Positions 1 through 64,000 of a stretch of DNA of 64,000 bases are shown piece after piece (the first letter of the stretch is position 1; the number at the start of each line of letters is the position of its first letter). Origin of the DNA: Methylocystis echinoides (GTDB taxonomy: Bacteria > Pseudomonadota > Alphaproteobacteria > Rhizobiales > Beijerinckiaceae). The notes under the pieces are model-generated. The model searched no databases and had not been told where the DNA came from. It saw nothing but the letters and a program-made list of their open reading frames with translations. Where the stretch lies: contig NZ_BSEC01000001.1 in assembly GCF_027923385.1 (NCBI RefSeq), forward strand, positions 310,001 to 374,000, read 5' to 3'. A program made the position numbers and the translations under genes.

Positions 1-739
1 CCAGACCATCGGCGTCGAGCCGAAGAAACTGGCGCCGGGGGCGCCGGTCGACAGCCTCATTCCCAAATCACGCGAGGACGCGGAGCGCATTGCGCTGGCC
101 GAGCATCCGGTCATCCTCGCCGCCCTGCATGACGCCGACGCCGCCGACATCGACATCAAGGTGATCGAGGCCGATTTCATGCCGAAGCTCTCCGTCGTCG
201 GCAGCGCCTTCACCCAGACCGACGTCTCGGGCATCTACAACCGCAACGTCGGCGGCTATATCGGCGGGCGGCTCAACGTGCCCCTCTACGAAGGCGGGCT
301 CACCTCCTCGCAGGTGCGGGAGGCGAAAGAGCTCGCGGGCCAGCGGCGGCTCGACGTCGACGTCGCCCGCGCCGACGTTCTGGCCCTCATCCGCGCCAAT
401 TGGGGCGCGTTGCAGGCGGCCAAGACCCAGATCGCCGCCGCCCAGTCGCAGATCGCCGCCGCCGAGCGCGCGCTCTATGGCGTGCGCGAGGAGGCCAAGG
501 CCGGCCAGCGCACGACGCTCGATATTCTCAACGCCCAGCAGGAACTGCTCAACGCCCGCATCGGGCTGATCATCGCGCAGCGCGAGCGCGTGGTGGCGTC
601 CTACGCCGTGCTTTCCGCCATGGGGCGGCTGACGACGCAGACCCTCGGCCTCGACCCCATGGGCTACGATCCGTCGATCCATTTCGAGCAGGTGCGCGAT
701 CTCTGGGGCGGGACCGACACGCCCGACGCCGGGCGCTGA
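1..739 (+). CDS. tolC: TolC-family outer membrane efflux protein, C-terminal part
   Basis: This is the last ~245 residues of an outer-membrane channel protein of the TolC family, read from base 2; the start lies left of the window. TolC proteins form trimeric channels that connect inner-membrane exporters to the outside. Seen here: a run of long amphipathic, Ala/Gln/Arg-rich helices, a beta segment around YIGGRLNVPLYEGG, a second long coiled helix (AAKTQIAAAQSQIAAAE), and the typical RTTLDILNAQQELLNAR segment near the end. These match the second half of the TolC repeat. The protein ends in a short tail (GTDTPDAGR). Its partner exporter is not in the window, so the substrate is unknown. Confidence 0.85.
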   Translation, partial: QTIGVEPKKLAPGAPVDSLIPKSREDAERIALAEHPVILAALHDADAADIDIKVIEADFMPKLSVVGSAFTQTDVSGIYNRNVGGYIGGRLNVPLYEGGLTSSQVREAKELAGQRRLDVDVARADVLALIRANWGALQAAKTQIAAAQSQIAAAERALYGVREEAKAGQRTTLDILNAQQELLNARIGLIIAQRERVVASYAVLSAMGRLTTQTLGLDPMGYDPSIHFEQVRDLWGGTDTPDAGR

Positions 740-815
740 AGACTTTTGCCGCAAAGCATTTTACTCTCCCGCCCAATCGCCGGACAAACGGCGACGCAAC
801 GAAAGAGGAAACCCG

Positions 816-1295
816 ATGCGAGGCGTGTTCTTGAAATTGATGGCCGTAACGCTTGCCGTAACGCCGCTTGCGGCCGGACCGGCGCAGGCCTATTGCATGT
901 TCGGCTGCGATCCGACCGAGGATCACGCGAAACAGATTTTCGAGAATCTGCTCAAGCAGCGTTTCGACAAGCCGGCCAAGGTCGTCGAATTCAAGCAGAC
1001 CATGTCCGAGAAGCTCGAAATGCACGCCACGGGCGAGAAGGGCTTCGAGATCTTCTTCAACGCGAAGGCGCTCTTCCCCGAGGGCGCCAATCTCGAGTGC
1101 AAGCCCGACGCCGCCGGCGCATTCAAGGAAGGCTGCTCGCCGAGCAAGCATTACGTGACGGCGCCGCGCAACTCCGATCCCAAGGGCAAGCAATATGTCG
1201 CGCCCGGCGAGACGGTGCTCTTCGATGAGGAATACCGCTTCTACGAGGACCCCAAGGGCTGGAAGGGTCCCGACGGCAACGTCTATTCGCAGTAA
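816..1295 (+). CDS. secreted protein of unknown function
   Basis: A 159-residue protein with a clear Sec signal peptide: MRGVFLKLMAVTLAVTPLAAG and a cleavage site near PAQA-YC. I do not recognise a family. The mature part is charged and soluble with four cysteines (two in YCMFGCDP, one in LECKP, one in EGCSP), so disulfides in the periplasm are plausible. The C-terminal half is rich in aromatic and acidic residues (LFDEEYRFYEDPKGW). The start is supported by the purine-rich AAAGAGGAAA before ATG. It lies 76 bp after the tolC-like gene on the same strand and is followed by a bidirectional terminator. Could be an envelope protein; function unknown. Confidence 0.7.
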   Translation: MRGVFLKLMAVTLAVTPLAAGPAQAYCMFGCDPTEDHAKQIFENLLKQRFDKPAKVVEFKQTMSEKLEMHATGEKGFEIFFNAKALFPEGANLECKPDAAGAFKEGCSPSKHYVTAPRNSDPKGKQYVAPGETVLFDEEYRFYEDPKGWKGPDGNVYSQ

Positions 1296-1379
1296 CGTCC
1301 GGGCGATGCGCTGCTCGCCTCGCGCGCGGGGCGAGCGGCAAATCCCGACAGCGCACCGTCAGGCGGCGCAAAAAATTAT

Positions 1380-1413
1380 GGGCGCGCAGAAACTGCGCGC
1401 CCGAAGCTTTTTT
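1380..1413. terminator. bidirectional intrinsic terminator
   Basis: A perfect 10-bp stem (GGGCGCGCAG pairing with CTGCGCGCCC) around an AAA loop at 1380-1402, followed by a run of six T at 1408-1413. A run of A at 1370-1375 on the other side serves the opposite strand. It lies between the convergent genes ending at 1295 (+) and 1446 (-). Confidence 0.85.
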
Positions 1414-1445
1414 CGTCTCTTTGTAAGAGAGGAAACCCGCCGATC

Positions 1446-1688
1446 TTACTTCAGCAGGCTGCTGTTCTGCGGGCAGCCGGCCTTCTCGTTGCAGGCCTGG
1501 AAGTTGGCGCGGAGCTCGGCCTTGTCAGCGCCGTAGTTCTGGGCGCGGGAGAGATACTCGTCGTAGCACTTGGACGCGGCCGCAGCCTGCTTGTCCTCGT
1601 CAGCCTTGCGGGTGTCGCAATCGGCGAAAGCCGGGGTCATCATGCCGGCAAACAGGGCCGCCGCCGCAACAAAGGCGAATTTGTTCAT
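1446..1688 (-). CDS. small secreted Cys-containing protein (paralogue A)
   Basis: An 80-residue protein with a signal peptide (MNKFAFVAAAALFAGMMTPAFA, cleavage before DCD) and a short mature domain holding four cysteines. It ends in CPQNSSLLK. The protein encoded at 2033-2266 shares the layout: signal peptide, SCDT/DCDT start, acidic stretch, ASKCxDxxL, central helix, and a CPQNS terminus. The two are therefore tandem paralogues. No characterised family is recognised. The mature part looks like a small helical hairpin stapled by disulfides, acting in the periplasm or outside the cell. The ribosome-binding site GAGGAAACGACC precedes the ATG. Confidence 0.7.
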   Translation of the reverse strand: MNKFAFVAAAALFAGMMTPAFADCDTRKADEDKQAAAASKCYDEYLSRAQNYGADKAELRANFQACNEKAGCPQNSSLLK

Positions 1689-2032
1689 CTGGTCGTTTCC
1701 TCTTCTTCGTCATTTTCGGCTAGTCGCTTGCGCTGGGCAGAACCCTCCCGCCGATAACAGTAGCGGCCCCTCGTAACGCGCGAAGCGGGGGAACGATGGG
1801 GGAAGAAAGCGCCGGAGTCAATTGCATGCCAGTGCGACAATCGCGCTTGGAGCCAACTGCGGATAAAACCGGCGACGTCTTCTTTCTGTTTGAATAGACA
1901 AGGGATCAGCGCCGCGGCGCCCGATTCCGCGTCATCGCCCGAAGCCGCTCAAAACAGTGGCGAGCCGAAAAAATAAGGGCGCGCCGAAAGCGCGCCCCAT
2001 GGTCGTTGCTCCCGGTCGGGAACAGGCTCGGC
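1689..2032. other. 344-bp intergenic region between two tandem paralogues
   Basis: No credible gene. It holds the promoter region of the protein encoded at 1446-1688 and, at its right end, the terminator of the upstream paralogue (1968-1997). Nothing else is recognised. Confidence 0.5.
1968..1997 (-). terminator. intrinsic terminator of the 2033-2266 gene
   Basis: Perfect 8-bp stem GGGCGCGC / GCGCGCCC (1977-1984 with 1990-1997) around a CGAAA loop. On the minus strand it is followed by TTATTTTTT. It sits 35 bp downstream of the stop codon of the small secreted protein gene. Confidence 0.85.
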
Positions 2033-2266
2033 TCAGAGGCCCTTCGAGTTCTGCGGGCAGCCGCACTTCTCGTCGCAGGCCTTCTTGGCTTCCTTGACCT
2101 TCGACATGTCGGCGGTCCAGCCCTGCTGATCCTTCAGAAAAGCGTCTTCGCACTTGGAAGCGCAGACGGCCTGATCGTCTTCGGCATGGGTGTCGCAGCT
2201 GGCAAACGCCGGGGCGGTCATCGCCGCAAACATCGCGATCGCCGTGGCAATGGAGAACTTCTTCAT
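2033..2266 (-). CDS. small secreted Cys-rich protein (paralogue B)
   Basis: A 77-residue protein with a signal peptide (MKKFSIATAIAMFAAMTAPAFA, cleavage before SCD). The ~55-residue mature chain has six cysteines: SCDT, a CxxxC (VCASKC), and CDEKCGCPQNS near the end. The gene encoded at 1446-1688 is a four-cysteine sister copy; the CxxxC and CxC positions are partly lost there. The spacing suggests two helices pinned by disulfides, possibly with metal binding through the CxC motif. No known family is recognised. It has its own terminator and AGGAAACCTGAGG before the ATG. Confidence 0.7.
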   Translation of the reverse strand: MKKFSIATAIAMFAAMTAPAFASCDTHAEDDQAVCASKCEDAFLKDQQGWTADMSKVKEAKKACDEKCGCPQNSKGL

Positions 2267-2415
2267 CCTCAGGTTTCCTCTGTGCTTCCGTCTTGTTTTT
2301 ATGAGACCCGCGCGCGCCGCGCGCCGCCCTTCTCGGCGGCGCGCAAGCGTTTATGCGCGAGCGCTACGGAAGATGTCTTATCGAAACTGGGCCGTCAACG
2401 CGCCGGAAGGGCGCG

Positions 2416-5115
2416 TTACGAGGCAAGTTGTCGCAGGACGTAGGGCAAAATGCCGCCGTTACGGAAATATTCCAGTTCGTCCAGCGTATCGATGCGCAGG
2501 AGCAGCGGCGTCGAGATGGTCCTGCCATCGGGGAAGGTGATCTCCGCGACGAGCGTCTGGCGCGGCGCGAGCCCCGCCTCGAGCCCGCGAATGGCGACCG
2601 TCTCCGCGCCGGTGAGGCCGAGCGTCGCCCAGCTCGTTCCCGCTTCGAAGGTCAGCGGCAGCACGCCCATGCCGACGAGATTGGAGCGGTGGATGCGCTC
2701 GAAGCTCTGCGCGATGACGGCGCGCACGCCGAGCAGCGCCGTGCCCTTCGCCGCCCAGTCGCGCGACGAGCCATTGCCATATTCGGCGCCCGCGAAGACG
2801 ACGAGCGGCTTGCCCTCGGCCTGATAGCGCATGGCGGCGTCATAGATCGAAAGGGTCTCGCCGCCGGGATAGAATTTCGTCAGCCCGCCTTCCGGCACGA
2901 CGCCGTCGGCGCCCTTCATCATGTTATTCTTGATGCGGATATTGGCGAAAGTGCCGCGCATCATGACTTCGTGATTGCCGCGCCGCGTGCCGTACTGATT
3001 GAAGTCCGCCTGCGCCACGCCGTGATCCATCAGCCATTTGCCTGCGGGCGAGGCGGCCTTGATCGAGCCCGCCGGCGAGATGTGGTCGGTGGTGATCTTG
3101 TCGCCGAAGAGGGCGAGAACGCTCGCGCCGACAATGTCCTTCACGGGCTTCGGGGCTTTGGTGAGGCCGACGAAATAGGGCGGGTTGCGCACATAGGTCG
3201 AGTCATCGTCCCAGGCGTAGGTTTCGCTCTCCGGCGCCGCCACCGCGCGCCAGTGTTCGTCGCCTACAAAGACATTTGCATAGGTGTCGCGATAGAGTTC
3301 GCGCGTCACATTCTCGCGGATGAAGGCGTCGATCTCGGCGTTCTTCGGCCAGATGTCGCGCAGATAGACCGGCTTGCCGTCCGCGCCCGTCCCCAGCGGC
3401 TCTTTGGTCAGGTCGATGGCGACCGTGCCGGCGAGCGCGAAGGCGACCACGAGGGGCGGCGAGGCGAGATAATTCGCCTGCACGTCCGGATTCACGCGGC
3501 CCTCGAAATTGCGGTTGCCGGAAAGCACCGAAGCGGCGACGAGGTCATGGGCGTTGATGGTCTTCGACACCGGCGCCGGCAGCGGGCCGGAATTGCCGAT
3601 GCAGGTCGTGCAGCCGAAACCGACGAGATTGAAGCCCAGTTCGTCGAGCGACTTCTGCAGGCCGGAATTCGCCAGATACTGCCCGACGACCTGGCTTCCC
3701 GGCGCGAGCGAGGTCTTCACCCAGGGCTTGACCTTCAACCCCTTGGCCACGGCGTTGCGGGCCAGGAGGCCGGCGCCGATCAGCACGCTCGGATTGGAGG
3801 TGTTGGTGCAGGAGGTGATGGCGGCGATGACCACGTCGCCATGGCCGAGGTCGTAATTCGTCCCCTCGACCTTGTGACGCGGGCCGAGCCCGCCGTCCTT
3901 CTTGTATTCGCCGGCGAGCGCCGTCTCGAACGCCTTGCCGATTTCCTCGAGCGCGACGCGGCCCTCCGGTCGCTTCGGCCCGGCGAGGGAGGGTTTCACC
4001 TCGGCGAGATCGAGCGCCAGCGTGTCGGTGAATTCCGGATCGGGCGAGGCGGCGCTGCGCAGCATGCCCTGCGCCTGCGTATAGGCCTCGATCAGCGCGA
4101 TGCGGTCGGCGGCGCGACCCGATGTGTTGAGATAGGCGAGCGTCTCGGCGTCGACGGGGAAGAAACCGCAGGTCGCGCCATATTCCGGCGCCATGTTGGC
4201 GATGGTGGCGCGATCGGCCAGCGACAGATGATTGAGGCCCTCGCCGTAGAATTCGACGAATTTGCCGACCACGCCCTTTTTGCGCAGCATTTGCGTGACG
4301 GTGAGCACCACGTCGGTGGCGGTGACGCCCTCCTTCGGCGAGCCGGCAAGGCGGAAGCCGATCACTTCCGGCGCCAGCATGGAGAGCGGCTGGCCGAGCA
4401 TGGCGGCCTCCGCCTCGATGCCGCCGACGCCCCAGCCGAGCACGGCGAGACCATTGACCATGGTGGTGTGCGAATCCGTGCCCACCAGCGTGTCGGGATA
4501 GGCGACCTCGACGCCATCCTCGGCGCGGGTCCAGACGGTCTGGGCCAGATATTCCAGATTGACCTGGTGGCAGATGCCCGTGCCCGGCGGCACGACGCGG
4601 AAATTGTCGAAGGCCGATTGGCCCCATTTCAGGAAGCGGTAACGCTCGCCATTGCGCTGATATTCGAGTTCGACATTCTGATCGAAGGCCTTGGGCGTGC
4701 CGAATTCGTCGACGATCACCGAATGGTCGATCACGAGATCGACCGGCACCAGCGGATTGATCTTCTGCGCGCTGCCGCCCAGGGCGACGAAAGCGTCGCG
4801 CATGGCGGCGAGATCGACCACGGCGGGGACGCCGGTGAAATCCTGCATGAGCACGCGGGCCGGCCGGAAGGCGATCTCACGCTCCGTCTTGCCCTTTTCG
4901 GTGAGCCATTTGGCGAAGTCGCGGATCGTGTCCTTGGTGACCCAGCGGCCGTCCTCGTTGCGCAGCAGATTTTCGAGCACGACCTTGAGGGAGTAGGGCA
5001 GGCGCGAAACGCCGTCGAGGCCGTTGGCCTCCGCCGCCTTCAGGGAGAAATAGTCATAGGTCTTGTCCCCCACGACGAGCTTCTGGCGGGACTTGAAACT
5101 ATCGACTGAGGTCAT
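2416..5115 (-). CDS. acnA: aconitate hydratase A
   Basis: Cytosolic [4Fe-4S] enzyme that interconverts citrate and isocitrate in the TCA cycle. The 899-residue length fits the AcnA/IRP-type family. Visible marks: the N-terminal [53 protein letters not shown] block (here [12 protein letters not shown]), the Fe-S ligands in [10 protein letters not shown] and [12 protein letters not shown], and the C-terminal swivel domain with [19 protein letters not shown] and [14 protein letters not shown]. The ATG is preceded by GGATCTCTCC. It is transcribed alone; the gene to its left is a terminator-bounded small secreted protein. A TTTCTAGAAA palindrome lies 37 bp upstream. Confidence 0.97.
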
Positions 5116-5151
5116 GGAGAGATCCTTGCAGGCAAAAAGGCGGGCGCCGCC

Positions 5152-5161
5152 TTTCTAGAAA
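5152..5161. promoter_or_regulatory. 10-bp palindrome upstream of acnA
   Basis: TTTCTAGAAA, a perfect palindrome 37 bp before the acnA start. A partial match (TTTCTAGAG, 18491-18499) lies 24 bp upstream of fabA, next to irr. It could be an operator for an iron regulator, since aconitase and Irr both relate to iron status, but the sequence is not a full match to any box I know. Low confidence. Confidence 0.25.
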
Positions 5162-5292
5162 ATTCCGTGCCATGGGCACAAGCGGCCTCTTCAGCCGGAT
5201 AACTGGGTCGACCTGCCCAAAAGGACAGCAATGGTCCTCCTGGACAATCGACGACGGGCGGGCGCGCTGTGCGCGCCACGCGGCGGCGGGCC

Positions 5293-6756
5293 TCAGGAAT
5301 CAGCCTCGGCCGGCGCCGGGCCATGGCGACGCTCGCCGCGCAGGGGCAGTTCCTCCATCCGCGCCATGAAGGCGAAGGAGAGCGCCATGCAGACCGCAAG
5401 GGCTGCGAAAACCAGCCGGAAACTGCCGTTGAGCCTTAGTAATTCCTCGGGGGTGATCCGCGCCTCGGCGATATAGGCGGCGCGGCCGCCGCCGAGCGCA
5501 AGCGCCGCGAACAGGGCGACGATCACCGACGATCCGAGCTGGCGGAAGAATTGGGTCGTCGCCGTCGCCGTGCCCAAATCGCGGGCAAGCACGGCGTTCT
5601 GCACCGAGACCGTCGCCACCGGCAGCATCGCGCCGACCCCGAAATTCACGACGATCAGCAGGATGTTGAGAACCGTGAAGGAGACGGCGCCGATCTGCCA
5701 GGCGGCGAGCGCGGCGGCGACCGCCCCGACGCCGAGACCGGCGAGCGGCAGGGTCTTGTAATGGGTCAGCGTCGACATCATCCGGCCCGAGAGGGTCGCC
5801 CCGGCGACCGTCGCCGCCATCAGCGGGATCAGCACGAGGCCCGAATCATGGGCGCTGAGCCCCATGCCGACCTCGTAATAGATCGGCATCACCACCGAGA
5901 GCGCGACAAAGGCGCCGAGGCCGAAGGAGCTGGAGACGATGGCGTCGCGCACGATGCGCAGGCTCAGGATGCGCATCGGGATGAGCGGCTCTTCGGCCGT
6001 CCGCGTGCGCCAGGCGAAGCCGGCCCAGAACAGGGCCGAGAGCGCAAGAAGGCCGAGGATCGGCGCCGAGGCCCAGGGGTAGCGATTGCCGCCCCAGCTC
6101 AGCCCCAGCACCAGCGCCCCCGACGCCGTGATGAGCAGAGCGGCGCCGGCGTAATCGACGCTGTGCGGATGGCGGCGCTCCGGCAGGCGCTTCAGCCGCG
6201 CATTGGTGATGAGCAAGGCGGCGAGGCCGAGCGGGAGATTGATCCAGAAGATCAGCGACCAGTGCAGATATTGCGCGAAATAGCCGCCCAGCGCCGGCCC
6301 GGCGACGCTGGAGGTGATGAAGACGGCGGCGAAATAGGTCTGATAGCGCCCGCGTTCGCGCGGCGAGACGAGATCGGCGACGATGGTCTGGGCCAGCGAG
6401 ATCAGTCCCCCGCCGCCCAGCCCCTGCGCCGCCCGCGCGGCGGCCAGCGCGGTGATGCTCGGTGCCAGCGCGCAGGCGATCGAGCCCAGGATGAAGATCA
6501 CGAGGCCGACGAGCAGCACGATCCGGCGTCCGTAGACATCGGCGAATTTGCCATAGAGCGGCGTCACCACCGTCGCGGCGATGAGATAGGCGGTGACGAT
6601 CCAGGGCAGGTTCTGCGGCTCGCCGAGGTCCGCGCCAATGGTCGGCATGGCGGTGACGACGATGGTCTGGTCCAGCGCCGAGAGCAGCATGGCGAGGCCA
6701 AGTCCAACCATCACCTGCCGCATGTCGGCAGGGGGTTGCGTCACGGCGGCTGTCAT
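5293..6756 (-). CDS. MFS drug efflux transporter, DHA2 (14-TMS) type
   Basis: Inner-membrane proton-driven exporter. The 487-residue protein has about 14 hydrophobic segments. It carries the DHA2 marks: GLAMLLSALDQTIVVTAMPTI in TM1, YLIAATVVTPLYGKFADVYGRR (motif A) after TM2, and GLGGGGLISLAQTIVADLVSPRERGRYQ between TM4 and TM5. I chose the ATG at 6756 because the chain upstream of it is Arg/Pro-rich with no homology character, while the helix begins soon after MTAAVTQPPADMRQ. No HlyD-type partner or outer membrane gene is adjacent, so it probably exports small toxic compounds alone. Substrate unknown. Confidence 0.9.
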   Translation of the reverse strand: MTAAVTQPPADMRQVMVGLGLAMLLSALDQTIVVTAMPTIGADLGEPQNLPWIVTAYLIAATVVTPLYGKFADVYGRRIVLLVGLVIFILGSIACALAPSITALAAARAAQGLGGGGLISLAQTIVADLVSPRERGRYQTYFAAVFITSSVAGPALGGYFAQYLHWSLIFWINLPLGLAALLITNARLKRLPERRHPHSVDYAGAALLITASGALVLGLSWGGNRYPWASAPILGLLALSALFWAGFAWRTRTAEEPLIPMRILSLRIVRDAIVSSSFGLGAFVALSVVMPIYYEVGMGLSAHDSGLVLIPLMAATVAGATLSGRMMSTLTHYKTLPLAGLGVGAVAAALAAWQIGAVSFTVLNILLIVVNFGVGAMLPVATVSVQNAVLARDLGTATATTQFFRQLGSSVIVALFAALALGGGRAAYIAEARITPEELLRLNGSFRLVFAALAVCMALSFAFMARMEELPLRGERRHGPAPAEADS

Positions 6757-6912
6757 GGCGGGGGCGACCTTGGCTCGAAGACTGTCGCGCTGCTTGTACC
6801 CTATCGCGGCGCGGGGGCAAACGCCGGGCCGCGCCAATCTGCGGCGGCTCAGGCCAATCGGCGCGCCGCGTTTCGGGCGTGGACATAAAGGCGATGCCAA
6901 AATTCAAACGAA

Positions 6913-8517
6913 TCACGGCTCCGCCTTTTCGATCACGCGCAGGAATGTCCGGGCGTCCATGACATCCGCCAGCAGGGGATCGTCCGCCCGTTTCGGCCGG
7001 CCCCGGGCGATCTCGCGCAGCGTCGCGTCGCTGGCGATCCGGCGCGCCGCAATGCGATATTTGCGGGCGAGCGCCGCCCGCTCGCTTTCGAGCGCCCGCA
7101 ACAGCCGCATCTCGTCGACCGTGAGGCGCAGCGGTTCGGCCGCCGGCGCGACGGCGTCCGGCAGCGGCGCCGCGGCGGGCGCCGGATCGGACGGGGGCTC
7201 GTCGACAGGCGCCGCCGAATAGCGCAGCAGACGGCTTTCGGCGGCCGCGCGCCAGCCCAGAAGCCGCGCCCCGAGACGGCGGCCCAGGGCGAGCGGGCCG
7301 CCCCGGCAATGGTCGCATGCGCCGCAGGGCGCGCTCGCCTCGCCGAATTCGGCGAGGAGGGTCTGGAAGCGGCAGGCGGGCGTCACGCAGAGCCGCGCCA
7401 TGGCCCTGCGGCGCGCATAGGCGCCGGCGGCGGCTTCGTTTTCCGGATCGATTTCCGGCGCGCCCCACCGCAGCGCCAGTTCGCGCGGCGTGAACAGGGT
7501 CAGCGTCCGCGCTGGCGCACCGTCGCGTCCGGCGCGGCCGATCTCCTGATAATAGCCCTCGATCGACGTCGGCGGATCGGCGTGGACGATGAAGCGCACA
7601 TCCGCCTTGTCGACGCCCATGCCGAAGGCGATGGTCGCCACCATGACGACGCCCTTTCTCTCGAAAAAAGCGTCCTGATGGGCGGCCCGCGTGTAGGCGT
7701 CGAGACCGGCGTGATAGGGCAGGGCGTCGACGCCCTGCCGCGCGAGATCGGCGGCGAGCGCGTCGGCCATGCGGCGGGAGCCGCAGTAGACGATCCCGCT
7801 TTCCTGCGCCCGCCCGATGAAAGCGGTGATCTGCTTGACGCCCGGCCGCTTGCGGGCGAAGGCGAGCGCGAGATTGGGCCGCGCGAAAGATCGCAGGAAA
7901 ATCTCCGGTTCGCGCGCGAACAGCACGCGGGCGATGTCGGCGCGTGTGCGCGGCCCGGCGGTGGCGGTGACGGCGAGCACCGGCGCGCCCAGTTTTCGCG
8001 CGATCTCGCCCAGTTCGCGATAGTCGGGGCGGAAGTCGTGGCCCCAGTGCGACACGCAATGCGCCTCGTCCACGGCGAAAAGCGTCACCCGGTTTTTGCG
8101 CAGCAGATTCTGCGTTCCCTCCTGCGCGAGCCGCTCCGGCGAGACATACAGAAGGCGCGCGCGGCCGGTCGAGACCGCGTCGATCGCAGCCATCGCCTCG
8201 TCGTCCTCCTGCGCGGAATGCAGCGCCACGGCCGGAACGCCCTTGTCGGCGAGCGCGCGAAGCTGGTCGCGCATCAGCGCGATCAGGGGCGAGGCGACCA
8301 CGACAAGGCCCGGGCCCGCCGCCGCGGGGAGCTGATAGAGCAGCGACTTGCCCGAGCCCGTCGGCATGACGGCGAGCGCGTCTCGCCCGGCGAGCACGGC
8401 CGCGATCACTTCCGCCTGACCCGGCAGGAAATCCGCGAAACCGAATTTGCTGCGCAGCAATTGCCGCGCGGCGTCGGGACCATGCTGCGAAAGAATGTCG
8501 CTGTCGTCCCGGCGCAT
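6913..8517 (-). CDS. recQ: ATP-dependent DNA helicase RecQ
   Basis: 3'-5' superfamily 2 helicase for recombination and fork repair. The 534-residue chain carries Walker A MPTGSGKS (residues 51-58), DEAH at 150-153 (FAVDEAHCVSHWGHDFRPDY), the helicase C domain with IAFGMGVDKADVRFIVHAD and YYQEIGRAGRDG, a Zn-binding region (CVTPACRFQ...CGACDHC), and a C-terminal HRDC-like helical domain (MRLLRALESERAALARKY). It is shorter than the ~600-residue norm because the winged-helix region between the zinc site and HRDC is reduced and replaced by a Pro/Ala linker. The ATG overlaps the stop codon of the upstream gene (TGATG), indicating translational coupling. Confidence 0.95.
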   Translation of the reverse strand: MRRDDSDILSQHGPDAARQLLRSKFGFADFLPGQAEVIAAVLAGRDALAVMPTGSGKSLLYQLPAAAGPGLVVVASPLIALMRDQLRALADKGVPAVALHSAQEDDEAMAAIDAVSTGRARLLYVSPERLAQEGTQNLLRKNRVTLFAVDEAHCVSHWGHDFRPDYRELGEIARKLGAPVLAVTATAGPRTRADIARVLFAREPEIFLRSFARPNLALAFARKRPGVKQITAFIGRAQESGIVYCGSRRMADALAADLARQGVDALPYHAGLDAYTRAAHQDAFFERKGVVMVATIAFGMGVDKADVRFIVHADPPTSIEGYYQEIGRAGRDGAPARTLTLFTPRELALRWGAPEIDPENEAAAGAYARRRAMARLCVTPACRFQTLLAEFGEASAPCGACDHCRGGPLALGRRLGARLLGWRAAAESRLLRYSAAPVDEPPSDPAPAAAPLPDAVAPAAEPLRLTVDEMRLLRALESERAALARKYRIAARRIASDATLREIARGRPKRADDPLLADVMDARTFLRVIEKAEP

Positions 8518-8822
8518 CAGGCAGACGTGGCCAGCAGCGCGGCGGCGATGTCGGCCCATTCCGCGTCGAGAGACCCCTGTTGCGGCGGCTTGCCGGCCCG
8601 CGCATACCAGTAGCGCGCATTGTCGAGATCGCCCTCCTTGCGGTGCAAATAGGCGTGAACCCACATGCTGGGCGCATCGTCGCGCACATCGACGCATGCG
8701 TGCGCGCCCGCCCAGTCGCCTTGCGCGTCGAGCCAGAGCGCGCGCAGCGGCGGATCGGCGGGCGGCGGGCCGCCGGTCGCAATGGCGGCGCGGAAACGGG
8801 CGAGCGTTCCAGTCACGGGCAA
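8517..8822 (-). CDS. small TPR-like helical protein upstream of recQ
   Basis: A 101-residue soluble protein translated just before recQ and overlapping it by one base. The sequence LRALWLDAQGDWAGAHACVD followed by HAYLHRKEGDLDNARYWYARAG reads as two TPR-like helical hairpins (W..A..W, G..A..YWYARAG). I know it only as a conserved hypothetical protein of this group. Coupling to recQ may be operonic convenience; a role in DNA repair is not shown by the sequence. Confidence 0.7.
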   Translation of the reverse strand: MPVTGTLARFRAAIATGGPPPADPPLRALWLDAQGDWAGAHACVDVRDDAPSMWVHAYLHRKEGDLDNARYWYARAGKPPQQGSLDAEWADIAAALLATSA

Positions 8823-8992
8823 GCCTCTCGGTCGAGCTTAACGCGATATTTAGCAGCTCTGCCGCCAAATGCGGCCCGGCCGGCGGATTTCTGCGTCGGC
8901 CCGCCTTGCCAAAACGGGCGGCATGAGGCCGCGCGAAACCCGGACATGATGTCGACAGACGTGGACTGCGGCAATGCTCCGGAAGGATCGCC

Positions 8993-10843
8993 ATGGCGAA
9001 TGATCGCGTTACGTCTGGAAATCGGGGCGCCGCGCTCCAGGGCTGGGAGAAGCTGCTGCCAGCCGTCGTCTTTTTTGCTTGCGGCGTCAGCGTTTGCGGC
9101 ATGCAGTTCGCAGCGCATGGCTTCGTGTCGACTTATGGGCTCATCGAAGCGGCCGCCTTTGCGGGCGCGGTGGTGGCGATCAATTTCTATGCGATAGACG
9201 CGGCCCGCGTGGCCGTGCTGCCCTCGCGCGAAGCCGAATTGCGGCTCGCCGTGCTGGCGCGCGCCGCCGGTCAGCTGCTCGCCGACTCCCAGGTGCAGAC
9301 AGGGCTCGAGACGAATATGAACGCCCTGCGCGCGCAGCTCGAGTCCTTCGGCCCGCCGCGGCGCGACGGCGACAAGCTGTATTACGGCGACCATCTGGTG
9401 AATGGCGACGACGCGATCGTCGACGAGGTCGCGCGCGCCCATGGCGGCGTCGCGAGCATTTTCCTCGGCGACGCGCGCATCGCCACCAATGAGACGACGC
9501 CCGACGGCGCGCGCGCGATCGGCGCCAGTTTCGAGGAATGTCCGGCGCGCGACACGCTGTTTGGCGACGGGCGCCTCTTCGTCGGCGAAATCAAAATCTT
9601 CAACAGGAATCATCTGACCATCTGCGAGCCGATCGTCGTCGGCGAGCAGGTCGTCGGCGCGCTGTTCGTCGGCGTCGAACGGGTCGACAAGGAACTGCTG
9701 CTGCGGGCGATCGCCTCCTATGAAGACAGGGCGGAGCGCATGCTGTCGTCCATCGAGTCGCTGCACAGCGCGCTCGCGGCGCGCGCCGAAGTCGAAGCGG
9801 CGGCGCTCGCGGACCGCTCGGCCTTCGCCGAAGCCGCGCGGCGCGCGGAAGCGGAGCGCACGCGCGTGGGCAGGGTCCAGTCGATGGCGATGGAGGTCCT
9901 CAGCCGCAGCCTGAAGCTCTTCGCGCAGGGCGATCTCACCGTGCGCCTCGGTCGCGATTTCCCGGCGGAATTTGGGCGGCTGCGCGACGATTTCAACGAA
10001 GCGGCGGAAAGGCTCATGGGCCTCGTGCGCAGCGTCGTGTCGAGCGCCGGCTCGATCCATGGCACGACCACCAATATTTCGAGCTCGGCCGACGAGCTTG
10101 CGCGCCGCACCGAGCAGCAGGCGGCCAATCTCGAGGAAACCGCGGCGGTGCTGAGTTCGCTCACCGAGTCGGTGAAGAAATCGGCCGAGGGATCGGAGCG
10201 CGCCGCCAAGATCGCCGAAGGCGCCGATCAGGAGGCCAAACAGGGCGGCGTCGTGGTCAGGCAGGCCGTCGAGGCGATGCAGATGATTTCGCAGTCGTCG
10301 CATCAGATCAGCCAGATCATCGGCGTCATCGACGAGATCGCCTTTCAGACAAATCTGCTCGCGCTCAACGCCGGCGTCGAGGCCGCGCGCGCCGGCGAAT
10401 CGGGCAGGGGCTTCGCCGTCGTCGCCGCCGAGGTGCGCGTGCTCGCGCAACGCTGCGCCGTCGCCGCGCGCGACATCAAGGGCCTCATCCAGAAGTCCAC
10501 GCAGCAGGTCGATTCCGGCGTGGAGATGGTCTCGAACACCGGCGACGCGCTCGATCGCATCATCACGCAGGCGTCCGAAATCCATCGTGTCGTCGTGGAC
10601 ATCAGCGAGACCGTCAACGAACAGGCCATCGGTCTGCAGGAGGTCAATGTGGCCATGGGGCAGATGGACACCATGACGCAGCAGAACGCGACCATGGTTG
10701 ATGAATCATCGACGGCGACGCGCTCCCTGTCGGCGGAGACCAAGAAACTCGCCGAACTCGTCGCGCAGTTCCGCACCGGGGACGAGCCGCAGCCGCGGCC
10801 CGGGAACGCGGACGCCGCACGGAGCGGGCGGCGCGTCGCGTGA
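8993..10843 (+). CDS. methyl-accepting chemotaxis protein with Cache-like sensor
   Basis: Chemoreceptor of 616 residues. Two hydrophobic segments lie close together at ~22-42 and ~50-68. Next comes a Cache-type single sensor domain (~85-230, ending CEPIVVGEQVVGALFVGVER), a long helix, a HAMP domain (~300-345, LKLFAQGDLTVRLGRDFPAEF), and the signalling hairpin with the tip EIAFQTNLLALNAGVEAAR. No membrane segment separates the Cache domain from HAMP. The sensor is therefore predicted to face the cytoplasm, unlike the usual TM-Cache-TM-HAMP arrangement. The next gene downstream is hupS, on the same strand but with its own promoter-like region. Ligand unknown. No methylation-system genes are nearby. 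Confidence 0.92.
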   Translation: MANDRVTSGNRGAALQGWEKLLPAVVFFACGVSVCGMQFAAHGFVSTYGLIEAAAFAGAVVAINFYAIDAARVAVLPSREAELRLAVLARAAGQLLADSQVQTGLETNMNALRAQLESFGPPRRDGDKLYYGDHLVNGDDAIVDEVARAHGGVASIFLGDARIATNETTPDGARAIGASFEECPARDTLFGDGRLFVGEIKIFNRNHLTICEPIVVGEQVVGALFVGVERVDKELLLRAIASYEDRAERMLSSIESLHSALAARAEVEAAALADRSAFAEAARRAEAERTRVGRVQSMAMEVLSRSLKLFAQGDLTVRLGRDFPAEFGRLRDDFNEAAERLMGLVRSVVSSAGSIHGTTTNISSSADELARRTEQQAANLEETAAVLSSLTESVKKSAEGSERAAKIAEGADQEAKQGGVVVRQAVEAMQMISQSSHQISQIIGVIDEIAFQTNLLALNAGVEAARAGESGRGFAVVAAEVRVLAQRCAVAARDIKGLIQKSTQQVDSGVEMVSNTGDALDRIITQASEIHRVVVDISETVNEQAIGLQEVNVAMGQMDTMTQQNATMVDESSTATRSLSAETKKLAELVAQFRTGDEPQPRPGNADAARSGRRVA

Positions 10844-10890
10844 GGCGGCGCCCCAGCGGCCCTCGAAACAGGCGTCAGGCTTGCGGAACC

Positions 10891-10944
10891 TATTGTCAAC
10901 AAAGTGAAATCCGTATTGTCAAGATTCAGCTTTGCACCTAGCCT
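10891..10944 (+). promoter_or_regulatory. hupS upstream direct repeats and possible promoter
   Basis: The 9-mer TATTGTCAA occurs twice (10891-10899 and 10914-10922), 23 bp apart, about two helical turns. The second copy contains TTGTCA, a one-mismatch -35, with TAGCCT 17 bp further as a weak -10. The first copy could then be an activator site. hupS starts at 10978 after GGGGAG. No sigma-54 -24/-12 element is evident. Confidence 0.35.
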
Positions 10945-10977
10945 GCGCGCTGGGCCGAACCGCTGTCGGGGAGATGC

Positions 10978-12054
10978 ATGGCTGCTATCGAATCGTTTTA
11001 CGACGTCATCCGCCGTCAGGGGATCACGCGGCGCAGCTTTACGAAATTCTGTTCGCTGACATCGGCGAGCCTCGGATTCGGGCCCGTCGCCGCGTCGCAG
11101 ATGGCGCAGGCGCTCGAAAGCAAGCCGCGCGTGCCGGTCATCTGGATGCATGGACTCGAATGCACCTGCTGTTCGGAGAGCTTCATCCGCTCGGCGCATC
11201 CGCTGGTGAAGGACGTTGTCCTTTCCATGATCTCGCTCGATTACGACGACACGATCATGGCCGCCGCCGGTCATCAGGCGGAGGCGATCCTCGAGGAGAC
11301 GCGGCGCCGGCACAAGGGCAAATACATCCTCGCCGTCGAAGGCAATCCTCCGCTCAACGAGGATGGCATGTTCTGCATCGACGGCGGAAAGCCCTTCATC
11401 GAGAAGCTGAAATACATGGCCGAGGACGCCATGGCGATCATCGCCTGGGGCGCCTGCGCCTCATGGGGCTGCGTGCAGGCGGCGGCGCCCAATCCGACTC
11501 AGGCGACGCCCATCGACAAGGTCATCACCGACAAGCCGATCATCAAGGTGCCGGGCTGTCCGCCCATCGCGGAAGTGATGACCGGCGTCGTCACTTTCAT
11601 CACCACTTTCGGCCGTCTGCCCGAACTCGACCGCCAGGGCCGGCCGAAAATGTTCTATTCGCAGCGCATCCACGACAAATGCTATCGGCGCCCGCATTTC
11701 GACGCCGGCCAGTTCGTCGAGGACTGGGACGACGAGGGCGCCCGCAAGGGCTATTGCCTCTACAAGCTCGGCTGCAAGGGCCCGACGACCTACAACGCCT
11801 GTTCCGCCGTGCGCTGGAACGGCGGCGTCTCCTTCCCCATCCAGTCCGGCCATGGCTGCATCGGCTGTTCGGAAGAGGGCTTCTGGGATCAGGGATCGTT
11901 CTACGAGCGACTGAACAAGGTGACCCTGTTCGAGGTGGAAAAGAACGCGGATGAAATCGGCTTCGGCGCCGCCTCCGTGATGGCGGGCGCGATTGGCCTG
12001 CACGCCGCCCTCACCGCCGTTCGCCGCGCCTCGAACCGGCCCGAGAACGCCTGA
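10978..12054 (+). CDS. hupS: uptake [NiFe] hydrogenase small subunit, O2-tolerant type
   Basis: Electron-transfer subunit of a membrane-bound H2-uptake hydrogenase. The 358-residue precursor has a Tat signal (ITRRSFTKF, residues 16-24) with cleavage near AQA45. The mature part carries the proximal cluster motif LECTCCSES. Cysteines at 62, 64, 65, 160, 165 and 194 correspond to mature positions 17, 19, 20, 115, 120 and 149. Those are the six positions that hold the [4Fe-3S] cluster in O2-tolerant group 1d enzymes such as Ralstonia HoxK. Medial and distal cluster ligands follow ([30 protein letters not shown]). A C-terminal hydrophobic helix ([20 protein letters not shown]) anchors it. First gene of hupSLC. 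Confidence 0.96.
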
Positions 12055-12079
12055 TTTCCAACTCTTCACGGATGATCCC

Positions 12080-13870
12080 ATGACCACCCGCACGCCGAAT
12101 GGATTCGCCCTCGACAACAGCGGCAAGCGCGTCGTCGTCGATCCCGTCACCCGGATCGAAGGCCATTTGCGCGTCGAGGTGAATGTCGATTCAAGCAATG
12201 TCATTCGCAACGCCGTCTCGACCGGCACGATGTGGCGCGGCATCGAGACCATTCTGCGCGGTCGCGATCCGCGCGACGCCTGGGCCTTCACCGAACGCAT
12301 CTGCGGCGTCTGCACCGGCACGCATGCGCTTGCTTCCGTTCGCGCGGTCGAAGACGCGCTGGCGATCAAGATTCCCGAAAATGCGAATTCGATTCGCAAC
12401 ATCATGCAGCTCACATTGCTGGCGCATGATCACATCGTGCATTTTTATCATTTGCATGCGCTCGACTGGGTCGACGTCGTTTCGGCGCTCAAGGCCGATC
12501 CGAAGGAAACCTCGCTGCTCGCGCAATCGATCTCTCCCTGGCCGCTGTCGTCTCCGGGCTATTTCAAGGACATTCAGGCGCGGCTGACCAAATTCGTCGA
12601 CTCGGGCCAGCTCGGGCCGTTCAAGAACGGCTATTGGGGCAGCTCCGCCTACAAGCTTCCGCCCGAAGCCAATCTCATGGCGGTGACGCATTATCTGGAG
12701 GCGCTCGACTTCCAGAAGGAGATCGTGAAGATTCATACGATCTTCGGCGGCAAAAATCCGCATCCCAACTGGCTCGTCGGCGGCGTTCCCTGTCCGCTCA
12801 ATATCGACGGCGTCGGCGGCATCGGCGCCATCAACATCGAAAGCCTCAATTACGTCTCGACGATCATCGATCAGACCAATCAGTTCATTGAACAGGTCTA
12901 TCTGCCGGACGTGATGGCGATTGCGTCCTTCTACAAGGACTGGCTGCATGGCGGCGGTCTCGCCGGCAAGAGCATGATGAGCTATGGCGACGTGCCCGAG
13001 CGCGCCAATGATTTTTCGGAGAAGAGCCTCAATCTGCCGCGTGGCGCGATCATCAACGGCAATCTCTCCGAGGTGCACCCGATCGATCTGCGCAATTCCT
13101 CCGAGATACAGGAGTTCGTCACCCATTCCTGGTACGCCTATCCCGACGAGACACGCGGGCTGCATCCCTGGGACGGCGTCACCGAGCCGCATTTTGCGCT
13201 GGGCCCGAAAACGAAGGGCGTGAAGACCAATATCGAGTCGCTCGACGAGTCGGCGAAATATTCCTTCATCAAGGCGCCGCGCTGGAAGGGCCACGCCATG
13301 GAGGTCGGGCCGCTCGCGCGCTGGGCGATCGGCTATGCGCAGAACAAGCCGGAGTTCAAGGGGCCGATCGAAAAGACACTCAGGGACCTCGACCTGCCGC
13401 CGGAGGCGCTGTTCTCGACGTTGGGCCGCACGGCGGCCCGCGCGCTCGAAGCGCAATGGGCCGGTCAGCAGTTGCGGCGCTTCTACGACAAGCTCATCGC
13501 AACAATCAAAGCCGGCGATTCCTCGACCGCGAACACCGAAAAATGGAAGCCGGAGAGCTGGCCGAAGGACTGCAAGGGCGTCGGCTTTTCCGAGGCGCCG
13601 CGCGGCGCGCTTGGGCACTGGATCAAGATCAAGGATACGAGGATCGCCAATTATCAGTGCGTCGTGCCGACGACATGGAACGGCAGCCCGCGCGACCCGA
13701 AGGGCAATATCGGCGCGTTCGAAGCGGCGCTGCTCGGCACGCCCATGGTCGATGCGAGCCAGCCGCTGGAAATTCTTCGCACGCTGCATTCCTTCGATCC
13801 GTGCCTCGCCTGCTCGACCCATGTCATGAGCGAGGATGGTCAGGAGATGGCGTCCGTGAAGGTGCTGTGA
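12080..13870 (+). CDS. hupL: uptake [NiFe] hydrogenase large subunit
   Basis: Catalytic subunit that splits H2 at the Ni-Fe site in the periplasm, co-exported with the small subunit. The 596-residue chain has both metal motifs: [10 protein letters not shown] (Cys75, Cys78) and DPCLACSTH (Cys575, Cys578). The 15 residues after His581 ([15 protein letters not shown]) are the C-terminal extension that a HupD-type endopeptidase removes after nickel insertion. I chose the ATG at 12080 because it starts 25 bp after hupS and gives the usual start ahead of [19 protein letters not shown]. No hupD or hyp gene is in the window, so maturation factors must be elsewhere. Confidence 0.97.
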
Positions 13871-13899
13871 CGCTCGACTGAAGATTTCGGAGACGCCCC

Positions 13900-14622
13900 A
13901 TGCAGGATTATGCTCCCCTCGTCGTATCCGCGGATACGACCGGCAAACGCGGCGTGCCGCGCACGACGGTCTATGTGTATGAAGCGCCGGTGCGCATGTG
14001 GCACTGGATCAACGCCGCCTGCATTGTCGTGCTTGTCGTGACCGGCTATCTCATCTGCTCGCCGCTGCCGACGACCAGCGGCGAGGCGGCGGACAGGTTT
14101 CTGACGGGCTATATCCGCTTCGCCCATTTCGCCGCGGGAGAGATCTTCGCGCTCGCTTTCGTGGCGCGGATGCTGTGGGCCTTCGTCGGCAATTACTATT
14201 CTCGCCAGCTCTTCTACATCCCCTTCTGGAAGCCGCGGTTCTGGTACGGGGTCGCCTATGAAACGGCCTGGTATCTCTTCCTCGTCAAAAAGCCGCTGAA
14301 ATATGTCGGCCATAACCCGCTGGCCAATGTCGCGATGGTTCTCATGTTCACCTGCGTCGCCATGTTCATGATCGCCAGCGGCGGCGCGCTTTATTCCGAG
14401 GCGAAAGGCATCGACTCCATACAGGCGACGCTGTTCGGCTGGATGTTCGACATCTTCCCCAACAGTCAGGAGATGCATGCGCTGCATCATGCGGGCATGT
14501 GGATTTTGATCCTCTTCATCATGTTCCACGTCTATGCCGCCATCCGGGAGGACATCGTTTCCCGCCAGACCATGATCTCCTCGATCACCACGGGTCATCG
14601 CTCCTTCCGCGACGACGATTAG
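13900..14622 (+). CDS. hupC: Ni/Fe-hydrogenase b-type cytochrome subunit
   Basis: Integral-membrane diheme cytochrome b that anchors HupSL and passes electrons from H2 to quinone. The 240-residue protein has about four membrane helices and histidines in the expected helices: RMWHWINAACIVVLVVTGYL, YIRFAHFAAGEIFALAFVARM, the LHHAGMWILILFIMFHVYAAIRED segment near the end. It starts 29 bp after hupL, third gene of the operon. The length and layout match the HupC/HyaC family. Confidence 0.95.
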   Translation: MQDYAPLVVSADTTGKRGVPRTTVYVYEAPVRMWHWINAACIVVLVVTGYLICSPLPTTSGEAADRFLTGYIRFAHFAAGEIFALAFVARMLWAFVGNYYSRQLFYIPFWKPRFWYGVAYETAWYLFLVKKPLKYVGHNPLANVAMVLMFTCVAMFMIASGGALYSEAKGIDSIQATLFGWMFDIFPNSQEMHALHHAGMWILILFIMFHVYAAIREDIVSRQTMISSITTGHRSFRDDD

Positions 14623-14694
14623 GCGGCCCGCCCGCCGGGATTGACAGGCCGCGCCGCCTCCGCCATCTGCGGGGTCGAAGGAGAGGCGCACCGG

Positions 14695-14886
14695 ATGGTT
14701 GAAAGTCCCTGCAACAAGATCTGCACGCTCAACGCCGCGCACATCTGCATCGGCTGTGGCCGCAGCCGCGCCGAAATCGGCGGCTGGTCACAAATGTCCG
14801 ACGGTGACAAAAAGCGCGTCGTCGCCAGGGCGAAGGAGCGACTCGCCGCCATGGGCGGCGCGCGGAAGGCGACGGAAAGCCGCTAG
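14695..14886 (+). CDS. DUF1289 small Cys-rich protein
   Basis: A 63-residue protein of the DUF1289 family: ESPCNKICTLN followed by ICIGCGRSRAEIGGW, giving a four-cysteine site for zinc or an Fe-S cluster. AAGGAG stands before the ATG. It lies 72 bp downstream of hupC on the same strand, though DUF1289 genes are widespread and not known to be part of hydrogenase operons. Function unknown. Its stop codon overlaps that of the convergent FmdB-type gene within CTAG. Confidence 0.8.
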   Translation: MVESPCNKICTLNAAHICIGCGRSRAEIGGWSQMSDGDKKRVVARAKERLAAMGGARKATESR

Positions 14887-15113
14887 AGCTTGCCGCGCTC
14901 GGCCTTGTTGAAATTGGAGAGATCGCCCTCGGCGGCGGCGCGCCGGCGCCAGGATTTCGCGATCGCCGGATATTTGATTTCCCGACAGATCCGCGAGACC
15001 TGCTGCGCGAGCTGCGCCGAGCCGCAGGCGGGGCATTGCGGCGTGTCGGAGGCGCGCACCAGAAGCTCGAACGCGGCCTCGCAATCCTGACAGGTATAGG
15101 CGTAAAGGGGCAT
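14883..15113 (-). CDS. FmdB-family zinc ribbon protein
   Basis: A 76-residue putative regulatory zinc-ribbon protein. The start MPLYAYTCQDCEAAFE and the second knuckle PQCPACGS are the family signature. A basic C-terminal tail follows (AKSWRRRAAAEGDLSNFNKAERGKL). The ATG at 15113 is chosen over a longer frame because the family begins MPLY. It is convergent with the DUF1289 gene, both stops falling in one CTAG. The molecular role of FmdB proteins is poorly known. Confidence 0.85.
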   Translation of the reverse strand: MPLYAYTCQDCEAAFELLVRASDTPQCPACGSAQLAQQVSRICREIKYPAIAKSWRRRAAAEGDLSNFNKAERGKL

Positions 15114-15293
15114 CTTGTCCTCGCGCGAAACGTCGACGCGTGGAGGAAGCAAGGAGCGTTCCGAAGGCTGTTTTCTTTTTGAATCAGTCAGTTCGCGAGG
15201 GCGCGGCGCTGTCGGGTTTCAGACAATGCACGACCCGCCCGTCCCTGGCCCGTCGCCTTTGGCTTCCCGCCGCGCCTGTCGGGCGGCGGCGGA

Positions 15294-15629
15294 CTACTTC
15301 TTCTTCAGGCTGAGGATATAGGAGGCGACCGAGTCGATCTCCTCAGGGGGGAGGATGAAGTTGGGCATGTTCTTGTGCGAGGAGCGCAGGAACACCTTCA
15401 GCGACAGTTCGGTGGTCGAGGGCATGTGCGCGACCAGCGCGAAAGAGGGCGCGTCGGCGTTGGGGCTCTTTGCATGCGGGTCGGCGCCGACGGCGTGGCA
15501 GGCGGCGCACTGCTCCTGCGCGAGACGCGCCCCGGCCGCCGGATCGGCGCCCTGCGCCAAGGTCGGCTGCGAGGCGGCGGCCATCGCGCCGCAGACAAAA
15601 ACCAACGTCGACAGAAGCGCCCGTCTCAT
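15294..15629 (-). CDS. class I c-type cytochrome, periplasmic
   Basis: A 111-residue mono-heme cytochrome c. After a signal peptide (MRRALLSTLVFVCGAMAAASQPTLA) comes AQEQCAACHAVG (CxxCH heme site). The distal methionine is probably in HKNMPNFILPPEEIDSVASYIL, the usual MP-x-F and C-terminal helix. The ATG at 15629 has GGAGAG seven bases upstream. It lies 15 bp downstream of fabI on the same strand. Its redox partner is not evident from context. Confidence 0.88.
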   Translation of the reverse strand: MRRALLSTLVFVCGAMAAASQPTLAQGADPAAGARLAQEQCAACHAVGADPHAKSPNADAPSFALVAHMPSTTELSLKVFLRSSHKNMPNFILPPEEIDSVASYILSLKKK

Positions 15630-15644
15630 GGAATTGCTCTCCAA

Positions 15645-16454
15645 TTATTCGGTCCCGTTCAAATCCTCCGGGCGCGGCTGCAACATGATGTTGTAGCCCG
15701 CGTCGACGACATGAATGTCGCCGGTGACGCCGCCCGAGAGCTCGGACAGGAAATAGAGCGCCGAGCCGCCGATTTCATCGAGCGTGATCATTCGCCGCAG
15801 CGGGCAGTGCTGCTTCTGGAAGGCGCCCATGGCCCGCGCGCCGGTGATGCCCGCGCCCGCCATCGTGCGCACGGGACCCGGCGAGATGGCGTTGACGCGA
15901 ATGCCGCGCGCGCCGTAATCGGCGGCGAGATAGCGCACGGAGGAATCGAGCGCGGCCTTGGCGACGCCCATCACGTTGTAATTGGGCATGACATGGGTGC
16001 CGCCGCCGAAGCTCACGGTCACCATCGATCCGCCGTTCTTCATCATCGCGGCGGCGCGCTTGGCGGCCTCGGTGAAGGAGAAGCAGGAAATCACCATGGT
16101 GCGGATGAAATTGTCGCGCGAGGTGTCGGCGTAGAGGCCCTTCAATTCGCTCTTGTCCGAATAGGCGAGCGAATGCACGAGGAAGTCCAGTTCGCCCCAC
16201 TCCTCCTGGAGGCGCGCAAACACCGCGTCGACGGTCGACAGATCCTCGACGTCGCAGGGCAGCACGAGATTGGAGCCCATCTCCTCGGCGAGCGGCTTCA
16301 CGCGCTTGCCGAGCGCCTCCCCCTGATAGGTGAAGGCGAGCGAAGCGCCGTGGCTCGCGAGCACGCGGGCAATGCCATAGGCAATGGAGTGGTCATTGGC
16401 GACGCCCATCACGAGCCCGCGCTTCCCCTGCATCAAACCAGTCGCAACCGTCAT
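15645..16454 (-). CDS. fabI: enoyl-[acyl-carrier-protein] reductase (NADH)
   Basis: Catalyses the last reduction in each round of type II fatty acid elongation, in the cytosol. The 269-residue SDR-type enzyme starts MTVATGLMQGKRGLVMGVANDHSIAYGIA (nucleotide-binding start with the FabI-specific insertion). It has HSLAYSDKSELKG, and the catalytic Tyr/Lys region lies in PNYNVMGVAKAALDSSVRYLA. ISPGPVRTMAGAGI and the helix after it match the FabI substrate loop. It follows fabB and fabA on the same strand. Confidence 0.95.
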   Translation of the reverse strand: MTVATGLMQGKRGLVMGVANDHSIAYGIARVLASHGASLAFTYQGEALGKRVKPLAEEMGSNLVLPCDVEDLSTVDAVFARLQEEWGELDFLVHSLAYSDKSELKGLYADTSRDNFIRTMVISCFSFTEAAKRAAAMMKNGGSMVTVSFGGGTHVMPNYNVMGVAKAALDSSVRYLAADYGARGIRVNAISPGPVRTMAGAGITGARAMGAFQKQHCPLRRMITLDEIGGSALYFLSELSGGVTGDIHVVDAGYNIMLQPRPEDLNGTE

Positions 16455-16565
16455 TTCAACTTTCTCTGTCGAAGGCGGGTTCGTCTGCGCCACTCCGTCG
16501 AGAAAGGCCCAGCCCCATAATCTTTGTCGAAGCGCGGCGCCGTCGCGGACGCCGCGCAAATGTCT

Positions 16566-17789
16566 TTAAGCGTCCGGATGTTTGAAGATCAGCGTCGCAT
16601 TGGTGCCGCCGAAGCCGAAGGAATTCGACAGCACCGCGCCGAGTTTCACATTGTCGCGACGCGCGCGCATGATCGGCATGTCGGCGAAATCGGGATCGAG
16701 TTCTTCAATATTGGCGCTTTCGCAGATGAAGCCGTTCTGCATCATCAGCAGCGAATAGATCGCCTCCTGCACGCCGGTCGCGCCGAGCGAATGGCCGGTG
16801 AGCGACTTGGTCGCGGCGATCGGCGGGCATTTGTCGCCGGAGCCGAACACCTCGCGCAGCGCCTCGATCTCCTTGGCGTCGCCGACCGGCGTCGCCGTGG
16901 CGTGCGGGTTGATGTAGTCGATCGGGCATTTCACCGTGGCGAGCGCCTGCTTCATGCAGCGCACCGCGCCTTCGCCCGAGGGCGCCACCATGTCATAGCC
17001 GTCGGAGGTCGCGCCATAGCCGGCGACTTCGGCGTAGATCTTCGCGCCGCGCGCTTTCGCGTGCTCATATTCTTCCAGCACCAGCACGCCCGCGCCGCCG
17101 GCGATGACGAAGCCGTCGCGGTTCTTGTCATAGGCGCGCGAGGCCGTGGCCGGGCGGTCGTTATAGGCCGAGGACATGGCGCCCATGGCGTCGAAGAGGA
17201 CGGAGAGCTCCCACTCCAGCTCCTCGCAGCCGCCGGCGAAGATCATGTCCTGCTTGCCATACTGAATCATTTCATAGGCGTTGCCGATGCAATGGTTCGA
17301 GGTCGCGCAGGCCGAGGAGATCGAATAGTTCACGCCCTTGATCTTGAACCAGACGGCGAGCGTCGCCGAGGCGGTCGAGGACATGCATTTCGGCACGGCG
17401 AAGGGACCGACGCGCTTGGGGCCCTTGGTGCGGGTGGTGTCGGCGGACTCGACGATGGTCCTGGTCGAGGGGCCGCCCGAGCCCATGATGATGCCGGTGC
17501 GCTCGTTGGAGACTTCAGCTTCCGTGAGGCCGGCGTCGCGGATCGCCTGATCCATGGCGACATGGTTCCAGGCCGTGCCGGTCGCGTGGAAGCGCATGGC
17601 GCGGCGGTCGACCACGGTGGACGGATCGAGCGTCGGCATGCCGTGGACCTGCGAGCGGAAACCCAGCTCCGCATATTTCTCGGCGCGAACGATGCCCGGC
17701 TTCGCCTCGCGAAGAGAGGCCACGACTTCCTGCGTCGTATTGCCGATCGACGATACGATGCCCATGCCGGTGACGACGACCCGTCTCAT
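16566..17789 (-). CDS. fabB: beta-ketoacyl-[acyl-carrier-protein] synthase I
   Basis: Condensing enzyme for elongation, including the unsaturated branch opened by FabA. The 407-residue chain starts [23 protein letters not shown]. The active-site cysteine is in [13 protein letters not shown] and the two histidines in [11 protein letters not shown] and [11 protein letters not shown]. The [12 protein letters not shown] end is typical of FabB rather than FabF. The ATG at 17789 is used; the sequence before it is low-complexity and overlaps a palindromic repeat. It is linked with fabA upstream and fabI downstream, the usual alphaproteobacterial fab cluster. Confidence 0.96.
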
Positions 17790-17809
17790 TTTTTCTCTCC
17801 CTTTTTCTT

Positions 17810-17925
17810 CTCCCTCTCTCCGTTCACGGGGAGAGGGCTGGGGTGAGGGGCGAGCGGGCGCGCGCTGTTGCGGCTGGCCTCTCACCCTCGCTTCGCTCGA
17901 CCTCTCCGCGCAGGCGGGGAGAGGG
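17810..17925. repeat. GC-rich palindromic intergenic repeat between fabB and fabA
   Basis: Two palindromic modules built from CCTCTC / GAGAGG arms: CCCTCTCTCCG..CGGGGAGAGGG with GGGGTGAGGGG at 17815-17850, and CCTCTCACCC..GGGGAGAGGG at 17878-17925. The same family occurs at 41376-41491, 43607-43722 and 45021-45111. It could be a REP/MITE-like element or affect mRNA stability between fabA and fabB. Confidence 0.65.
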
Positions 17926-17945
17926 TCATCCCCAGCGTCTTCAGA

Positions 17946-18467
17946 TCACTCAGCCGCCGCCGGCGCATTGGCGAGGCCGACCTTCAGGTCCTTCGCCTCA
18001 TAGATGCGCTCGCCGTCCGCGGCGACCCAGCCGTCGGCCAGGCCGAGCACGAGCTTGCCGGTGCGCACGCGCTTGAGATCAATCCCGTAAGTGACGAGCT
18101 TGGTGTGCGGGCGGACCTGACCGGAAAACTTCACCTCGCCGACGCCGAGCGCCATGCCGCGCCCCGGATTGCCGAGCCAGGCGAGATAGAACCCGACCAT
18201 CTGCCACAGGGCGTCGAGGCCGAGGCAGCCGGGCATCACCGGATTGCCCTTGAAGTGGCAATCGAAGAACCAGAGGCTCGGCTTGATGTCGAGTTCGGCG
18301 CGCATGTAGCCCTTGCCGTGCTCGCCGCCCTCCTCGAAAATCTCCGGGATGCGATCGAACATCAGCATCGGCGGCAGCGGCAGCTGCGCATTGCCCGGGC
18401 CGAACAGCTCCTCCCGCCCGCAGGCCAACAAATCCTCATAGCCGAATGACGAGCGCCGTTCGCTCAT
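17946..18467 (-). CDS. fabA: 3-hydroxydecanoyl-[acyl-carrier-protein] dehydratase/isomerase
   Basis: Dehydrates and isomerises the C10 intermediate, starting anaerobic-type unsaturated fatty acid synthesis. The 173-residue protein starts [23 protein letters not shown]. The catalytic His is in [25 protein letters not shown], with the Asp in the same block (GLDALW). GKVKFTGQV-like GEVKFSGQV is also present. It lies first in a fabA-fabB-fabI run and divergent from irr, 267 bp apart. Confidence 0.96.
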
Positions 18468-18734
18468 GGTCTCACCGCCTCCGCTGGAGCTTTCTAGAGC
18501 TCTCTCCAATCGATCACGCCGCGGCTTGCGCCGCCTGCGCGCCGCCCGCTTGTTTTCGGCGGCCTGCGCCCCAACTGGCCGCTGACCGCCCGATGCGGGC
18601 CTTTGTTCCGTAACATAGGAGGGGGCCCGCCGGAAGCGCCCGCGTCTCGCCCAGCGGCGGCGCGGGCGGAAACCGTCGCGGAAGTTGAGGTTTGCGCCGG
18701 TTTTTGGTATAGGTCAAAGAAATCCAAAGGTCTC

Positions 18735-19211
18735 ATGAGCCGCCCGCCGATGGACGCTTTCCTCAACCGACCGCCTTCGCCCGACTGCCCGACGCCCCGC
18801 AAGACCGTCCACGAGATGCTCGTCGCGGCGGGGCTGCGGCCGACGCGACAGCGCATGGCGCTGGGCGAACTTCTCTTCCGCGGCTGCGACCGCCATGTGA
18901 CGGCGGAGCGTCTCTTCGACGAGGCCGTGGCCGCGCGGCTCTCGGTGTCGCTGGCGACCGTTTACAATACCCTGCATCAATTTACGGATGCGGGACTGCT
19001 GCGCGAGATCGCCGTGGACGGGACGCGGGTCTATTTCGACACCAATGTCCACGACCACCATCATTTCCTCATCGAGGAAGACGGCGAGCTGCACGACATT
19101 CCGGGAACCAATGTCACCGTCGCCAATCTGCCCACGCCGCCCGAGGGGCTGCGGATCGACCGGGTGGATGTGGTGGTGCGGCTGCGGCGGGACGACGATC
19201 GGCAAGGCTGA
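18735..19211 (+). CDS. irr: Fur-family iron/heme response regulator Irr
   Basis: Transcription regulator that senses iron through heme status; in Rhizobiales it controls heme synthesis and iron genes. The 158-residue protein has the winged-helix AAGLRPTRQRMALGELLF, SLATVYNTLHQFTDAGLL, and the Irr-specific histidine cluster in DTNVHDHHHFLIEEDGEL. The segment DCPTPRKTVHEML ahead of the DNA-binding domain holds a Cys-Pro dipeptide at the place where Bradyrhizobium Irr has its heme regulatory motif (GCPWHDV). The ATG at 18735 is chosen as nearest to that segment; MDAFLN five codons later is possible. It is divergent from fabA. Confidence 0.93.
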   Translation: MSRPPMDAFLNRPPSPDCPTPRKTVHEMLVAAGLRPTRQRMALGELLFRGCDRHVTAERLFDEAVAARLSVSLATVYNTLHQFTDAGLLREIAVDGTRVYFDTNVHDHHHFLIEEDGELHDIPGTNVTVANLPTPPEGLRIDRVDVVVRLRRDDDRQG

Positions 19212-19249
19212 CGGAAAGCGGCCGGCGCGGGCGCGTCATCCTGCTTGTT

Positions 19250-19278
19250 TTGACAATCGCTTTGTAATGGTCAAGACT
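19250..19278 (+). promoter_or_regulatory. possible sigma-70 promoter before the caspase-like gene
   Basis: A perfect TTGACA (19250-19255) and, 17 bp later, AAGACT (19273-19278), a 3/6 match to TATAAT. The gene starts 30 bp further at 19308. The intergenic DNA is richer in A/T than its surroundings. Confidence 0.35.
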
Positions 19279-19307
19279 ACGCTTCCACCGTCAGGGCGGC
19301 GTTTTCC

Positions 19308-20648
19308 ATGTCCTTTCTGTTTGGCCATCCGATCAGGGGTAAGGCCAGTAGCGAGATCAAGACCGTCGAAGAGACCGCGCGGGTCGGAGAAAAACCGGAC
19401 GGCGAAAGCAAACCCCCGAAAATTGATCTCCTGATTTTCACGGAGCCGGGGGAGACATTCCATGCGAAAGAAGCCCAGAGCCTTCTGAAGGAAGGCGCCA
19501 ATGGCGATCTCGTCTCAAAACATCTTGTGGTTGAGGACGCCGAGTTGGCGTCCACCATTCGCAAGCTGAGAAAAACGGGCGAGATCCACGAGGGGACTCA
19601 AATCGTCTTCCTCATGCATGGCTCCATGGACAATGACGACACGAGGGGCGGCATTGGTAAAACCCACGTCATGAGCCGCGCCGTCGACACCCTCGAGGTC
19701 ATGAGGGCGATCCGCGAGCCGCTGGAAGAGGGCGGGAAGGCGTGTTCGGCGACGATTTACATTGCCTCCTGTTTCGCCGGCGGCAAGGCGATGCGCCGCA
19801 AGGTGCAGGAACTGCACGACAGTCAGGGGGCGGGGGCCTGCTTTCTGTTGGCGAACGGCAAGGAAGTGTTGGACGACTCGCAAGCCGCGCCGCTCCGCGC
19901 AATGTGCGAGCAGTTTATTGAGGCGAAGCGCGCCGGGGGTGACCCCCCCACCCCCCACCACATCTTTTGGCGGATGGCGAGCAACCGCGGCGACTGCCTG
20001 ACGATGATCCGGCCGAACCGCATGGTGATCGCTCACGGCCCCAGGACAGAAGACGAGTTTGGAATGGAGGGACTGGGAGGGGCCATCGATGATGCCATGG
20101 TCATTATCCCAGAGAAAGGGGCGCCTTTCGACCCGGAGAGCTGGAAGTTGGGGAATGAAAAGCAAAATGCGAATATCCGGAAACCAAAGATTGTCGCGGA
20201 CAGCGCCAGCATCGAGGAACTGAAACAGGCGTGGGAGGAAGTGGAACCCGACCAGAAATGGGCCAGGAGCCAATGGGAGAGAGTTCTGAACCGAAAGGCC
20301 CTGCGCGCCAGCAAGCAGGACGTCGAGGAGGCCTTGGCTGCTCGCCCTGATTTGATGAAACAGATTTCGAAAGAAGGGTGGAACGACAGCCATCGCCGGA
20401 TATTGTGGCTTGTAAACTATGCTCTCCAAGATGAAGACCACCAACGTAGCGGCGAAAAAGCCCAATATCTGTATAGTCTCATTTCCGGGAAAAAGGACCG
20501 CTTCGACGGGCTGAACGACAACGACCGCCTGGAAATCATCAAGGAAGCGGTGGGAGTACCATTCTACAACGCCCTGTTGCAAGCCGGGTTTCTTGTCAAA
20601 TCCGAGCGTGAAGGGGTCTCGGAAGAGAGCAGGATACGGCATCTCTGA
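19308..20648 (+). CDS. predicted caspase-like (clan CD) protease with helical repeat tail
   Basis: A 446-residue protein, not recognised as a named family. Residues 38-245 read as a caspase-like alpha/beta fold. One hydrophobic strand ends in a His-Gly pair (TQIVFLMHGSMD, His104) and the next core strand ends in Ser-Cys (ATIYIASCFAGG, Cys155). That is the His/Cys dyad pattern of clan CD peptidases such as metacaspases. A Lys/Glu-rich helical region follows (residues ~300-446), including GWNDSHRRILWLVNYAL and SGEKAQYLYSLI, which recurs in the next reading frame. Only one TGA (20646-20648) separates it from an in-frame continuation to 21434. There is no signal peptide or membrane helix. Ribosome-binding site weak. 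Base composition is visibly lower in GC than flanking genes. It may be an effector or stress protease; function unknown. Confidence 0.6.
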   Translation: MSFLFGHPIRGKASSEIKTVEETARVGEKPDGESKPPKIDLLIFTEPGETFHAKEAQSLLKEGANGDLVSKHLVVEDAELASTIRKLRKTGEIHEGTQIVFLMHGSMDNDDTRGGIGKTHVMSRAVDTLEVMRAIREPLEEGGKACSATIYIASCFAGGKAMRRKVQELHDSQGAGACFLLANGKEVLDDSQAAPLRAMCEQFIEAKRAGGDPPTPHHIFWRMASNRGDCLTMIRPNRMVIAHGPRTEDEFGMEGLGGAIDDAMVIIPEKGAPFDPESWKLGNEKQNANIRKPKIVADSASIEELKQAWEEVEPDQKWARSQWERVLNRKALRASKQDVEEALAARPDLMKQISKEGWNDSHRRILWLVNYALQDEDHQRSGEKAQYLYSLISGKKDRFDGLNDNDRLEIIKEAVGVPFYNALLQAGFLVKSEREGVSEESRIRHL

Positions 20649-20681
20649 CTCGCGCTCGCGGAAGTCGGCGAGCTGAACTAT

Positions 20682-21434
20682 ATGACGGACGTTCTTGAGA
20701 GCCACCCCCGATGGCAGGCGCAGGCTGCCGCCGACGGTTGGAATGAGTCGCACCAGCTCGTCACAGAAATGTTGGCGGCTGCTTCAAAGGATGTCGACGT
20801 CTCAAGGGGAAAGGCCAAAGCCGCCTATCTCCTCGACAGGCTGAAACCAGTCGATTTCATTCGGGATAAACTGCAACCCTATGCGCTTCGCACAGCCGAC
20901 TCGCTCTCCGTTGAAGACATGGAATCGCTGCTGAAAGCATTGCCGCCGCCGGAAGACGACCTTGAAGCAGCTAAAAATAAATTTGATTATCAGCCGACCG
21001 ACGCTTTTGTTTTTCTCGAGAACATGCTCCGCGCCATCGACAGTGATTGGAACGCCGTACGGGCTCAGGACAAGCTCCAGTGTATCGTCAGGTTTTTGGA
21101 GTCTCAGTTCGGGCTGTGGGTGAAGCGTGCTCAGGCAGGAGAGTTAAAATATACGCTCATGAATATTCCAGGGTTCCGGGTCGAGTTCAACGAGAAGCAT
21201 TGGAACGACGCCTGCCTTCTGACGCTGCAGATGATGCGTTACGCCGCCATGGATCCTTCGGTCAGTGACCGAGATAAAAAACTCGAGATACTTTTTGATT
21301 TGCTGTCCGAGAAAAAGGCCGCCTTTCACGCCTCGCCTGATCGCGACGTCCTGATGAAGGTCGCGGCGGAAGACAAAGGCGTGTTCGACTATCTCGACGA
21401 GCGAGGGTTTTTCAGTCCGCGCGCCGAGGGCTGA
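20682..21434 (+). CDS. helical-repeat protein, in-frame continuation of the caspase-like gene
   Basis: 250 residues from the ATG at 20682, in the same frame as the preceding gene and 33 bp after its stop. The frame is also open from the stop itself (LALAEVGELNY). It contains three degenerate copies of a helical module already seen once before the stop. The copies begin near GWNESHQLVTEMLAAA, TDAFVFLENMLRAI and HWNDACLLTLQMMRYAA, and each is followed ~20 residues later by a second helix (KAKAAYLLDRL, QDKLQCIVRFLE, RDKKLEILFDLL). No catalytic motif is seen. It has no good ribosome-binding site. It is most likely the C-terminal part of one original 708-residue protein cut by a nonsense codon or joined by readthrough. 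Confidence 0.55.
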   Translation: MTDVLESHPRWQAQAAADGWNESHQLVTEMLAAASKDVDVSRGKAKAAYLLDRLKPVDFIRDKLQPYALRTADSLSVEDMESLLKALPPPEDDLEAAKNKFDYQPTDAFVFLENMLRAIDSDWNAVRAQDKLQCIVRFLESQFGLWVKRAQAGELKYTLMNIPGFRVEFNEKHWNDACLLTLQMMRYAAMDPSVSDRDKKLEILFDLLSEKKAAFHASPDRDVLMKVAAEDKGVFDYLDERGFFSPRAEG

Positions 21435-21568
21435 GTTTCAGGTGAAAGACGCCGGCGATCGGAAGGCGACGCTTTGACCTTCCCGGTGACGAAGAGGCGG
21501 CGGCGTAGCTGGCTACTTTCCTTTTTGCCTGGATTGCGGCAGCATCTTCTCCGTGCGGTCTTGGAACA

Positions 21569-22909
21569 ATGTTCATGGATGACAGAAAGCACGTCGCATG
21601 GCTCTACGATCAGCTTCCGGCGCTGATCGCCGAGGGGGCGCTCACCGACGAGACCGCTGCGCGGCTGCGGGCGCGCTATGGTCCGCTGGAGGAGGGAGCC
21701 GGGCGCCGGCGCGCGATTGTTCTGTTCGGCATCCTCGGCGCCGCGCTGATCGGGGGAGGCGTCATTCTGCTTCTCGCCCATAATTGGGAGGCGCTCGGCC
21801 GTCTCGTCCGTGGCTTGCTCGCGCTGGCGCTGCTGTTCATCGCGCAGGGGCTGAGCTTCTGGGTTCTCGCCCGCCGGCCCGCGAGCATGGCCTGGCGCGA
21901 GGGCGCGGGAACGCTGCAGACCATGGCCATCGGCGCCTCGATCGCGCTTGTCTCGCAGACCTATCACACCGGCGGGGCCTTCGAGGATTTTCTCCTCCTC
22001 TGGGCGCTGCTCGCCTTGCCTGTCGCCTATCTCCTGCGCGCGACGCTTCCGGCGATCCTCTATCTCTGCGCCATCGCCTATTGGGCGAGCGCGCAGACTT
22101 TCTTCGCGCGCTTCCTGCCTTTCGTCCCCGACGCCTTCGCCTATTGGGTCCTGCTCGCCCTGGCGCTGCCCTGGTGGGGGCTGGCGCTGAGGGAAAATCG
22201 ACATGGCGCGCGGTCGAGCCTGTTCGGCTGGGCGCTGGTCCTGACCTTGCCCGTCGGCTATGCGCTTTCCCTGCAGCATAGCGCTGAGGTTCTGTGGCCG
22301 CTCTGGTGCTGCGCGCTTGTCGCTGTCCTCTATCTCGCCGGCGAGCGCTGGCAGGCGGACGCCCCGTCCCTGCGCCAGCGGCCGCTGCTGATCGCGGGCG
22401 CGCTCGGCTTCGGCGCGCTGGGTCTGTTCCTGTCCTTCGGGGACGCCTGGCGCTTTCAGGCGTTCCAGGCCTTGCTGCGCGGCGAGCGGGAGCTTTTTCT
22501 CGCCCATCCGGCGGAATTCGCCATCGGACTCCTCTGGGTCGTCGCGGCGCTTGCTCTGTGGGCCGACGCGCTTCGGCGCGGCGTCGCGAACGCAGCGCTT
22601 GTCGGCGCCCTGCCAGTGGTGGCCCTGGCCGGATATGCGATCGGCGATCATGCGCCGGGCGGGGCGGCGGCGCTGTTCAATCTCTATCTGCTGATCGTCG
22701 GCGTCGGCGTGCTGGTCACGGGCTTTCGCACGCAGCGGCTGGGTCTCGTCAACGCCGGCATGGCCGTGCTGTCGGCGCTGATCTTCTGCCGCTTCTTCGA
22801 CTCCGACCTTGGCTTCGTCGCCCGCGGCGTCGCCTTCATCGTGGTCGGCGCGGGTTTCCTCGCCGCCAATCTCGTCCTCTTGCGCAAGAAGGGCGCGGCT
22901 GTCCGATGA
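21569..22909 (+). CDS. DUF2157 polytopic membrane protein
   Basis: A 446-residue inner-membrane protein with roughly 12 hydrophobic segments. The DUF2157 domain is at the N-terminus: WLYDQLPALIAEGALTDETAARLRARYG, a cytosolic helix, then the first membrane hairpin (IVLFGILGAALIGGGVILLLAHNWE). DUF2157 proteins are typically paired with a GDYXXLXY protein, as here: the stop codon overlaps the next ATG (ATGA). The function of the pair is not known. Confidence 0.85.
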   Translation: MFMDDRKHVAWLYDQLPALIAEGALTDETAARLRARYGPLEEGAGRRRAIVLFGILGAALIGGGVILLLAHNWEALGRLVRGLLALALLFIAQGLSFWVLARRPASMAWREGAGTLQTMAIGASIALVSQTYHTGGAFEDFLLLWALLALPVAYLLRATLPAILYLCAIAYWASAQTFFARFLPFVPDAFAYWVLLALALPWWGLALRENRHGARSSLFGWALVLTLPVGYALSLQHSAEVLWPLWCCALVAVLYLAGERWQADAPSLRQRPLLIAGALGFGALGLFLSFGDAWRFQAFQALLRGERELFLAHPAEFAIGLLWVVAALALWADALRRGVANAALVGALPVVALAGYAIGDHAPGGAAALFNLYLLIVGVGVLVTGFRTQRLGLVNAGMAVLSALIFCRFFDSDLGFVARGVAFIVVGAGFLAANLVLLRKKGAAVR

Positions 22910-23442
22910 AGCAGATATGGATCCTCGCCATTTTCGTCGCCGTCGCGCTGATCCAGGTGGCCGTTCCGGCGCACACCATCTGGCGGCAGGAGCGTATCCT
23001 CGCGGCGGGCGCGGCGTTCAAGTTCCGCACGGCTCCCGTTGATCCCAACGACGCCTTCCGCGGCCGCTTCGTCGCCCTCTCCTTTCGCGACGTCTTCCCG
23101 CTGGCGCTCGAGGGCGCGACGCCCGAGCCCGGCAAGCCGGTCTATGTCGCGGTCGCCGAAGACGCCGATGGCTACGCCGTGTTGAGCGAAGCTTTCGCCG
23201 CGCCGCCCGCCGGCAAGCCTTATGTGCGGGCGACATGGGATTACGCGGGCGGCGTGACGCTGCCCTTCGATCGCTTTTATCTGGACGAGGACAAGGCGCC
23301 GGAAGCGGAGAGCGCCTACCGGAAGGAGGCGCGGCAGGACAATTCCTATCTGCTCGTGCGCATTCTGGACGGGGGCTGGGCGATCGAGGATCTTTATGTC
23401 GGGGGCAAGCCGCTGGCGGAGGCGGTCGGCGAGGCGCGGTAG
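22906..23442 (+). CDS. GDYXXLXY-domain membrane-anchored protein
   Basis: A 178-residue protein with one N-terminal membrane segment (WILAIFVAVALIQVAVPAHTIW) and an extracytoplasmic domain. The family motif is in DPNDAFRGRFVALSF, with the usual GDY changed to GRF. Later marks are the conserved FYLDEDKAPEAESAYR and GWAIEDLYVGGKPL. Translation is coupled to the upstream DUF2157 gene by an ATGA overlap, suggesting a two-protein membrane unit. Function unknown. Confidence 0.85.
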   Translation: MKQIWILAIFVAVALIQVAVPAHTIWRQERILAAGAAFKFRTAPVDPNDAFRGRFVALSFRDVFPLALEGATPEPGKPVYVAVAEDADGYAVLSEAFAAPPAGKPYVRATWDYAGGVTLPFDRFYLDEDKAPEAESAYRKEARQDNSYLLVRILDGGWAIEDLYVGGKPLAEAVGEAR

Positions 23443-23475
23443 CGCCGCGGGGCTGCGAAGCGGGCCCAGCGCCGC

Positions 23476-23504
23476 GTCATGGCCGCGCGCGTCGCGGCCA
23501 TGAC
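23476..23504. terminator. strong hairpin between convergent genes
   Basis: Perfect 12-bp stem GTCATGGCCGCG / CGCGGCCATGAC with a CGCGT loop. It lies between the GDYXXLXY gene (ending 23442) and the SH3-protein gene (ending 23552). There is no T-run, so a Rho-assisted or stability role is as likely as true intrinsic termination. Confidence 0.5.
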
Positions 23505-23551
23505 GCCAATAGATCGCGCGACTCCCTGGGCGCCGCGACTTGAACCGCCGC

Positions 23552-24055
23552 CTACTCCACCTTCTCGCCCGGATACACGCCCCACAGATTTTCCTGCTGC
23601 ATGAAACCGTCGAACTCCTTGCCGGCGAGGCGGCACCATTTGCCGTCGCAGCCGCGCAGGGTTCCGATCACGCCGGGGCCGAGTTTGGCGACCGGCGTCG
23701 CGTGGTCGGCGGCGACCAGCAACTGCGGCTCCTTCTTCCAGGGCGCGACCAGGGCGGTGCGGCGGCCGGAGAGCAGCGAATGCAGCACCCAGCCCTCCGA
23801 GCCCTCCGAATCGCGGATCTTGCGCCAGGTCTCGAACTCGGCGGTGATCTCGACCGGGAGGCCGGCGCGCTCGTAGATCCAGACGGTCGGATGCTCCTTG
23901 CTCGGCCCCTCGCGGACATTCACCCGGTCCGACTTGAGGCTGACGTAACGCGGCAGGGGCAGCCCGCTCACCGGCCCCTTCTGGGGCTCCTGCGCCAGCG
24001 CGGGCGCCGTGAAAATGAGCGTGATGATCCCGAGAATTGCATACAAGCCTGTCAA
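23552..24055 (-). CDS. secreted SH3-domain protein
   Basis: A 167-residue envelope protein. I chose the TTG at 24055 because AAGGAG lies nine bases upstream and the signal peptide then begins at once (TGLYAILGIITLIFTAPALA). An ATG at 24118 would add 21 charged residues. Two SH3-like repeats are visible: LPRYVSLKSDRVNVREGPSKEHPTVWIYERAGLPVEI through EGWVLHSLLSG, and LLVAADHATPVAKLGPGVIGTLRGCDGKWCRLAG. The VNVREGPS motif is typical of bacterial SH3 domains that bind peptidoglycan or periplasmic partners. Conserved in Rhizobiales; exact role unknown. Confidence 0.85.
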   Translation of the reverse strand: MTGLYAILGIITLIFTAPALAQEPQKGPVSGLPLPRYVSLKSDRVNVREGPSKEHPTVWIYERAGLPVEITAEFETWRKIRDSEGSEGWVLHSLLSGRRTALVAPWKKEPQLLVAADHATPVAKLGPGVIGTLRGCDGKWCRLAGKEFDGFMQQENLWGVYPGEKVE

Positions 24056-24301
24056 ATTTCCGCTCTCCTTGCGCCGCAGGGCGCTGGAAAATCGCTCGTC
24101 TTGTCTTTGGCCCGTCATCTGCTAGGAAACCTTGGAAATGCAAAGCGCGGGGCGACGTATTGGATTTGTCGCCCATCGTCGTTAAGACCGGGTTGAGGCG
24201 GGCGGGGCCCGACTCGGCCGCAGGCGGCGGCGATGCGCCGCTTGTAGCGAAGTTTATGGATTTTCGCCAAGAATGTGCGAGCCGAAGGGACGAAGCGCCA
24301 C

Positions 24302-25297
24302 ATGCCCAAGAAAAAGCCCCTCGTCGTCGTGACGCGCCGGTTGCCCGACGTGATCGAGACCCGCATGTGCGAGCTCTTCGACACGCGGCTGAACGAGACC
24401 GACCGGCCGATGTCGCATGAGGAGCTGGCCGAGGCCATGCGCACCGCCGAGGTGCTCGTCCCCACCATCACCGATCGAATCGACGCCAGCCTGATCGCCC
24501 AGGCCGGCGAGCAGATGAAGCTCATCGCCAATTTCGGCAATGGCGTCGACAATATCGACGTCGCCTCGGCGCTCGGCCGTTCGATCACCGTCACCAACAC
24601 GCCCGGCGTCCTCACCGAGGACACCGCCGACATGACGATGGCGCTGATCCTCTCGGTGGCGCGCCGCCTCGTGGAAGGCGCGCGGGCGATTCCGGAAGGC
24701 TCCTGGTCCGGCTGGTCGCCGACCTGGATGCTCGGCCATCGAATCACCGGCAAAAGGCTCGGCATCGTCGGCATGGGCCGCATCGGGCAGGCGCTGGCGC
24801 GCCGCGCCAAGGCCTTCGGCCTGTCGATCCATTACCACAACCGCCGCCGCGCCGCGGTCGAGATCGAGGAGCAGCTCGAGGCGACCTATTGGGAGTCGCT
24901 CGACCAGATGCTGGCCCGCGTCGACGTCGTGTCGATCCATTGCCCGCATACGCCGGCGACCTACCACCTGCTCTCGGCCCGCCGTCTGAAGCATCTGCGG
25001 CCGCACGCCATTCTGGTGAACACGGCGCGCGGCGAGATCGTCGACGAAAATGCGCTGGTGCGGATGCTGGAGGCAAATGAAATGGCCGGCGCCGGCCTCG
25101 ATGTGTTCGAGCACGAGCCCGCCGTCTCGCCCAAGCTGCTCAAGCTGGCGCAGAGCGGCAAGGTCACGCTGCTGCCGCACATGGGCTCCGCCACCATCGA
25201 GGGGCGCGTCGACATGGGCGAGAAAGTCATTATCAATATCAAGACCTTCATGGACGGCCACCGGCCGCCGGACCGCGTGCTCCCCAGCATGTTGTGA
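24302..25297 (+). CDS. D-2-hydroxyacid dehydrogenase, glyoxylate/hydroxypyruvate reductase type
   Basis: NAD(P)H-dependent reductase of the D-isomer 2-hydroxyacid dehydrogenase family, probably reducing glyoxylate or hydroxypyruvate. The 331-residue chain has the Rossmann motif GKRLGIVGMGRIGQALARRAKAFG and the catalytic Arg in VNTARGEIVDENALV. Glu is in LDVFEHEPAVSP and His in VTLLPHMGSATIEGR. FGNGVDNIDV and NTPGVLTEDTADMTMALIL match the GyaR-like branch. In a serine-cycle methylotroph, hydroxypyruvate reduction is a central step, but other homologues could fill that role. An earlier GTG at 24275 is possible. Confidence 0.88.
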   Translation: MPKKKPLVVVTRRLPDVIETRMCELFDTRLNETDRPMSHEELAEAMRTAEVLVPTITDRIDASLIAQAGEQMKLIANFGNGVDNIDVASALGRSITVTNTPGVLTEDTADMTMALILSVARRLVEGARAIPEGSWSGWSPTWMLGHRITGKRLGIVGMGRIGQALARRAKAFGLSIHYHNRRRAAVEIEEQLEATYWESLDQMLARVDVVSIHCPHTPATYHLLSARRLKHLRPHAILVNTARGEIVDENALVRMLEANEMAGAGLDVFEHEPAVSPKLLKLAQSGKVTLLPHMGSATIEGRVDMGEKVIINIKTFMDGHRPPDRVLPSML

Positions 25298-25437
25298 TTG
25301 TCGGCGGATCGTCCTAGCGTCGCCCGCGCGGCGGGCGGACGAATCGGCGCGCGTTCGACGCGCGGCGCCGCTGTCTAATTCGGAGCGCGCGCGAGGGTCG
25401 GAGGACAACGGCCGGGCGCGCGAGGGAGGATGCACAG

Positions 25438-25947
25438 ATGAAGAAGCTTTTCCCGATCCTCGCCGCCGTCTTGAGCGTCGCGATGATCGCCGCGCCGGCG
25501 CAGGCGAAGAAGAAGGCCAAGCCCGCCGAGGAGGGCCAGGCGCAGGGACAGGAGCAGCCGCAGCAAGAAGGCGGCGGCGGCCCGACCGACACGGCCGGCA
25601 TTCCGCGCTATGTCCCGTTCCCGCATTATCGCAACTTCGTGCTGAAGGAGATCAACGGGAAGGCGCCGCCGCCCGTCGAGATCTGGATCAACATCGACGC
25701 CACCGGCCGCGCCAACGGCTTTTCGGGCTGCAAGAACTGGTCGGGCGTCTTCGTCATCGGCCCGGATCGGCTTGGCCCGAAGGCCATGCCGGCGGTCAAT
25801 GAGCGCCAGTGCGACGGCAGTCTGGCGGGCGTCGAGCGCGAGCTGTGGGGCGTGCTGCTCTCCGGTCCCTACTGGGACGTGAAGGGCGACGAGCTGACGC
25901 TCAAGGGCGCCAAGGGCGGCGTGCTGAAATGGCAGCGTTCGCTCTGA
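25438..25947 (+). CDS. secreted META-domain (DUF306/HslJ-like) protein
   Basis: A 169-residue periplasmic protein. The signal peptide is MKKLFPILAAVLSVAMIAAPAQA. A Lys/Gln/Gly-rich linker follows (KKKAKPAEEGQAQGQEQPQQ), then a META-like domain: FVLKEINGKAPPPVEIWINIDATGRANGFSGCKNWSGVF. Two cysteines in the domain (FSGCKN, ERQCDG) can form a disulfide. The ATG is preceded by GGGAGGATGCACAG. Proteins of this family are linked to envelope stress or resistance in other bacteria; here the role is unknown. Confidence 0.8.
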   Translation: MKKLFPILAAVLSVAMIAAPAQAKKKAKPAEEGQAQGQEQPQQEGGGGPTDTAGIPRYVPFPHYRNFVLKEINGKAPPPVEIWINIDATGRANGFSGCKNWSGVFVIGPDRLGPKAMPAVNERQCDGSLAGVERELWGVLLSGPYWDVKGDELTLKGAKGGVLKWQRSL

Positions 25948-26060
25948 CGCCGCGGCGCGGGTCGGGCAGGCGGGCGCGCAGCCCCCTGAAAGCTTGACCC
26001 GCAGCCATTTCCGCGCGACTGAGGGGCGACAGCAAACCCACCGGAGCCGCGACGAGAGCC

Positions 26061-27356
<1,296 letters not shown>

Positions 27357-27399
27357 GGGTAGGGGCGCTTTGCCGGAGAGGGCGTGGAGCCCGCGGGCT

Positions 27400-28221
27400 T
27401 CACCCTCCCAGAGCCGCTGCGGCCATTCTCAGATCCCGCCAGACCGTCGGTTTCAGCGACCAGCTTTTCAGGATCGCGGCCAGTCCGTTGAACACATACC
27501 CCTTCGCCACATGCTCCCCGCAGCGGATGTCGAAGGCTTTTCCGCGCAGGGGCCCGAGCGGTTCGTTCGTGTCGAGCAGCATGCGCGCCGGCGTCTCGCC
27601 GAAGAGCAGCAGCGCTTTCGGCCGCGCGAGCGCCACATGGCGGCGGGCGAATGGCGCGAAGATCGCCATTTCCTGCGGGGTCAGGGGGCGGTCGCCGGGC
27701 GGTCGCCAGGCGGCGGCATAGGCCAGATAGGCGCTGTCCCGGTTCCGGCCGATCGCCGCGAGCATATTGTCGAGCAGGCGCGCCGACAGCCCGCTGAAGG
27801 CCTCGCCGGTCGATTCCTCCGTCGCGCCCGGCGCCGCGTCGAAGACCATCACAGGCGCGCCAGCCGTTCCCGCGCTGAACAGGAAATGCTGCGCCATGTC
27901 GCGGAACGGCGCATGCGGGAAATCGGCGAGGGCGGCGGCCAGCGCGTCGAGCGTCTCGGCCTGGGCGGCGGCGGCCTGCGCGGCGCGGGCGGCTTCGTCC
28001 GGGGGCGCGATGACCGGCGCGCGGGGGCGCGGCGCCGTCGCCGCCGCCGCCTCGCGCGCGGGAGGAACCGGCGCGGCGGCGGGCGTGACCGGCGCGCGGG
28101 CGCTGTCGGCGTAGCGGTCGTGCGCCGCGTCGTCGAGCGCGAGATCGACCCCGCTCTCGACATACCAGTCGAGAAGCGCCAGCAGCGCCGCGCGCGTTTC
28201 AGGGGTCGGTGCGGGGTTCAT
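27400..28221 (-). CDS. family 4 uracil-DNA glycosylase-like protein lacking Fe-S ligands
   Basis: A 273-residue protein with a UDG-family-4 core: MVFDAAPGATEESTGEAFSG (in place of GEAPG.EED..G.PFVG), LLDNMLAAIGRNRDSAYLAYAAAWRPPGDRPLTPQE, and PKALLLFGETPARMLL..PLGPLRGKAF. The chain has a single cysteine (Cys234). All four [4Fe-4S] ligands are therefore absent; Trp172 replaces the CRPP cysteine and Phe188 the next one. The usual HP motif before the last helix is VFNGLAAILKS. A 60-residue Ala/Pro linker separates the N-terminal helix. It starts 8 bp after the HMA/TauE fusion gene. It is likely a degenerate or repurposed glycosylase. Confidence 0.82.
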   Translation of the reverse strand: MNPAPTPETRAALLALLDWYVESGVDLALDDAAHDRYADSARAPVTPAAAPVPPAREAAAATAPRPRAPVIAPPDEAARAAQAAAAQAETLDALAAALADFPHAPFRDMAQHFLFSAGTAGAPVMVFDAAPGATEESTGEAFSGLSARLLDNMLAAIGRNRDSAYLAYAAAWRPPGDRPLTPQEMAIFAPFARRHVALARPKALLLFGETPARMLLDTNEPLGPLRGKAFDIRCGEHVAKGYVFNGLAAILKSWSLKPTVWRDLRMAAAALGG

Positions 28222-28229
28222 GCGCGACC

Positions 28230-29852
28230 TTACCGCTTTCCGCCCGCCCCGTCATTTGGAAGCCGGAGCACGGTTCCCGGCGCGAGCCGGCCGTTGCGCA
28301 GGCCGGGGTTGGCGGCGGCGATGTCGCGCCAGCGACGCGCGTCGCCATAAAGGCGGCGCGCAATGCGCTGGAGCGTATCGCCGCGCCGAACGACATAGGC
28401 GCGCGGCTCCGGCGCGGCGGGCGCGGTCGCCTGCGCCTGCGCCTGCGGCGGAGCCTGCGCCTCCGGCGTCGCCGCCTCTCTTGCCGCCTCTCCCGCTGGC
28501 GCCGCGCCCGGCTCCCTCACGATGAATTCGCCGCGCATCATTCCCATCCAGCAGCTCCAGGGAATGACGCCGCTTTGCCGGGGCGTGAAGTCAATCGTCT
28601 GCCGACCGGGATTCAGGTCGAATTCGAGTCCAAGCGCCGAAACCACGATGCGCTTGTTGCAGCTCGTGATTTCCGTTGCGTTGATGACCCATTTCACCGG
28701 AACGCCCCTGATCAGGGTGAAACGCGCGGGTTCGTAGCCGAGCCCATTGGCCGTCATCTCGATCACCTGCGCGGCGGGCGCGTGTTGCGATGCGGGCGCC
28801 GGCGTCTCCTGCGGACGCAGGCGCGAGATGAGCGAGGCGAGATCGGCGCCGGAGCCGGTGAGGATCAGGCCGCGATTGACCATCACCGCGCCCAGCACAA
28901 CGACGATGACGCCCGAGGCGCGCAGCAGGCGATGGGTCAATGTGTGCGAGAGCAGGGAGGAAAGGGCGCCGAAGGCGAGCATCACCGGGAGCGTGCCGAG
29001 GCCGAAGGCGAACAGCATTTTGGCGCCCTCGACGGCGCTGCCGGTTCCGGCGGCCATGACATACATCGCCTGCAAGGGGCCGCAGGCGATCATGAGCCCG
29101 TTCAGCAGGCCGATGACGAAAGGCCGATGCCGCCCCTGCGCCTCGCGGAACACCCAGCGTTGCAACGGCGCGGGAAGGCCGAGCCGAAACCGCCGCAGCG
29201 GCTGGAACAGCCCCAGCATGTTGAGGCCGAAGACGATGAGAAACAGCCCCGCCGCGACGCCTGCGACGCCGCGCAGCAGCGGCGTGAAGGCGATGACGGC
29301 GCCGGCCGCGCCGAACAGCGCGCCGATGGTCGTATAGGAGAGCGTCTTGGCGACGGCGAAAGCGAGATGGCCGGCGAGCGCGGGACGCCCCGCCTTCGCC
29401 TCGGCGGTCGCATAGCTCACGACGAAGCCGCCGCACATGCCGATGCAATGGAAGCCGGTGACAAGGCCCAGCGTAAAGATAAGCCACAGGCTGAGGCGCT
29501 GCGAAATATCGGGGGCGCCGCTGTCGCTGATCCAGCGCGTGTCGACGAGGATCAGCGCGGCGATTCCGGCGAGCGCCAGCGTCGCCAGCGCCAGACGGTA
29601 AAGCAAGGGCTTGGGCTTTTGCGCCGGCGCCTCGACCCGATAGCCCAGCGCCGCGATCGCCGCCCGGATCGCGCCGGCGTCCGTCTCCGAGGGGTCGTAA
29701 AGGACGGCGACCGTTTCCGTGGGATAACGCGCCTCGACGCGCCGGACGCCGGCAAGCCGGCCCAGCGTTGTTTCGATGACATGCTCGCAGCCATGGCAAT
29801 GCATGCCATGGGCTTTGAGCCCGATGCTTTTTTCGTCGCCGCTTTGGGTCAT
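28230..29852 (-). CDS. HMA-TauE/SafE-cupredoxin-LysM fusion, probable copper handling
   Basis: A ~540-residue multidomain membrane protein. Residues 8-75 form a heavy-metal-associated domain with the MHCHGCE motif (Cys19, Cys22). Residues ~80-335 form a polytopic domain of the TauE/SafE or UreH-like type with the GFHCIGMCGGF motif (His135, Cys136, Cys140). Residues ~362-446 look like a cupredoxin (TSCNKRIVV; PWSCWMGMMRGEF, Cys398 and Cys434). After an Ala/Pro/Gln linker, residues ~485-533 form a LysM peptidoglycan-binding domain. HMA-TauE-cupredoxin proteins are linked to copper supply to oxidases. The start is uncertain: ATG at 29852, or a GTG at 29873 abutting GGGAGG. Confidence 0.82.
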   Translation of the reverse strand: MTQSGDEKSIGLKAHGMHCHGCEHVIETTLGRLAGVRRVEARYPTETVAVLYDPSETDAGAIRAAIAALGYRVEAPAQKPKPLLYRLALATLALAGIAALILVDTRWISDSGAPDISQRLSLWLIFTLGLVTGFHCIGMCGGFVVSYATAEAKAGRPALAGHLAFAVAKTLSYTTIGALFGAAGAVIAFTPLLRGVAGVAAGLFLIVFGLNMLGLFQPLRRFRLGLPAPLQRWVFREAQGRHRPFVIGLLNGLMIACGPLQAMYVMAAGTGSAVEGAKMLFAFGLGTLPVMLAFGALSSLLSHTLTHRLLRASGVIVVVLGAVMVNRGLILTGSGADLASLISRLRPQETPAPASQHAPAAQVIEMTANGLGYEPARFTLIRGVPVKWVINATEITSCNKRIVVSALGLEFDLNPGRQTIDFTPRQSGVIPWSCWMGMMRGEFIVREPGAAPAGEAAREAATPEAQAPPQAQAQATAPAAPEPRAYVVRRGDTLQRIARRLYGDARRWRDIAAANPGLRNGRLAPGTVLRLPNDGAGGKR

Positions 29853-29986
29853 GTCAGCGCGCTGTTTTGTCACCCTCCCGCTGGTGGCCTTTTTGCCCGC
29901 GAACGGCGTTGACCGGCGGTCGCGCGGGTGTATTAACGGGCATCCTTATATTCAGACGTCGCCTCATCGGCGCACAGGAGGCGATA

Positions 29987-30832
29987 TTGCAGTCGGCAGG
30001 CGACAGGGGCGTAACTCCTTTTGAGCTGAAAATTCTCCGCTACAAGGAGAAGATCCGCAACTCCCTTTTGACGGAAGTGAAGGTCACGGACCAGCAGTTC
30101 GAAAGCGTCTTCGTCTGCGAAAACGACATGCAGGCGGCCCGGGCCCTCTCGCTCTGGATCAAGGAAGCCGGCACGATGGCGTGGCTCGACGCCAATCTCA
30201 AGGCCGGCGACCGCTTCCTCGACATCGGCGCCAATGTCGGGATCTACTCCATCGCCGCCGCCCATCGCGTCGGACCGACGGGCAAGGTCTATGCCGCGGA
30301 GCCGCACAAGTTCAACGTGTGCAGCCTGATGACCAATATCCTGCGCAACGGTTTCGAGGACCGCGTCACGGTGCTGACGGTTCCGCTCACATCCGAGCGC
30401 TGCGCGACGCAGTTCAACTACAGCAGCATCATTCCCGCCTCCACCGGCAGCCAGCTCGGCTCGACGAAGCGCGACGGGCGCGGCGGCAAGGATTTCGTGC
30501 CTGTTCTCACGGAACTCACTGTCGGCCTCAGTCTCGACGAGGTCGTCGATCTCGGCATGATCGAGCGCCCCGATCTGATCAAGATCGACGTGGACGGCAT
30601 CGAACTGCAAATTCTTCAGGGCATGAAGCGCCTGCTCCTGTCGCCCAATCGTCCGCGCAGCGTTCAGGTCGAACTCAATCTCGGCGAGCAGGACGATGTC
30701 ATCGCATTTCTCGATGACCATGGATACGACCTCGACCATCGTCATTTCACCTTGCAGGGAAAGCTTTTTCTCGACGCCGGCAAGAGCGTCTCGGAAATCG
30801 CGCATAACGCCGTTTTCGTTCCGCGCAGCTGA
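29987..30832 (+). CDS. FkbM-family SAM-dependent methyltransferase
   Basis: A 281-residue methyltransferase. I chose the TTG at 29987 because AGGAGG lies five bases upstream; no ATG gives a comparable site. The SAM-binding loop is FLDIGANVGIYSIAAAHRVG, followed by KVYAAEPHKFNVCSLMTNILRNGF and the later LIKIDVDGIELQILQGMKRLL, the FkbM motif. FkbM enzymes O-methylate sugars or polyketides, often in surface glycans. The 2OG-oxygenase gene starts 21 bp downstream, so the two may modify one product. Confidence 0.87.
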   Translation: MQSAGDRGVTPFELKILRYKEKIRNSLLTEVKVTDQQFESVFVCENDMQAARALSLWIKEAGTMAWLDANLKAGDRFLDIGANVGIYSIAAAHRVGPTGKVYAAEPHKFNVCSLMTNILRNGFEDRVTVLTVPLTSERCATQFNYSSIIPASTGSQLGSTKRDGRGGKDFVPVLTELTVGLSLDEVVDLGMIERPDLIKIDVDGIELQILQGMKRLLLSPNRPRSVQVELNLGEQDDVIAFLDDHGYDLDHRHFTLQGKLFLDAGKSVSEIAHNAVFVPRS

Positions 30833-30853
30833 CGCCCGCGCAGCCGCCAAAGG

Positions 30854-31624
30854 ATGAATGCAATGGGCAAAGAAGCCGGTTTGATCTCATTCGCCCATGC
30901 CGGCATGAGATACGAGCCCTATCCGATCGCCTATATTCAGCCCTTCATCGAGCCGACGGCTTATGACGCGCTGGTGCAGTCCTGGCCGGAGCAGTCCCTG
31001 TTCAAGTCGACGGCGGAGCTGGGCAAGAAGGCGTCGCTGTCGGAGCGCTACAACCCGGATAATTATTTCAGGTTTCTGTCCAATAGCCCGCAGTGGGCGC
31101 GCTTTCACGATTTCATCAAGTCGGATTTCTTCATCGAGGAGACGCTGCGTTTTCTCGATTCGAAGAATGTCATGATCAATCTCGACAATCTGCGCATCGT
31201 CTCGAAGAAGGGCCTGAAGCGGCCGAGCCTCTGGGGTCGTCTGAACGGGCGGCAGGAGATTTCCGCGCGTTTCGAATTCTCGCTGATGGACGCCCACGGC
31301 GGCAGCATCAGGCCGCATACGGATTCGCCCAACAAACTCATCACGCTCGTCATTTCCATGACCCAGCCGGGCGAGTGGAATGATGCGTGGGGCGGCGGCA
31401 CCGAAATCTGCCTGCCGAAGGACCGGACGAAGGTCTACAATGACGTAAACAGATACATGGACTTCGACGACGTCGACGTCATCGACCGTTTTCCCTTCGT
31501 CGCCAATCAGTGCATTCTTTTCATCAAGACGTACAACAGCTGGCATCAGGTGGCGCCGCTGCGCGGACCCGAGAACGCGCCGATGCGGCGCACGCTCACC
31601 ATCAATATCGAGAGAATAGCCTGA
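30854..31624 (+). CDS. 2-oxoglutarate/Fe(II)-dependent oxygenase-like protein
   Basis: A 256-residue protein with a jelly-roll oxygenase pattern. The metal triad appears as HxD in SIRPHTDSPNKLITLVISM (His155, Asp157) and His231 in YNSWHQVAPLRG. Arg245/Arg246 (MRRTLTINI) is placed to bind 2-oxoglutarate. This arrangement is seen in prolyl/aspartyl hydroxylase-like enzymes that act with glycosyl- or methyltransferases on surface sugars or proteins. It lies directly behind the FkbM gene. The substrate is not evident. Confidence 0.75.
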   Translation: MNAMGKEAGLISFAHAGMRYEPYPIAYIQPFIEPTAYDALVQSWPEQSLFKSTAELGKKASLSERYNPDNYFRFLSNSPQWARFHDFIKSDFFIEETLRFLDSKNVMINLDNLRIVSKKGLKRPSLWGRLNGRQEISARFEFSLMDAHGGSIRPHTDSPNKLITLVISMTQPGEWNDAWGGGTEICLPKDRTKVYNDVNRYMDFDDVDVIDRFPFVANQCILFIKTYNSWHQVAPLRGPENAPMRRTLTINIERIA

Positions 31625-31647
31625 CGCGCCCTCGCCCCCGCCTCCGC

Positions 31648-31675
31648 CCCTGCCCAGCGTCGCCGCGGGGCAGGG
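31648..31675. terminator. hairpin between convergent genes
   Basis: An 8-bp stem CCCTGCCC / GGGCAGGG with a 12-base loop, inside a longer pairing of CGCGCCCT (31625-31632) with AGGGCGCG (31672-31679). It lies between the convergent oxygenase and peptidase genes. There is no T-run. Confidence 0.35.
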
Positions 31676-31684
31676 CGCGAGACC

Positions 31685-33070
31685 TTATGCCGCCAGCGCG
31701 TCCAGCACCCGCGCCCAGCTTCGCGCGCCCTTGTGGAAGGATGTGAAGCTGTATTTTTCATTGGGCGAGTGAATGCGGTCGTCGTCCAGCGCGAAGCCGA
31801 TCATGAGCGCGTCCATGCCGAGGTCGCGTTTGAAGGCGCCGACGATCGGAATGGAGCCGCCGCAGCCGGCGAGCGCCGCCTCCTTGCCCCATTCCGAGGC
31901 CAGCGCCCGTCGCGCGCGGCTCAACGCCTCCGAGCCGAAGGGCAGTTGCAGCGCATTGGAGGCGCCGTGGTTGAGGAACTCCACCTTTGCGTCCGCCGGC
32001 AGCCGCGCGCGCACGAAGGCGCGGAAGCTCTCCAGCACCGATTTGGCGTCCTGCTGGCCGACGAGCCGGAACGAGAATTTGGCGGAGGCCTGCGCCGGCA
32101 GCACGGTCTTCGAGCCCTTGCCGGTATAGCCGCCGACAATGCCGTTCACATCGCAGGTCGGACGCGCCCAGATCTGTTCCATGATCCCGCGCCCGGGCTC
32201 GCCGCCGACATGGGCGAGGCCGACATCCTGGAGCCACTGCGCCTGATCGAATTCGAGGTTGCGCCATTGCTCGGCGATGTCCTCGGGGATGTCCGGCACG
32301 CCGTCGTAGAATCCCGGCAGCGTCACCCTGCCCTCGGCGTCGTGCAGGTCGGCGATGATTTTCGCGAGCACATGCACGGGATTGTTCACCGGCCCGCCGA
32401 ACATGCCCGAATGCAGATCATGGCTGGCGATGCGGATGAAGACTTCTTCCTGCGCGAGGCCGCGCAGCATGACGGTGATCGCCGGCGTCGTCGGGTTCCA
32501 CATGCTGGTGTCGCAGACGAGCGCGATTCCCGGCTGCGACAGCTCCTCGCGGTGTTTCGCGAGAAAGGCGGGAAGTGACGGCGAGCCGGTCTCTTCCTCG
32601 CCCTCGAAGAGGAAGGTGACATGGCAGGGCAGGCCGCCGTTCTGCTCGAAGGCGCGGCACGCCTCGAGGAAAGTCATGAGCTGGCCCTTGTCGTCCGAGG
32701 CGCCGCGCGCGACGATCTCCTTGCCCGTCTTTCCGTCCGCGAGGCGGGGCGCGAAGGGCTCGGTCTCCCACAGCTCCAGGGGGTCCGGCGGCTGCACGTC
32801 GTAATGGCCGTAGAAGAGGACATGGGGCGCATCGGCGCGCTTGGCTTTCGCATGGCCCACGACGATCGGATGGCCGGGGGTCTCGCGCACCTCGGCGGTA
32901 TAGCCCAGGCCTTTCAGCTCGTCGGCGAGCCAGTTGGCGGCGCGCAGGCAGTGCTGCGTGAAGGCCGGGTCGGTCGAGACCGAGGGAATGCTCAAGAGGT
33001 CGAAGAGGCGTTGGGTGGACGCCGGCAGGTTGGCGTCTATTGTGCCGAGAACGTCGTCGATCGTCGCCAT
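31685..33070 (-). CDS. M20-family dipeptidase
   Basis: Zn-dependent cytosolic exopeptidase of 461 residues. Metal ligands and catalytic acids appear in VLFYGHYDVQPPD (His, Asp), RGASDDKGQLMTFLEA and FLFEGEEETGSPS. The lid domain follows with SHDLHSGMFGGPVNNP. The C-terminal GFALDDDRIHSPNEKYSFTSFHKGARSWARVL supplies the last His. The form LLSIPSVSTDPAFTQ..CLRAANWLADEL is typical of carnosinase-like dipeptidases in proteobacteria. It stands alone between convergent neighbours. Confidence 0.93.
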   Translation of the reverse strand: MATIDDVLGTIDANLPASTQRLFDLLSIPSVSTDPAFTQHCLRAANWLADELKGLGYTAEVRETPGHPIVVGHAKAKRADAPHVLFYGHYDVQPPDPLELWETEPFAPRLADGKTGKEIVARGASDDKGQLMTFLEACRAFEQNGGLPCHVTFLFEGEEETGSPSLPAFLAKHREELSQPGIALVCDTSMWNPTTPAITVMLRGLAQEEVFIRIASHDLHSGMFGGPVNNPVHVLAKIIADLHDAEGRVTLPGFYDGVPDIPEDIAEQWRNLEFDQAQWLQDVGLAHVGGEPGRGIMEQIWARPTCDVNGIVGGYTGKGSKTVLPAQASAKFSFRLVGQQDAKSVLESFRAFVRARLPADAKVEFLNHGASNALQLPFGSEALSRARRALASEWGKEAALAGCGGSIPIVGAFKRDLGMDALMIGFALDDDRIHSPNEKYSFTSFHKGARSWARVLDALAA

Positions 33071-33168
33071 GGAATCAGATCCTTCGCAGTTGATGCGAAG
33101 CTAGTGCGAAGGACACGGGGAGGGAAGGCGGAAAGACGCCGCTCCGCTTTCCCTTTTTTGAGGATGGC

Positions 33169-33429
33169 TCAGCCCCAGAGCGCGCACCAGCCGCGTGCGC
33201 TCACCGGCCCCTTGACCACGCCGCAGCCGGCCGGCGCCTCGAACCAGGAGCAATTGGCGCAGCTCTGGCGCCCTTTCGGCGAATTCCGGTAGCCGGCCGC
33301 CGCCTGGCTCGTCTTGGCCAGCGCGGGCCCCGCGCCAAGAACCGCGCCGACGCCCGAGGCAAGCGCCGTCGCCCAAAAGAGCGTCAGCGCATGGCGGCGA
33401 CCGCATCCGTCGTTTTTGCAATCGCTCAT
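33169..33429 (-). CDS. high-potential iron-sulfur protein (HiPIP)
   Basis: A small periplasmic electron carrier with one [4Fe-4S] cluster. The 86-residue precursor has a twin-Arg signal (CGRRHALTLFWATALASG). The mature domain carries the full HiPIP pattern: YRNSPKGRQSCANCSWFEAPAGCGVVKGPVSARGWCALWG, with four cysteines and the final Trp. It is divergent from the persulfide-sensor gene. HiPIPs often carry electrons from sulfur oxidation or to terminal oxidases, which fits the neighbouring sqr and cyd genes. Confidence 0.92.
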   Translation of the reverse strand: MSDCKNDGCGRRHALTLFWATALASGVGAVLGAGPALAKTSQAAAGYRNSPKGRQSCANCSWFEAPAGCGVVKGPVSARGWCALWG

Positions 33430-33616
33430 GTTTCCCTCCTTCGGCTAAATTCGATTTTTCTAATATAATGCCGTCGCGCTCCCGCCGCGAATGCGACAAA
33501 TGGAAACAAGGGCGCCGCGAGGCGGCCGCCAGGCAACCCCCAAGCAACCCCAAGCAGCCTCCGGCGGCTCCTGGCCGGGGCAGGCAGGCGGCGCTTGACT
33601 TCATATTCGTTGATCG

Positions 33617-33627
33617 TAAATTAGAAG
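33617..33627. promoter_or_regulatory. 11-bp element before the bigR-like gene, shared with sqr
   Basis: TAAATTAGAAG, the exact reverse complement of CTTCTAATTTA at 34917-34927 in front of sqr. It lies only 3 bp before the regulator start codon and inside ATATTC (33603-33608) and GAATAT (33632-33637) arms. A related TTCTAATA occurs at 33458-33465 upstream of the HiPIP gene. Likely the autoregulatory operator. Confidence 0.5.
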
Positions 33628-33629
33628 CT

Positions 33630-34022
33630 ATGAATATAGATCCGGTCGAACTTGCGCCCAAGGCGGCGCAGGCCGAGAGCTTCCTCAAGGCGCTGGCCAA
33701 TCGCCATCGGCTGATGGTTCTGTGCGAGCTGCACAAGGGCGAGCATTCGGTGACGAAGCTTCAGGAGGCGGTCGGACTCAGCCAGTCGTCGCTGTCGCAG
33801 CATCTGGCGCGGCTGCGCGAGGACAAGCTCGTCAAGACGCGGCGCGAGTCGCAGACGATCCATTATTCGCTCGCGAACGAAAATGTCTCGCGGTTCATCG
33901 CGCTGTTGTACGACATTTTCTGCGCTGCCGAATGTGGCGCGCCCGTCGAGCAGGAAAAGACCGCCGTGCGCCGCGCGGCCGCCAAGGAAGGCAAGGAAGG
34001 CAAGGAAGGAATGAGTTCATGA
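33630..34022 (+). CDS. bigR: ArsR-family BigR/SqrR-like persulfide-responsive repressor
   Basis: A 130-residue winged-helix repressor. FLKALANRHRLMVLCELHKGEHSVTKLQEAVGLSQSSLSQHLARLREDKLVKTRRESQTIHY matches the BigR/SqrR/YgaV branch. The two redox cysteines of that branch are present as Cys32 (VLCEL) and Cys98 (DIFCAAEC; a further Cys at 102). They form a disulfide or polysulfide bridge on sulfide exposure and release DNA. The tail carries a KEG triple repeat coded by three GGCAAGGAA units, which also form the ribosome-binding region of the next gene. The ATG at 33630 is favoured because the longer frame is Pro/Arg-rich. Confidence 0.88.
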   Translation: MNIDPVELAPKAAQAESFLKALANRHRLMVLCELHKGEHSVTKLQEAVGLSQSSLSQHLARLREDKLVKTRRESQTIHYSLANENVSRFIALLYDIFCAAECGAPVEQEKTAVRRAAAKEGKEGKEGMSS

Positions 34023-34219
34023 GCATCGACCGTATTGTGATGGCCTTCGCCGGCTCCATGGTCCTCCTCAGCGTGACCCTGGCCCATTTCTTTTCGCCCT
34101 GGTGGATGTTGCTCGCGGCTTTCGTCGGCTTCAATCTCATTCAGTCCAGCTTCACCGGCTTCTGCCCGCTGGCGATGGCTTTGAAACATTTCGGCGTGAA
34201 GCCCGGCCCCGCTTTTTAG
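34019..34219 (+). CDS. DUF2892 (YgaP-type transmembrane) protein
   Basis: A 66-residue membrane protein with two helices (IVMAFAGSMVLLSVTLAHFF, WWMLLAAFVGFNLIQSSF) followed by the conserved FTGFCPLAMALKHFGV, where a single Cys sits at the membrane edge. This is the membrane part of YgaP rhodaneses without the rhodanese domain. Its ATG overlaps the bigR stop (ATGA). Neighbours imply a role in sulfane-sulfur handling or sulfide respiration. Confidence 0.87.
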   Translation: MSIDRIVMAFAGSMVLLSVTLAHFFSPWWMLLAAFVGFNLIQSSFTGFCPLAMALKHFGVKPGPAF

Positions 34220-34233
34220 AGAACTGACGGAAC

Positions 34234-34902
34234 ATGTCGTCTGACTGGATCGAAGACGCGCCGCTCCTGCGCCGGCTCGACGAGCCGACGCGCGCCCTTC
34301 TGCGCGAGGCGGCGATCCGCAAGCAGATTCCACGCGGCTCCGTGCTGTTCCGGCCCGGCGACGCCTGCGTCCACTTCCCGCTCATCGCGTCGGGGACGGT
34401 CCGCGTCCAGCGTGTGACCGAGTCGGGGCGCGAGATCGTGCTGTACCGCGTCTCGAACAATGAAACCTGCATTCTCACCACGGCCTCGCTCCTCTCCGAC
34501 GACGCCTATTCGGCCGAGGGCGTCGCCGAGACCGACGTCACGGCCTATATCGTCCCCGCCGATCGCTTCGCCGCGCTGATGAACGCCTCGGCAGATTTCC
34601 GCGCGCTGGTTTTCGACGGTTACAGCCGGCGCATCGCCACGCTCATGTCGCGCATCGAGGAAATCGTCTGCACGCGCATCAATGTGCGGCTGGCGGAGCG
34701 GCTGCTGGCGCTTCGCGGCGCGGACAATCGCATCAGCGTCACCCAGCAGGCGCTCGCCGCCGATCTCGGCACCGCGCGGGAAGTCGTCGGCCGCACACTG
34801 AAGAGCTTCGAGCGGTCGGGCTGGGTCAAATTGTCCCGCGGCGGCGCGGAAATCACCAATGCAGGGGCCCTGCGCGCCCTTTGCGACGCCGAGCGTGACT
34901 AA
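34234..34902 (+). CDS. Crp/Fnr-family transcription regulator
   Basis: A 222-residue regulator with an N-terminal cyclic-nucleotide-binding-like beta roll (LFRPGDACVHFPLIASGTVRVQRVTESGREIVLYRV) and a C-terminal winged helix (ISVTQQALAADLGTAREVVGRTLKSFERSGWVKLSRGG). It lacks the N-terminal cysteines of FNR. The NETCILTTASLL segment in the sensor holds a Cys (Cys78) conserved, as far as I know, in Crp-type regulators near sulfur genes. It starts 14 bp after the DUF2892 gene and precedes sqr, suggesting that it co-regulates this locus. Ligand unknown. Confidence 0.88.
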   Translation: MSSDWIEDAPLLRRLDEPTRALLREAAIRKQIPRGSVLFRPGDACVHFPLIASGTVRVQRVTESGREIVLYRVSNNETCILTTASLLSDDAYSAEGVAETDVTAYIVPADRFAALMNASADFRALVFDGYSRRIATLMSRIEEIVCTRINVRLAERLLALRGADNRISVTQQALAADLGTAREVVGRTLKSFERSGWVKLSRGGAEITNAGALRALCDAERD

Positions 34903-34913
34903 GTCGCAGTTAC

Positions 34914-34939
34914 ATTCTTCTAATTTAGATAAAACGAAT
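34914..34939. promoter_or_regulatory. probable operator and promoter region of sqr
   Basis: ATTC (34914-34917) and GAAT (34936-34939) arms flank CTTCTAATTTA (34917-34927), the 11-mer also found inverted before bigR. The stretch is AT-rich in an otherwise GC-rich region. AAGGAG and GGGAGGAA precede the sqr start at 34990. Confidence 0.5.
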
Positions 34940-34989
34940 ATATAAGGAGAGCGACGCGACGGCGTCGCGCCCGAGGGAGGAATATTGAA

Positions 34990-36270
34990 ATGGCACATGT
35001 TGTAATTCTCGGCGCAGGCATCGGCGGCGTCGCGGCGGCGATCGAGGTTCGCGACGAGCTCGCGAAGGCGCATCAGGTGACGGTCGTCTCCGACATCCCC
35101 AATTTTCAGTTCACCCCGTCCAATCCCTGGCTCGCCGTCAACTGGCGCAAGCCCGAGGAGCTCAAGGTTCCGCTCGCGCCGGTCTTCAGGAAGAAGAACA
35201 TCGGTTTCACGGATGTCGGCGCGAAGACCGTGCATCCGAAGGAAAACCGCGTCGAGCTGAACAATGGCGAGAGCCTCTCCTATGATTATCTCGTGATCGC
35301 GACCGGCCCCAAGCTCGCCTTCGGCGAGATTCCGGGCCTTGGCCCGCACGGCGGCCACACCCATTCGATCTGCACGCTCCAGCACGCCGAAATCGCCTCG
35401 ACGGCGTGGGAAGAATTCTGCAAGGACCCCGGCCCGATCGTGATCGGCGCCGCGCCGGCGGTGTCCTGCTTCGGCCCGGCCTATGAATACGCCATGATCG
35501 TCTCGACCGATCTGCGTCGCCGCGGCATCCGCCACAAGGTGCCGATGACCTTCGTGACCGCCGAGCCCTACATCGGCCATCTCGGCCTCGGCGGCGTGGG
35601 CGACACCAAGGGCATGCTGGAGTCGGCCTTCCGCGACCGCGACATCAAATGGATCACCAACGCCAAGACCACCGCGGTCGAGCCGGGCCTGCTGAAATGC
35701 GACGAGCTGAATGACGATGGCTCGTTGAAGAAGTCCCACGAAATCCCGTTCAAATTCGGCATGATGATGCCGGCCTTCACCGGGATCGACGCGCTGATGG
35801 GCGTCGAGGGCCTCGTCAATCCGCGCGGCTTCGTGCTGATCGACAAGAACCAGCGCAACCCGACCTATCCGAATGTTTTCGGCGTCGGCGTCTGCGTCGC
35901 CATTCCGCCGGCCGAGCCGACTCCGGTCGCGACCGGCATGCCGAAGACCGGCTACATGATCGAATCCATGGTGACCGCGACGGCGCACAACATCGCCGCG
36001 CTCATCAACGGCAAGGAAGCGAAGGAAGAGGGCACCTGGAACGCCGTCTGCCTCGCCGACTTCGGCGATCGCGGCGTCGCCTTCGTGGCGCAACCGCAAA
36101 TCCCGCCGCGCAATGTCAACTGGTCGAGCGAGGGCCGCTGGGTCCATCTCGCCAAGATCGCCTATGAGAAATATTTCCTGCGCAAGGTTCGCAAGGGCCA
36201 GAGCGAGCCTGTCTATGAGCGTTACATCATGAAACTTCTGGGCATCAAGCGGTTGCGCGACGCGCTCTGA
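34990..36270 (+). CDS. sqr: sulfide:quinone oxidoreductase
   Basis: Peripheral membrane flavoprotein that oxidises sulfide to sulfane sulfur and reduces quinone. The 426-residue chain has the FAD start VVILGAGIGGVAAAIEVRDEL. FTPSNPWLAVNWRKPEE, IATGPKLAFGEIPGLGP and NPTYPNVFGVGVCVAI are all typical. Three redox cysteines occur at 128, 160 and 354, positions that match characterised SQRs. The C-terminal amphipathic region (LAKIAYEKYFLRKVRKG) would bind the membrane. It sits between the BigR/Crp regulators and the cytochrome bd genes, which implies electron flow from sulfide to oxygen via quinol. Confidence 0.95.
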   Translation: MAHVVILGAGIGGVAAAIEVRDELAKAHQVTVVSDIPNFQFTPSNPWLAVNWRKPEELKVPLAPVFRKKNIGFTDVGAKTVHPKENRVELNNGESLSYDYLVIATGPKLAFGEIPGLGPHGGHTHSICTLQHAEIASTAWEEFCKDPGPIVIGAAPAVSCFGPAYEYAMIVSTDLRRRGIRHKVPMTFVTAEPYIGHLGLGGVGDTKGMLESAFRDRDIKWITNAKTTAVEPGLLKCDELNDDGSLKKSHEIPFKFGMMMPAFTGIDALMGVEGLVNPRGFVLIDKNQRNPTYPNVFGVGVCVAIPPAEPTPVATGMPKTGYMIESMVTATAHNIAALINGKEAKEEGTWNAVCLADFGDRGVAFVAQPQIPPRNVNWSSEGRWVHLAKIAYEKYFLRKVRKGQSEPVYERYIMKLLGIKRLRDAL

Positions 36271-36283
36271 CGCCTCTCTCGGT

Positions 36284-36303
36284 CCCTCCCCTTGCGGGGA
36301 GGG
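36284..36303. repeat. short hairpin after sqr, related to the intergenic palindrome family
   Basis: Perfect 8-bp stem CCCTCCCC / GGGGAGGG with a TTGC loop, 13 bp after the sqr stop. The arms resemble those of the larger palindromic repeats elsewhere in the window. No T-run; it may stabilise the sqr transcript end or attenuate reading into cyd. Confidence 0.5.
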
Positions 36304-36368
36304 CCGTTCCTGCTGATAGAATGCGTCGCCCCGACGGAGCGGGCGCGGCGCGAAAAGGGATCAGGAGA

Positions 36369-36530
36369 ATGGCGCGCAAGACGCTGCGACGCGAGCTGAC
36401 CCTGGCGATTCTCTTCAAGATCGTGGCAATCTTTTTGCTGTGGTTCTGGTTCTTCAGCCCGGCGCACCGCGTGCATGTGTCGCCGGCCGACATGGCGGCG
36501 GCGCTCGCCGACGGTCCCCCGCCGCGATAA
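36369..36530 (+). CDS. cydP: cytochrome bd oxidase small subunit CydP-like
   Basis: A 53-residue single-pass protein: basic N-terminus (MARKTLRRELTLAI) then the helix LFKIVAIFLLWFWFFSPAHRVHV. This matches the CydP family, found directly before cydA in proteobacteria and thought to be an accessory subunit. AGGAG lies close to the ATG. An earlier ATG at 36321 adds 16 unlikely residues. It ends 14 bp before cydA. Confidence 0.8.
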   Translation: MARKTLRRELTLAILFKIVAIFLLWFWFFSPAHRVHVSPADMAAALADGPPPR

Positions 36531-36544
36531 GCAGGAACACATCC

Positions 36545-38125
36545 ATGCTGGAACATCTCGACGTCGTCACCCTGTCGCGCCTGCAATTCGCGCTGACGGC
36601 GCTCTACCACTTCCTCTTCGTGCCGCTCACGCTCGGCCTCGCGCTGCTGCTGGCGATCATGGAGAGCGTCTATGTGATGACGGGGCGCAAGGTCTGGCGC
36701 GACGCCGTGCAGTTCTGGGGAACGCTGTTTGGCATCAATTTCGTCATGGGCGTCGCCACCGGCATCACCATGGAGTTCCAGTTCGGCACGAACTGGGCCT
36801 ATTATTCACACTATGTCGGCGACATCTTTGGCGTGCCGCTCGCTATCGAAGGGCTGATGGCGTTCTTTCTGGAAGCGACCTTCGTCGGCCTGTTCTTCTT
36901 CGGCTGGGACCGTCTCAGCAAGGTGCAGCATCTCATCGTCACCTGGTGCGTGGCGCTGGGCTCCAATTTTTCGGCGCTGTGGATTCTCGTCGCCAACGCC
37001 TGGATGAGCAATCCCGTCGGCTCCCGCTTCAATCCGCAGACCATGCGCATGGAGCTGTCCTCCTTCATGGAGGTGCTGTTCAATCCCGTCGCGCAGTCGA
37101 AATTCGTGCATACGGTCAGCGCCGGCTATGTGACGGGCTCGATTTTCGTCATGGCCATCGGCGCCTATTACATCTTGCGCGAGCGCCATGTGGAAATCGC
37201 GCGCCGGTCGCTCACCGTGGCGGCGAGCTTCGGTCTGGCCTCGGCGCTTTCGGTCGTCGTGCTCGGCGACGAGAGCGGCTATACGGCCGGCGAAAACCAG
37301 AAGATGAAGATCGCCGCCATCGAGGCCATGTGGGAGACCGAGCCCGCGCCGGCCTCCTTCACGCTGTTCGGCCTGCCCGACCTGAAGACCGAGACGACGC
37401 GATACGAAATCACCATTCCCTATGTCCTCGGCCTCATCGCGACGCGGTCGCTGGACAAGACGGTCGAAGGCATCAAGCCGCTCGTCGCGCGCAATGAAGA
37501 GCGCATCCGCAACGGCCTGCCCGCCTATATGTGGATCGCCGAACAGGGCGGAAAGCCCAACGCCAGCATCCCCCCGGCGCTCGAGGACTCGATGAAGGAC
37601 CTCGGTTACGCGCTGCTCCTGAAGCGCGTGCGCCAGGACATCGAGAATGCGAGCCCGGACGAAATCCGGCAGGCGGCGCGCTCGACCATTCCCGACGTGC
37701 CCATGCTGTTCTGGAGTTTCCGGATCATGGTGGCGCTGGGCTTCTATTTCATCGCCCTGTTCGGGATCGCCTTCTATCTGTCGAGCCGGCGCAAATGCGG
37801 GCGACCGTGGTTCCTGCGGCTGTGCATGTTCAGCCTGCCGCTGCCGTGGATCGCGGCGGAGCTCGGCTGGATCGTCGCCGAATATGGCCGCCAGCCGTGG
37901 ATCATCGACGGCGTCATGCCGACCTTCATCGGCGTCTCCAGCGTGCCGGCGGCGAATGTCGCCGCGAGCCTGCTCGCCTTCGTCGTCTTCTACACGGCGC
38001 TCGCCGTCGTCGATGTGACGCTGCTCGTCAAATATATCCGCAAGGGGCCGAAGGCGCCCGACCTCCATGAGCCCGTCGCCGGCCCGCTGCCCGAGGCGGC
38101 GCCCGCCTACGACGCCTCACGGTAA
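36545..38125 (+). CDS. cydA: cytochrome bd ubiquinol oxidase subunit I
   Basis: Quinol-oxidising subunit that carries hemes b558, b595 and d and reduces O2 to water. The 526-residue chain begins LSRLQFALTALYHFLFVPLTLG (His ligand of heme b595). It has FGTNWAYYSHYVGDIFG and the long quinol loop GENQKMKIAAIEAMWETEPAPASFTLFGLPD. The loop continues to about residue 400, as in Escherichia-type long-Q-loop enzymes. The motif AEYGRQPWIIDGVMPT is also present. About nine membrane helices. Operon cydP-cydA-cydB-cydX. The bd oxidases resist sulfide, which fits the adjacent sqr. Confidence 0.97.
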   Translation: MLEHLDVVTLSRLQFALTALYHFLFVPLTLGLALLLAIMESVYVMTGRKVWRDAVQFWGTLFGINFVMGVATGITMEFQFGTNWAYYSHYVGDIFGVPLAIEGLMAFFLEATFVGLFFFGWDRLSKVQHLIVTWCVALGSNFSALWILVANAWMSNPVGSRFNPQTMRMELSSFMEVLFNPVAQSKFVHTVSAGYVTGSIFVMAIGAYYILRERHVEIARRSLTVAASFGLASALSVVVLGDESGYTAGENQKMKIAAIEAMWETEPAPASFTLFGLPDLKTETTRYEITIPYVLGLIATRSLDKTVEGIKPLVARNEERIRNGLPAYMWIAEQGGKPNASIPPALEDSMKDLGYALLLKRVRQDIENASPDEIRQAARSTIPDVPMLFWSFRIMVALGFYFIALFGIAFYLSSRRKCGRPWFLRLCMFSLPLPWIAAELGWIVAEYGRQPWIIDGVMPTFIGVSSVPAANVAASLLAFVVFYTALAVVDVTLLVKYIRKGPKAPDLHEPVAGPLPEAAPAYDASR

Positions 38126-38137
38126 CAGGAGAGTCGC

Positions 38138-39277
38138 ATGTTCGACTATGCAACCCTGCGCCTCATCTGGTGGGCGCTGCTCGGCGTGCTGCTCGTCGGT
38201 TTCGCGATGTTCGACGGCGCCGATCTCGGCGCGGCCATGCTGCATCCCTTCGTGGCGAAAAAGGATGTCGAGCGGCGCGTCGTCATCAACGCCATCGGCC
38301 CGGTGTGGGAAGGCAATCAGGTCTGGTTCATCCTCGGCGGCGGCGCCATCTTCGCCGCCTGGCCGCCGCTCTATTCGGCGAGCTTCTCGGGCTTTTATCT
38401 CGCCATGCTGCTGGTGCTGATCGGCTTCATCCTGCGGCCCGTCGCGATCAGCTTCCGCAGCAAGAAGGAATCGCCAACGTGGCGCGCGGCCTGGGACTGG
38501 ATCTTCTTCGTTTCGGGCCTGCTCCCGGCGCTCCTGTTTGGCGTCGCCTTCGGCAATGTGCTGCTCGGCGTGCCCTATCACTTCGGCCCCGGCCTGCGAT
38601 TCACCTATGAGGGCGATCTCATCGGCCTGCTGCGTCCATTCCCGCTGCTCTGCGGCGTCATCAGCATCTGCATGTTGCTGACGCAGGGGGCGGCCTGGAT
38701 CGCCGGCAAGAGCGAGGGCGACGTCCGCGCGCGGGCGGGGCGGATCGGCGCGCTGGCGGCGCTGGCGCTGGTGGCGCTGTTTCTGGCGGCGGGCCTGTGG
38801 ATCGCGGTCGGCGTCGAGGGTTATCGCATCGAGTCCGCCGTCGATCCGGCCGGGCCGTCCAATCCGTTCGGCAAGCATGTGATGCGCGGCGTCGGCGACT
38901 GGCTGCTCAATTACGCGCGGCATCCGGCGAGCGCGCTAGCGCCGGCGGCGGGCCTCTTCGGCGCGCTGGTCGCGGCGGTGGCGCTCGCGGCCGGGGCGCC
39001 GCGCCTGGCGCTGCTGGCGTCGAGTCTCTCGGCGGCGGGCGTGGTGACGACGGCGGGCTTCAGCCTGTTTCCGTTCTTGCTGCCGTCGTCGTCGCACCCC
39101 GACCAGAGTCTGACGGTCTGGGACGCCTCGTCGAGCCAGGGGACGCTCGGCCTCATGCTGGCGGCGGCGGTCTTCTTCCTGCCGGTCATCCTCGCCTATA
39201 CGTCATGGGTCTATTACGTGCTGCGCGGCCCGGTGACGACCACGGCGATCGAGCGCGGCGACGGGCATTACTACTGA
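38138..39277 (+). CDS. cydB: cytochrome bd ubiquinol oxidase subunit II
   Basis: Second integral-membrane subunit of the bd oxidase, 379 residues and about nine helices. Typical marks: RLIWWALLGVLLVGFAMFDGADLGAAML near the start, INAIGPVWEGNQVWFILGGGAIFAAWP, and SSSHPDQSLTVWDASSSQGTLGLML near the end. The length fits the E. coli-type subunit. It starts 12 bp after cydA and is followed by cydX 17 bp later. Confidence 0.97.
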   Translation: MFDYATLRLIWWALLGVLLVGFAMFDGADLGAAMLHPFVAKKDVERRVVINAIGPVWEGNQVWFILGGGAIFAAWPPLYSASFSGFYLAMLLVLIGFILRPVAISFRSKKESPTWRAAWDWIFFVSGLLPALLFGVAFGNVLLGVPYHFGPGLRFTYEGDLIGLLRPFPLLCGVISICMLLTQGAAWIAGKSEGDVRARAGRIGALAALALVALFLAAGLWIAVGVEGYRIESAVDPAGPSNPFGKHVMRGVGDWLLNYARHPASALAPAAGLFGALVAAVALAAGAPRLALLASSLSAAGVVTTAGFSLFPFLLPSSSHPDQSLTVWDASSSQGTLGLMLAAAVFFLPVILAYTSWVYYVLRGPVTTTAIERGDGHYY

Positions 39278-39294
39278 ACGGGAGAGCGCGAGAC

Positions 39295-39399
39295 ATGTGG
39301 TATTTCGCCTGGATTCTGGGCCTCGGCCTGGCCTGCGCCTTCGGCATTCTCAACGCCATGTGGCTCGAACTCGACGACGAGGACGAGCGCCGCAAATAA
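39295..39399 (+). CDS. cydX: cytochrome bd oxidase small subunit CydX
   Basis: A 34-residue single-helix subunit that stabilises the bd heme site. MWYFAWILGLGLACAFGILNAMWLELDDEDERRK has the family hallmarks: the MWYFAWILG start and the acidic end. GGGAG stands upstream of the ATG. Too short for many gene finders. Confidence 0.92.
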   Translation: MWYFAWILGLGLACAFGILNAMWLELDDEDERRK

Positions 39400-39483
39400 G
39401 ATTTTCCGCAGCGTGACAAAGTCATGGCGCGCGGCGGGGCGAAGGCGGCACGCTGCTGACGACAATCGCAAGGGAGGGTGAAG

Positions 39484-39669
39484 ATGGAAGCCAATGTTGG
39501 CAAGACCGACCGCTTGATCCGCATCGCCGCGGGCCTTGTTCTGCTGAGCCTCGTTTTCGTGGGCCCGCAGAGCTGGTGGGGCCTCATCGGTCTCGTGCCG
39601 CTCGCGACGGCCTTCATCAATTTCTGCCCGGCCTACCGGCTCCTCGGCGTCAATACGCTCGGCAAGTGA
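39484..39669 (+). CDS. DUF2892 (YgaP-type transmembrane) protein, second copy
   Basis: A 61-residue membrane protein: VGKTDRLIRIAAGLVLLSLVFVGPQ, then WWGLIGLVPLATAFINFCPAYRLLGV with the conserved Cys of the family. The ATG at 39484 has GGGAGG six bases upstream; an in-frame GTG at 39478 overlaps that site. It closes the sulfide/bd-oxidase cluster, which also has another DUF2892 gene at 34019. This longer form, with a charged KTDRLIR N-terminus, is the commoner of the two. Confidence 0.88.
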   Translation: MEANVGKTDRLIRIAAGLVLLSLVFVGPQSWWGLIGLVPLATAFINFCPAYRLLGVNTLGK

Positions 39670-40080
39670 CGCGGTCGCCGTTTACCGTGCGGTAATCACG
39701 GCGGGAAATCGCCGCGCCGTCTGGCGATCTCGCGGCAAGGCTGGCGAAAGGTCAACATGAGGGCCCTTGGCGCCGCCGGAATGTCTACCCGGCGGCGGCG
39801 CCGACAAACGACGATTCCCGAGCCCGTTTCCGATTCCGGCGCGCGGGGGCGGGGATAGGCGTTTTGGCCTGTTTTCGGGGCGTCTTCCGGACGTGTTCTG
39901 GCGCCATCTGATCGGCGCCCGGCGGCTATGGCGGAGGGCCCCAAGACTCTGCTACCACGCGGCAATCCGCCACTCGTAATCCTGTCCAGGATCGGCTATG
40001 TAAGAAAGCGTCCAAACTGGCGGGCAGGCGGGACGGGGTCGCTCATCTGGTTTGATGGACATCAAGACCGAGGGTTTCCA
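39670..40080. other. 411-bp intergenic region before hemA
   Basis: No credible gene. It contains an imperfect GC-rich hairpin near 39765-39800 (GGCGCCGCCGG and CCGGCGGCGGCGCC, with a bulge) and, at its right end, a perfect FNR/FixK-type box (40052-40065). A GAGGG ribosome-binding site precedes hemA. Confidence 0.5.
40052..40065. promoter_or_regulatory. FNR/FixK-type box upstream of hemA
   Basis: TTGAT-GGAC-ATCAA, a perfect match to the TTGATnnnnATCAA consensus. It ends 15 bp before the hemA ATG and directly before the ribosome-binding site. In related bacteria hemA is under FixK/FnrL oxygen control. The position is too close to the start for classical activation at -41, so repression or a chance match must be considered. 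Confidence 0.55.
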
Positions 40081-41367
40081 ATGGTGTACCGGCGATATTT
40101 CGAGGCGGCCGTCTCCCGTCTGAAGGACGAGCGCCGCTATCGAATCTTTGTCCATCTCGAGCGCGACGTCGACAGTTTCCCCTTCGCCCGCTGGCACCGC
40201 GACGACGGCTCGGTGCAGGACGTGACTGTCTGGTGCTCCAACGACTATCTCGGCATGGGCCAGCATCCCGAGGCGATCTCCGCCATGGTGGAGACGGCCA
40301 GCCGGGTCGGCGCCGGGGCGGGCGGCACGCGCAACATCTCCGGCACCAGCCACGCCATTGTCGAGCTCGAGCGCGAGCTCGCCGACCTGCATGGCAAGGA
40401 GGCGGCGCTCGTCTTCACCTCCGGCTGGATCTCCAATCTCGCGGCGATCTCGACCATCGCGGATCTGCTGCCGAACGGCCTGATCCTGTCCGACGCCTCC
40501 AATCACAATTCCATGATCGAGGGCGTGAAGCGCTCGCGCGCGGAGCGCAAGGTCTTCCGCCACAACGATCTCGCGCATCTCGAAGAACTGCTGATCGAGG
40601 CCGGCGACCGGCCCAAGCTGATCGTCTTCGAGAGCCTCTATTCGATGAACGGCAACATCGCCCCTGTCCAGGAGATCGCGACGCTCGCCGAGCGCTACGG
40701 CGCCATGACCTATGTGGACGAGGTCCATGCGGTCGGCATGTATGGTCCGCGCGGCGCCGGCATTTGCGAGCGCGAGGGCGTGATGGACCGCATCGACGTG
40801 ATCGAGGGCACGCTCGCCAAGGGCTTCGGCGCGATGGGCGGCTATGTCGCCGGCGACGCCGTGGTGATCGACGCGATCCGCTCCTATGCGGGCGCCTTCA
40901 TCTTCTCGACGGCGCTGCCGCCGCCGGTCGCCGCGGCCGCCTGCGCCTCGGTGCGCCTCCTGAAGCGCCGCGCCGATCTGCGCGCCGCCCATCAGCGCGC
41001 CGCGCATATCACCAAACACGCGCTCGCCGCGGCCGGCCTGCCGGTGCTCGAGAACGGCTCGCATATCGTGCCGGTGATGGTCCGCGACGCGGAGCTGTGC
41101 AAGGCGGCGAGCGATCTGCTGCTCACCCGCCATCACATCTACATCCAGCCGATCAACTATCCGACCGTCGCCAAGGGCTCGGAGCGCCTGCGCATCACGC
41201 CGACGCCGCGCCACACGCAGGAGCACATCGCCCATCTCGTCGAGGGAATGGTGGATGTGTGGCACACGCTCGGCATCCCCTTCGTCGAGCCGCCGTCGCA
41301 TCTGCATGTCGACGAGACGAGCAAGGAACACTGCACCTATCCCGAGATCAAGCTCGCGGCGCAGTAG
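40081..41367 (+). CDS. hemA: 5-aminolevulinate synthase
   Basis: PLP enzyme that condenses glycine and succinyl-CoA, the first step of heme synthesis in Alphaproteobacteria. The 428-residue chain has [15 protein letters not shown] and [35 protein letters not shown] and [16 protein letters not shown] follow, then the catalytic region [19 protein letters not shown] and the PLP lysine in [17 protein letters not shown]. The ATG at 40081 has GAGGG upstream and matches the family N-terminus (Y..YF..A...LK.ERRYR.F). Heme demand of the neighbouring bd oxidase may explain the location. Confidence 0.97.
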
Positions 41368-41375
41368 GGGGAAGA

Positions 41376-41491
41376 CCCCCTCCCCACCCCTCCCCCGCTG
41401 CGCGGGAGAGGGAGCAGATTGGCGCCTTCACTGAGGAAGCTGATCGCGAGCGTCCCCTCTCCCGCGAAGCGGGGGAGGGACAGGGAGGGGG
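41376..41491 (-). repeat. 116-bp composite palindromic element, copy A
   Basis: Two GC-rich palindromic modules (arms CCCTCCCCCGC / GCGGGAGAGGG and CCTCTCCCGCG / GCGGGGGAGGG) bracket a ~40-bp core. Its reverse complement aligns without gaps along all 116 bp to copy B at 43607-43722, and the first 44 bases are identical. The ends are CCCCCTCCC and GGGAGGGGG. The surrounding gap 41368-41693 (326 bp) holds this element and then ordinary upstream sequence of ffh. No coding capacity: likely a MITE-like or REP-like mobile unit. Confidence 0.8.
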
Positions 41492-41693
41492 CTCCGCCAC
41501 CACGGCTCTGTTCCCGAACTGATTGACTCCCCGCCCGATCAGACCTAAACACTCCCGTTAAATCTCGGACACGAGAGAACCGTTCAACAGCCGAGCCGTC
41601 CCATGAGGCGGCAGGCCCACGCCCGGCAGCGCGATGCGCCCCCGGGCGCGTTTTGCTTTGGAGCGGCGGCTGCGCCGTCGCGGGAGAGAAGAC

Positions 41694-43223
41694 ATGTTCG
41701 AGAGCCTTTCCGACAAGCTCTCCGCCGTATTCGACCGGATCACGCGGCGCGGCGCGCTGACCGAGGCCGACGTCTCCGAGGCGTTGCGCGAAATTCGCAA
41801 GGCGCTGCTCGAGGCCGACGTCGCCCTCGACGTGGTGCGCTCCTTCACCGACAAGGTGCGCGACCGCGCGGTCGGCGCGGGCGTCATCAAATCGGTCTCG
41901 CCCGGCCAGATGGTCGTCAAGATCGTCAATGACGTGCTGATCGAGACGCTCGGCGAGACCGCGCAGCCGATCGATCTCGCCGCCAAGCCGCCTGTCGCCA
42001 TCATGATGGTCGGCCTTCAGGGCGCCGGTAAAACCACCACCACCGCCAAGATCGCCAAGCGCCTCAAGGAGCGCCACGACAAGCGCGTGCTGATGGCCTC
42101 GCTCGACGTGAAGCGCCCGGCCGCGCAGGAGCAGCTCGCCGTGCTCGGCCGTCAGGTCGAGGTGGACACGCTGCCCATCGTCGCCGGCCAGACGCCGATC
42201 CAGATTTCGCGCCGCGCCATGGAGGCCGCGCGCCTGCAGGGCTATGACGTGGTGCTGCTCGACACGGCCGGCCGCACCCATATCGACGAGCCGCTCATGC
42301 AGGAGATGGCGGACATCAAGTCCTACGCCGAGCCGCATGAAATCCTGCTCGTCGCCGATTCGCTGACGGGTCAGGACGCGGTCAATCTCGCCAAGAACTT
42401 CGACGAGCGCGTCGGCCTCACCGGCATCGTCTTGACGCGTATGGACGGCGATGGCCGCGGCGGCGCGGCGCTCTCCATGCGCTATGTCACCGGCAAGCCG
42501 ATCAAGCTCATCGGCACCGGCGAGAAGATGGACGCGCTCGACGAATTCTCGCCGAGCCGCATCGCCCAGCGCATTCTCGGCATGGGCGACATCGTCGCCC
42601 TCGTCGAAAAGGCGGCCGCCGCCATCGATGCGGAGGAGGCCCGCAAGGCCGCCGCGCGCATGGCCAAGGGCAAGTTCGACCTTCAGGATCTGTGCGACCA
42701 GCTCGCCCAGGTCGAGAAGCTCGGCGGTCTCGGCGGCATCATGGGTCTGCTTCCCGGCGTCGGCAAGATGAAGGAGCAGATCGCCAATCTCGACGAGGGG
42801 CTGATCGGCCGCCAGCGCGCCATCATCCTGTCGATGACGCCGCAGGAGCGGCGCAATCCCGACCTCCTCAAGGCCTCGCGCAAGAAGCGCATCGCGGCCG
42901 GCTCCGGCGCCCGCGTCGAGGACGTCAACAAGCTCCTCAAGCAGCATCGCCAGATGGCCGATCTCATGAAGTCCTTCGGCGCCGGCAAGCGCGGCGGGCT
43001 GATGGGCAAGGCCGCCCAGATGATGGGCCTCGGCCCCGCCGGCATGCAGATGCCGTCGCCTGAGGAATTGCAGAAGTTGCAGGAAAAGCTCGGCGGCGCC
43101 GCACCCGGCGCCCCCGGTCTTCCGGCCGCTCCCCCGGCCGATCTCCTTGCGCAAAAGCCGAACCTTCCCGGGCTCGGCGGCGGACTGCTGAGCGGGCTCA
43201 ACCCGTTCGGCAAGAAAAAGTAA
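41694..43223 (+). CDS. ffh: signal recognition particle protein Ffh (SRP54)
   Basis: GTPase that binds signal sequences with 4.5S RNA for co-translational targeting to the membrane. The 509-residue chain has the N domain (MFESLSDKLSAVFDRITRRG). The G domain shows GLQGAGKTTTTAKIAKRL, DVKRPAAQEQL, DTAGRTHIDE and the TRMDGDGRGGAALS insertion. The Met-rich M domain includes GMQMPSPEELQKLQEKLG. The C-terminus is Pro/Gly-rich (LLSGLNPFGKKK), longer than in E. coli, as usual in Rhizobiales. The ATG at 41694 has GGGAGAGAAG upstream. rpsP follows 27 bp downstream. Confidence 0.97.
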   Translation: MFESLSDKLSAVFDRITRRGALTEADVSEALREIRKALLEADVALDVVRSFTDKVRDRAVGAGVIKSVSPGQMVVKIVNDVLIETLGETAQPIDLAAKPPVAIMMVGLQGAGKTTTTAKIAKRLKERHDKRVLMASLDVKRPAAQEQLAVLGRQVEVDTLPIVAGQTPIQISRRAMEAARLQGYDVVLLDTAGRTHIDEPLMQEMADIKSYAEPHEILLVADSLTGQDAVNLAKNFDERVGLTGIVLTRMDGDGRGGAALSMRYVTGKPIKLIGTGEKMDALDEFSPSRIAQRILGMGDIVALVEKAAAAIDAEEARKAAARMAKGKFDLQDLCDQLAQVEKLGGLGGIMGLLPGVGKMKEQIANLDEGLIGRQRAIILSMTPQERRNPDLLKASRKKRIAAGSGARVEDVNKLLKQHRQMADLMKSFGAGKRGGLMGKAAQMMGLGPAGMQMPSPEELQKLQEKLGGAAPGAPGLPAAPPADLLAQKPNLPGLGGGLLSGLNPFGKKK

Positions 43224-43250
43224 GAACCATCGACTGAAGGAACCTGGAAC

Positions 43251-43598
43251 ATGTCTCTCAAGATTCGTCTCGCCCGCGGCGGCGCCAAGAAGCGCCCCTT
43301 CTATCGCGTCGTCGTCGCCGACTCCCGTAGCCCGCGCGACGGCCGCTACATCGAGAAGCTCGGCACCTTCGACCCGCTGAAGGCCAAGGACGCCGCCGAT
43401 CGCGTCGTGCTCGACGCCGAGAAGGCCAAGGACTGGCTCGCCAAGGGCGCGCAGCCGACCGACCGCGTCGCCCGCCTGCTCGACGCCGCCGGCGTGCTGA
43501 AGCGCGACGCCCGCAACAATCCGCAGAAGGCCCAGCCGAAGAAGAAGGCGCAGGAACGCGCCGCCGCCGCGGCCGAAGCCGCCGCCGCCGCGGAGTAA
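43251..43598 (+). CDS. rpsP: 30S ribosomal protein S16
   Basis: Ribosomal protein of 115 residues: [42 protein letters not shown] is the conserved core. The C-terminal extension is rich in Lys/Ala/Glu ([21 protein letters not shown]), as in other alphaproteobacteria. It belongs to the ffh-rpsP-rimM-trmD block. A palindromic element (copy B) lies right after the stop, between rpsP and rimM. Confidence 0.97.
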
Positions 43599-43606
43599 GG
43601 GAAGGT

Positions 43607-43722
43607 CCCCCTCCCTGTCCCTCCCCCGCTTCGCGGGAGAGGGGACGCTCATGATCGGCATTGTCGATGAAGGCGCCAGTGCGCCCCCTCTCCCGCGAAG
43701 CGGGGGAGGGTTGGGGAGGGGG
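43607..43722 (+). repeat. 116-bp composite palindromic element, copy B
   Basis: Same structure as copy A in the opposite orientation: CCCTCCCCCGCTTCGCGGGAGAGGG-type module, a core containing GAAGGCGCCA shared with copy A, and a second module with CTCTCCCGCGAAGCGGGGGAGGG-type arms. It fills most of the rpsP-rimM gap inside a ribosomal operon, so it is transcribed and can fold as two hairpins. Confidence 0.8.
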
Positions 43723-43738
43723 CCTCGCCGCCGCCACC

Positions 43739-44272
43739 ATGACAAAGACAAACCTCGTCCTTCTCGGCCGTTTCGGCGCGCCCCATGGCGTGCGCGGCGA
43801 GATTCGCCTGCAAAGCCACACGGCCGATCCGATGGCGATCGCGACCTATGGCGCGCTGACCGACAAGAGCGGCGCGAAAAGCTTCACCCTTCTCTCCGTC
43901 CGCCCGCAGGGCAAGGACATGCTGGTCGCCCGCGTCGAGAGCGTGACTGATCGCGCGGGCGCCGAGGCGCTGACGGGCGTCGAACTCTTCATCGCGCGCG
44001 ACAAACTTCCCGAGCCGGAAGACGAGGACGAGTTCTACCTCGCCGATCTCGTCGGCCTGCGCGCGGAAAGCCGCGACGGCGCCGCCATCGGGACAGTTGT
44101 CGCCTTACGCAATTTCGGCGCGGGAGACATTCTGGAGATCGCGCCAGCAGGCGGCGGCGAGACGCTGATGTTTCCCTTCACCAAAGCGGTGGTTCCGGTG
44201 GTCGCCGTCGCGGAAGGGCGCGTGGTGATCGAGCCGCCGGTGGAAGTCGAGACCGAAAGGGACGAGGGCTAG
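43739..44272 (+). CDS. rimM: 16S rRNA processing protein RimM
   Basis: Assembly factor for the head of the 30S subunit, binding S19. The 177-residue protein has the N-terminal beta barrel LVLLGRFGAPHGVRGEIRLQSHT and RVESVTDRAGAEALTGVELFI. The PRC-like C-terminal domain reads EFYLADLVGLRAES, IGTVVALRNFGAGDILEIAP and MFPFTKAVVPVV. The first part of the frame upstream of the ATG at 43739 lies in the palindromic element and is not coding. trmD follows 33 bp downstream. Confidence 0.95.
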   Translation: MTKTNLVLLGRFGAPHGVRGEIRLQSHTADPMAIATYGALTDKSGAKSFTLLSVRPQGKDMLVARVESVTDRAGAEALTGVELFIARDKLPEPEDEDEFYLADLVGLRAESRDGAAIGTVVALRNFGAGDILEIAPAGGGETLMFPFTKAVVPVVAVAEGRVVIEPPVEVETERDEG

Positions 44273-44305
44273 CGGCGTCCGGCGCCCGCGTGCCATAAGC
44301 GCCCC

Positions 44306-44995
44306 ATGTGGCGCGCGACGATCCTCACGCTTTTTCCCGAGATGTTTCCCGGCCCCCTCGGTCTTTCGTTGGCGGGTGACGCGCTCTCGCGCGGCGTCTG
44401 GGCGCTCGACTCCCAACAGATTCGCGAGCATGGCATCGGCCGGCATCGCGCCGTGGACGACACGCCCGCCGGCGGCGGCGCCGGCATGGTCATGCGCGCC
44501 GATGTGCTCGCCGCCGCGCTCGATGCGGCGGCGCCCGCCGATGATCCCCGCCCGCGCCTTCTCATGAGCCCGCGCGGCGCGCCGCTCACGCAGGCCCGCG
44601 TGCGCGATCTCGCGGCGGGGCCGGGCGCCATCATCCTCTGCGCGCGCTTCGAGGGCGTCGACGAGCGCATCATCGCCGCGCGCCAGCTCGAGGAGGTCTC
44701 GATCGGCGATTACATCCTCTCGGGCGGCGAGGTTGCGGCGCTGGCGCTGATGGACGCCTGCGTCCGGCTGCTGCCGGGCGTCATGGGCGAGGAGCGCTCG
44801 GGGGAAGAGGAGAGTTTCGAGGACGGCCTGCTGGAATATCCGCAATATACGCGGCCCCGCGATTTCGAGGGCCGGGACATCCCGGAGATCCTGCTTTCGG
44901 GCGATCATGGAAAGATCGCCAGATGGCGACATGAGCAGGCGCTGGCGCTCACGCGGGCGCGGCGGCCCGATCTGCTCTCCGGGCGCAAGGGGTAA
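44306..44995 (+). CDS. trmD: tRNA (guanine-37-N1)-methyltransferase
   Basis: SPOUT-fold enzyme that methylates G37 of tRNAs to prevent frameshifting. The 229-residue protein begins [18 protein letters not shown] and contains [26 protein letters not shown]. The knot region reads [49 protein letters not shown]. The end is [34 protein letters not shown]. All typical. The usual next gene, rplS, is not found downstream in this window. Confidence 0.97.
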
Positions 44996-45020
44996 GGCGT
45001 CAGGATCGGTGAGGCGGCTT

Positions 45021-45111
45021 GCCCCTCACCCTGGCCCTCTTCCCGCAAGCGGGGCGAGGGGAACAGGCTCCCTCGCCCCGCGACAGCGGGGAGAGGGTTG
45101 GGGTGAGGGGC
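45021..45111. repeat. 91-bp palindromic element with inverted ends
   Basis: The ends are perfect 11-bp inverted repeats (GCCCCTCACCC at 45021-45031 and GGGTGAGGGGC at 45101-45111). Inside are two smaller palindromes (CCCTCTTCCCGC / GCGGGGCGAGGG and CCCTCGCCCCGC / GCGGGGAGAGGG). It is related to the elements at 17810, 41376 and 43607 but is the GGGTGAGGGG-ended form. It lies between trmD and the host-attachment-type gene. Confidence 0.7.
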
Positions 45112-45131
45112 AGGGCCGCGACGCGCGCGCC

Positions 45132-45593
45132 TCAGCCGGCCGGCTTCAGCGCCAGCGCCTTCTCGATCTCGGGAAGCGGATGCTTGGTCAGGTCCTTGTG
45201 CAGCTCGCCGGCGACCTTGCCCTGCGCCTTCACGGACAGATCCTTACGAATTTCGCCGAGCGTCTTCGGCGGCGCGACGATGACGATTTCCTTCAGCGCG
45301 CCGCTCTCCGCCGCCGCGTTGATGCGGTCGGCCATGGCGCGGGCGAAGCGCTCTTCCTCGAGCTCGTGCCAGTCGACATTGCCCATGCTGCTGCGCGCAT
45401 GCGAGCCGGCCGAGGCGAAGGCGCGCCCAGGGGCGTCGGAGCCCTGCGCGCGCGTCGGCGGATTGTCGTCGACGCGCGTCTCGATGACGCGCAGATCAAG
45501 GATCTCGGCGTCCCCCTGATTTTCGAAAAACAGCGCCCGTCGGCCGTCCCCGACGAGCACCCACGCGCCGTTATGCACCGCAATTGCGCTCAT
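45132..45593 (-). CDS. host attachment protein family (AtsE-like)
   Basis: A 153-residue soluble protein: NGAWVLVGDGRRALFFENQGDAEIL at the start, PGRAFASAGSHARSSM in the middle, then FARAMADRINAAAESGALKEIVIVAPPKTLGEIRKDL and GKVAGELHKDLTKHPLPEIEKAL. This is the host-attachment protein family (PF10116), named from Agrobacterium binding to plant cells. Homologues occur in many non-plant bacteria, so attachment should not be assumed. It is transcribed toward trmD. Confidence 0.85.
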   Translation of the reverse strand: MSAIAVHNGAWVLVGDGRRALFFENQGDAEILDLRVIETRVDDNPPTRAQGSDAPGRAFASAGSHARSSMGNVDWHELEEERFARAMADRINAAAESGALKEIVIVAPPKTLGEIRKDLSVKAQGKVAGELHKDLTKHPLPEIEKALALKPAG

Positions 45594-45693
45594 ATCATCC
45601 CTCGCTCGTGAAACCGTCGCTCATGATGTGCGGCTTCGCGAGGGGAGAGCAAGCTTGGCGTTTCGCGCCAAAAAGACGCGCCCGCCTCTTTCG

Positions 45694-45975
45694 TCAGGCG
45701 GCGAGCTTTTTGGGCGCGGCCGCCCCCTGCTGCATTTGCTGCACCACAGCCATCAGCTCACCCTGGGCCGAATGCGCGGCGCCGGCGAACGCCTCGGCGC
45801 GGCGATGAATCCGCGCCTCGTTGAACGCCCAGACGAGATAGCACACCGCTCCGATGAACAGGAGCGCCGTAAACGGTTCGCCATTTCCGAAAAAGGATAG
45901 ATCGGGCGCACATTCGTTGGCGTATTCACAGGCGTCCGACCAGTCCTGCAGATACTGTCTGACCGATTCCAACAT
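45694..45975 (-). CDS. single-pass membrane protein of unknown function
   Basis: A 93-residue protein with a short N-terminal helix (two Cys in DACEYANECAPDL), one membrane segment (PFTALLFIGAVCYLVWAFNEARIH), and an Ala/Gln-rich cytosolic helix ending APKKLAA. AAGGAGGT before the ATG is an excellent ribosome-binding site, which supports real translation. No family is recognised. Confidence 0.6.
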   Translation of the reverse strand: MLESVRQYLQDWSDACEYANECAPDLSFFGNGEPFTALLFIGAVCYLVWAFNEARIHRRAEAFAGAAHSAQGELMAVVQQMQQGAAAPKKLAA

Positions 45976-46308
45976 GGAGACCTCCTTGCCAAGTCACGCT
46001 GCCGGAAAATGCTTTCCGCTTCGTGGATGGCCTTCTCGCGCATCTCCGTCGCGCTGTTTGTGCGTTGCAACATATAATGCGCATCGAACCTTACGCCAGA
46101 GTAAATTTGATCTGGGCTTCTAAAACTATCCCCATGATTGCTATGGCTCTGCGCCAAATCGCCGCAGCGCACAAAGATGTCGCAGCCTGCGCAAATTCTG
46201 ATCGTGAAACAGGCCGACTTCCGACAAAAAAGGGGCCCCGCCGGGGGCCCCTGCAAGGGATGACAGTCAGCGTGACGCACAGTTCGCGTCAGCGTCCACG
46301 GAGGGCGC
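45976..46308. other. 333-bp intergenic region
   Basis: No convincing gene; AT content is higher in the middle (46060-46140). It holds the promoter region of the small membrane protein and the terminator of mcd at 46225-46252. Confidence 0.5.
46225..46252 (-). terminator. intrinsic terminator of mcd
   Basis: Stem AGGGGCCCC / GGGGCCCCT with a short GCCG loop at 46231-46252. On the minus strand it is followed by TTTTTT (46226-46231), 57 bp after the mcd stop codon. Confidence 0.9.
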
Positions 46309-47979
46309 TCAGCCTTCCAGCAGACGGCGCGCGATCACCTGCGCCTGAATCTCCGCCGCGCCCTCGAAGATGTTGAGGATGCGGGCGTCGCAGAGGACGC
46401 GGGAGACCGGATATTCCAGCGCGAAGCCATTGCCGCCGTGGATCTGCAGGGCGTTGTCCGCCGCCGCCCAGGCGACGCGGGCGCCGAGCAGCTTGGACAT
46501 GCCGGCCTCGAGATCGCAGCGCTTGCCCTCGTCCTTCTCGCGCGCTGCGAAATAGGTGATCTGGCGGGCGACGTGAATCTCGACCGCCATGGAGACGATC
46601 TTGTTGAAGACGCGCGGGAAGGCGAACAGCGGCTTGCCGAACTGGATGCGCTCCTTGGCGTATTTCAGGCCGAGGTCGAGGGCGCATTGCGCCACGCCCA
46701 GCGCGCGGGCGGCGGTCTGGATGCGGGCCGACTCGAAGGTCTCCATGAGCTGCTTGAAGCCCTTGCCCTCCTCGCCGCCGAGGAGATTCGCGGCCGGCAC
46801 TTCGAAATTGTCGAAGCCGATCTCGAACTCCTTCATGCCGCGATAGCCGAGCACCTCGATCTCGCCGCCGGTCATGCCCTTGGCCGGGAAGGGCTCGGCG
46901 TCCGTGCCGCGCGGCTTTTCGGCGATGAACATGGAAAGGCCCTTGTAGCCCTTCTCGTTCGGGTTGGTGCGGGTCAGCAGGGTCATGATGTCGGCGCGGA
47001 CCGGATGGGTGATCCAGGTCTTGTTGCCGGTGACCTTGTAGACGTCGCCCTCGCGCACGGCGCGGGTGCGCAGCCCGGCGAGGTCGGAGCCGTTGTTCGG
47101 CTCGGTGAAGACGGCGGTGGGGAGAATTTCGCCGGTCGCGATCTTCGGCAGATATTTGTTCTTCTGCTCCTCCGTGCCGCCGACGAGGATCAGCTCGCCC
47201 GCGATCTCGGAGCGCGTGCCGAGCGAGCCGACGCCGATATAGGCGCGCGACAGTTCCTCGGAGACGACGCACATGGCGATCTTGCCCATGCCCGAGCCGC
47301 CGTATTCCTCCGGAATGGTGAGGCCGAAGACGCCCAGCTCCGCGAGGCCGCCAATGACCTCGAGCGGGATATATTCGTTCTTCGCGTGCCACTCCTGCGC
47401 GAAGGGCACGACATTGTCGGCCGCGAATTTGCGCATTTCGCTGCGGATGGCCTCCAGCGTCTCGTCGAGACCGGTGGCGCCGATGGTCTCGGCGGCGGCG
47501 TGATGGTCGATCAGCTCGGCGAGGCGGGCGCGATTGGCGGGCGTGTTGCCGGAGAGGATCAGGCGATCCACCGAGGCCGGGCGCTTCGCGGCGACCTGCT
47601 GGGCGGAGAGGCCGAAGTCGGCGAGACGGACGGTCTCGCCCTGGCTCATCGGAATGCCGCCATAGACCTGGGCGAGCAGCTCGGCGTAGCCGATCTGGTT
47701 GAGAAGCTCTTCCGTCTCGCCATAGGCGCCTTCGGCCGAGAGACGCTCGGCGTAGTCGATGAGCTCCTTGAGCCCCTGCACATAGGTCGCGAACCAGGCG
47801 AGGCCATGGGCGGCGTGCTGGTCGGCCTCGATCAGCTCATTGGAGAGCTTGCCGTCTTTCGTGACGCGGGCGCGGACGGAGGCGAGGGACTCATTGTAGA
47901 GACCTTCGACGGCGACGAGCGCGTCCTTGGCGTCGGAGAGCCAGTTGGCGGGTTCGAGTTTCAAGACGGCTGCGGTCAT
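46309..47979 (-). CDS. mcd: (2S)-methylsuccinyl-CoA dehydrogenase
   Basis: FAD-dependent acyl-CoA dehydrogenase of the ethylmalonyl-CoA pathway: oxidises (2S)-methylsuccinyl-CoA to mesaconyl-CoA. The 556 residues include a ~165-residue N-terminal extension (LSAEGAYGETEELLNQIGYAELLAQVYGGIPMSQGETVRLADFGLS) that ordinary acyl-CoA dehydrogenases lack and that marks Mcd. The catalytic domain shows GVFGLTIPEEYGGSGM, AVFTEPNNGSDLAGLRTRA, KTWITHPVRADIM, and the C-terminal ALQIHGGNGFALEYPVSRV. The active-site Glu is in LNIFEGAAEIQ (Glu539). The pathway regenerates glyoxylate for the serine cycle. It has its own terminator. Confidence 0.93.
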   Translation of the reverse strand: MTAAVLKLEPANWLSDAKDALVAVEGLYNESLASVRARVTKDGKLSNELIEADQHAAHGLAWFATYVQGLKELIDYAERLSAEGAYGETEELLNQIGYAELLAQVYGGIPMSQGETVRLADFGLSAQQVAAKRPASVDRLILSGNTPANRARLAELIDHHAAAETIGATGLDETLEAIRSEMRKFAADNVVPFAQEWHAKNEYIPLEVIGGLAELGVFGLTIPEEYGGSGMGKIAMCVVSEELSRAYIGVGSLGTRSEIAGELILVGGTEEQKNKYLPKIATGEILPTAVFTEPNNGSDLAGLRTRAVREGDVYKVTGNKTWITHPVRADIMTLLTRTNPNEKGYKGLSMFIAEKPRGTDAEPFPAKGMTGGEIEVLGYRGMKEFEIGFDNFEVPAANLLGGEEGKGFKQLMETFESARIQTAARALGVAQCALDLGLKYAKERIQFGKPLFAFPRVFNKIVSMAVEIHVARQITYFAAREKDEGKRCDLEAGMSKLLGARVAWAAADNALQIHGGNGFALEYPVSRVLCDARILNIFEGAAEIQAQVIARRLLEG

Positions 47980-48115
47980 TCTTGTTTCCTACCCGGAATG
48001 AGGCCCGTTGCAGGGCGGACTGATGGGAAATTTTGAGGCCCTTCATGCCGCCATTTCGGCTGCGACGCAACAGGAACGGCCTGCGCCGCATCATCGCGGG
48101 CGAAGGCGAAGCGGG

Positions 48116-48134
48116 CGATAGCCAAAAGCTATCG
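48116..48134. other. small hairpin upstream of mcd
   Basis: Perfect 7-bp stem CGATAGC / GCTATCG with a CAAAA loop in the 226-bp gap 47980-48205. On the plus strand it has no T-run. It could be a terminator remnant or operator; nothing else is recognised in the gap. Confidence 0.3.
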
Positions 48135-48205
48135 ACGGGTTGGAAAAGCCTTGCGTGCAGGCGCGGCGTCGCCCCAATGACGGCCGAGGACCTCAGGCCA
48201 GACAG

Positions 48206-48718
48206 TTAACGTCCGACGAGCATCGCGACCCTCGCCGCGATCAGTTTCCAGAAGAGCCGCAAGGGAAAGGCGCGATAGCCGGGCGCGTCCGACGGCAGCG
48301 GGAGGTCCGACTTTCTGCGTCGCGTCTGATTCCGCATCTCGATCGGCGGCAGGTCCCCTTGATAGCGCGCGCGGTAGCTCGAGACCCAAAATCCCGGTTC
48401 GAATTTCAGGAACATGCCCGAATTACAGCAGGAGGCGACCACCCGTCGCGTCGGCGAGCCGGGTTCGAGTCGATGGTCCGCCAGCAGGTCCGCGCCGGAC
48501 AGGCAATGAAAGCGATCGTCGCGGTAGACCAGATAGGGCGTGCCCCCGTCCGGGTCGCGGACAGGCGGCGCGCCGGGAAGCGCTTCGATGCGCCGGCCGC
48601 CTTCCTGGCAATCGCTGCAATAGCAGACCGCGCTCAGGATCGGCTCTCCCACGGCCTCACAACGGACGCGCCCGCACGCGCAGGAGGAAATTCTGTTTCT
48701 CATCGGTCCCAGCCTCAA
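48206..48718 (-). CDS. GFA-like (CENP-V fold) zinc protein
   Basis: A 170-residue protein with zinc ligands of the glutathione-dependent formaldehyde-activating enzyme fold: SCACGRVRCEAVGEP, SAVCYCSDCQEGGRRIE and VASCCNSGMFLKFEPGFW. It differs from the classic GFA enzyme by a shorter middle and a basic C-terminal helix (FPLRLFWKLIAARVAMLVG). Most members of the fold are uncharacterised, so a role in formaldehyde metabolism should not be assumed. It lies 5 bp from the P450 gene on the same strand and is probably co-transcribed. Confidence 0.75.
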   Translation of the reverse strand: MRLGPMRNRISSCACGRVRCEAVGEPILSAVCYCSDCQEGGRRIEALPGAPPVRDPDGGTPYLVYRDDRFHCLSGADLLADHRLEPGSPTRRVVASCCNSGMFLKFEPGFWVSSYRARYQGDLPPIEMRNQTRRRKSDLPLPSDAPGYRAFPLRLFWKLIAARVAMLVGR

Positions 48719-48723
48719 GTCGA

Positions 48724-50085
48724 TCAGACGGGCGTCACCCGCACCGGCAGCCCGCCTTTCGCGCGCGTGGTGAAATCCGGCGCGAGTTCGATGAGAGGAC
48801 CCTCGACCGGCTCGAAACGAAAGTCCCGCACCAGTGTCGCGAGGATCGTGACCATCTCCAGCATCGCGAAGCTCATGCCGATGCAGATGCGGGGCCCGGC
48901 GCCGAAGGGCAGATAGGCGCAGCGAGGACGCGCCTTCGCCTTCTCCGTCGCAAAACGTTCGGGATCGAAGGCGTTGGGCTCGTCCCAGAGCTTCTCATGG
49001 CGGTGCAGCGCCCAGATCGCGACATAGACCGGCTCCTTCGCTGGAATCCGGTAGGGCCCGAGCGTCGTGTCGGCGCGCGGCTGGCGCCCGATGGCGGCCG
49101 CCGGCGGAAAGAGGCGCATCGATTCCTGAATGACCTGCTTCGTGAAATGGAGTTTTTCGACTGTCTCGGGGCCGATGGCGGCGTCGGCCGCGACGTCGCG
49201 CGCCTCCTGCCGCAGCCGCTCCTGCGACGCCTGATCCTTCGCGAGAATCCACAGCGCCCAGGCCAGCGCGACGGCGGAGGTCTCATGTCCGGCCACCATC
49301 AACCCGTAGAGATTGGAGATCAGCACGGGGTCGCTCATCTGCCGGCCGGTCTCCGGGTCTTTCGCGGCGAGGAGAAGGTCGACGATCGCCGGCGTCTCGG
49401 ATAGCGCCGCCGTGCGCCGCTCGGCGATGATGCGCGCCGTCTCCGCGTGGAGATACCGCAACTGTCCACGGATGTTGCGCGAGCCCGGATAGGGAAACCA
49501 TCGCGGCAGACTCAAGAACGCATAAAATCGCGTCCACGCCATGCCCTGAAGACTTGCGAGCATGGCGGCGAGATATCTGTCGCGGTCGAAGGCGCCGGGC
49601 GCGCTCAGCAGCGCGCGTTCGATGACGGCGAAGGTCACTTGCGACATTGCATGCGCGATGTCGACCGCCCCCGATGGCGGCGCGCGGCGCCACGACCCGG
49701 CCTGCGCCTCGGCGCATTCGGAAAATCGAGGGACCAGGGCCAGCAGATGCTCATGCCGGAACGCCGGCGCGAGGGCCCGGCGCTGCCACCGCCACTCCGC
49801 CCCTTCCGCGAAGAACAGCGCATTTTCGGTGATGTTCGCCGAGAGCGCCGCCGTCGTGAGGATATCGCGCCCGAACGCGTCGGCGCGTGCGACAAGCATC
49901 TCCTCGATGAGGTCAGGGTCGGTCAGATAATGGGTCTTGGGGATGATCGGCCACACGCCGTCCAGAGCGAAATAGCCGCCCCGATAGGCTTCAGGCGGCC
50001 AGTTTTCGAGGAAATTGCGCAGCGCCGATCGGTAACTTGGGCGCGCATTTGGCGTGAAGGGGATGAAGGCTGGATCGTGAAACAT
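48724..50085 (-). CDS. cytochrome P450
   Basis: Heme-thiolate monooxygenase of 453 residues. The I-helix oxygen motif is VAGHETSAVALAWALW, the ExxR motif QESMRLFPPAAAIGRQ, the PERF-like FDPERFATEKAKARP, and the heme-binding cysteine FGAGPRICIGMSFAMLE. It is soluble, with no membrane anchor; the chain resembles bacterial CYP4/CYP102-like fatty acid or steroid hydroxylases in the SN and AGHETS blocks. The ATG at 50085 is chosen; upstream sequence is low-complexity. No ferredoxin or reductase gene is adjacent. It is followed by the GFA-like gene. Confidence 0.92.
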   Translation of the reverse strand: MFHDPAFIPFTPNARPSYRSALRNFLENWPPEAYRGGYFALDGVWPIIPKTHYLTDPDLIEEMLVARADAFGRDILTTAALSANITENALFFAEGAEWRWQRRALAPAFRHEHLLALVPRFSECAEAQAGSWRRAPPSGAVDIAHAMSQVTFAVIERALLSAPGAFDRDRYLAAMLASLQGMAWTRFYAFLSLPRWFPYPGSRNIRGQLRYLHAETARIIAERRTAALSETPAIVDLLLAAKDPETGRQMSDPVLISNLYGLMVAGHETSAVALAWALWILAKDQASQERLRQEARDVAADAAIGPETVEKLHFTKQVIQESMRLFPPAAAIGRQPRADTTLGPYRIPAKEPVYVAIWALHRHEKLWDEPNAFDPERFATEKAKARPRCAYLPFGAGPRICIGMSFAMLEMVTILATLVRDFRFEPVEGPLIELAPDFTTRAKGGLPVRVTPV

Positions 50086-50212
50086 AGTGGCTTGCCTTCG
50101 GCATGAACGTTTTTTCCGTAAGCCAGGTTCTTGGCAATATTTAGCTAAGTTCTCGCTATGATCTCTGCTTCCTCGAGCTCTCAAGCCGGTCCAAACCGTC
50201 TCCGGCTGCCCG

Positions 50213-51625
50213 TTACGGCCGCGCGCGGCGAAAACCGCTTGCGGCGATGACGGCAAGAACCAACGCCGGCAGGGCCATGCCCGCGAGCGGCGCGGCGATG
50301 GCGTCCGCTGGGGCGTCAAGGCTTTCGCCGAAACGCGGAAGCGCGTTGTAATCCGCCGCCGTCATCGACGCCCCGGCCTGCGCGCGGGTGAGGAAGAAGC
50401 TTCGCCACTCGGCGTGAAAGCCGCTGATCTTCTCCAGAAAGCCGCGATAGCGCGCCTCCCCCGTTCCCGCGACATCGGCCAGCGCGCCATAGGCGAGCAG
50501 CGTCGGCGAGAGGAAACTGAGCCGGTCGGCGAGCGCGCGCTGGCGGGCGAGCTGCGCGTCATGCTGCGCAACAACCGCCTCGACGCGCGTGAAGGCGGCC
50601 TCCTGCGTCGCGAGCCGGCGCAGCGTGCCTTCGCGGGCGGGTTTAGCGCCCGAATGCTCGTCGACATAGCGGGCCAGCGCGGCGTCGCGGGCCTTGTCGG
50701 CGTCGGTCGCGGCGGCGCGGGCGGCGAGCGTCATCTCGATGCGCGAGGGCGCGGGATGGGCGAAGGCGGCGAGGCTGTTGATCGCCGCCGGCGCGAGCAG
50801 CGCCAGCGCCACCCAGGCGCAGATGAGGGTCAGGGCGTTGAAGGCCGAGCTTTTGCCCAGACCGTCGACGGCCGCCGCCAGCGCCGCCCAGAACAGGCCA
50901 TAGACCAGAATGATCGCCGCAAGCCGCAGCGCGTCGGCGGAGAACAGCGCGCCCGGGCCGGCGAAGACCGCGACGCCCAGCGCCACGGCGACGAGCGTCA
51001 CGCCGATCGGCGCCGCGACGCGGGCGCAAAGCTTGGCCCCGAGCACGGCGCCGGGTCGGCGCGCCGAAGCGAGCGTCATGGCCAGCGTGCCCTGTTCGCG
51101 TTCGCCGGCCAGCAGATTGAAGCCGAGCGCCAGAATGACCAGCGGAAAGACATAGGCGACGATGAAGGCGAGGTCGGTCGCGCCGGCGAGGAGATGCGCC
51201 GGATTGTCGATCTCGTCGGCGAAGAGAAAGCCGTCCTTCGAGCCTGTCGTCACCTTCACCACCGGCGGATAAAGATCGCTCTGCCCGGTCGCGATCAGCG
51301 CCAGCGGCTGCGGTGCCAGCGCCGCCACGCGCGCGGCCGGGCCGCCGCCCATGAAGGCGGCGTTGCGCGGATCGCGATAGGGCGGCGGCTCCTCCTGCGT
51401 CTCGCCCTTTTCGAGTCTGGCGAGGCTTTTCTTCAGGCCGTCTATGCGCGTTGCTTCCTCCGCGCGGGCGGCGGCGACGATCTCCCCTTGCGCCGCCACC
51501 CGGGCGGCGCCGGTCGAGAGTGCAAACAGCGTCGCGGCGGCGAGCGCGAGCAGCGCCAGCCAGACCGCGCGCTCGCGCAGGAGCATCAGCGCCTCGGCGC
51601 GAAAGCCGGCGAGAAAGGCCTTCAT
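50213..51625 (-). CDS. ABC-2 type exporter permease, second subunit
   Basis: A 470-residue membrane protein of the DUF3526-type ABC permease family. The first helix is RAVWLALLALAAATLFALSTG, followed by a large periplasmic loop (~residues 45-170) and five more helices. The cytosolic gate region is FNLLAGEREQGTLAMTLASARRPGAVLGAKL, a coupling motif conserved in NosY-like permeases. Another extracytoplasmic segment precedes the last helix. The ATG overlaps the previous gene's stop (ATGA), so it is co-translated with its sister permease. Substrate unknown. Confidence 0.85.
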   Translation of the reverse strand: MKAFLAGFRAEALMLLRERAVWLALLALAAATLFALSTGAARVAAQGEIVAAARAEEATRIDGLKKSLARLEKGETQEEPPPYRDPRNAAFMGGGPAARVAALAPQPLALIATGQSDLYPPVVKVTTGSKDGFLFADEIDNPAHLLAGATDLAFIVAYVFPLVILALGFNLLAGEREQGTLAMTLASARRPGAVLGAKLCARVAAPIGVTLVAVALGVAVFAGPGALFSADALRLAAIILVYGLFWAALAAAVDGLGKSSAFNALTLICAWVALALLAPAAINSLAAFAHPAPSRIEMTLAARAAATDADKARDAALARYVDEHSGAKPAREGTLRRLATQEAAFTRVEAVVAQHDAQLARQRALADRLSFLSPTLLAYGALADVAGTGEARYRGFLEKISGFHAEWRSFFLTRAQAGASMTAADYNALPRFGESLDAPADAIAAPLAGMALPALVLAVIAASGFRRARP

Positions 51626-53100
51626 AGCGGGCTCAGCCGGCGCGTCGCGGCACGCGCGAAGAGGAAGGTCACAAGCAGCCAGCCGATGAGCCCCGCCAGC
51701 GCCTCGCGGGCGCCCGCGAGGGCGAAGCCGGCGCCCGGCGCGGCATAGGCGAAAGCGGCGATGCGCTTCCACAGTTCCGGCCCCGCGACATAACGCTCGT
51801 CGCGCTGGAAGTGGATGATGTTGTCGCTGACCTCGTTCTGGATCATGCGTCGATGCGCCTCGGCGGCGGTGGCGAAATCGAATTGCGCGCGGCTGTCGGA
51901 GCCCGCGAAGGCCATGGAGAAGGGCCGCATGGCGAGCAGCGGAAACACGAAGCCCGCCGCCTCGGCCAGCGCGTCCTGCCGGTCGAACGCCGCCTGCAGG
52001 GCGCCGAAATGCCTGTCGAAAATGGCGTAGCCGTTTTCATCGTCCTTGCGCAGGCTCAGGCCGCGAAAGCTCACCGGCAGATCCTCGACGCGGGCGACGC
52101 CATATTGCTTGAGCACATCGTCACGGAAGGCCTTGAAAGCCGGATGCGTCTCGTCATGGCCGAAGGTCTGCGCCTTGTCCTTCGCGATGGCCGCGCGGAA
52201 TTGTTGCGCGGTCGGCGTCGGCGCCAGCGCGCGGGCGACATCGGCCGCGAGGCGCGGCGCCACGAAGGAATTGACGAGCCAGAAGGCGAGCAGCGCGACG
52301 AGCGCGGCGCGGCTCGTCTTCGCCAGCGCCGAAACGCCGAGCGTGAGGAAGGCGAAGCCGGCGAGATAGGCGCCGTAGCCGAAAGTCAGCGCGCCGAGGC
52401 GCAGGAACTGATCGGCAAGAGCGAGTTTCGTCGTATCGGTGAGCAGCGCCAGGGCCAGCGCGGCGCCCGCGACGGCGGGGGCGAGCAGCGCGACGGTTGC
52501 GCCCGCGAGCGCCAGCGCCTTGCCGGCGAGAAGGTCAGAAGGCCGCGCGCCGAGACTGAGAAGCTGCTTCAGCGTGCCGCTCTCGCGCTCGCCCGAAAAG
52601 CTCGCGAAGCCGGCGAGGAGCACGATGAGCGGCGCGACGATCTGGAGGATGAAGGCGAGCGACAGGCCGCCGAGCCGAGCCGCCACGCCGCCGTCGCGCG
52701 CGGCGCGGAACTGCGCCTCATTCTGCTTGTGCGCCTCGAGCCAGACGGCGGCGCCGACATAAGGATCGACGCCGGGATCGGCGAGCGCGAGCGGGCTCGT
52801 CGGCTTGAAGGCGTATTGGCCGAAATGCGCGGCGGCGTGGGGGTTCTTGGCGCTCTGGCTGGTCCACAGCAGCCGGTCGGCTTCGGCGGCCGCCGCGCGC
52901 TCGCGCGTCAGCCGGGCGTTTTCCGCGGCGCCGAAAGCGAGCGCCGCCGCCATCAGCAGCAGGGTCACGACAAAGAGCGCGAGCAGCCGCCGGTCGCGGC
53001 GCATCTCGAGGGCTTCGCGGGCGGCGACGGCGCGGATCACGCGCCAGCGGCCGGGCGCGGTCGGCGCCGTCACGGCGGGGGTCAGCGCGAGATCGCTCAC
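51622..53100 (-). CDS. ABC-2 type exporter permease, first subunit
   Basis: A 492-residue sister of the next permease: N-terminal helix LLALFVVTLLLMAAALAFGAAENARL, periplasmic segment, FASFSGERESGTLKQLLSLGARPSDLLAGKAL (same coupling motif), and a large periplasmic domain ending HFQRDERYVAGPELWK. The GTG start at 53100 is used because it overlaps the ATPase stop (GTGA), giving coupled translation. The two permeases are similar enough to form a heterodimer. Confidence 0.83.
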   Translation of the reverse strand: MSDLALTPAVTAPTAPGRWRVIRAVAAREALEMRRDRRLLALFVVTLLLMAAALAFGAAENARLTRERAAAAEADRLLWTSQSAKNPHAAAHFGQYAFKPTSPLALADPGVDPYVGAAVWLEAHKQNEAQFRAARDGGVAARLGGLSLAFILQIVAPLIVLLAGFASFSGERESGTLKQLLSLGARPSDLLAGKALALAGATVALLAPAVAGAALALALLTDTTKLALADQFLRLGALTFGYGAYLAGFAFLTLGVSALAKTSRAALVALLAFWLVNSFVAPRLAADVARALAPTPTAQQFRAAIAKDKAQTFGHDETHPAFKAFRDDVLKQYGVARVEDLPVSFRGLSLRKDDENGYAIFDRHFGALQAAFDRQDALAEAAGFVFPLLAMRPFSMAFAGSDSRAQFDFATAAEAHRRMIQNEVSDNIIHFQRDERYVAGPELWKRIAAFAYAAPGAGFALAGAREALAGLIGWLLVTFLFARAATRRLSPL

Positions 53101-53816
53101 GCGGCCCGTCCCGTGGCGAAGAGATCGAGATAGGCGCGCTCCAGCCCGAGATGATCCACGTCCTCGGTGCCGAAGACACGGGCGAGCCGTCCCGCGGCCA
53201 TGACGCCGATGCGCGTCGCGCATTGCTTGGCGAGGAAGAGGTCGTGGGTGACCATGAGCACCGCGAGCCCCTCGCCGCGCAGCCGGCCGATCAGCGCGGC
53301 GAACTCATTCGCCGCCAGCGGATCGAGCCCGGAGGTGGGCTCGTCAAGCACCAGCGCCTGCGCGCGCCGGGCCAGCGCGATGGCGACGCCGACTTTCTGG
53401 CGCATTCCCTTGGAATAGCCGCGCACCGGCCGCGTCGCCGCCGCCTCGGGGAGACCGGCGGCGGCGAGCAGCGCCATGAGGTCGTCGCGCGGGGCCGAGA
53501 GGCCGGAGACCTCTACGAAATAAGCGAGATTTTCGAGACCCGTGAGCGCGCCATAGAGCATCACCGTCTCGGGAATATAGGCGAGCTTCGCCCGCGCCCC
53601 GAGCGGGTCCGTCGCGGCGTCGATCCCGCAGACCAGCGCCTGCCCGGCGGTGGGCTGGATGAAGCCCAGAAACAGATTGACGGTCGTCGTCTTGCCGGCG
53701 CCATTGGGGCCGAGCAGGCAGAATGCCTCGCCGGGCGCGACGGTCAAATCGAGACGATCGAGCGAGGGGACGTCGGCGCCCTCGTATCGCTTGGTGAGAT
53801 GACGCGCTTCGAGCAT
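53097..53816 (-). CDS. ABC exporter ATP-binding protein
   Basis: A 239-residue ATPase: Walker A LLGPNGAGKTTTVN, Q-loop YIPETVMLYGALTGLENL, signature YSKGMRQKVGVA, Walker B ALVLDEPTSGLDPLAA, and the H-loop VTHDLF. It begins MLEARHLTKRYEG. It energises the two permeases downstream; the three genes overlap by a few bases each. The substrate is unknown; similar operons in other bacteria are linked to metal or siderophore export. Confidence 0.92.
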   Translation of the reverse strand: MLEARHLTKRYEGADVPSLDRLDLTVAPGEAFCLLGPNGAGKTTTVNLFLGFIQPTAGQALVCGIDAATDPLGARAKLAYIPETVMLYGALTGLENLAYFVEVSGLSAPRDDLMALLAAAGLPEAAATRPVRGYSKGMRQKVGVAIALARRAQALVLDEPTSGLDPLAANEFAALIGRLRGEGLAVLMVTHDLFLAKQCATRIGVMAAGRLARVFGTEDVDHLGLERAYLDLFATGRAA

Positions 53817-54008
53817 TGCCGCACCCTGTCCGCCCGGCGCGCGTGGCCTCGCGCGGGCGGCGCCATTCAGACACCGGCCGGGGAAGCCGTCAAGCCGTCG
53901 CATCCCCCGGCGCCGCGAAGGGGCCGCCGCAACGCCGTCAGAAGGGTTTCCCCGTCCTTCGAGACGCGCGCCGCGCGCGCGCCTCGGGACGAGGGGCGGT
54001 CCGCCTGC

Positions 54009-55049
54009 TCAGAACCCGTAGATCTTCGCGAAATCCGCGTCCTTGGCGGCGACCTGCTTGGCGAGATCGACGACGACCTTGCACTGTTTCCAGGTGGCGT
54101 CGTCCTGCATCTTGCCGTCGATCATCACCGCGCCGGTGCCGTCGGGCATGGCCTCCAGAACCTTCTTCGCGAAGGCGACTTCGTCCGGGTCCGGCGAGAA
54201 GACGCGCTTGGCGATGTCGATCTGGGTCGGATGCAGTGACCAGGCGCCGGCGCAGCCGAGCAGGAAGGCGTTGCGGAACTGCGCTTCGCAGGCGGGGCCG
54301 TCGGAGAAGTCGCCGAAGGGACCGTAGAAGGCCTTGATGCCGGCCGAGGCGCAGGCGTCGACCATCTTGGCGATGGTGTAGTGCCAGAGATCCTGCTGGA
54401 AAGTCGCGCGCGGCGCGTCGCCCTGCGGGTCGGCGATGACCTTGTATTCCGGATGGCCGCCGCCGACGCGCGTGGTCTTCATGGCGCGCGAGGCCGCGAG
54501 ATCGGCCGGGCCGAGCGAAATGCCATGCATGCGCGGGCTCGCCGCGGCGATGGCGTCGACGTTCTTGACGCCTTCGGCCGTCTCCAGAATGGCGTGGATC
54601 AGGATGGGTTTGGTGACCCCGTTCCGCGCTTCGAGCTGGGCAAGGAGCTGGTCGAGATAGGCGATATCCCAGGGGCCTTCGACCTTGGGCAGCATGACGA
54701 CGTCGAGCTTGTTGCCGACGGCGCCGACGATGTCGATCATGTCGTCGAGCGCCCAGGGGCTGTTGAGCGCATTCATGCGGGTCCACAGGCCCGTCGAGCC
54801 GAAGTCCGTGGACTTGGCCATTTCGATGAAGCCGGCGCGGGCGGCTTCCTTGGCGTCGGCCGGGATCGCGTCCTCGAGATTGCCGAGCACCACGTCGACC
54901 TGCTTCGCGATGTCGGGAACCTTCGCCCGCATCTTTTCAACATGCGGGGGCACAAAATGGATCATTCGCTCCACCTTGACCGGGAGCTCGCGGTAGGGGG
55001 CCGGCGCGCCAATGGCCAGCGGGCGATAGAACTGATTGGGCAGTTTCAT
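54009..55049 (-). CDS. mcl: L-malyl-CoA/beta-methylmalyl-CoA lyase (CitE-like, Chloroflexus type)
   Basis: Mg-dependent lyase that splits malyl-CoA to acetyl-CoA and glyoxylate, and beta-methylmalyl-CoA to propionyl-CoA and glyoxylate. The 346-residue chain shows [34 protein letters not shown] and [75 protein letters not shown] and [24 protein letters not shown] follow. The start and metal-binding blocks resemble the Chloroflexus enzyme more than the Methylobacterium type, by my recall. With mcd, it places the ethylmalonyl-CoA pathway and serine cycle in the cell. Monocistronic. Confidence 0.87.
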
Positions 55050-55225
55050 GGGGGCATATGCTCCGGAAGCCGCGCTTTCCCTGAAAGAAACCGCTCTTTC
55101 CGGGGACGCTCGAAAAAGGATGCGTCGAGCTAGCGCAGACGGGGCGCGAAGGCAATGGCGGCGCGGCGCGGCGATTGGCCCCGACTTCGCATGACGCGAT
55201 GAATCACCGATCGGGGGGCTGTCCC

Positions 55226-55678
55226 ATGCCGAGCGACGCGCTGCGAACCTTCCTTGCCCGGCACGGCTTTGCGCCGGATGACGTCAATCGCGCCGACAGC
55301 GACGGGGTGACGCCGTTGATGCTTGCCGCGCGGCTGGCCACGCCCGCGCTGACGCGCGAACTGATCGCCGCCGGCGCCGACCTGCGCGCCGTCAACGCCG
55401 ACGGCAATCAGGCGCTCTGGCTGGCCTGCGTCACCGAGAATGTCGAGACCATGGACGTGCTGATCAAGGCGGGGATCGACGTTCAGCATGTGAACGCCAC
55501 GGGGGCCACGCCGCTGATGTACGCCGCCTCGGCCGGCCGGGCGCGGGCGGTGGCGCGGCTGCTCGACGCCGGCGCGGACCCGCTGTTCGAGACGGGGCTC
55601 GGCCTGACCGCGCTCGACATGGCGTCGACGCCGGAATGTCTGTCGATGATGCGCAGGGCGACTCGGCGCGCGACGTGA
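55226..55678 (+). CDS. ankyrin repeat protein
   Basis: A 150-residue soluble protein with four ankyrin repeats: [99 protein letters not shown], and a partial [11 protein letters not shown]. There is no signal peptide. Ankyrin proteins mediate protein contacts; the partner is unknown. An earlier ATG at 55199 is possible. Confidence 0.85.
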
Positions 55679-55687
55679 GGCGCGCGC

Positions 55688-55972
55688 TCAGGGGCAGGCG
55701 GTCTTCACGATGGCGCCGTCCTGATGGCGGAAATATTCGACGCAGGCGCGGTCATTGACCAGCGCCGGCCGTTTGGCGATCTCGGCCGCTTTCAGAAAAT
55801 CGAGCAGCGTCGTGTGGCCCTTGCTGTCCCAGTCCATCTCCGCCCAGTCATAGCCGGCCCGCCAGGCGGAAAAGACCCGCGCCGAGAGGAAGAAGGCCGG
55901 GACGATGAGCAGGGCGATGAGGCTCGTGACGACGAGGCGGCGTCTGCCGAAGGGGGAAGCGGAGGAGGACAT
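55688..55972 (-). CDS. single-pass membrane protein of unknown function
   Basis: A 94-residue protein with one N-terminal membrane helix (RLVVTSLIALLIVPAFFLSARVFSAW) and a ~55-residue outward domain (GYDWAEMDWDSKGHTTLLDFLKAAEIAKRPALVNDRACVEYFRHQDGAIVKTACP) holding two cysteines. GGAGGA before the ATG is a good site. The family is not recognised; the architecture suggests a small periplasmic-facing accessory protein. It is convergent with the ankyrin gene. Confidence 0.6.
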   Translation of the reverse strand: MSSSASPFGRRRLVVTSLIALLIVPAFFLSARVFSAWRAGYDWAEMDWDSKGHTTLLDFLKAAEIAKRPALVNDRACVEYFRHQDGAIVKTACP

Positions 55973-56273
55973 GGCGGCTCCGGAGGAAACGTAGCGCGCC
56001 AGTAACGACTTACAAAGCTTAGCCCGCCGTGAACGCCTCCCCTTCGCCCGGCGTCCCGATCCGGGACGCCGGGACGAAAAGGCGCACAAAACGCGTCCGA
56101 ATCGGCGTCGGGCGATTCGCCGGCGCCGTCAGTGAAGGAAGCGTTAAGCGCAGCGCGAATGGCGCAGGTCTCTGCCGCATCTGGGCGCCGGTTTGCGCGC
56201 GAAAGACGCGCCGCAGCTTGCTTTGCGCGGTCTCCCCGGTGAAAAAGCGTCAACCGGCACAAAGGAAGGTCTG
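55973..56273. other. 301-bp divergent intergenic region with a strong hairpin
   Basis: No gene. It contains a perfect 12-bp inverted repeat (CCCGGCGTCCCG at 56047-56058 and CGGGACGCCGGG at 56062-56073, ATC between). Both neighbours read outward, so the hairpin is not a terminator of either and may be an operator or structural element. The rest is unremarkable. Confidence 0.45.
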
Positions 56274-56633
56274 ATGAGCGACGCGGCGTCGACGCCCCTC
56301 TCCCTCTGGCGCGGCGCGCGGATGAAATGTCCGCGCTGCGGCGAGGGGCATATTTTCAGGAGCTATCTGAAGCGGGAAGACGCGTGCCCGAAGTGCCGGG
56401 AAAGCTTCGAGGGGCTGGACGCCGACGACGGCCCGGCCTGGCTGACGATCGGCCTCGTCGCCCATATCGTCGTGCCGCTGTTGATCTTCCTCGAACGCGG
56501 GCCGCTCATGCCCTATTGGCAGGAGGCGGCGATCCTCGTCGTCGTGACGATTGTCTCGGCGCTGATCTTTCTGCCGATCTCCAAGGGGATTTTCGTTGCG
56601 GCCCTTTGGGTGATCAATCGGAAAGCGGCCTGA
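56274..56633 (+). CDS. DUF983 membrane protein
   Basis: A 119-residue protein: a zinc-ribbon-like N-terminus (MKCPRCGEGHIFRSYLKREDACPKCRESFEGLDADDGPAW, four Cys) followed by two membrane helices (LTIGLVAHIVVPLLIFLERG and AAILVVVTIVSALIFLPISKGIF). This is the DUF983 family, in some bacteria near cytochrome oxidase assembly genes. AAGGAAGG before ATG. Function unproven. Confidence 0.88.
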   Translation: MSDAASTPLSLWRGARMKCPRCGEGHIFRSYLKREDACPKCRESFEGLDADDGPAWLTIGLVAHIVVPLLIFLERGPLMPYWQEAAILVVVTIVSALIFLPISKGIFVAALWVINRKAA

Positions 56634-56678
56634 GAGCCGCGGCCCCGCCGAGCTCCCGCGAGAGCCGGGGCGGCTGTC

Positions 56679-57170
56679 TCAGCCTTTATTGACCGCCTTC
56701 ACCTCGGTGAGGGCCCACTCCGCCGACTTTTCCCGGCAGGCGTGGCCCTGAATTTTCTCAACCGACTCTTCCGCCGAAATCTCGGCGGTGAAGGCGCGGC
56801 AGACTTTCGCGTCGATGGGATAGGGCTGGCCGGTGGGCGTGAAGGAGCCTTTCGCGCCGGATTGCGGATTGTCCCAATGCACGCTGGCGCCGCTGCCCTG
56901 CGGATCGAGCGCCGTGCCCAGCGCCGCCATGGCGCGGCGCAGATCCTCTGCGTCGAGACGGCGCGACAGTTTCGGGGCAGGCTTGGCGATGGAGCCGGTG
57001 ACGTCCTCGCTCCGGCCGCGCCAGAGCGCCGACTCGGAGGACGCGCCCATCGGAATGGCGATGGAGCAGCTCGACAGGGCGCAGGCGGCGATCAGGGTCC
57101 CAAAGCCGCCGGCGCGCGGGAATTGAGCAAATGGGCCAGCGGTTATATGTCTGGTACACGAAAACAGCAA
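56679..57170 (-). CDS. surface lipoprotein, RT0821/Lpp0805-like
   Basis: A 163-residue envelope protein. The hydrophobic segment [18 protein letters not shown] ends in a lipobox-like LSSC, so it is a predicted lipoprotein. The C-terminal domain ([44 protein letters not shown] through [19 protein letters not shown]) matches the RT0821/17-kDa-antigen-like fold with two cysteines. Divergent from pdxH. Role unknown; probably outer-membrane associated. Confidence 0.75.
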
Positions 57171-57230
57171 AGCGCCACCTTAACAAAACGCGAGAGCGCC
57201 GAGAGAGGGCGCCCGAGAGAGGATTTTCGC

Positions 57231-57845
57231 TTGAACGCGTTAACGACGGGTGACTTTATCGACGCTGTCGAACCCTTCGCCCTGTTCGGGCAGTGGTTCC
57301 AGGAGGCGAAGCAGAAGGAAATCAACGATCCGGAGGCCATGTGCGTCGCCACCGCCGACGCCGACGGTCTGCCTGACGCGCGCATGGTGCTGATGAAGGA
57401 ATGGAGCCCGGAGGGCTTCGTCTTCTACACCAACGCCGAGAGCGCCAAGGGTCGCCAGCTCGCCGCCAATATGAAGGCGGCTGCCCTGTTTCACTGGAAA
57501 TCGCTGCGCCGGCAGGTGCGGCTGCGCGGCCCCGTGGAGCCGGTGAGCGAGGCCGAGGCCGACGCCTATTACAACAGCCGGCCGCGCGATTCGCGGATCG
57601 GCGCCTGGGCCAGCCAGCAGTCGCGTCCGCTCGAAAGCCGCTTCGCGCTGGAGAAGGCGGTGGCGGGCTACGCCGCCCGCTACGCCATCGGCGAAATTCC
57701 GCGCCCGCCCTACTGGCGCGGCTTTCGTATCCGGCCGCTCGCCATGGAATTCTGGCAGGATCGGCCTTTCCGTCTGCACGACCGCGTGCGATTCTTCCGC
57801 GATGCGCCGGACGCGGACTGGCGCAAGGAACGGCTTTATCCATGA
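57231..57845 (+). CDS. pdxH: pyridoxamine 5'-phosphate oxidase
   Basis: FMN enzyme that makes pyridoxal 5'-phosphate in the salvage and last de novo step. The 204-residue chain (TTG at 57231) has [22 protein letters not shown] and [41 protein letters not shown]. The C-terminal part shows [21 protein letters not shown] and [29 protein letters not shown]. The TTG has GAGAGG eight bases upstream and gives the usual length. An ATG at 57147 is possible but would overlap the divergent lipoprotein gene. The stop overlaps the next ATG. Confidence 0.95.
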
Positions 57846-58405
57846 AGCGGCGCCTCCTCCTTCTCGCGCTCGCCTGCGCCCTGCCGACGGCTTCCCCGGC
57901 GCGGGCGCAGGGGATTCTCGACATCTTCGGGCCGGACCGCCCCGAGCGCGCGGCGCCGAGCGCCCCCGCGGCGGCGGCGCGCGTCGAAAAGGCGAAGAAG
58001 AAGACCGACGCGAAAAAGAAAGCCGACGCCGCCAAGGCGAAGCCGGGCGCCGTCAAGCCGGACGCCGGCGCCAAGCCCGCGGCGACCGGCGACGCGCCGC
58101 CGCCGCCCTATGAGCCGCAGCTCGTGCGCCTGTCCGAAGTGATTGGCGCGCTGGCCTTTCTGCGCGACCTCTGCGGCGACAAGGACGGCGAGGAATGGCG
58201 CGGCAAGATGTCGGCGCTGATCGAGGCCGAGGCGCCGGGCGGCCCGCGTCGCGACAAATATGTCGCCGCCTTCAACAAGGGCTTTCGCGGTTACGAGCTG
58301 ACCTATCGTCGCTGCACGCCCAATGCGAAGGACGCGACCGCCCGTTATCTCGACGAGGCGGAGAAAATCTCGAAGGACGTGAGTTACCGCTTCGGGACTC
58401 CGTGA
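57842..58405 (+). CDS. TIGR02301-family secreted protein
   Basis: A 187-residue exported protein: signal peptide [22 protein letters not shown], an Ala/Lys-rich low-complexity linker ([19 protein letters not shown]), then a conserved domain [40 protein letters not shown] through [39 protein letters not shown] with two cysteines. The domain fits the TIGR02301 family, which is largely alphaproteobacterial. ATGA overlap couples it to pdxH. Function unknown. Confidence 0.85.
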
Positions 58406-58408
58406 GGC

Positions 58409-59149
58409 CTATCCCTCTTTCATGAACAGCCCGACCGTCAGCGCCGCGCCCACGACGATGATGAAGATGCGCAGAAGCTTCTCGTCGATGATGTGAATGA
58501 GGCGCGCGCCGATGACGCCGCCGAGCGTCGCGCCCGCGGCCGAGACCAGCGCCTGCGGCCAGTGCAGATCGGGCGAGAACAGGAAGATCGCCACTGCCGA
58601 GGCGTTCATGACGCCGGCGAGAAGATTCTTCGTGTTGCTGGCGGTGCGCACCGCCTGCCCGGCCATGGTGAGCGCCGCCACCATGAGAAAGCCGGCCCCG
58701 CCGCCGAAATAGCCGCCATAGGTCGCGATGAAGAACTGGATCGCGCCGACGCCCGACGGGCTGAGATGGCCCTGCGCCGCGCCGCTCTTGCGAAAGAAGC
58801 TGCCCCAGGCGAACAGCCCCGTCGCGAACAGCACGAGCCAGGGCACGAGCTGGGCGAAGAGCCCGCGCGGCGTGGCGAGCAGGATGACCGCCCCAATGGC
58901 GCCGCCGACGACGCTGATGGCGAACAGCGTGCGCAGGCCGACGGAGCCGACGCCGGCGGCGTGGCGCCGACCGGTCCAGCCGGTAGCGATCTGCGCCGGA
59001 AACAGCGCGACGCAGGAGGTCACATTGGCGGCGAGCGCGTCCATTCCCGTAAACATCAGGGTGGGCAGCGTGAGAAACGACCCGCCGCCGGCGAGCGCAT
59101 TCTGCACGCCAGCCCAGAGCGAGACCGCGAAGAGAAGAAGATAGGCCAT
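58409..59149 (-). CDS. TSUP-family (TauE/SafE-like) permease
   Basis: A 246-residue inner-membrane protein with seven to eight helices. The internal repeat is visible: LLFAVSLWAGVQNALAGGGSFLTLPTLMFTGMDALAANVTSCVALFPAQ and FIATYGGYFGGGAGFLMVAALTMAG..VRTASNTKNLLAGVMN. The family transports sulfonates, sulfite or other organic anions. No sulfur-metabolism gene is adjacent here, so the substrate is open. It converges on the TIGR02301 gene. Confidence 0.88.
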   Translation of the reverse strand: MAYLLLFAVSLWAGVQNALAGGGSFLTLPTLMFTGMDALAANVTSCVALFPAQIATGWTGRRHAAGVGSVGLRTLFAISVVGGAIGAVILLATPRGLFAQLVPWLVLFATGLFAWGSFFRKSGAAQGHLSPSGVGAIQFFIATYGGYFGGGAGFLMVAALTMAGQAVRTASNTKNLLAGVMNASAVAIFLFSPDLHWPQALVSAAGATLGGVIGARLIHIIDEKLLRIFIIVVGAALTVGLFMKEG

Positions 59150-59218
59150 GCCGGCCTATCTCAGGTCGCGGCGCCCGTGGCAAGCGCCGAGCTTTCGAAA
59201 GGCGCCGCCGGCCGGTCG

Positions 59219-59848
59219 CTAATTGCCTTGCGCGCGCGTCTCTTTTTCGAGTCCCGAGGCGATGAGGCGCACCAGATTGTCGAGTTCGGCCTCGAGCGTC
59301 TCGGGCGGCGTCGCCGCGACTTTCTCATCCAGTCCGAGCGCCACCACGCCATGCACCGCCGAGAACAGCGTGCGCGCGAGCCGGGCGCAGGCGGCGGCGT
59401 CGCGATGCGGCAGCAGTTCGCCGAGCGGTCCTTCGAGGCGCGAAAAAAGCTGGTTGCGCGCGTCGGCGTACCAATCCGGCACGGGCCCGCCGCCGGACAG
59501 GCGGTGCTCGAAGAGGGTCCGCCAGCTCGGCTCCTCGCGCCGCGCAAAGTCCAGATAGGCCCGCGCCAGCGCCTGAAGCGCGCCGGCTGGCGGCGCCGTC
59601 GCCAGCGCGGCGTCGAGCGCCTCGCCGAGCCGCTGCAGGGTGGCGAGATTCACCCGCAGGATCAGCTCGTCGAGATCGTCGAAGGCGGTGTAGATCGCGC
59701 CGAGCGCACAGCCCGCCTCAGACGCAAGTTCGCGCGCCTTGAGCCCGGAAAGGCCGCGCGCGGCGATTGACTGGCGCGCGACGTCGAGCAGGCGCTCGCG
59801 CAGTTTTGTCCGGCGTTGCGCGCCGGCCTCCGTCCTGGTCTCGCTCAC
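59219..59848 (-). CDS. TetR-family transcription regulator, divergent from pspA
   Basis: A 209-residue regulator with the N-terminal HTH LRERLLDVARQSIAARGLSGLKARELASEAGCALGAIYTAFDDLDELI and a helical ligand domain with YLDFARREEPSWRTLFEHRLS. The GTG at 59848 is chosen because GAGG lies eight bases upstream and the HTH then begins ~15 residues in; ATG at 59962 would add 38 unusual residues. The two palindromic sites between this gene and pspA suggest it represses itself and the pspA operon. Ligand unknown. Confidence 0.87.
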   Translation of the reverse strand: MSETRTEAGAQRRTKLRERLLDVARQSIAARGLSGLKARELASEAGCALGAIYTAFDDLDELILRVNLATLQRLGEALDAALATAPPAGALQALARAYLDFARREEPSWRTLFEHRLSGGGPVPDWYADARNQLFSRLEGPLGELLPHRDAAACARLARTLFSAVHGVVALGLDEKVAATPPETLEAELDNLVRLIASGLEKETRAQGN

Positions 59849-59977
59849 CGCATCATCCTCGAAGATCCGCGCAAGGGCGTCGCGGGTCGTGACGCTACGT
59901 TCATCCGACAAACCGCGCAGGAGGCGCGTCGGTTCCCGGCGGTAGAGCATGAAACAGAACATCGTTCAAGATTTGCG

Positions 59978-60027
59978 TTGAACGACGTTCAAAACAGTGT
60001 TATCACAAAAGCTGTGAACGTAGTTCA
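59978..60027. promoter_or_regulatory. two palindromic operators between tetR-like gene and pspA
   Basis: TTGAAC-GAC-GTTCAA (59978-59992) is a perfect 15-bp palindrome, and TGAAC-GTA-GTTCA (60015-60027) is a second copy of the core. The first overlaps a TTGAAC -35 and the second lies just before the GGGAGGAA ribosome-binding site of pspA (start 60039). TTATCA in between could be -10. A divergent repressor here would block the promoter directly. Confidence 0.75.
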
Positions 60028-60038
60028 GGGAGGAACGG

Positions 60039-60746
60039 ATGTTCGGGACAGTTGTAACTCTCATGCGCGGGCGGGCCTTCGAGGCGGAGGAACGCCTCGC
60101 CGATCGGCACGCGCTCGCCATCCTCGATCAGCAGATCCGCGACGCGTCGCAGGCCGTGGCGTGGGCGAAGAAGGCCCTGGCGCTGGCCTTGGCGCAGTAT
60201 CAGACGGAGGGCCGCAAAAGCGACGCGGCCCGCGCCGGGATCGCCGAGCTGGAGGTCCGAGCGGTCGAGGCGCTCCGCGCGGGGCGCGCCGATCTGGCCG
60301 AGCAGGCCGCCGGGGCGATTGCGGCGCGCGAGGCCGACGCGCAGGCCGCAGAAAGCGCCCGCGCCCTTTTTGCGGCGGAGATCGGCAGGCTCGAAAGCGA
60401 TGTTCGGGACCGCTCCGCGCGGCTCGCGGAACTCGACCGCGGCCGTCGCCTCGCGCGCGCCGCCGAGGCGGTTCGCGTCGCGCGGCGGGGCCGGATCGAA
60501 GAGCCGCCCTGTCTGCGGGCGACCCTTTCCGACGCCGAGGCGACGCTGTCGCGGCTGCGCGAAAGACAGGCGGAAGCCTGCGCCGCAGAGAATTTCCTGG
60601 ACGCCATCGACCTCCCGCCGGCGGCGAAAAGCCTCAACGAAACGCTTGCCGAGGCCGGCTTCGGCCCGCCGCTCAAACCCCGCGCGGCCGATGTGCTGGC
60701 GCGACTGAAGCAAAAGGCCGCCGCCTGTGACGCGGCGCGCGACTGA
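60039..60746 (+). CDS. pspA: PspA/IM30-family membrane-stress protein
   Basis: A 235-residue coiled-coil protein. The start MFGTVVTLMRGRAFEAEERLADRHALAILDQQIRDASQAVAWAKKALALALAQYQ is the family's amphipathic helix and first coiled coil. A long Ala/Glu/Arg-rich coiled coil follows (residues ~65-200). The C-terminal part (LNETLAEAGFGPPLKPRAADVLARLKQK) is less typical. PspA binds damaged inner membranes. It is transcribed with a YiaA/YiaB-like gene and controlled by a TetR regulator, not by PspF as in E. coli. Confidence 0.85.
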   Translation: MFGTVVTLMRGRAFEAEERLADRHALAILDQQIRDASQAVAWAKKALALALAQYQTEGRKSDAARAGIAELEVRAVEALRAGRADLAEQAAGAIAAREADAQAAESARALFAAEIGRLESDVRDRSARLAELDRGRRLARAAEAVRVARRGRIEEPPCLRATLSDAEATLSRLRERQAEACAAENFLDAIDLPPAAKSLNETLAEAGFGPPLKPRAADVLARLKQKAAACDAARD

Positions 60747-60772
60747 CGAACGACAGCAAGGGAACCGCACCG

Positions 60773-61051
60773 ATGTCCACGCAACCGATCAAGCATTCGC
60801 CCGCCTTCGTGACCTTCTCCTATGTCTCCTTCGGCCTCGCGGCCGCGATGGTCGCGGGCGGTGTTTTCGTCATGCCCATCGACTTCTGGATGAAGGGCTT
60901 TCTGCTCATGGGAATGGTGATGCTGGTGCAGTCCTGCATCATGCTGACCAAGACCATCCGCGACAATGTCGAAGCCGAGAAGCTGATGAATCGCATCGAG
61001 GACGCGCGCGCCGAGAGGCTCCTGATGGACGTCGCCAAATCGGGCGCCTGA
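60773..61051 (+). CDS. YiaA/YiaB-like inner membrane protein
   Basis: A 92-residue protein: two membrane helices, FSYVSFGLAAAMVAGGVFVM and KGFLLMGMVMLVQSCIMLTKTIRD, and a cytosolic helix (NVEAEKLMNRIEDARAERLLMDVAKSG). The YiaA/YiaB family is often co-transcribed with pspA, as here (26 bp gap). It may help PspA at the membrane; no function is proven. Confidence 0.87.
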   Translation: MSTQPIKHSPAFVTFSYVSFGLAAAMVAGGVFVMPIDFWMKGFLLMGMVMLVQSCIMLTKTIRDNVEAEKLMNRIEDARAERLLMDVAKSGA

Positions 61052-61143
61052 GCTTCCCATGTTGAAACGGACCGGCGCCTTGAGCCATCCTTAACGCGCC
61101 TGGGCCAAAGCTCGCCGGTCCGCCTGATTCGGAAAAAGATCAC

Positions 61144-64000
61144 ATGTCGCAGTCGCTTCTGGCCACGCGCCGTTTCGCCCCGCTGTTCTGGCGGCAGTTT
61201 TTCGCGGCTTTCAACGACAATTTCCTGAAAAACGCGCTGGTGCTGCTGATCCTCGCCCGGGTCGGCGGAGCGGAGGGAGCCTCCCTCGTCACGCTCGCGG
61301 GCGCCATTTTCATCGCGCCCTTTTTCCTGCTGTCGGGACTCGCCGGCGAAATGGCGGATAAATTCGACAAGGCGGCGGTGGCGCGCTGGCTGAGCGTCGC
61401 GGAGATCGGGGTCGCAGCTCTTTCGGCGGCGGGCTTCTATTTCGAGAACGTTCCGACGCTCTTCGTCGCTCTGTCCCTGTTCGGCGTGACCGGCGCGCTG
61501 TTTGGCCCGGTGAAATACGGCATCCTGCCGGATCAGCTGACGCGCGAGGAATTGCCGGCCGGCAATGCGCTCGTCGAGAGCGCGACCTTCTTCGCCATCC
61601 TCTCCGGCACCATCGCCGGCGGCCTCGCCATGCAGTGGCATGACGATCATTTCGGCGCCATCGCCTTCGTGGGCGGGATCATGACCGTTGCGCTGGCGAG
61701 TTGCGTCGCCGCCTTTTTCATCCCCGCGACGGCGCGCGCCGCCGCCGATCTGCGGATCGACCCGAACATCATCCGCTCGACCTTCAAATTGCTCAAGGCG
61801 CTGCGCGCGGCGCCGACGCTCAATCGTCTCACCACGGTGACGAGCCTGTTCTGGCTCTACGGCTCCATCGCCATGTCGCTGATGCCGCCGCTCGTCACCC
61901 ATTCGCTGCATGGCGGGGAAAGCGTCGTCACGCTGCATCTGGCGATTTTTGCCATCGCCATCGGCGTGGGCTCCGGCCTTGCCGCCTTTCTGCTGACCGG
62001 CCGCATCGTGCTGCTGCCGGCGGCCGTCGGCGCGCTGCTGGTCGCCGCCGCGTCCCTCGATCTGGGTCTCGCCGAAATCTGGCGCCCGGCGACGGCGGGC
62101 GCCGCCGATCTCGACATTGCGGCCTATTTCGAGCAGCCCGGCGCGCTGCGCGCCTCTTTCGACCTTGCGGTGCTGGCGATGGCCGGCGGTCTGATGATCG
62201 TGCCCTCCTTCGCCGCCATTCAGGCGCAGAGCCCGGCCGATCAGCGCGCCCGCACCGTCGCGGCCGTCAATGTGCATAACGCCGCCTTCATGGCGCTGGG
62301 GGGCGCCGGCGTCGCCTTTCTGCAAAGCAAGGGGATCACCCTCGCCGCGCTCTTCCTGGGCATGGCCCTCGTCGCCTTCCTCTCTGCGCTCTGGATCCGC
62401 GCGCGCGTCGTGCAAAATCCGCTGCTCGATCTGCTGTCGATCTTCTTTCGCGCCTTCTATCGGCTCGAGGTGAAGGGCATCGAGAATTTCGACAAGGCCG
62501 GGCCGAACCCCATCGTCGCGCTCAATCATGTGAGCTTTCTCGATGCGGCCGCAATCCTCTCGGTCATGCCGAAGGAGCCGGTCTTCGCCATCGATTCCGG
62601 CATTGCGCAACGCTGGTGGGTGAAGCCCTTTATGCATTTCACCCGCGCCATCCCGCTCGATCCGACGAAGCCCATGGGCACGCGCACACTGGTCAACGCC
62701 GTGAAGGCGGGCGATCCGCTGGTGATCTTTCCCGAGGGGCGTCTCACCGTCACCGGCAGCCTGATGAAGGTCTATGACGGCGCGGGGCTCATCGCGGAGA
62801 AATCCGGCGCCTTCGTCGTGCCGGTGAAGATCGACGGCGCCGAGGCGACCATGTTCTCGCGCCTCACGCGCGAACAGGCGCCGCGCCGCTGGTTTCCGAA
62901 ATTCACCCTCACCATTCAGGAGCCGGTGCGTCTCACGGTCGACGAGGCGCTGAAGGGCAAGGCGCGCCGCATGGCGGCCGGCGCCGCGCTCTATCAGATC
63001 ATGTCCGATCTCGTCTTCCGCACCACGCCGACGAATGAAACGATCTTCCAGGCGGTCGTGCGCGCGGCCGAAAGACATGGCCTGTCGCGCGTCGCGCTCG
63101 AAGATCCGCTCAGCGGAAAACTCACCTATCGCCGTATTCTGATCGGCGCCCGCGCGCTTGCAGAGAAGATCGCGAAGATCGGCGCGCCGGGCGACGTCGT
63201 CGGCGTCATGCTGCCCAACGCCAATGCGGCGGGCGTGACGTTTCTGGCCGTCATCTCGGCGGGGCGCGTCCCGGCCATGATCAATTTCACCGCCGGCGCC
63301 ACAAGCATTCTCTCCGGCTGCGAAGCCGCGCGCATCACGACAATTCTCACCTCGAAAAGCTTCATCGAAAAGGGGAAGCTCGACAAGCTCGCCGCCCAGC
63401 TCGGCGAAAAGGTTTCGCTCGTCTATCTCGAAGACATGCGCGCGGGCGTCGGCTTCTTCGACCGCCTGCGCGCGGCGCGCAAATTCCGCAAGGCCGTCGT
63501 CGCGCGCAAGGCCGACGATATGGCGACAGTGCTGTTCACTTCCGGCTCGGAGGGCGCGCCCAAGGGCGTCGCGCTCTCGCACCGGAACATGCTCGCCAAT
63601 GCGGCGCAGGCGGCGGCGCGCATCGACTTCGGCCGCATGGACAAGGTCTTCAATGTGCTGCCGATGTTCCACAGCTTCGGGCTGACGATCGGCTTCATGC
63701 TGCCGGTCATCTCCGGCGTGCCGGTCTATTTCTATCCGTCGCCGCTGCATTACCGCATCGTGCCGGAACTGGTTTACGGCACGAACGCCACGATCTTCTT
63801 CGGCACCGACACCTTTCTTTCGGGTTATGCGCGCAGCGCCCATGCTTACGACTTCCGGTCGATCCGCTATGTGCTCGCCGGCGCCGAGCCGGTGAAGCAG
63901 TCGACGCGCGACATCTGGTGCGAGAAATTCGGCGTCCGCATTCTCGAGGGCTATGGCGTCACCGAGACGGCGCCCGTGCTGGCGCTGAACACGCCCATGT
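61144..64000 (+). CDS. aas: MFS / 1-acyl-glycerolphosphate acyltransferase / acyl-ACP ligase fusion, 5' part
   Basis: Start of a three-domain protein; at least 952 residues are present and the frame runs off the right edge. Residues 1-430: a lysophospholipid-transporter-like MFS domain (about 12 helices, FAAFNDNFLKNALVLLIL, PVKYGILPDQLTREELPAGNAL). Residues ~440-640: a PlsC acyltransferase with NHVSFLDA and FPEGRLTVTG (HX4D and EG motifs). From ~650: an AMP-binding domain with TVLFTSGSEGAPKGVALSHRN and VLPMFHSFGLTIGFMLP. Aas proteins re-acylate lysophospholipids in the inner membrane. The LplT-Aas fusion is common in alphaproteobacteria. Confidence 0.92.
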   Translation, partial: MSQSLLATRRFAPLFWRQFFAAFNDNFLKNALVLLILARVGGAEGASLVTLAGAIFIAPFFLLSGLAGEMADKFDKAAVARWLSVAEIGVAALSAAGFYFENVPTLFVALSLFGVTGALFGPVKYGILPDQLTREELPAGNALVESATFFAILSGTIAGGLAMQWHDDHFGAIAFVGGIMTVALASCVAAFFIPATARAAADLRIDPNIIRSTFKLLKALRAAPTLNRLTTVTSLFWLYGSIAMSLMPPLVTHSLHGGESVVTLHLAIFAIAIGVGSGLAAFLLTGRIVLLPAAVGALLVAAASLDLGLAEIWRPATAGAADLDIAAYFEQPGALRASFDLAVLAMAGGLMIVPSFAAIQAQSPADQRARTVAAVNVHNAAFMALGGAGVAFLQSKGITLAALFLGMALVAFLSALWIRARVVQNPLLDLLSIFFRAFYRLEVKGIENFDKAGPNPIVALNHVSFLDAAAILSVMPKEPVFAIDSGIAQRWWVKPFMHFTRAIPLDPTKPMGTRTLVNAVKAGDPLVIFPEGRLTVTGSLMKVYDGAGLIAEKSGAFVVPVKIDGAEATMFSRLTREQAPRRWFPKFTLTIQEPVRLTVDEALKGKARRMAAGAALYQIMSDLVFRTTPTNETIFQAVVRAAERHGLSRVALEDPLSGKLTYRRILIGARALAEKIAKIGAPGDVVGVMLPNANAAGVTFLAVISAGRVPAMINFTAGATSILSGCEAARITTILTSKSFIEKGKLDKLAAQLGEKVSLVYLEDMRAGVGFFDRLRAARKFRKAVVARKADDMATVLFTSGSEGAPKGVALSHRNMLANAAQAAARIDFGRMDKVFNVLPMFHSFGLTIGFMLPVISGVPVYFYPSPLHYRIVPELVYGTNATIFFGTDTFLSGYARSAHAYDFRSIRYVLAGAEPVKQSTRDIWCEKFGVRILEGYGVTETAPVLALNTPM

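Follow-up and report, generated by a model that had tools for sequence, protein, structure and literature searches.

The genome of Methylocystis echinoides carries a family of six diverged genes that encode a domain with an invariant histidine and cysteine, followed by helical repeats of about 110 residues. One of these genes, interrupted by a stop codon, lies in the 64,000-nucleotide stretch of DNA analysed here (the window). This copy is best read, tentatively, as a truncated member of a new orphan family in which a clan-CD-like His/Cys cysteine protease is joined to regulatory helical modules and would serve an immune or stress role. The joining of caspase-type domains to repeats is itself of an already known kind: metacaspases with TPR, WD40 or HEAT_PBS repeats are described in the available text of PMC3501461, and TPR-CHAT is another example. 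What is new here is a family that none of the scanned libraries recognises and whose module is unseen elsewhere in the genomes searched. In the open-access literature, no paper on a caspase-like protein of Methylocystis was found, and among the papers listed, judged by title and the beginning of the abstract, none was relevant on metacaspases in methanotrophs and none treated such a bacterial family combining clan CD with helical repeats.

The window copy consists of the following features.

19250..19255, forward strand: TTGACA, putative −35 box, 58 nt 5′ of the start codon, at a position shared by five of the six members.
19308..20648, forward strand: truncated caspase-like gene of 446 amino acids, closed by an in-frame TGA (from the open reading frame list and translation).
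19308..19412, forward strand: N-terminal tail, residues 1-35 (from the alignment and the domain coordinates; model confidence is low here).
19413..20093, forward strand: putative clan-CD-like protease domain, residues 36-262 (from the alignment, the strand and helix order in weak models, and the comparison with CHAT).
19617..19619, forward strand: His104, putative catalytic histidine (His-Gly), invariant in 6/6 members.
19770..19772, forward strand: Cys155, putative catalytic cysteine (SCxAG), invariant in 6/6 members.
20295..20615, forward strand: helical module 1, a repeat of the WN-x-SH ... GFF type (repeat model).
20646..20648, forward strand: in-frame TGA stop separating modules 1 and 2 (sequence).
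20658..20999 (C1:330658-330999 on the contig), forward strand: helical module 2, which begins just past the stop with the frame unchanged (repeat-model match).
20682..21434, forward strand: second open reading frame of 250 amino acids, the detached C-terminal part with modules 2 and 3 (open reading frame list).
21117..21431, forward strand: helical module 3; the GFF signature stands close to its end, a feature that most paralogues share at their C-terminus (repeat model).

The first-pass annotation had described 19308..21434 as a single gene, which does not hold, as two open reading frames in the same frame are split by the TGA at 20646-20648. The first frame (446 residues) contains both catalytic motifs and one helical module, and the second contains two further modules. 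Because the repeat-model match for module 2 begins at 20658, between the TGA and the ATG of the second open reading frame, and because the reading frame is retained across the stop, the stretch was most likely one continuous gene that has since been interrupted. Moreover, the tail past the TGA runs for 261 codons without another stop, and the event thus looks recent.

There is an even chance that the window copy has become, or is becoming, a pseudogene, in which a nonsense change split a full-length member and left only the five other copies functional. The in-frame TGA, the restart of homology directly after it in an unchanged frame, the tail that still terminates in the GFF signature as in other members, and the absence of such a stop from the other five members all point this way. 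However, the protease domain and module 1 are retained in an open frame, the stop-free tail suggests a recent event, the product of 446 residues could still work, and the stop may be a base-calling error. That the TGA is instead read through, recoded or an assembly error, giving a full-length product of about 708 residues, is very improbable. The preserved frame on either side of the TGA would fit such an explanation, but no sign of recoding was seen, the matched stretches of the five paralogues are stop-free, and the stop in the window is known from one assembly. The stop takes away two of the three modules, which leaves a gene that is probably in decay, or else a shortened one under different regulation. 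The question of a pseudogene concerns this copy alone and is compatible with the reading of the family as a whole. Truncated as it is, the window copy is therefore of interest chiefly as a pointer to five intact paralogues.

These paralogues were found by searching the organism's own genome (5.32 Mb in 10 contigs) with the first open reading frame, which they match with E values of 2.7e-68 to 1.4e-25. Their frames are without stops, and all five lie on the same contig as the window copy, so that the six members occupy five places:

L013:8387-10582 and L013:10919-12541: paralogues 1 and 2, a tandem pair.
L014:8981-11095: paralogue 3.
L015:8509-10521: paralogue 4.
L016:8010-10430, minus strand: paralogue 5, the most diverged.

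The first-pass description of a lone gene is thus right locally, between irr and a DUF2157 gene, but not for the contig. The paralogues are 541-807 amino acids long when counted from chosen starts, which for both L013 copies and those of L014 and L015 were placed downstream of the longest-frame start, before promoters were examined. Pairwise identity across the six members is 24-41% over the 227-residue domain. Over this domain the two genes of the tandem pair share 37% identity, which makes them no closer to each other than to most other members. Ahead of the domain, all six have a tail of 28-35 residues that is poorly conserved. Of all six, the L016 copy is lowest in third-position GC (0.57); it is flanked by ftsH and a phosphoglucomutase-type gene and carries a serine/acidic low-complexity tail at its C-terminus.

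The tail of helical modules that had been proposed behind the domain was confirmed as a repeat of about 110 residues, which is helical in the weak structural model. Its consensus centres on WN-x-SH, followed by K-x-x-YL-x-x-L and finally by L-x-x-x-GFF. The window locus has one repeat ahead of the stop and two past it. Among the paralogues, L015 has three clear copies by the repeat model, the first L013 gene two clear copies and one weaker, the second L013 gene two clear copies, and L014 one clear copy and one weaker; the most diverged member, L016, has weak matches only. When this model, built from 11 module copies, was run against 61 genomes, it gave 13 matches at E ≤ 0.01, all of them at family loci in the window's own genome and none within the L016 copy.

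The putative protease domain is defined mainly by its two candidate catalytic residues. The clan CD motifs that had been read in the window protein are present, VFLMHG with His104 and IYIASCFAGG with Cys155, within residues 36-262 and ahead of the helical modules. The first-pass annotation had also named a lack of conservation of either residue among homologues as grounds for rejecting its proposal; both are invariant in all six members. The alignment of the domain contains 21 invariant columns out of 227, including His104, Gly105, Cys155 and Gly158. In every member, the His-Gly and the Cys each stand behind a hydrophobic stretch, in the clan CD order, and they are separated by 51, 51, 49, 46, 42 and 49 residues, a spacing near that of known clan CD members. 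The cysteine occurs in an SC/AC-x-[SA]-G context, which we take to resemble that of C13.

Two single-sequence AlphaFold2 models, one of the full-length protein and one of the domain, reached mean pLDDT values of 44.5 and 44.3, which is too poor to prove a fold. The full-length model has the order E-H-E-H-E-H-E-H, with the third strand ending at His104 and the fourth at Cys155. The domain model repeats this order, except that one strand ends one residue before the His and the next runs two residues past the Cys. In the caspase fold as given in the available text of PMC4626109, the His lies just after β3 and the Cys just after β4, and this strand-helix order is that of the p20 part. Clan CD is marked by a strictly conserved His and Cys after core strands of a six-stranded sheet. 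In the family, the two residues are conserved in 6/6 members, the strands ahead of them are predicted, and the strand and helix order agrees with such a sheet in models of mean pLDDT 44.5 and 44.3.

The domain is accordingly described here as clan-CD-like, and it is probably, but not certainly, a peptidase. It is unlikely to be part of another α/β enzyme that uses the conserved His and Cys for some different chemistry. That alternative draws on the structural matches of the weak models, which among the matches listed are mostly not caspase-like, and on a sequence link to peptidases that lies below the usual significance thresholds throughout. With Foldseek, neither model gave a match at E ≤ 0.001; among the matches listed, one model had many short-chain dehydrogenases and a MARTX cysteine protease domain at rank 40, and the other a mixture including RAD51, lumazine synthase and dehydrogenases. 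However, the models are too weak for these matches to count, and they were set aside as meaningless. In addition, both residues stand at clan CD positions in the strand order with a spacing near that of the clan, and both are paired in the best profile alignment with CHAT, which argues for a peptidase.

Comparison with known families gave little. None of the six members scored over the cut-off in any Pfam or NCBIfam model, and none matched a PADLOC family. CHAT (PF12770) had no match at E ≤ 5 in the window protein or at E ≤ 1 in the five paralogues, and the Peptidase C14 model (PF00656) matched none of the six. Matches to Ribosomal_L14e and PHROG 3949 were rejected because they fell below cut-off or were weak, covered a single short stretch and did not recur in the paralogues.

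The profile comparison that the first-pass annotation had suggested was run with hhalign, and of the two families tested, CHAT compared better than C14. The alignment of six members against 13 CHAT sequences, taken from 22 CHAT loci fetched after partial and weak ones were left out, scored 26.2 over 135 columns (E 0.0078, probability 5%) with both dyad residues paired. Among column shuffles that preserve the motifs, 5 of 1000 reach this score, and none of those five does so over at least 100 columns. As controls, seven unrelated families of the neighbourhood scored 10.9-19.4 over at most 28 columns. Under another match-column setting, the CHAT score fell to 19.1 over 129 columns (probability 0.7%), no better than the unrelated control DHGD at 19.4. 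Against 30 C14 domains the probability was 0.1%, with alignments that never span both dyad residues, while C14 against CHAT, the positive control, reached 94.4%. The similarity to CHAT is thus weak and setting-dependent, and a similarity to C14 found no support.

Several known systems nevertheless resemble the family in part. TPR-CHAT (Craspase) likewise joins a Cys/His dyad to helical repeats. Its dyad is H585/C627 in the available text of PMC9729208, and the resulting spacing of 42 falls inside the 42-51 of the window family. It differs in that, according to the same text, its TPR repeats are N-terminal, whereas the modules of the window family are C-terminal of the protease and have no TPR match. 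The C14 metacaspases and orthocaspases have the same order of catalytic residues, with a spacing of 50-55 compared to 42-51 here; the C14 figure comes from the 18 of 30 fetched domains in which a motif scan found both residues, as ten lack the dyad and two were missed by the scan. Unlike these enzymes, the window family has no DACR-type motif, and its repeat is a different, unnamed one. Separase (C50) also joins a caspase-type domain to a helical array, as outlined in the available text of PMC4626109, but the window family has no Pfam match to it, nor to legumain (C13).

The ten fetched C14 domains that lack both catalytic residues resemble pseudo-orthocaspases as portrayed in the available text of PMC6426788. 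The genome's own and only Pfam C14 domain, at L086:1501-2157 (C1:1987969-1988625), has Tyr and Ala at the positions of the catalytic His and Cys. Its gene, the sole one found in the C14 search of this genome, is unrelated to the window family.

The search for homologues that had been proposed succeeded inside the window's genome, with the five paralogues, and found none beyond it in the collections searched. The family was not found in 36 of 36 congeners, in 24 other genomes of the order, or in partly overlapping samples of 396, 384 and 397 other genomes at the order, class and phylum levels; the order-level search, made with a full-length profile, scored few candidates per genome and reported two of the six copies in its own genome. 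Plasmids and phages, searched by tblastn with the window protein and two paralogues, contained no relative. Pattern scans of viral contigs and genome contigs found nothing outside the window's own genome, though such scans require short, near-exact stretches and could miss distant or unsampled relatives.

The six copies have a third-position GC of 0.57-0.72, compared to 0.83-0.91 in five neighbouring genes of the window. This composition, the absence from 36 of 36 congeners and the near-empty state of homologous sites point to acquisition of the family from outside. Since third-position GC varies among the six copies, they may also have been acquired at different times. The homologous site of the window copy is the gap between irr and an SH3-domain gene. 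In 11 of 29 congener loci, this gene lies 53-212 bases past irr (between aligned ends); in two more the distance is about 1.5 kb, and in the other 16 the gene is absent from the 1.5 kb fetched. In the window, the gap (19212-23551) is occupied by the protease gene and a DUF2157/GDYXXLXY gene pair, and in one congener (L061) by what reads by eye as a putative histidine-kinase/response-regulator pair. Within the genus, the gap is therefore variable: 11 of 29 congener loci are nearly empty there, and the rest have longer or other content.

The DUF2157 gene (21569-22909) has a host-like third-position GC of 0.843, and is for this reason probably a separate accessory insertion. Of 38 other congeners, just three have a match to it, and the 9-13 kb fetched around each of these contains no irr. 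Integration beside a tRNA was considered for the family and rejected, as the window contains no tRNA and the four paralogue regions contain none except a tRNA-Trp at L016:1403-1478, about 6.5 kb off. No transposase was noticed when the open reading frame lists were inspected by eye.

The copies look like independent expression units, because the flanking genes that were scanned share no family between loci. The neighbours are irr and DUF2157 at the window locus; EngA, a poly-gamma-glutamate hydrolase and rubrerythrin; a prolyl oligopeptidase; polynucleotide phosphorylase and a PAS protein; and FtsH and a phosphoglucomutase-type protein. The tandem pair has the poly-gamma-glutamate hydrolase gene (PF05908) at its 5′ end, at L013:7732-8598 and on the other strand. 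In five of the six members, TTGACA occurs 56-64 nt upstream of the start codon, and the sixth has TTGACC at −102; the expected number of TTGACA in such upstream regions is 0.007 per 110 nt. With up to three mismatches allowed, a promoter pattern derived from one copy matched nowhere in the window, the window copy included, and therefore the TTGACA and its distance are claimed here and a shared −10 is not.

The family proteins would be large and probably cytosolic, with a short N-terminal tail, a protease domain and up to three clear modules of about 110 residues. In the favoured mechanism, modelled on the gating of TPR-CHAT as far as it is set out in the available text of PMC9729208, the helical modules would form a sensing or regulatory arm that keeps the protease inactive. 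Binding of a ligand to the modules, perhaps a phage or stress product, would release the protease, which would then cut a cellular protein. A bolder version is possible but doubtful: a new clan CD family, independent of CHAT and C14 and fused to a helical sensor module of a new type, might have been acquired and have diversified to six members in this one species. Each would act on its own in immunity or cell death, and the modules would detect different products of invaders.

It is quite unlikely that the proteins are secreted or injected effectors directed against protists or other bacteria. The copies are scattered, diverged and of foreign composition, with low third-position GC, and such a role would also suit the poorly conserved N-terminal tail in 6/6 members and the C-terminal tail of the L016 copy. 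However, no signal sequence was recognised by eye, and the genome's sole relative of HrcV scores 545 bits, under the HrcV cut-off of 692. The same protein passes the FlhA cut-off (855 compared to 772), and its gene adjoins FliR-, FlgL-, FlgK- and FlgE-type genes. Proteins comparable to it occur in 10 of 36 congeners. As the single HrcV relative is a flagellar FlhA, a type III effector found no support: the genome has no injectisome by this marker, in a search in which no positive control passed the cut-off (0 of 61 genomes, 0 of 14 control genomes).

Because the sole C14 domain of the genome lacks the catalytic residues and no CHAT match was found in it, active enzymes of the caspase type in this organism could come from the window family. 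Should the five intact members be proteases, they would add to clan CD a family that was missed by the curated libraries consulted and that has a sensor-like module. With six diverged copies here and none in any of the 36 congeners searched, the family would form a natural series of variants for the study of sensing by the modules and of the substrates of bacterial caspase-like enzymes.
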